From: Desulfobacteraceae bacterium
Lineage (GTDB): Bacteria; Desulfobacterota; Desulfobacteria; Desulfobacterales; UBA11574
DNA: 17,922 bases
Assembly: GCA_029857875.1 (NCBI GenBank)
Contig: JAOUGB010000008.1
Coordinates: 1 to 17,922, forward strand
Reading direction: 5' to 3'
Under the pieces are notes generated by a model. The model was not told the DNA's origin. It saw only the letters and a program-made list of their open reading frames with translations, and ran no database searches. Positions 1 to 17,922 of the stretch are shown here, one piece after another. The position numbers and the translations under genes were made by a program. The number at the start of each line of letters is the position of its first letter. Position 1 is the stretch's first letter.

Positions 1-1
1 G

Positions 2-355
2 CCGGTTGTGAGGAATTTCCTTTTGAATTTGCAAAGGGATTTGGGAAGGGAGAAGGGGGTTGTATTTGAAGGGCGTGACATGGGAACCGTGGTATTCCCA
101 GGTGCTGATGTGAAGTTTTTTCTGGATGCATCTCCAAAAATCAGGGCTAAAAGGCGATACAAAGAATTAAAATCAATAAACCCTCAATCATTAGAAGCGG
201 TTGAAAGGGACATGGGCCGTAGAGATAAAAATGACAGCACCAGAGAGTTAGCGCCATTAAAGCCGGCAGAAGATGCGATTCGAATAGATTCAACCGATCT
301 TTCTGTTGAAACTGTTGTTGAGCGAATGGCGACCATCATCGGAACTCTAACTTAG
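2..355 (+). CDS. cmk: Cytidylate kinase, C-terminal part (5' end outside window)
   Basis: Cmk transfers phosphate from ATP to CMP or dCMP in cytosolic pyrimidine nucleotide salvage. The reading frame is open to the left edge, so the N-terminal P-loop half is missing; the GTG at position 8 is internal and not a real start. The visible part carries the family's EGRDMGTVVFP block, then FFLDASPKIRAKRRYKEL, the Arg-rich lid region, and the final APLKPAEDAIRIDST segment followed by the usual short C-terminal helix. The stop at 353-355 is at the expected distance, so the C-terminus looks complete. It lies upstream of rpsA on the same strand, a cmk-rpsA order common in Proteobacteria and Desulfobacterota. 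A gap of 263 bp separates them, so rpsA may have its own promoter. Confidence 0.93.
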   Translation, partial: PVVRNFLLNLQRDLGREKGVVFEGRDMGTVVFPGADVKFFLDASPKIRAKRRYKELKSINPQSLEAVERDMGRRDKNDSTRELAPLKPAEDAIRIDSTDLSVETVVERMATIIGTLT

Positions 356-562
356 TGCTTTGATTCGAAAATACAGTGACTTTCTTTTAAGGATCTAATA
401 AAAATATCTGCTTGACCGGCACCAAGTTCTAAGCGGCCAATTTCTTTCCGAATCTTGTCAATTCTTTCGTCATTCCAAGTTTAAGCGAATTTATTGAGTT
501 TTAATAATTTATTTAAAATAATCATTGTTTTTTGGGAATGAGTCTGATAGCAGAAGGGTTTA

Positions 563-571
563 TGCTATATA
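563..571 (+). promoter_or_regulatory. Candidate extended -10 promoter element for rpsA
   Basis: The cmk-rpsA gap (356-618) contains TGcTATATA at 563-571, which fits an extended -10 (TG, one base, then a TATAAT-like hexamer) about 48 bp before the rpsA ATG. No convincing -35 is visible at 16-18 bp spacing. This is consistent with extended -10 promoters but leaves the call weak. The rest of the gap holds a 43-codon open stretch on the - strand without a start codon (352-480) and otherwise nothing recognised. Confidence 0.3.
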
Positions 572-618
572 TTACAAATTATAGCAAAATAAAACTGGCT
601 TAGGGGGTATTGTATTTA

Positions 619-2598
619 ATGGAAAATTTTGAAGCAAATGATTCAAACAAAATTTTAACGAATGAGACATCCAGTGAGCAGTCAGATGCAGAAGGTATTA
701 AGGAACAAGACGTATTGAAAACTGATTCATCTCAAGAAGAAACACCATCTGGTGATATTCAAGACCCGGTTAATGGTTCGGCAGATGCTCAGGAAACAAC
801 TTCAGGCTCTAAAGAAGATCAAGAAACAAGCGGTGCTTTGGAAGAAGTTGCGGAAATAATCGGCGACCCGGAAGAAAGTCCTGTTACACTCGAAGGCTCT
901 AAAGCAGCAAACAAACCAAGTGAAAACATGGACAGCATGATGGATATGTACGAGGAAAGCTTTAATCGATTCGCTGAAGGTGAAGTTGTTACCGGAAGAA
1001 TAATTTCCGTAGATAAGGATTATGTTCTTGTTGATATTGGGTACAAATCAGAAGGGCAAATAAAGATTCAAGAATTTCAAGATGAAGACGGAAACTTAAT
1101 TGCCAATGAGGGAGATTTGGTTGATGTAATGGTGGAATGGTGGGATGATGAAGAAGAGCGCGTCGTTCTTTCCAAAGAAAAAGCCGCTAAAGTAAAAGTA
1201 TGGGAAGATATTAAGAAATCTTACGACGAAGGTAAAACTGTGAAAGGCGTTATTGTCAATCGCGTCAAGGGAGGATTTTCCGTAGACATCGGTGTTCAGG
1301 CATTTCTGCCCGGTTCGCAGGCGGATTTGCGTCCCATTCGCAATCTTGATGAAATGGTTGGGAAGACATTTACCTTCAAGATCCTAAAATATAATCGAAA
1401 ACGGAGTAATATCGTTTTATCCAGGCGAATCATTCTTGAAGAAGAACGCGATTCCAAACGATCTACAACACTGGATAGCATTGAAGATGGAAAAATTGTT
1501 GATGGCATTGTAAAGAATATAACCGAATATGGCGTATTTGTCGACCTTGGCGGTGTAGATGGTCTCCTTCATATTACGGACATTTCATGGGGACGCGTTA
1601 AACATCCATCTGAGCTTTTTTCAGTCGGTGACAAAATAACCGTGAAAATTTTAAGCTTTGATATTGAACGGGAAAGAGTTTCATTGGGAATGAAGCAACT
1701 TACCGAGGACCCCTGGCTGGCAGCCACAAAAAAATATCCCATAGGTTCCCGTGCTAACGGAAAAGTCGTCAGTCTAACAGATTATGGCGCATTTGTTGAG
1801 TTGGAGGAAGGTATTGAAGGGCTGATTCACGTTTCTGAAATGTCGTGGACCCGAAAGATTCGCCATCCCTCTAAGGTTGTTTCCGTGGGCGATGTGGTTG
1901 ATACCGTAGTGCTGGATATCAAGCCTGAAAGCAGACGGATTTCTTTGGGCATGAAGCAAGTTGTTCCCAATCCTTGGGATGTTATTAGTGAAAAGTATCC
2001 GGTTGGAACCACCATTGAAGGCAAAATAAAGAATATCACCGACTTCGGCCTTTTTATCGGCATTGGTGAAGGAATTGATGGGCTTGTACATATTTCCGAT
2101 ATTTCCTGGATAAAGCGGATAAAACATCCATCGGAGTTATATAAAAAAGGCGACGTGGTTCAGGCCATCGTATTAGATATTGAAAAGGAGAATGAAAGGT
2201 TTTCACTGGGGATCAAGCAATTACAGGAAGACCCTTGGAAAACGGTTGCTGAACGGTATGAAGTTGGAAAAGAGATTACAGGTACAGTGACCAATCTGAC
2301 CGATTTCGGCGTTTTTGTAGAAATCGAGGAAGGAATAGAAGGGCTTGTTCATGTATCTGAAATTAGCAAAGAAAAGATAAAGACCCCCATCGGCAAGTTC
2401 AGTATCGGCGATGTTATTACAGCCAAAGTTATGAATATCAACAGCCAGGAAAGGCGAATCGGCCTTTCAATCAAGCGACTCGAAATCGAAAGCGAACAGA
2501 GCTTTTTAAGCGAGTATGTCAATAACGCCAGACCCACGACATCAACTTTTGGGGAAATTTTGCGGGAAAACCTTCAAGAAAAGTTAAATGGGGAATAA
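619..2598 (+). CDS. rpsA: 30S ribosomal protein S1 with long acidic N-terminal extension
   Basis: S1 binds mRNA on the 30S subunit and helps initiation on structured or weak Shine-Dalgarno messages. Six S1/OB-fold repeats are visible, starting near residues 121, 205, 291, 376, 463 and 550; repeats 3-6 share the pattern G-x-V-x-x-(I/L)-T-(D/E)-(F/Y)-G-x-F-V. From Met104 the protein is 556 residues, essentially the length of E. coli S1. Residues 1-103 are an extra low-complexity segment rich in Glu, Asp, Ser, Thr and Gln, with no Arg, His, Cys, Trp or Tyr. The ATG at 619 is chosen because a GGGGG run (603-607) lies 11 nt upstream. The in-frame TTG at 610 is too close to that run, and the ATG at 928, which would give a standard-length S1, has no ribosome binding site. 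Whether the extension is translated is thus supported but not proven. The gene lies between cmk and sppA. Confidence 0.95.
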   Translation: MENFEANDSNKILTNETSSEQSDAEGIKEQDVLKTDSSQEETPSGDIQDPVNGSADAQETTSGSKEDQETSGALEEVAEIIGDPEESPVTLEGSKAANKPSENMDSMMDMYEESFNRFAEGEVVTGRIISVDKDYVLVDIGYKSEGQIKIQEFQDEDGNLIANEGDLVDVMVEWWDDEEERVVLSKEKAAKVKVWEDIKKSYDEGKTVKGVIVNRVKGGFSVDIGVQAFLPGSQADLRPIRNLDEMVGKTFTFKILKYNRKRSNIVLSRRIILEEERDSKRSTTLDSIEDGKIVDGIVKNITEYGVFVDLGGVDGLLHITDISWGRVKHPSELFSVGDKITVKILSFDIERERVSLGMKQLTEDPWLAATKKYPIGSRANGKVVSLTDYGAFVELEEGIEGLIHVSEMSWTRKIRHPSKVVSVGDVVDTVVLDIKPESRRISLGMKQVVPNPWDVISEKYPVGTTIEGKIKNITDFGLFIGIGEGIDGLVHISDISWIKRIKHPSELYKKGDVVQAIVLDIEKENERFSLGIKQLQEDPWKTVAERYEVGKEITGTVTNLTDFGVFVEIEEGIEGLVHVSEISKEKIKTPIGKFSIGDVITAKVMNINSQERRIGLSIKRLEIESEQSFLSEYVNNARPTTSTFGEILRENLQEKLNGE

Positions 2599-2664
2599 AT
2601 AGAGCATCCAGCCCCAAAGAGTTCGCTTTTACCGATACTGTCTGAAAGAGCGTCGTTGATTTTT

Positions 2665-2874
2665 ACCTAAACTGAGCGTTTCAAATTTTTGAAATGGTTA
2701 ACTTAACAATATTTTTAAGGTATTCTGCCATTCTAAATTTCAAGAATTTGAAACCCTACGGGATTTCCAATTTCACCGCACCTACTGCGTCAGATGCCGT
2801 TCCGCATAGGCGACTATAGCGAAACGACATCTTCCTTGTATTTGCGGCAAACTTGAAAATCGCTCAATTTAGGT
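2665..2874. repeat. Imperfect inverted-repeat element after rpsA
   Basis: The 331-bp rpsA-sppA gap holds a roughly 210-bp element with inverted ends. ACCTAAACTGAGCG starts at 2665, and its reverse complement with one change (CGCTCAATTTAGGT) ends at 2874; the match continues as TTT-CAA with small indels. Inside, GATGCCGTTCCGC (2793-2805) can pair with GCGAAACGACATC (2819-2831). The two mismatches are A-C on the + strand and would be G-U on a - strand transcript. The design of terminal inverted repeats plus an internal hairpin and no coding capacity resembles a MITE-like or structured RNA element. No flanking duplication was clear. Confidence 0.55.
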
Positions 2875-2929
2875 TTTAGTTGTGCATACTTTTTAATATC
2901 AAATAATTTCAAATGACAAATACATTATT

Positions 2930-3820
2930 ATGTTTTCACGCAGGCATCCATATCTTTTTTTCATACTGATCTTTTCTACTGTTGTTGCTACATCGATGAT
3001 ATTAATGACGCTTCTTGTTACGCTAAGTACAAGGGACACTGAGTTTGAATTTGGAGAAAAAGTCGGCGTTATAGAGATAAGCGGCATTATTGCAGATTCC
3101 AAAAACGTCCTTAATCACCTCAAACATTTCCGTGAAGATAATGCGATAAAAGCGATCGTCGTTCGAGTCGATTCACCCGGGGGCGCTGTGGGCCCGTCAC
3201 AGGAAATTTTCAGGGAGATCAGAAAGACATCCGCCACAAAGAAAGTGGTGGCTTCCATGGGTACCATTGCAACATCCGGAGGGTATTATATCGCTGCCGG
3301 GGCAAATGGAATTGTAGCCAATCCCGGGACCATAACCGGAAGCATCGGTGTCATCATGGGATTTACAAATTATGAGGAGCTGCTTCATAAAATCGGATTG
3401 ATTCCAATTGTTGTAAAGAGCGGCGAGTACAAGGATATCGGATCGCCCGTTCGAGAGATGAAACCTGAAGAGAAAGAAATCCTTCAGGAATTTGCAAAAA
3501 AAATCCACAGGCAATTTATTAAAGATATCGTTGACGGGCGAAAGATGGATATGGAAATGGTAGAATCGCTTGCCGACGGACGTATTTTTACCGGCCAAGA
3601 GTCAAAAAAATTAGGCCTTGTGGACCGTCTTGGAAATTTAGAAGATGCAATTGAGTGGGCAGGCCGACTCGGCGGAATCAAAGGGAAGATTGCCACCGTT
3701 TATGCAAAGGAGAAAAAATTCTCCCTTTTGAAATATATTACGGATTCATCTGCCGAAACTTTGTTAAACCATATTCTTGATCCGAAATTATCGGCAGACT
3801 ATATATATAGACCGGAATAA
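2930..3820 (+). CDS. sppA: Signal peptide peptidase SppA, short bacterial form
   Basis: SppA is a membrane-anchored serine protease that degrades signal peptides after their release from secreted proteins. The 296-residue protein has one N-terminal hydrophobic segment (about residues 8-32) after a short basic start, then a ClpP-fold S49 domain. The conserved RVDSPGGAVGPSQEI block is at 79-93. The predicted nucleophile is Ser116 in TSGGYYIA and the general base is Lys168 in SGEYKDIGSP. The 52-residue Ser-Lys spacing equals that of the Bacillus SppA dyad. ITGSIGVI at 135-142 is another family motif. The length matches single-domain SppA rather than the duplicated E. coli type. No Shine-Dalgarno sequence is seen before the ATG, which sits in an AT-rich stretch. 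It follows rpsA on the same strand, 331 bp away, with an inverted-repeat element between. Confidence 0.95.
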   Translation: MFSRRHPYLFFILIFSTVVATSMILMTLLVTLSTRDTEFEFGEKVGVIEISGIIADSKNVLNHLKHFREDNAIKAIVVRVDSPGGAVGPSQEIFREIRKTSATKKVVASMGTIATSGGYYIAAGANGIVANPGTITGSIGVIMGFTNYEELLHKIGLIPIVVKSGEYKDIGSPVREMKPEEKEILQEFAKKIHRQFIKDIVDGRKMDMEMVESLADGRIFTGQESKKLGLVDRLGNLEDAIEWAGRLGGIKGKIATVYAKEKKFSLLKYITDSSAETLLNHILDPKLSADYIYRPE

Positions 3821-3948
3821 ACCCTATCGTTGCAAAAGCCCATAATACCGTAATTCCTTCGTTGCCAAGGGTTTGCGGTAGGTTTACTACAGCGTCACCC
3901 TTGGACGCCTTGGACTTACGGCATCCTGAGCTTTTGCAACGTTAGGGT
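3821..3948. repeat. 128-bp long-palindrome intergenic element
   Basis: The element begins immediately after the sppA stop codon. Its 19-bp ends are inverted repeats with one mismatch: ACCCTATCGTTGCAAAAGC at 3821-3839 and GCTTTTGCAACGTTAGGGT at 3930-3948. The homology continues inward with many substitutions to CCAAGGGT near 3864-3871 facing ACCCTTGG near 3897-3904, leaving a loop of about 25 nt. The whole 128 bp is therefore one imperfect palindrome able to fold as a long hairpin in DNA or RNA. No coding capacity is seen. A REP/MITE-type element is the likeliest class. Confidence 0.7.
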
Positions 3949-4025
3949 AAACCCGATTGCTGCATAAATAGCACGTCAAGGGATTCTCACGAAAATCATA
4001 GGATAGAAGAAAAGGATGTTAAACA

Positions 4026-4054
4026 CAGCGCCCGTTTTGTGGGCGTTTTTTTTT
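4026..4054 (+). terminator. Rho-independent terminator downstream of sppA
   Basis: The stem CGCCC (4028-4032) and GGGCG (4040-4044) enclose a 7-nt loop, followed directly by ten T residues (4045-4054). A flanking G-U pair and an A-U pair can extend the stem. The orientation fits ending a + strand transcript. The nearest + gene upstream is sppA, about 200 bp away with the palindromic element between. The terminator also insulates the convergent - strand gene that ends at 4064. Confidence 0.8.
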
Positions 4055-4063
4055 ATTCAATTT

Positions 4064-4672
4064 TTACTCAAAAACACTCACATCCCCCAAACCCTTTCGG
4101 ATGATTTCCGGGAGATCATCGATCAGGGATATGACACTCGAAGGGTGCCCTGTAACAGGGCCTCCGTCGATAACCACATCTATTCTATGTTGGAAAAAAT
4201 CGTGAATAAGAGAGGGATCATAAAGAATTGTCCCATCCGGCATTGTAGCGCTCGTCGTGATAATGGGATTTCCCAAAGCTTGGACCAGAGAAAGACAAAT
4301 CCGATTGTCAGGCACGCGAATACCAGCTGTTTTTCGATTGGTTAGCATGATTTTTGGAACTAGTTTCGAACCCTCCAGAACAAACGTGTAGGGGCCCGGA
4401 AGAAGCCGTTTCATTGTTTTATACGCATAATTTGAAACTTTTGCGTAATAGCTGATATTTTTTAGGTCCGAACAAATAAAGCTAAAAGGCTTGATTTTTT
4501 TTCGTTGTTTTAACTGGTAGATCTTTTCTATGGACTTTTTGTTCATAATATCACAACCGATTCCGTAATATGTATCGGTTGGATAGGCGATGATGCCGCC
4601 TCTTTTAAGTACATCAACCACCTTTGTTAGGAGTCGTTCCTGGGGGTTTATGGGATTTATTTTAAAAATCAC
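4064..4672 (-). CDS. Sua5/YciO/YrdC-family protein (YciO-like threonylcarbamoyl-AMP synthase homologue)
   Basis: The YrdC fold forms L-threonylcarbamoyladenylate from threonine, bicarbonate and ATP for the t6A modification of tRNA; YciO members are paralogues with less certain activity. The N-terminal block GGIIAYPTDTYYGIGCD (about residues 25-41) is the family signature. It is followed by KIKPFSFICSDLKNISYYA, LLPGPYTFVLEG, AGIRVPDN and TTSATMPDG. The KPFSFIC-type segment is closer to YciO than to TsaC, which has a different K-x-R region. The 202-residue length is normal for the single-domain form, without the Sua5 C-terminal domain. The start is GTG at 4672, supported by AAGGA 5 nt upstream on the - strand. 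The gene is convergent with sppA and transcribed alone. Family confidence is high; the exact activity is uncertain. Confidence 0.88.
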   Translation of the reverse strand: MIFKINPINPQERLLTKVVDVLKRGGIIAYPTDTYYGIGCDIMNKKSIEKIYQLKQRKKIKPFSFICSDLKNISYYAKVSNYAYKTMKRLLPGPYTFVLEGSKLVPKIMLTNRKTAGIRVPDNRICLSLVQALGNPIITTSATMPDGTILYDPSLIHDFFQHRIDVVIDGGPVTGHPSSVISLIDDLPEIIRKGLGDVSVFE

Positions 4673-4806
4673 GGCAATCCTTATTTACTAATGCCAGCCC
4701 AAAAATATTTTTTGTCGCTCATATGTCGCAACGCATCAACCACCAGGTGATGGTCTATAGATATTTATCATAAAAGCTAACAATTTAGCCTTTTGAAAAC
4801 ATTATC

Positions 4807-5078
4807 GCTTCAAGTATATTTAAATTTTTGCTGCAAGATCGCGCCAAAGGCGGATAAAACTCGTGAATAAGAGATAGTAATGAAAGAACCTGCCCGGGCT
4901 ATTAATAAAAGCCTATATTTATACAGGCGGTTTCATCCATAAAATTAAATCGCCGATAGTTCTTTCAAAACGATCCCTAATCCTCCCGAGGCGGACAAGT
5001 CCACTCGGACAGCTTCCAGTCAAAAATTTAAATATACCTGAAGCTTCTTTTAAACCGATTTGTTTCAAGGGACTAAAC
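4807..5078. repeat. Inverted-repeat element, copy A (upstream of guaB)
   Basis: Twenty-four-base ends at 4807-4830 and 5021-5044 are inverted repeats with a single mismatch (GCTTCAAGTATATTTAAATT side versus its complement). A nested inverted pair, TGAAAGAAC and GTTCTTTCA, lies inside. The left 54 bp (4807-4860) align without gaps to 6831-6884 downstream of guaB with about nine mismatches. The segment 5035-5078 aligns without gaps to 7111-7154 with eleven mismatches, continuing past the right inverted repeat. The middle parts differ. No open reading frame of note lies inside. It occupies much of the 667-bp gap before guaB. Confidence 0.7.
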
Positions 5079-5133
5079 TATTATCATAAAATATGGAAAG
5101 ATGTATTTATTACAGGCACCGGTATAATGTCAA

Positions 5134-5145
5134 GGCAGCGCTGCC
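5134..5145. promoter_or_regulatory. Perfect 12-bp palindrome near a TATAAT box upstream of guaB
   Basis: A consensus TATAAT (5123-5128) is followed 5 bp later by the perfect palindrome GGCAGCGCTGCC (5134-5145) and then GTGTTTTT. No good -35 lies upstream of the TATAAT. The palindrome could be a dimeric regulator site overlapping a transcription start, or a weak GGCA/TGCC stem with a T-run behind it. It lies about 195 bp before the guaB start. The assignment is tentative. Confidence 0.3.
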
Positions 5146-5259
5146 GTGTTTTTCGTTAATAAGTTTATATATTTGTTAAAAAAGACAGAAATTCAAATGG
5201 TTACAATAGATAGCGCCGCCCGTCCTAATAAAGATTGCAAAAGATAAATCTATTTGTTA

Positions 5260-5268
5260 TGCGATACT
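5260..5268 (+). promoter_or_regulatory. Candidate extended -10 promoter for guaB
   Basis: TGcGATACT at 5260-5268 matches an extended -10 with one substitution in the hexamer, about 70 bp before the guaB ATG at 5340. A TTGCAA (5235-5240) is too far upstream to pair with it at standard spacing. The form TGc-TAxACT recurs before the sirtuin gene, which mildly supports it. Confidence 0.3.
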
Positions 5269-5339
5269 ATCTTACTCAAGTTTAGTGCCCGAATATTGCT
5301 AAAAAGCCTTATTTGAAACAACGATTGATGGAGGACCCC

Positions 5340-6803
5340 ATGAAAAAAATACCGCCTGAAGCGGCGTTTTCTTTTGATGATGTTTTATTGCTCCCGGGCT
5401 ACTCAGATGTTTTGCCGCGAGATGTTGACACCCGCTCTTATTTAACAAAAAATATTGCATTGAACATTCCTCTTGTTAGTGCAGCTATGGATACCGTAAC
5501 CGAATCAAGAACTTCCATAAGCATGGCCCGCGAAGGCGGAATCGGTTTTATCCATCGAAATCTGAGTATTGAAAGTCAATCGATTGAGGTTGACAAGGTG
5601 AAAAAATCTGAAAGCGGTATGATTGTCGATCCGGTAACCATTCATCCGGATCAGCTCGTCCATGAAGTGTTACACCTGATGAATAAATATCGCATTTCAG
5701 GGGTTCCGGTGACCAAAGGAGACAAGTTGGTAGGCATTGTGACGAACAGAGACCTGCGATTTGAGACAAATCTCGATAAAAAAATTTCCGAGGTCATGAC
5801 AAAGGAAAATCTTGTTACGGTTTCAGAAGGGATTACCCTGGAAGATTCCAAAAGTCTGCTGCATAAACACAGGATCGAAAAGCTTCTGGTGGTTGACAAC
5901 AAAGATCGTCTGGTCGGAATGATAACGATAAAAGATATTGAAAAAGTAAAAAAATATCCAAATGCCTGTAAGGATAAGCTGGGAAGACTCAGGGTAGGAG
6001 CTGCCGTGGGAGTGGGGCCGGATATGGAAGAACGCGCAGAGACACTTTTGCGAGCGGGTGCTGATGTTATTCTCATTGATACCTCCCATGGACATACTAA
6101 AAATGTGATTGAGGCTGTCAAAATATTAAAAAGCAATTTCAAAAATATCGAACTGATTGCAGGGAATGTGGGTACGGGGGAAGGGGCTGAAGCGCTGGTT
6201 AAGGCAGGTGTGGATGGTGTCAAAATCGGAATTGGACCTGGATCAATTTGCACGACACGTATTGTAGCGGGTGTCGGCGTTCCGCAGGTTACAGCGATCA
6301 TGAATTGCACCGCGGTATCCAAGAAAACAGGCATACCTTTGATTGCAGACGGTGGCATAAAATTTTCAGGGGATGTGACAAAAGCGCTTGGCGCCGGTGC
6401 CCACGTGGTGATGATCGGAGGGCTTTTTGCCGGAACTGAAGAGAGTCCGGGAGAGCTTGTTATTTATCAAGGCCGCAGTTACAAAGCCTATCGGGGTATG
6501 GGATCCATAGAAGCCATGCAGAAAGGGAGCAGAGACAGATATTACCAGGATGAAGATTTCCAAGGCGACAAAATGGTCCCGGAAGGTATCGTCGGCCGGG
6601 TACCTTACAGAGGAAAACTGGCGGACAATATTTTTCAGCTCATCGGCGGATTAAAGGCGGGTATGGGATATGTGGGATGTTGTACTCTGGATGAACTCAG
6701 AGAAAAGGCTCGCTTTATAAAGATAAGCGCAGCAGGTCTGCGTGAAAGCCATGTTCATGATGTGATCATAACCAAAGAGGCACCAAACTATCGTCTCGAC
6801 TAG
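5340..6803 (+). CDS. guaB: IMP dehydrogenase
   Basis: This enzyme oxidises IMP to XMP with NAD+, the committed step of GMP synthesis, in the cytosol. The 487 residues match the family length. The N-terminal [17 protein letters not shown] opens the TIM barrel. Two CBS motifs are inserted at about residues 90-205 (for example [20 protein letters not shown] and [20 protein letters not shown]). The catalytic cysteine is Cys304 in [18 protein letters not shown], close to E. coli Cys305. The flap region [20 protein letters not shown] is complete. The start is ATG 5340, because GGAGG (5330-5334) lies 5 nt upstream; longer in-frame starts at 5313 and 5328 lie before or on that site. No guaA follows. 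Related inverted-repeat elements flank the gene on both sides. Confidence 0.97.
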
Positions 6804-6830
6804 GGTTTAATGCAACGTTGACAATTGATC

Positions 6831-7154
6831 GCCTCAGGTATGATTAAATTTTTGCTGAAAGATCACGCCTGAGGCGGATAAAACTTGAACCAAATTGAAA
6901 ATTGACGATTGAAGATTCACAGTATCGCCCTGCTCTGTCTTTTCATTGATAAAATTGAAAGAATTCCTTAAATATTCAATCCCTGGCCCAGACCTGATAT
7001 AGTCTGCGTAGATGCTTATGCCGTGTCATGTGAACTAATACAGCACCATCAATATTTATCAATTAAGTCGCACCCGGGGCAGGCTTCAATCGAAAATCAT
7101 CAATCGTATGTACCTGAGGCTCCATTAACATCAGTTTGTTTCAAAAACCTAAAC
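6831..7154. repeat. Inverted-repeat element, copy B (downstream of guaB)
   Basis: The ends GCCTCAGGTA (6831-6840) and TACCTGAGGC (7111-7120) are a perfect 10-bp inverted pair, and CCTGAGGC recurs at 6868-6875, giving a local hairpin at the left end. The left 54 bp match copy A at 4807-4860, and 7111-7154 match 5035-5078, in the same orientation. The interior differs in sequence and length from copy A and contains its own inverted stretches of the ATTGACGATTGAAG type. It fills most of the 391-bp guaB-dnaE gap; no gene is seen there. Confidence 0.65.
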
Positions 7155-7194
7155 AGTTACGGATTCCTTATTCATAACAATACATATTCATAAA

Positions 7195-10100
7195 ATGACT
7201 CAAGCATCATCTCAGTTTGTACACCTTCATGTCCATACCCAATACAGTCTTTTAGATGGTGCTATCCGGATCGATCCCTTGTTAAAGCGTGTCGCCGATT
7301 TTGACATGGACACTGTGGCGATTACCGATCACGGCACCATGTTCGGAGCGTTTACGTTTTATGAAAAGGCCAAAAAAGCCGGAATAAAACCGATTATCGG
7401 TTGCGAATGTTATCTGGCGCCGAGACGTCATACCGACAAAACCCCCCTTGATAAAAGCGGACTTTCACATATCATCCTTTTGGCGGAAAATCAGGAAGGA
7501 TATCGAAATCTATGCAAACTGGCAACCATAGCCCAGCTTCATGGATTTTATTACAAACCCCGCATCGATAAAGAACTTCTAAAACACCACAGTAAAGGGC
7601 TTATCGGCCTGTCAGCATGTCTTCACGGTGAAATTCCAAGGCTGATTCAGGAAGGTCGAATGGATAAAGCCGACGAAGCTGCGCGTGATTACCTTAATGT
7701 TTTTGGTGAAGGGAATTTTTTTCTGGAAGTTCAAAACAACGGTATCGATATTCAGGAGTCGGTAAACCGAGCACTGCTGGATATGAGTCAAAGACTTTCC
7801 ATTGGGCTGGTTGCTTCGAACGATTGTCATTATCTCGACAAAGAAGATGTCCGTGCCCACGATGTTCTGTTATGCGTTCAGACCGGAAAGACGGTTCATG
7901 AAACGGATCGGCTCAAATTCAGAACCGATCAACTCTATCTAAAATCTAAAGCAGAGATGTATGACGCTTTTAAGGATTATCCGGGGGCACTTGAGAACTC
8001 CGTGGATATCGCCAGGCGCTGCAACCTGAAATTCGACGTTAAATCCTATCACTTTCCGAAATTTGATGTTTCATCAGACCATAATGTGGATGAGATTTTT
8101 GAGCAAAAGGTCAGGGATGGATTTAGAACCGTTATGGAAAACGTAAAGAAGAAAAACCCGAATGCCGATAAGAGGCTTTATAATAATCGAATTGAAAATG
8201 AAATCGATGTCATTAAAAGCATGGGTTTTTCAGGTTATTTTTTGATTGTGGCCGATTTTATTCGCTACGCCAAAAACAACGGTATTCCTGTTGGGCCCGG
8301 AAGAGGGTCTGCCGCCGGAAGTCTTGTGGCCTATTCTCTTGGAATTACCGATCTGGATCCCATCGAGCACGGTCTTATTTTTGAACGCTTTCTCAATCCT
8401 GCCCGCAAAAGCATGCCGGACATTGATGTCGACTTTTGTATCAACGGCAGAGAGGATGTCTTTAAATATGTGGTTGAAAAATACGGCGGAGGAGATTTTG
8501 TCGCCCAGATCATCACATTCGGGAAACTGAAAACCCGGGCCGTTATTCGTGATGTCGGCCGCGCTTTGGATATACCCCTTAGTGAAGTGGATGCCATCGC
8601 TAAAATGGTGCCCGATGTGTTGAACATCGGTCTTGATGATGCCCTCGAACAGGAGCCCCGGCTTAAAGATTTGGCAAAAAAGAAGCCTGAAATTGCCGAT
8701 CTTATCAGTGTTTGCCGCGTATTGGAAGGGCTTCCAAGACATGCTTCGACACATGCTGCGGGCGTTGTCATTGCAGACAAACCACTGGTGGAATATATGC
8801 CCCTTTATAAGGGTAAAAAAGGCGAGGTCGTTACCCAGTTCGACATGAAATGTGTTGAGAAGATCGGCCTTGTCAAGTTTGATTTCCTAGGTCTTCGCAA
8901 TTTAACCGTGATTGCAAACACTCTAAACCTTATCGCTGCCCAAGGGGGCACACCTCCGGATCTTTCAAACCTCGATTTTAACGATACTGACACGTATCAT
9001 CTACTTGCTTCCGGTGAAACAACAGGTGTATTTCAGCTGGAAAGTTCAGGCATGAAAGATTTGTTGGTGAGACTGAAACCGGAAACCTTCGATGATGTCA
9101 TCGCACTGGTTGCGTTATACCGACCAGGCCCCTTAGACAGCGGAATGGTTGATGATTTTGTTGAAAGAAAGCATGGGAAGAAAACAGTGGAATACATTGT
9201 TCCCCAGCTTGAACCGATTTTGAAAGAGACATACGGGGTTATTGTTTATCAGGAACAGGTGATGAAAATTGCCGGTGACCTGGCCAATTATTCCATGGCC
9301 GAAGCCGATGATCTTAGAAAGGCCATGGGGAAGAAAATTCCTAAGATTATGGCCATGCATCGGGAACGTTTTATGCAAGGGGCGTCAAAAAACGGCATCC
9401 CTTCCGACAAGGCCGGAAAAATATTTTATCTCATGGAAAAGTTCGGGGGATATGGATTCAACAAATCCCATAGTGCGGCATATGCGCTGATAGCATATCA
9501 GACCGCTTTTTTAAAAGCGCATTTTCCGGTAGAATTTATGGCCTCATTACTGACCAGCGAGATGCATTCAACAGACGGTGTTGTCAAATATATCGCTGAA
9601 TGTCGGAGCTACGGTATTGAAGTATTGCCTCCGGACATCAATGAAAGCGGGAAAGAGTTTACCGTCACCGGTTCAAAGATAAGATTCGGACTGGTTGCAG
9701 TGAAGAACGTTGGAGAAAATGCCATTGAATCTATTATTGAGGCCCGGCATAATGGAAAGTTCTCATCTTTGTTTGATTTCTGTGAGCGAGTCGACCTGAA
9801 AAAAGTAAACAAACGTGTTGTTGAAAGCCTTATTAAATGTGGCGCATTTGATACTACGGGAAATTATCGTTCACAAATGATGGCATCTTTGGAGAACTGC
9901 ATTGATTACGGACAGCGCGTTCAAAGAGAGAGGACGGATCCTCAAATGGGGTTGTTCAATCTAACTGAAGAACAAAAAGCCATTAACTTGCCGTCCATGC
10001 CTGAAATTGGCGAGTGGGATGAAAAAGAGCTTTTAACCCTTGAAAAAGAATCACTTGGGTTCTATATCACCGGGCATCCATTAAGCAGGTATGAAAATGT

Positions 10101-10716
10101 TCTGGAAAAGTTCACCAACACAAACTCGGTGACACTCAAAGAACAAAATGACGGTAGTGCCGTTAGGATCGGCGGTATGGTCAGAAACACCAAAATCATA
10201 AAGACCAAAAAGGGCGATTTAATGGCTTTTGTTACACTTGAGGATCTGCATGGTGCGGTTGAAATTACCATCTTTTCGTCGCTTTATTCAAAAGTATATG
10301 ATCTTTTGGCTGATGATAGCGCCATCCTGGTTCAAGGACATCTTCAAAAGGAAGAAAACTCAGTAAAACTATTGGCGGAAAGCGTTATTTCCATGGATAA
10401 AGCCGAGGAAACCTGGACCACAAGTATCCATTTTAATCTTGACATCGCCCACACTGATAAAGCGTTGCTTGAAAAGCTGAATGCCGTACTCAAAAGACAT
10501 CCAGGTTCCTGCAAAGCTTACATTCACTTGCTGAATCCTGAAAAAACGGAGACGATTATTGCGCTTTCCGACATGATAAAATTAAAAGCCGGTTCTTCAC
10601 TCATTCGTGAGGTGAACCGGCTTGTGGGATATAATGCTGCTGAAACGGTTTGTCGTCCGGTTGAGTCTTCTTCAACATTCAATGGTTATAATGGGAAGAG
10701 ACGAAGAAAGAGATGA
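7195..10716 (+). CDS. dnaE: DNA polymerase III subunit alpha (replicative polymerase)
   Basis: DnaE is the catalytic subunit of the bacterial replicase. Domains in order: an N-terminal PHP domain starting with HLHVHTQYSLLDG (residues 10-22) and ITDHGTMFGA; the C-family polymerase core with GPGRGSAAGSLVAYSLGITD and the metal-binding PDIDVDF, giving Asp411 and Asp413; the third catalytic Asp563 in LVKFDFLGLR; the fingers and helix-hairpin-helix region; a clamp-binding pentapeptide QMGLF (917-921), at almost the same position as in E. coli; an OB fold from about residue 985 (VRIGGMVRN); and a C-terminal domain ending in a basic tail, GKRRRKR. The 1173-residue length is typical of DnaE1. No Shine-Dalgarno sequence precedes the ATG. 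The gene stands alone between two repeat-containing gaps. Confidence 0.97.
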   Translation: MTQASSQFVHLHVHTQYSLLDGAIRIDPLLKRVADFDMDTVAITDHGTMFGAFTFYEKAKKAGIKPIIGCECYLAPRRHTDKTPLDKSGLSHIILLAENQEGYRNLCKLATIAQLHGFYYKPRIDKELLKHHSKGLIGLSACLHGEIPRLIQEGRMDKADEAARDYLNVFGEGNFFLEVQNNGIDIQESVNRALLDMSQRLSIGLVASNDCHYLDKEDVRAHDVLLCVQTGKTVHETDRLKFRTDQLYLKSKAEMYDAFKDYPGALENSVDIARRCNLKFDVKSYHFPKFDVSSDHNVDEIFEQKVRDGFRTVMENVKKKNPNADKRLYNNRIENEIDVIKSMGFSGYFLIVADFIRYAKNNGIPVGPGRGSAAGSLVAYSLGITDLDPIEHGLIFERFLNPARKSMPDIDVDFCINGREDVFKYVVEKYGGGDFVAQIITFGKLKTRAVIRDVGRALDIPLSEVDAIAKMVPDVLNIGLDDALEQEPRLKDLAKKKPEIADLISVCRVLEGLPRHASTHAAGVVIADKPLVEYMPLYKGKKGEVVTQFDMKCVEKIGLVKFDFLGLRNLTVIANTLNLIAAQGGTPPDLSNLDFNDTDTYHLLASGETTGVFQLESSGMKDLLVRLKPETFDDVIALVALYRPGPLDSGMVDDFVERKHGKKTVEYIVPQLEPILKETYGVIVYQEQVMKIAGDLANYSMAEADDLRKAMGKKIPKIMAMHRERFMQGASKNGIPSDKAGKIFYLMEKFGGYGFNKSHSAAYALIAYQTAFLKAHFPVEFMASLLTSEMHSTDGVVKYIAECRSYGIEVLPPDINESGKEFTVTGSKIRFGLVAVKNVGENAIESIIEARHNGKFSSLFDFCERVDLKKVNKRVVESLIKCGAFDTTGNYRSQMMASLENCIDYGQRVQRERTDPQMGLFNLTEEQKAINLPSMPEIGEWDEKELLTLEKESLGFYITGHPLSRYENVLEKFTNTNSVTLKEQNDGSAVRIGGMVRNTKIIKTKKGDLMAFVTLEDLHGAVEITIFSSLYSKVYDLLADDSAILVQGHLQKEENSVKLLAESVISMDKAEETWTTSIHFNLDIAHTDKALLEKLNAVLKRHPGSCKAYIHLLNPEKTETIIALSDMIKLKAGSSLIREVNRLVGYNAAETVCRPVESSSTFNGYNGKRRRKR

Positions 10717-10813
10717 ATGCATCCAAACAAAAACCTGAGATTAGACTAAGTATATGTATTCTTATATTACGGTAACGTATTTATATCTTGGTTCATTCAT
10801 TCTATGGATGCAA

Positions 10814-10937
10814 AAGTTTAAAGTGTCTAAAGTGAACTAAAGTGCCTAAAGTTAAGGTATTCTATTAATTTTAAATATAATTGATCGCGCTGAAAGCGCA
10901 TTCCTCAACTTTAGCTCATTTTAGGCACTTCAAACTT
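10814..10937. repeat. Inverted-repeat element with internal AAAGTG-xCTAAAGTG iterations
   Basis: In the 322-bp dnaE-aminotransferase gap, the left arm (10814-10855) contains three tandem-like units of AAAGTG(T/A/C)xCTAA. The right arm (10903-10937) is its inverted complement, with about five substitutions and one 10-bp unit fewer. Between them, GCGC-TGAAA-GCGC (10887-10899) forms a small central hairpin. The arms could form a long cruciform or hairpin. The unequal number of units suggests slippage. No gene is visible in the gap. Confidence 0.65.
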
Positions 10938-11038
10938 CAAATTTTTGGACTCCAGCTTATTTGGGATAGTTTGTCTTTATAAAAATACTTCATCGTATTT
11001 ATGAATAAAAGCACTAAGAACAGGATGGTATTACCGCA

Positions 11039-12181
11039 ATGAAAGTACCTTTGCTAGATTTAAAAGAACAGTATAAAACCATAAAAAAAGAAATCCTGGA
11101 AACTGCTGAAGAACTTTTTGAAAGCCAATATTTTATCTTAGGACCCAGGGTGGCGTCTTTAGAAAAAGAGATTGCCGATTATTGTTTTTCAAAGCATGCC
11201 GTCGGTGTGTCATCCGGGACAGATGCCCTTTTGATTTCTTTGATGGCAATGGATATCGGTGTTAAGGACACGGTGATCACCACGCCGTATACCTTTTTTG
11301 CCACAGCCGGAAGCATTGCCCGAACCGGTGCAAGACCGATTTTTGTCGATATTGATCCCAAAACATATAATATTTCTCCTGAGTGCCTTGAAAGCGCCAT
11401 CGATTCCATGTCCCGAACGGAACTTGAGAGGCTCAAGGCGGTCATTCCGGTTCATCTTTACGGCCAGTGTGCCGATATGGCGCCGATCCTGCAGATATGT
11501 GAAAAGTACGATCTCGTTATTATTGAAGATGCTGCCCAGGCTATCGGATCAGAATACAGAGGAAAGCGGGCGGGGTCCATGGGGGATTTCGGCTGCTTTT
11601 CATTTTTCCCTTCCAAGAACCTGGGCGCTTTTGGGGATGGCGGCATGGTTACAACAAATTCAGACGATTTCTATGACAAATTATGTACGCTTCGGGCACA
11701 TGGTTCCCACCCCAAGTATTATCATAAACTTATCGGTGGAAACTTCAGGTTGGATGCATTTCAAGCAGCCGTGGTTTCCATAAAGCTAAAATATCTTGAC
11801 CAATGGACAGAAGCACGTCAGAAAAACGCCAAAAATTACAGAGCGCTTTTTAAACATGCAGATCTTGAGGATGTGGTTCAGCTTCCGTTTGAAAAAGAAG
11901 ATCGCCACATCTACAATCAGTTTGTGATCCGTGTAAAGGAAAGAAGAGACGACCTTCGCGGGTTTTTAAATGATTCCGGAATCGGGACGGAAGTGTATTA
12001 TCCGGTTCCCATGCATCTCCAGGCCTGCTTTTCTGATTTAAATTATAAAAAAGGTGATTTTCCTCAAGCTGAACATGCGGCCTTGCACACGGTGGCCCTG
12101 CCCATTTATCCTGAACTTTCAGATGATCAGATAGAATATGTGGTGGAAAATATAAAAGCGTTTTATTTGAAGAAGAAGTGA
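11039..12181 (+). CDS. DegT/DnrJ/EryC1/StrS-family PLP aminotransferase
   Basis: Members of this fold-type I family transfer an amino group from glutamate or glutamine to keto-sugar nucleotides for surface polysaccharides, or to related substrates. The family opening VPLLDLKEQYKTI is followed by FILGPRVASLEKEIADY, SSGTDALLISLMA (PLP phosphate contact), TPYTFFATAGSI, PVHLYGQCADM, EDAAQAIGSEY and the PLP-lysine motif FFPSKNLGAFGDGG with Lys193 as the predicted Schiff-base residue; LRAHGS follows. The 380-residue length is typical. The nearest ribosome-binding-like sequence (AGGATGG) lies rather far from the ATG. No other sugar-nucleotide or glycosyltransferase gene lies nearby, so the substrate cannot be inferred from context. 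It is the last housekeeping-like gene before the accessory region. The 310-bp stretch that follows (12182-12491) holds no gene I recognise. Confidence 0.92.
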   Translation: MKVPLLDLKEQYKTIKKEILETAEELFESQYFILGPRVASLEKEIADYCFSKHAVGVSSGTDALLISLMAMDIGVKDTVITTPYTFFATAGSIARTGARPIFVDIDPKTYNISPECLESAIDSMSRTELERLKAVIPVHLYGQCADMAPILQICEKYDLVIIEDAAQAIGSEYRGKRAGSMGDFGCFSFFPSKNLGAFGDGGMVTTNSDDFYDKLCTLRAHGSHPKYYHKLIGGNFRLDAFQAAVVSIKLKYLDQWTEARQKNAKNYRALFKHADLEDVVQLPFEKEDRHIYNQFVIRVKERRDDLRGFLNDSGIGTEVYYPVPMHLQACFSDLNYKKGDFPQAEHAALHTVALPIYPELSDDQIEYVVENIKAFYLKKK

Positions 12182-12457
12182 AATCACTTACCTGTATGTT
12201 TCCTGCCTGCCGGGCTGTATGTCAGACGTATCGCAGGTTTTTGATCTGGATGATATTTTTACCTGAGCGCAGGATATCACGGATCTGAGCAAAGGAGAAT
12301 CGGAGAATAAACTGGTATCCTTTTCTCGTATTCGATTTCTGCTTATCGTATTGTGAATTCTCCAGACATGATCAACAATCCAATAATTCAACTTGCCCTC
12401 ATTCCTGTATCATGGCAGGATTATTTAAATCAAAATCATTCAAGTATTTTTACAGTA

Positions 12458-12527
12458 TGCTACACTATATTCGAAATAAAAGGGAATAAATATGGATAAA
12501 GATCTGGACCAAAGGATTCAGACCTTG
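12458..12527 (+). repeat. Direct repeat, left copy: duplicated sirtuin gene 5' region
   Basis: This stretch contains an extended -10-like TGcTACACT (12458-12466), a GGGA ribosome-binding run, and an ATG followed by 12 codons encoding MDKDLDQRIQTL. It aligns to 15931-16008, the 5' region of the intact sirtuin gene. The first 27 coding bases differ at a single position; the upstream part is more diverged and 8 bp shorter. Both copies are in the same orientation, 3.4 kb apart. Confidence 0.8.
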
Positions 12528-12623
12528 CTGAGAAAATGTCCGCTTCGCGGAAATATTCTAACAATGAAAATAATCAATTTTTCAGACCTGTCTAGGCGGA
12601 ATGCATTCAGGCTCATAGGCTGA
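12492..12623 (+). pseudogene. Orphan 5' fragment of the sirtuin gene
   Basis: An ATG-started 43-codon frame begins MDKDLDQRIQTL, identical over 12 residues to the start of the sirtuin encoded from 15973, and then loses all similarity (LRKCPLRG and onward). Its stop at 12621-12623 lies inside the 3' end of the convergent radical SAM gene. Because the match covers promoter, ribosome binding site and start codon, this looks like a truncated gene copy and not a chance motif. The unrelated tail is probably meaningless. A short hairpin TCCGC-TTC-GCGGA follows just after the break. It marks the left border of the 3.4-kb cassette. Confidence 0.7.
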
Positions 12624-13373
12624 ATTGTATGAAAGGCCTGCCTTTATCAATCGTTCCTCCACCGTTCCGTAAAGCACGAGCTCTTCCACCTCGAAGTCTT
12701 CGAAATCTTTATGGATCTCCCTGAGCCTCCTCTTAAAATCTTTGATGTTTTCAGGACTCGAGAAACTGACCATGACCGCTGGATGCGTGGCCACATTAAA
12801 GCGAACCAGATTTTCCAAGGCCCCCAATTGTAGTCCGAAGCCTGATGAATCTGCTCCGGTCAACCGGGAAAATTCTGCCTCTCCGGTCCCCTTCACGCTC
12901 ACCCGAACGTAGAGGTTTCCAAACCTGGATAGATCCCGGGCATAGGTTGAGTCATGCCCAATCAGGATACCATTGGTCTCAAGAATAAAGCGGATATCTC
13001 CCGGAATCTGCTCAAGGACATGGAGAAGATGATCCCTCGCTAGGGTCGGCTCGTTCCCGCTGATCCTGACCTGTCTGAACCCCTTTTTGTAGGCAATGGT
13101 TGTTAGCCTCCCGGCCACCTGCTGTGGCGAATAAAACTTGCCGTATCGGCCAGGCCTCACGACCTTGTCCCAAGACCAGCAGAACAGACAGCGGAGACAG
13201 CACCCGAGGCAGTCTGCGGTTCCAATCCCTCCATAGAATCTGGCCGGTCGGAAACGGTAATACTTTCTCTTATTGCCCTTGCACACGATCTGGGCTGTCT
13301 CTTCAGCTCTCTCTATTGGATCGTAAAATTTATTGATTCCATTCCCAATATGGCCTGAATCCGCGTTTAACAT
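12582..13373 (-). CDS. Radical SAM domain protein, function unknown
   Basis: Radical SAM enzymes use a [4Fe-4S] cluster to cleave S-adenosylmethionine and start radical chemistry. The 263-residue protein has the cluster motif C58-x3-C62-x2-C65 within CCLRCLFCWSWDK, with extra cysteines at 55 and 59. SGNEPTLARD (105-114) stands where many members have GGEP (SAM amino-group binding). LETNGILIG (131-139) and VRVSVKGTGEAEFSRLTG (156-173) resemble activating-enzyme-type radical SAM proteins. No SPASM or other auxiliary cluster domain is obvious at the C-terminus. The ATG at 13373 has AAGGGAA (13387-13381) 7 nt upstream on the - strand. It is divergently transcribed from the second radical SAM gene (start 13512) across 138 bp, so shared control is plausible. 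I do not recognise the substrate. The closest overall style is that of activases of glycyl-radical or related enzymes. Confidence 0.85.
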   Translation of the reverse strand: MLNADSGHIGNGINKFYDPIERAEETAQIVCKGNKRKYYRFRPARFYGGIGTADCLGCCLRCLFCWSWDKVVRPGRYGKFYSPQQVAGRLTTIAYKKGFRQVRISGNEPTLARDHLLHVLEQIPGDIRFILETNGILIGHDSTYARDLSRFGNLYVRVSVKGTGEAEFSRLTGADSSGFGLQLGALENLVRFNVATHPAVMVSFSSPENIKDFKRRLREIHKDFEDFEVEELVLYGTVEERLIKAGLSYNSAYEPECIPPRQV

Positions 13374-13511
13374 GATCGAATTCCCTTATGAGTCATTTTA
13401 CATTGATTCTGATTTGTGATCAAATAGAGAAAATAAATCTTTTGCTCTTTCATTCATTAAGGGAGGCACTTAGATTAATTTTCATATTATAGCAAAAGTA
13501 TTTTCTTTGAA
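13374..13511. promoter_or_regulatory. Divergent intergenic region between two radical SAM genes
   Basis: This 138-bp AT-rich region must hold the promoters for both flanking genes. On the + side a TATTAT (13485-13490) lies about 22 bp before the ATG, without a clear -35. A strong GGGAGG at 13461-13466 is too far upstream to serve the + strand start at 13512 and has no obvious start codon of its own behind it. On the - side the ribosome binding site AAGGGAA for the leftward gene is clear. No strong operator palindrome was found. Confidence 0.45.
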
Positions 13512-14564
13512 ATGGCCGAAGAAATCACAATTCAATTAAATGATGAAAGCTTGAAAGTCCCTTCTGGCATAACGGTCAAGAAGGCTCTCCAATTGAGCGG
13601 ATATAAAGTAACAAAATTCCCTGAAAAAGAAGCGCTATTTGTACCTTGTGAAGTGGGTGGATGCTGGAGCTGCGCTGTTCTCATTGACGGAGAATCCAAA
13701 CCGGCTTGCAAAACTCCCGTAAGGGAAGGGCTTCTCATAAATACATCATTACCGGAAAAACATCAGCCGAAAAGGATCATTCATGGCTTCACAGGACACT
13801 CGGTCGGTGGCGTGGGGACACCCTGGAGATTAAAGCATGTCCACACATACATTGAGGTCGCCTGCTTTGCCTCAGGGTGCAATTTCCGCTGTCCTCAATG
13901 TCAGAACTGGGACATCACATATAATGGAGAGAGCAGTCCCATGACCCCTTCTGAGGCAGCTCAGAGGATGACAGCAGCAAGAAAGAAATTCGGTGTTGAT
14001 CGAATGGCCATTTCCGGTGGTGAAAGCACATTGAACAGGGCGTGGCTCATCGAGTACGTGAGAGCACTTAAAAGTCTTAACCCCAATGCGGATGCCAGGA
14101 TTCATATCGACACGAACGGCTCCATCCTCACAAAGGATTACATTGATGAACTTTTTGATGCGGGTATGACGGATATAGGAATCGATCTGAAAGGCTGCAC
14201 TACGGAAACATTTATGCGAATTACCGCTGTCAAAGAGAGACGGCTGTCCGAGCTTTATCTCTCAACAGCATGGAGTGCTGTGAGATATCTGGCTGAGCGC
14301 TATGAGAATATAATATTCACAGGTGTAGGGATCCCCTATAATGTAAAGTTGATTTCGCTTGATGAGATTGGCCTTATAGGCAAGAAATTATATGAGATAG
14401 ATCCTAAGATCCAAGTCTGCGCCTTGGATTACAGGCCCGAATTTAAGAGGCTCGATCTTCAAAAGCCCTCCTATGACGACATGGTGGAAGTACACAATGT
14501 GCTTAAAGCTGCGGGACTTAAAACCGTTATCTGCCAGACCGAACATGGTCACATCGGTCCTTGA
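13512..14564 (+). CDS. [2Fe-2S] ferredoxin-like domain fused to radical SAM domain
   Basis: The 350-residue protein joins two redox modules. Residues 1-75 form a beta-grasp ferredoxin-like domain with cysteines 46, 51, 54 and 66, spaced C-x4-C-x2-C-x11-C. This is the spacing of the N-terminal [2Fe-2S] domain of xanthine dehydrogenase and CoxS proteins. After a linker with an unusual HGFTGHSVGGVGTPW stretch (91-105), residues 113-345 carry a radical SAM domain: the cluster motif C123-x3-C127-x2-C130 in GCNFRCPQCQNW, SGGEST (168-173), and HIDTNGSILT (198-207). This core resembles PflA/AmmeMemoRadiSam-type activating enzymes. The N-terminal cluster probably supplies electrons to the radical SAM cluster (inference). 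No Shine-Dalgarno sequence is seen before ATG 13512, and a stop lies 12 codons upstream in frame, so no longer start exists. It is divergent from another radical SAM gene. The substrate is unknown. Confidence 0.87.
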   Translation: MAEEITIQLNDESLKVPSGITVKKALQLSGYKVTKFPEKEALFVPCEVGGCWSCAVLIDGESKPACKTPVREGLLINTSLPEKHQPKRIIHGFTGHSVGGVGTPWRLKHVHTYIEVACFASGCNFRCPQCQNWDITYNGESSPMTPSEAAQRMTAARKKFGVDRMAISGGESTLNRAWLIEYVRALKSLNPNADARIHIDTNGSILTKDYIDELFDAGMTDIGIDLKGCTTETFMRITAVKERRLSELYLSTAWSAVRYLAERYENIIFTGVGIPYNVKLISLDEIGLIGKKLYEIDPKIQVCALDYRPEFKRLDLQKPSYDDMVEVHNVLKAAGLKTVICQTEHGHIGP

Positions 14565-14568
14565 GAAC

Positions 14569-14590
14569 AAAAACCGATGAAAATTCATCG
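14569..14590 (-). terminator. Likely Rho-independent terminator of the pcm gene
   Basis: Between the convergent radical SAM fusion gene and pcm, the stem CGATGA/TCATCG (14575-14590) encloses a 4-nt loop. Read on the - strand it is followed by GG and five T residues (14573-14569), fitting termination of the leftward pcm transcript. On the + strand no T-run follows. Confidence 0.5.
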
Positions 14591-14620
14591 ATATAGTTCA
14601 TATAACATGCAATATTTCAT

Positions 14621-15316
14621 TTACAAACCAAAGATCCCCCTGAGGTTGACATAAAGCACCTTACAAATGACCATTCTATCTAAACGCTCTTCGCTTTTTT
14701 CCAGCAAGACAAGCTCCTGAAATTTTTCTCTAATAACAGGTGCAATCAATTTCCCCCCTGTCTTCAGTTGATCTATCAGCGGAGGAGGTATATCCGGGCA
14801 TGCAGCGGTAATACTTATTCTGTCATAGGGGGCCAGCTCCGGATAACCCAGCCCTCCATCGCTCCTAACGAGGACAATATCATTGTAGCCGGCATTTTCC
14901 AGATTCATTTTTGCAAATTCAAAAGTGACTGGGTCAATATCAATGGAGACCACAAGACCCTCGGATCCAACAACCTCTTTCGCAATGGCAGAACCATATC
15001 CTGATCCAAGACCGACTTCCAGGAACTTATGGTCTTTGTCCAGGCCAAGCGGCTCATAAAACAAGGGATAGCTATGAGGGCATGAGATGGTAGATCCTTC
15101 ACCAGGAAGTGGCAGCGGAACTTCATGATAGGCGTAGTCCCTATATCCGGATGGGATGAAAACTTCCCTCGGAACCTTCAGCATAGCCTTCCGGATCCTT
15201 TCTGACTTGAGAAACCCCTGACTACGGAGTTCTCCAACCTTGGCTTCCCTTTCTCTTTTAAATTCTTCATTGCTCTTAATAGGTTTCTTGGGTGGCGGTA
15301 CTATCCAGCCCGGCAT
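14621..15316 (-). CDS. pcm: Protein-L-isoaspartate O-methyltransferase family protein
   Basis: Pcm methylates L-isoaspartyl residues in aged proteins using S-adenosylmethionine, starting their repair. Visible family features are KSERIRKAMLKVPREVFIP (37-55), PLPLPGEGSTISCPHSYPLF (67-86, with the STIS active-site segment), SAM-binding motif I FLEVGLGSGYGSA (98-110), VVSIDIDP (122-129), GYPELAPYDRISITAACPDI (157-176) and LKTGGKLIAPV (184-194). HSYPLFYEPL differs from the more usual MVALM-type segment, so substrate specificity may have shifted. The ATG at 15316 is preferred because AAAGGT (15328-15323) lies 6 nt upstream; a TTG start at 15379 would add 21 residues but has no such site. The resulting 231 residues are close to the usual length. 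It is convergent with the radical SAM fusion gene and lies inside the segment bracketed by the sirtuin direct repeats. Confidence 0.88.
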   Translation of the reverse strand: MPGWIVPPPKKPIKSNEEFKREREAKVGELRSQGFLKSERIRKAMLKVPREVFIPSGYRDYAYHEVPLPLPGEGSTISCPHSYPLFYEPLGLDKDHKFLEVGLGSGYGSAIAKEVVGSEGLVVSIDIDPVTFEFAKMNLENAGYNDIVLVRSDGGLGYPELAPYDRISITAACPDIPPPLIDQLKTGGKLIAPVIREKFQELVLLEKSEERLDRMVICKVLYVNLRGIFGL

Positions 15317-15410
15317 TTTTTTACCTTTATTGCTGTAAAAAGAGGGTTTCAGTTTGATTATCAAGAAATTGATGGACAAAATTATTGAGGAAAATGTCCG
15401 TCCCTGCCCC

Positions 15411-15439
15411 TTGCCTTTTGACTTTTACCCTCGTATAAA
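15411..15439 (+). promoter_or_regulatory. Candidate sigma-70 promoter for the metallopeptidase-like gene
   Basis: TTGCCT (15411-15416), a 17-bp spacer and TATAAA (15434-15439) form a reasonable -35/-10 pair about 35 bp before the ATG at 15474. A TTGACT at 15418-15423 matches the -35 consensus better but leaves only 10 bp to the -10, so it is not preferred. Confidence 0.42.
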
Positions 15440-15473
15440 AGATTTAAATTCTTTCTAAACCGATTTATTTATT

Positions 15474-15911
15474 ATGACAACACAAATTAAAATTGTGCCC
15501 TATGACGGGATGAATAAGGGATTTTTATCTCGGATCCAAACATGGGTGAATGAAGTTTTGGAAAGTGCCGATCCCTTAACTATAACTCCATATCTCAGAA
15601 TAACGATATGGAAAAATATTAAGGATCTCCTGGATTTTTATCACCAGGAAAAGGATGAGCTTGGCATCGTAACTGGCGAAGAATCAGACTTTTTGGCTAC
15701 TCATGAGGCTTGGAGAGGCCACTCAAGGATTCACATATGTCATTAAAGAGTAAAAGGAGTTCAAGATCCCGTTATTGAAGGTGTTTTGCACCATGAAATA
15801 GGACATGCCCTCTTTCATGGAAGCATGGAATTTTATAAGTTTAAATTTACAAATAGACTGCAGGAAGTGGCAAGGCTCAACAGACATAAAGAATCGGTAC
15901 TCAGTTTTTAA
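15474..15911 (+). pseudogene. Zinc-metallopeptidase-like gene interrupted by an in-frame TAA
   Basis: The frame opening at ATG 15474 runs 90 codons and ends at TAA (15744-15746). The same frame then continues, without any shift, for another 54 codons to TAA at 15909-15911. The segment after the first stop contains the zinc-protease motif HHEIGHALFHGS (15789-15824, with HEIGH at 15792-15806). The segment before it ends EAWRGHSRIHICH and reads naturally into RVKGVQDPVIEGVL. A single substitution creating the TAA explains the break; TAA is not a known recoding codon. No good start codon lies between the stop and the motif. The complete reading would be about 145 residues, short for a protease of this kind, so the C-terminus may also be lost. 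I do not know the family's name. It lies directly upstream of the sirtuin gene on the same strand. Confidence 0.75.
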
Positions 15912-15930
15912 CACGAACTTATAATCTGAA

Positions 15931-16008
15931 TGCTATACTGTTATATTATATCCAAAATACTTGGGAGTTAACATGGATAAAGATTTGGACCAAAGGATTC
16001 AAACCCTT
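15931..16008 (+). repeat. Direct repeat, right copy: sirtuin promoter and gene start
   Basis: This is the intact counterpart of the orphan copy at 12458-12527. It holds an extended -10 TGcTATACT (15931-15939), a TGGGAG ribosome binding site (15962-15967) and the first 12 codons of the sirtuin. Conservation of the extended -10, the ribosome binding site and the ATG between the two copies supports all three assignments. Confidence 0.75.
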
Positions 16009-16680
16009 GCCCAATGGTTGTATGAATCTAAGTATCCGGTAGTATTCACCGGGGCTGGGATAAGCACAGAATCGGGGCTCCCGGATTTCCGAGGGCCTGA
16101 TGGATTGTGGACAAGGCGAGATAAGGGACTCCCTCCAACGCCTATGGCAGTCTCATGGCATGACGTTGAACCAAACGCGGGCCATCTTGCAATCGTGGAG
16201 ATTCAGAAGCTCGGGAAACTCAAGTTCTTGGTCTCCCAGAACGTAGATAATCTGCATCTCAAATCTGGCATTAAACCGGAACTTTTGGCTGAACTTCACG
16301 GCAACATTGCTAAGCTCAGGTGCAAAAATTGCGGAAATCTGATCAGCCGATCAGAGGGTTTCAAGCATTGCAGGTGTGGCGGAGAGCTGGTAAAGAGTGT
16401 GGTCGATTTTGGTGAGCCCTTGCCTGAAAAGGACCTTCAACTTTCCTTTGAGCATTCCAGAAAAAGCGACTTGTTTGTAGTAGTTGGCTCAAGCCTGGTG
16501 GTGACTCCTGCAGCTGACATGCCTCGGGAAGCACTCCTTTCAGGGGCCAAACTGGTTATTATTAATCAGGGCAAAACCCCCTTCGATCATAGAGCTTCCT
16601 TGAGATTTCACGAACGCATAGGGGATGTGCTGCCCAGGGCGGTGAAAAGGCTCAAAAAGTTAATGAGTTTTTTCGAGTAG
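15973..16680 (+). CDS. Sir2-family NAD-dependent protein deacylase, SIRT6/7-like
   Basis: Sirtuins remove acyl groups from lysines using NAD+. The motifs are complete: GAGISTESGLPDFRGPDGLW (NAD binding), QNVDNLH, catalytic His109 in AELHGNI, GSSLVV and IINQGKTPFD. Details such as GPDGLWT, then GLPP, LKFLVSQNVDNLHLKSG, LLAELHGN and ASLRFHERIGDVLPR resemble the SIRT6/SIRT7 (class IV) group more than CobB-type class III enzymes, and the class III Tyr-Arg pair is not evident. The zinc site is compact: Cys117, Cys120, Cys133 and Cys135, with only 12 residues between the pairs. The start is ATG 15973, with TGGGAG 5 nt upstream and conserved in the duplicated fragment; a TTG at 15961 is in frame but lies upstream of that site. 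The protein has 235 residues. It follows the broken metallopeptidase gene on the same strand. Confidence 0.93.
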   Translation: MDKDLDQRIQTLAQWLYESKYPVVFTGAGISTESGLPDFRGPDGLWTRRDKGLPPTPMAVSWHDVEPNAGHLAIVEIQKLGKLKFLVSQNVDNLHLKSGIKPELLAELHGNIAKLRCKNCGNLISRSEGFKHCRCGGELVKSVVDFGEPLPEKDLQLSFEHSRKSDLFVVVGSSLVVTPAADMPREALLSGAKLVIINQGKTPFDHRASLRFHERIGDVLPRAVKRLKKLMSFFE

Positions 16681-16684
16681 ATTC

Positions 16685-16704
16685 CCACGGGCTTACGCCC
16701 GTGG
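16685..16704. repeat. Perfect stem-loop (REP-like) after the sirtuin gene
   Basis: CCACGGGC (16685-16692), loop TTAC, and GCCCGTGG (16697-16704) form a perfect 8-bp GC-rich hairpin four bases after the sirtuin stop codon. No T-run follows, so an intrinsic terminator is not well supported. The sequence style is that of REP palindromes or of a transcript-end stabilising hairpin. The remainder of the gap to 16855 shows two similar 10-mers, GGTCCGACCC (16769) and GGTGCGACCC (16807), the second followed by a T-run, and no gene. Confidence 0.55.
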
Positions 16705-16855
16705 TCCTCTGCTAATTATTGATAGACTTATCTCATTATCAAGGAATTTAGTTCAGTTGCCTTGGTCCGACCCAGTCTAAATCATAGTCAAAAATCGATA
16801 AAATAGGTGCGACCCCTTTTTTATTTTAAAATGTGGCTTGATTACAATCCCCCCT

Positions 16856-17326
16856 TCACCGACTGAGCTCATTCGATTCCCCCTTTCGTCCATCATTAGG
16901 TTGCCAGATGCGGTCCCTTTCAATTATATGGACAACGTTCCAGCCCCTTTCAGTGAGGCTATGAGAGATCTTGAATCGGTGACACTTCCAAGGCAATCGT
17001 TCGGCGCAAATCAAAACGGTCGAGATCTCTTTGGCCAAATGTTCAACCTTTTGAAGACCCCTTTGAAATGAAGTCTCCCGCATGTAGGCCTCATATCCAC
17101 CGCTTCGATAACCGCCCAAAAGATCTCCAAGCCATTGATAGAATAGGTTTCGACTCTTTGCTTCAGCCTCCAGATTGTCTCTATTGAAATGGGGATATTT
17201 ACGGCTTTTGGGGAATCTTCTCACATCCGAAATATAATTGATCTTGTAAGTCTCAAGCGCAGAAAAGAAATCCTCCATGGAGCGGGTGCTTGTACCGAGA
17301 GTATAAATAGTCTTTATATCTGTCAT
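16856..17326 (-). CDS. DUF488 family protein
   Basis: DUF488 proteins are small cytosolic proteins of unknown biochemical role found widely in bacteria and archaea. The 156-residue protein has the full family pattern: IYTLGTSTRSMEDFFSAL near the N-terminus (usually GHSTR), ISDVRRFPKSRKYPHFNRDN, the YQWLGDLLGG stretch (usually a P-x-LGG form), GYEAYMRETSFQRGL, and LICAERLPWKCHRFKIS with a conserved Cys-x3-LPW-x-CHR motif. The C-terminal VVHIIERDRIW is also typical. The ATG at 17326 gives the normal length, though no Shine-Dalgarno sequence precedes it. It is on the same strand as the partial methyltransferase gene, 169 bp downstream of it, and is convergent with the sirtuin gene. Family assignment is confident; no function can be named. 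Confidence 0.88.
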   Translation of the reverse strand: MTDIKTIYTLGTSTRSMEDFFSALETYKINYISDVRRFPKSRKYPHFNRDNLEAEAKSRNLFYQWLGDLLGGYRSGGYEAYMRETSFQRGLQKVEHLAKEISTVLICAERLPWKCHRFKISHSLTERGWNVVHIIERDRIWQPNDGRKGESNELSR

Positions 17327-17495
17327 TTAAAGGGTGTTGCGAACGATTTCCTATCAGGGACTCAGGAATCGCTAACGCGATTTGATATGCTGATCTACTG
17401 TCAAGACAATCCAGTGAGCAATCTATCTCATAGAAAGGTCTTTTCCTTTCAGCCGTACTTAGTTATTCAACCTCATCAACTACTCCCCCGAACCT

Positions 17496-17921
17496 TCATT
17501 TTGTGGCAACCAAAATGTAAAGCTTGGGTTCGTCAATGAACGTTTCTATTTCAAACCCAAAGGGCTTGAGCAAAGCACCGGCTTCCGGCTCTTCCGGGAA
17601 TTCATCAAGAGGGAAAGGCGCACCGTTTTTTAATGAAAGAATAAATGCTTTCCCCAGTGGATGACTGATCACTATGCGCCCTTTAGCTTTCATCATCCTG
17701 CTGATATTAGAGAAAGCACCTGCCTTATCAACGATGTTGGGATAACAGGCATTTAGGAAAGCTGCATCGATACTGCCTTCCGGCAACTTGAGATCCCGAA
17801 CATCCGCCAGAATGGTTTTCACGTAAGGGTAGTTTTCTCTCAATTGCTCCAGCATACCCTCTGAAAGGTCGCAGGCATGAATGCGAGCGGGCTTGTATTT
17901 CTTGATAATGGGAATCAAAAT
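17496..17921 (-). CDS. Class I SAM-dependent methyltransferase, C-terminal part (runs off window end)
   Basis: The frame is open to the right edge, so the N-terminus, including the glycine-rich motif I, lies outside the window; the TTG at 17918 is internal. The visible part begins LIPIIKKYKPARIHACDLSE, the end of motif I and the acidic residue of motif II, followed by MLEQLRENYP, TILADVRDLKLPEGSIDAAF (Asp of motif III, then the motif IV region) and NISRMMKAKGRIVISHPLG (motif V/VI region). This order is that of UbiE/type 11 methyltransferases. The C-terminus (FEIETFIDEPKLYILVATK) is the usual terminal beta-hairpin strand. The substrate is unknown. Confidence 0.85.
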   Translation of the reverse strand: MLIPIIKKYKPARIHACDLSEGMLEQLRENYPYVKTILADVRDLKLPEGSIDAAFLNACYPNIVDKAGAFSNISRMMKAKGRIVISHPLGKAFILSLKNGAPFPLDEFPEEPEAGALLKPFGFEIETFIDEPKLYILVATK

Positions 17922-17922
17922 T

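Follow-up and report, generated by a model that had tools for sequence, protein, structure and literature searches.

Organization of the locus

The window analysed here, a stretch of 17,922 nucleotides from a Desulfobacteraceae bacterium, has as its native left landmark a DegT/DnrJ-type aminotransferase gene on the plus strand (degT, 11039..12181; PF01041, E 1.9e-120). Further right, on the same strand, lies an intact gene for a Sir2-family deacylase of 235 aa (15973..16680; PF02146, E 4.2e-32), whose Sir2 domain scores 112 bits against a curated cut-off of 24. Members of this family have an NAD-binding GAG...DFRG motif, a catalytic histidine in LHGN and four zinc cysteines; inspected by eye, the predicted translation carries GAGISTESGLPDFRG, AELHGN and CKNC...CRC, and so appears to contain these motifs. 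An orphan sirtuin gene 5' end (12458..12527, plus strand), consisting of 34 nt of upstream sequence, an ATG at 12492 and 12 codons, is found between the two genes.

The orphan fragment is followed by an unassigned filler with a terminator-like hairpin for the minus-strand gene (12528..12578) and by four genes: the radical SAM genes rsam2 (12582..13373, minus strand, 263 aa; PF04055) and rsam1 (13512..14564, plus strand, 350 aa, with an N-terminal 2Fe-2S domain; PF04055, PF13510), a foreign gene for protein-L-isoaspartate O-methyltransferase (pcm, 14621..15379, minus strand; PF01135, TIGR00080 over cut-off) and a broken peptidase gene (15474..15887, plus strand). The last has an in-frame TAA after codon 90 and is cut near 15880; full-length relatives have 277-278 aa, and the window copy ends abruptly at about mid-length of a 278-residue relative. 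These gene positions agree with the sequence-only reading, which had placed both radical SAM genes, pcm and the broken peptidase between two copies of the sirtuin start. The unassigned sequence between the cut peptidase and the right copy (15881..15938), queried as 15868-15974, found no match below E 0.014 among the 23 further genomes of the family.

Repeat copies at the sirtuin gene start

The two copies form an ungapped direct repeat, D2, of 67 nt with 81% identity (12458-12524 against 15939-16005), and are 3481 nt apart. The right copy (15939..16008, plus strand) is the start region of the intact gene, with its ATG at 15973, and all 12 N-terminal residues compared (MDKDLDQRIQTL) are common to both. 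Searched against the host assembly (G000), a 95-nt query spanning the left copy recovered just two copies, its own and 15939-16010 (E 1.4e-11); the strongest of the remaining matches among the 15 listed has E 0.53. The shared sirtuin start is thus real, the many scattered copies that would have pointed to a dispersed repeat are absent from this assembly, and the data support a locus-specific repeat. GGGA-type ribosome-binding runs are seen by eye at matching offsets in both copies, as had been described before. The extended -10 claimed earlier fared less well: a TGnTA..T string of this kind is visible by eye at the same offsets, but scanning for consensus promoters gives none at the two copies.

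The coding halves of the copies are identical at 31 of 33 nt, and both differences, counted on the alignment, are silent. The upstream halves share 22 of 33 nt, a number reached by none of 20,000 shuffles, and differ at the remaining 11, confirming that the copies have diverged upstream of the ATG (Fisher p 0.011 against the coding halves). Such upstream-heavy divergence with silent coding changes is expected of two genes evolving under coding constraint, and it supports the earlier suggestion that the remnant came from a related paralogue. The copies are also each other's best match, since the 32 of 80 public sirtuin loci compared have no more than 27/33 coding and 16/33 upstream identities (33 rows; L143, one base off register and a repeat of L063, was dropped).

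Past the 12 matching codons, the only part that resembles a Sir2 protein, the frame of the left fragment continues for 31 more codons before a stop. This tail has no significant sirtuin similarity: CTTCGCGGAAATATT resembles CTTCACGGCAACATT, as an internal deletion running into a later part of the gene could leave, but 91 of 500 shuffles do equally well, and we rejected this candidate. None of the 23 further family genomes matches the orphan fragment at E <= 0.01; the matches in G012 and G019 are to 25-27-nt bits of the 301-nt query that lie outside the fragment.

Sirtuins in other genomes

The best relatives of the intact sirtuin are 87% and 82% identical in amino acids. Within the family, a close sirtuin occurs in one of the 23 other genomes (G012, 75%, on a 3.2-kb contig) and is absent from the remaining 22. 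The sequence-only reading had proposed looking in relatives for a sirtuin gene directly after the aminotransferase, free of the intervening block; this arrangement was not found, and in G012 degT and the sirtuin are on different contigs. Among 59 relatives searched, close sirtuins are present in G012, G028 and G053, and close rsam1 genes in G009, G012 and G053. The two genomes having both (G012 and G053) carry them on separate contigs, and their sirtuins are far more diverged from that of the window (66-67% DNA identity) than their block is, so a recent joint transfer of sirtuin and block is not indicated.

We also surveyed sirtuin starts at 83 listed loci, of which 81 were tested (2 start off their contigs) and 59 have at least 3.6 kb upstream; three contigs, recognized by their length and position, are present twice in the list (L063/L143, L079/L142 and L074/L141). 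A second match at E <= 0.01 was detected at 8 of the 81 loci, the best having E 5e-4 against 9.9e-14 in the window, and only that of L103, 24 nt long, spans the ATG; start duplication as a habit of sirtuin genes was therefore rejected. A 55-57% relative of the full peptidase lies about 6-8 kb upstream of the sirtuin at 2 of 80 loci, L108 and L130, which share gene order and were counted as one case; this co-occurrence is too weak to serve as evidence. The intact sirtuin gene shows no chimeric breakpoint: nucleotides 420-600 are nearer to L057, but the same part is the best conserved between L057 and L058.

The DNA between the copies and the site behind degT

The DNA between the copies is foreign and mosaic, with rsam2-rsam1 and pcm from different sources. 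The rsam2-rsam1 segment has 94% DNA identity in G009 and 93% in G053 (another genus, another family), and rsam1 alone has 92% in G012; the rsam1 protein is 89-91% identical in these three genomes. On the rsam2 side, DNA homology begins at 12579 against G053 and at 12623 against G009. The dS of rsam1 to G009, G012 and G053 is 0.15-0.18, and that of degT is 0.25 to the same-genus G003 and saturated (4.7) to G009. The same-genus genomes G001-G004 (68-89% complete) show neither rsam1 nor a close sirtuin. For pcm, the relatives among the matches listed are a piece at a contig end in G005 (74%) and others at 42% or less; the host genome has a second pcm, at 36%. The gene order is rotated relative to G012 and G053 (peptidase - M54 - (rsam2 -) rsam1), an order that a circular or tandem intermediate would allow. 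The rsam2-rsam1 pair and the cut peptidase would come from one radical SAM/M54-protease cluster, and pcm from elsewhere. No transposase or integrase is present among the four genes of the block. Phage or plasmid carriage was rejected: the searches found no rsam1 relative in viral contigs and no match to 12180-16700 in plasmids.

On the left side, the best matches of degT are 94%, 93% and 79% identical in amino acids in the same-genus G003, G001 and G004, and 71-82% in other family genomes. Judged by its open reading frames, the DNA 3' of degT differs among all four relatives examined (G003, G004, G019 and G009). The host assembly is a fragmented metagenome-assembled genome (722 contigs, 3.46 Mb, 87% complete, 6% contaminated), which might favour a chimeric contig; an assembly or binning artefact is nevertheless highly improbable, because 81% identity is too low for false overlaps by the usual assemblers, dnaE and degT have 94% protein identity to G003, and no second good match to the junction sequences exists in the host assembly.

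Junctions and a dispersed repeat

A 9-nt direct repeat, TTCAGACCT, occurs at 12517-12525 and 12581-12589, that is, at both edges of the filler and 64 nt apart, an arrangement found in 18 of 100,000 shuffles in a test devised after seeing the repeat. Its position is one of the points in favour of a rather unlikely explanation, in which the stump and the block arrived separately by illegitimate joining and sirtuin homology played no role; the differing regions behind degT in each of the four relatives and the several sources of the pieces also fit it. Under this explanation, however, it would be a coincidence that a rare gene start landed twice, 3.5 kb apart and in the same orientation, the more so as nearly all other family genomes lack a close sirtuin. 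Simple microhomology joining should, moreover, leave one TTCAGACCT and not two.

One copy of a dispersed intergenic repeat of about 70 nt lies at 12220..12285 (plus strand; nhmmer E 3.2e-15, using a model of 39 copies that excludes the one in the window). Pattern copies are present in 19 of 24 family genomes, in the same orientation on all 9 contigs with at least two strict copies, and the oriented repeat sits between modules of genes that reappear, differently combined, across genera. In the window, L137, L138 and L139, nothing matched Rfam at gathering scores, and three copies fold not clearly better than shuffles; an RNA element was thus rejected. The ends of attC sites have the form RYYYAAC/GTTRRRY. 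The repeat starts with GTCAGAC, one base off GTTAGAC, and no matching left partner was seen by eye in the 40 nt inspected. TIGR02249, the integron integrase model, has no hit over cut-off in the host assembly, which is 87% complete, and is over cut-off in 14 of 31 genomes searched. The TCAGAC core opens the repeat, TCAGACC recurs at the end of the stump (12518) and at the left border of the block (12582), and CAGACATA has its sole occurrence in the window at the peptidase cut (15881). It is conceivable, and quite improbable, that this oriented repeat bounds exchangeable gene modules, integron-like or served by a recombinase without canonical attC, with the sirtuin/radical SAM patchwork as one product; against this, dnaE also contains TCAGACC at three places, and ordinary genes also sit between repeat copies.

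Origin of the orphan fragment

We consider it fairly probable that the fragment is the stump left by another sirtuin gene, truncated during recombination of foreign DNA into the plastic site behind degT. This second gene, a close relative of the intact sirtuin from which it already differed, would have existed first and been cut at about codon 12 upon the joining of foreign DNA, with horizontally acquired pieces settling behind the aminotransferase gene. Sirtuin homology may have guided one join, the other being illegitimate, as in homology-facilitated illegitimate recombination (HFIR); alternatively, a circle carrying a sirtuin piece may have entered by a single crossover. Either route would give exactly the order stump, block, whole gene. 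Homology-guided joining at one end is perhaps what happened, and has less support than the other parts: the sirtuin start provides a homologous stretch on both sides, but such joining might leave a breakpoint inside the intact sirtuin and none is seen, and at the other join the 9-mer is shared by the edges but present twice. Sirtuin and block are not adjacent in any relative's DNA examined, and the genomes searched showed no earlier, pre-join state of donor or recipient.

It is probable that the two copies diverged while both were functional genes, before the joins, as the excess of upstream over coding differences, both of the latter silent, suggests. The upstream divergence exceeds that of the noncoding DNA between rsam2 and rsam1, which differs by 4-6% from relatives over 120-139 nt: the probability of at least 11 differences in 33 sites is 3e-7 at 5%. 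The noncoding DNA before the peptidase differs more from relatives, by 6% (G053, 72 nt), 7% (G009, 28 nt) and 14% (G012, 65 nt), and by 19% from another, more distant copy that G053 carries, so that 5%, used alone, is too stringent a yardstick; the probability is 0.007 at 15% and 0.025 at 18%. All 66 aligned sites together (20% divergence) show no excess and fit the synonymous divergence of the block (P 0.18 at 15%, 0.41 at 18%), and over just 66 sites this leaves room for a duplication made at the join. In that unlikely case the insertion itself duplicated the sirtuin start, as a target-site duplication or through a circle with an identical piece, and the copies drifted later; direct copies flanking foreign DNA are what it predicts. 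However, between the copies and the homology borders of the block lie about 51 and 58 nt of other sequence, in place of short direct repeats abutting both ends of the insert; usual target duplications are far shorter than 67 nt; the upstream differences are many at 5% and 15%, less so at 18%; neither of the two coding differences changes a residue, in a copy which would have begun as a stump; and the block is not one element. A clean insertion duplicating its target is therefore unlikely. The block insertion proposed before retains its core, foreign DNA joined near a sirtuin start with a remnant left behind, and loses the single block with start duplication, as the block is mosaic, the copies do not abut it and they seem older than the junctions.

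Comparison with known systems

In E. coli, HFIR is described as integrating foreign DNA through a homologous stretch on one side and illegitimate joining on the opposite side, and single crossovers duplicated 109-950 bp of the homologous locus in sequenced clones (PMC3240628). That work is experimental with donors known, unlike the present case, which we infer from a single contig whose copies have diverged and for which no donor was found in the genomes searched. In the orphan immunity-gene arrays of the Vibrio cholerae type VI loci, new modules likewise displace old genes whose remnants stay beside the newcomer, and the authors propose an HFIR-like process (PMC5361080). Those arrays recur at one functional locus, whereas here we have a single instance with the 5' stump of an enzyme gene and no sign of selection for the stump. 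The variable segment, about 4-5 kb, also resembles the small variable segments of bacterial genomes surveyed within three species (PMC2884548); here separate species, genera and families are compared.

The locus looks like an ordinary scar of DNA exchange and not like a new type of mobile element, and for most readers it will represent ordinary genome plasticity. It illustrates in a small space how foreign genes become established in uncultured Deltaproteobacteria, and the scar retains the start of a vanished second gene copy, which hints at former content and cut sites. If the oriented repeat were truly a recombination site, it would name a gene-exchange system of these bacteria.

The two sirtuin copies

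Alignment of the orphan sirtuin 5' end at 12458–12527 (ATG at 12492) with the start of the intact gene (ATG at 15973) confirmed the direct repeat proposed in the sequence-only reading, which extends over 67 nt with 81% identity. The repeat is specific to this locus and not dispersed, since a search of the host assembly gave two matching sites, beyond which the best hit has an E value of 0.53. The coding halves are identical at 31 of 33 sites, both differences being silent, and the upstream halves at 22 of 33, a value reached by none of 20,000 shuffles. Among 32 sirtuin starts compared, a subset of the 80 public sirtuin loci that we fetched, none exceeded 27/33 coding and 16/33 upstream sites against either copy; the two copies are thus each other's nearest relatives among these 32. 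Past codon 12, the fragment (the stump) showed no significant likeness to sirtuins. Two genes that diverged while both were functional would fit the contrast between upstream and coding divergence (Fisher p 0.011) and the finding that the two coding changes are silent.

Gene order and genomic context

The window is one contig of a fragmented assembly of 722 contigs and 3.46 Mb, with 87% completeness and 6% contamination. In the left two thirds of the window lie genes that we named by eye, reaching as far as dnaE and an aminotransferase gene of the DegT type (degT, 11039–12181, + strand). The dnaE and degT products have 94% protein identity to those of G003, a genome of the same genus, and the degT protein has 71–82% identity to other genomes of the family. 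To the right of degT lie a dispersed repeat (12220–12285), the stump, two radical SAM genes, rsam2 (12582–13373, − strand) and rsam1 (13512–14564, + strand), pcm (14621–15379, − strand), a broken peptidase gene (15474–15887, + strand) and the intact sirtuin gene (15973–16680). A DUF488 gene comes next, and then a methyltransferase gene truncated by the contig end.

The content downstream of degT differs in each of the four relatives whose ORFs were read (G003, G004, G019 and G009). A close sirtuin was found in one of the 23 other genomes of the family (G012). Across the 80 public sirtuin loci, on contigs that were often short, the available flanks place no sirtuin gene beside rsam2, a full rsam1 or a close pcm. 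G012 and G053 each have a close sirtuin on one contig and a close rsam1 on another, so that the meeting of sirtuin and block (the DNA between the copies) is seen in the window only.

We also detected other repeated elements. The hairpin CCCACGGGCTTACGCCCGTGG at 16684–16726, 3' of the sirtuin gene, occurs too in locus L061, where roughly 6 kb separate it from the sirtuin gene, and is probably a common palindromic repeat. Noncoding DNA at 17401–17483, between the DUF488 and methyltransferase genes, has 76% identity to DNA adjoining a copy of the dispersed repeat in G007 (L187) and is perhaps a worn flank of that repeat. Further intergenic repeats, common to G001 of the same genus, flank guaB at 4672–5313 and 6803–7195 (direct repeats D3 and D5).

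Origin of the block

Comparison of its genes indicates that the block is foreign and mosaic. The rsam2–rsam1 DNA is 94% identical in G009, of another genus, and 93% identical in G053, of another family; rsam1 alone is 92% identical in G012, of another genus. Synonymous divergence (dS) from these relatives is 0.15–0.18 for rsam1 and 0.07–0.16 for rsam2, compared with 0.25 to G003 for degT, which is saturated to G009. At E ≤ 1e-70, rsam1 was found in 10 of 389 genomes of the order, the host included, and at E ≤ 1e-10 in none of four same-genus genomes. The pcm gene has 74% identity to one partial copy (G005) and otherwise at most 42% among the matches listed; a second pcm in the host genome shows 36% identity.

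Loci L137, L138 and L139 carry a transferred cluster in which an M54 (archaemetzincin-like) protease accompanies one to four radical SAM proteins and, in two of the three loci, a second peptidase; the shared pieces have 90–96% DNA identity across genera and across families.

The peptidase was so named by eye from an HExxH string in its relatives, and matched no family from Pfam or NCBIfam. It occurs in 5 of 389 genomes of the order at E ≤ 1e-12, the host counted. The window's copy has an in-frame stop, and homology to relatives stops near 15880. In G012 and G053, the peptidase is followed by M54 protease and radical SAM genes, an order relative to which that of the window is rotated; at E ≤ 1e-15 the host assembly gave no match to the M54 gene. 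The only copy found in G009 (L176 3315–3716, G009:C242) halts at a contig end 3–5 nt short of the window's cut, and a full-protein search of that 98% complete genome found no other half. Because the two copies stop so close together, the gene may have been cut before the block arrived in the window, contig ends being the source of uncertainty. A transposase-like gene (by eye) lies upstream of the G009 peptidase in L176. L108 and L130, which share the same gene order, have a full-length peptidase relative (55–57%) about 6–8 kb upstream of the sirtuin gene.

The dispersed repeat

The intergenic repeat of about 70 nt at 12220–12285, opening TGTCAGACATATCACAGG, also occurs in L137 (4037, 6248, 11925), L138 (7356, 9564, 12409, 14024, 15329, 17952) and L139 (513, 3399). 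Using a 24-nt pattern with two mismatches allowed, we found the repeat family in 22 of 60 genomes, a number that includes 19 of the 24 genomes of the host's family; a reversed control pattern gave no matches. Orientation is uniform within each of the nine contigs with at least two strict copies (23 copies), which would arise by chance at about 6e-5 if random. The repeat separates gene modules, and these are found again in different combinations in other genera. On G012:C129, six copies lie between modules comprising peptidase and M54 protease, rsam1 and a 389-residue protein, a Fic protein, a dehydrogenase-like gene and an AbiE pair, with a transposase-like gene after the last copy (transposase and dehydrogenase named by eye). 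Intervals between copies can also contain ordinary genes, no integron integrase exceeded the cut-off in the host genome, Rfam gave no match at gathering scores, and an 18-mer of the repeat was not found in the literature searched. This element may simply be a dispersed intergenic repeat.

Formation of the locus

The proposal that the block was inserted at the sirtuin start holds in that foreign DNA lies beside a remnant, and is unlikely in the form of a simple insertion duplicating its target. Such a single insertion would have duplicated the sirtuin start, with the copies diverging afterwards. The homology borders of the block fall at 12579 on the left (against G053) and 15878–15880 on the right (against G012 and G053), 51 and 58 nt from the sirtuin copies, which therefore do not abut the block, unlike a target duplication; the block genes scanned include no transposase or integrase. 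Copies made at the join should be no more divergent than the block is from its copies in relatives that lack such a join. Noncoding divergence of the block is 4–6% between rsam2 and rsam1, and 6–14% before the peptidase (19% against a more distant copy); upstream of the ATG, 11 of 33 sites differ between the sirtuin copies. The probability of at least 11 differences is 3e-7 at 5% divergence, 0.007 at 15% and 0.025 at 18%, but over all 66 sites the differences are not in excess at either 15% or 18% (P 0.18 and 0.41, respectively), so that the test leans against this insertion and does not settle the matter.

Alternatively, entry of the foreign DNA could have been guided by homology, one join forming by homology within a sirtuin gene and the other being illegitimate; this would yield a stump and a whole gene with foreign genes between them, and a circular or tandem intermediate would fit the rotated gene order. 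The 9-mer TTCAGACCT occurs at the end of the stump (12517) and at the border of the block (12581), a pairing found in 18 of 100,000 shuffles by a test devised after the pair was seen; joining by simple microhomology should leave a single copy, and two are present here. PMC3240628 documents homology-facilitated illegitimate recombination (HFIR) and single-crossover duplications, PMC5361080 proposes HFIR for remnant-bearing arrays in Vibrio, and PMC2884548 holds illegitimate recombination likely for most small variable segments of E. coli. We regard this specific homology-guided route as tentative and somewhat doubtful, and consider it fairly probable that the locus combines a relic of a sirtuin gene with a mosaic of foreign DNA.
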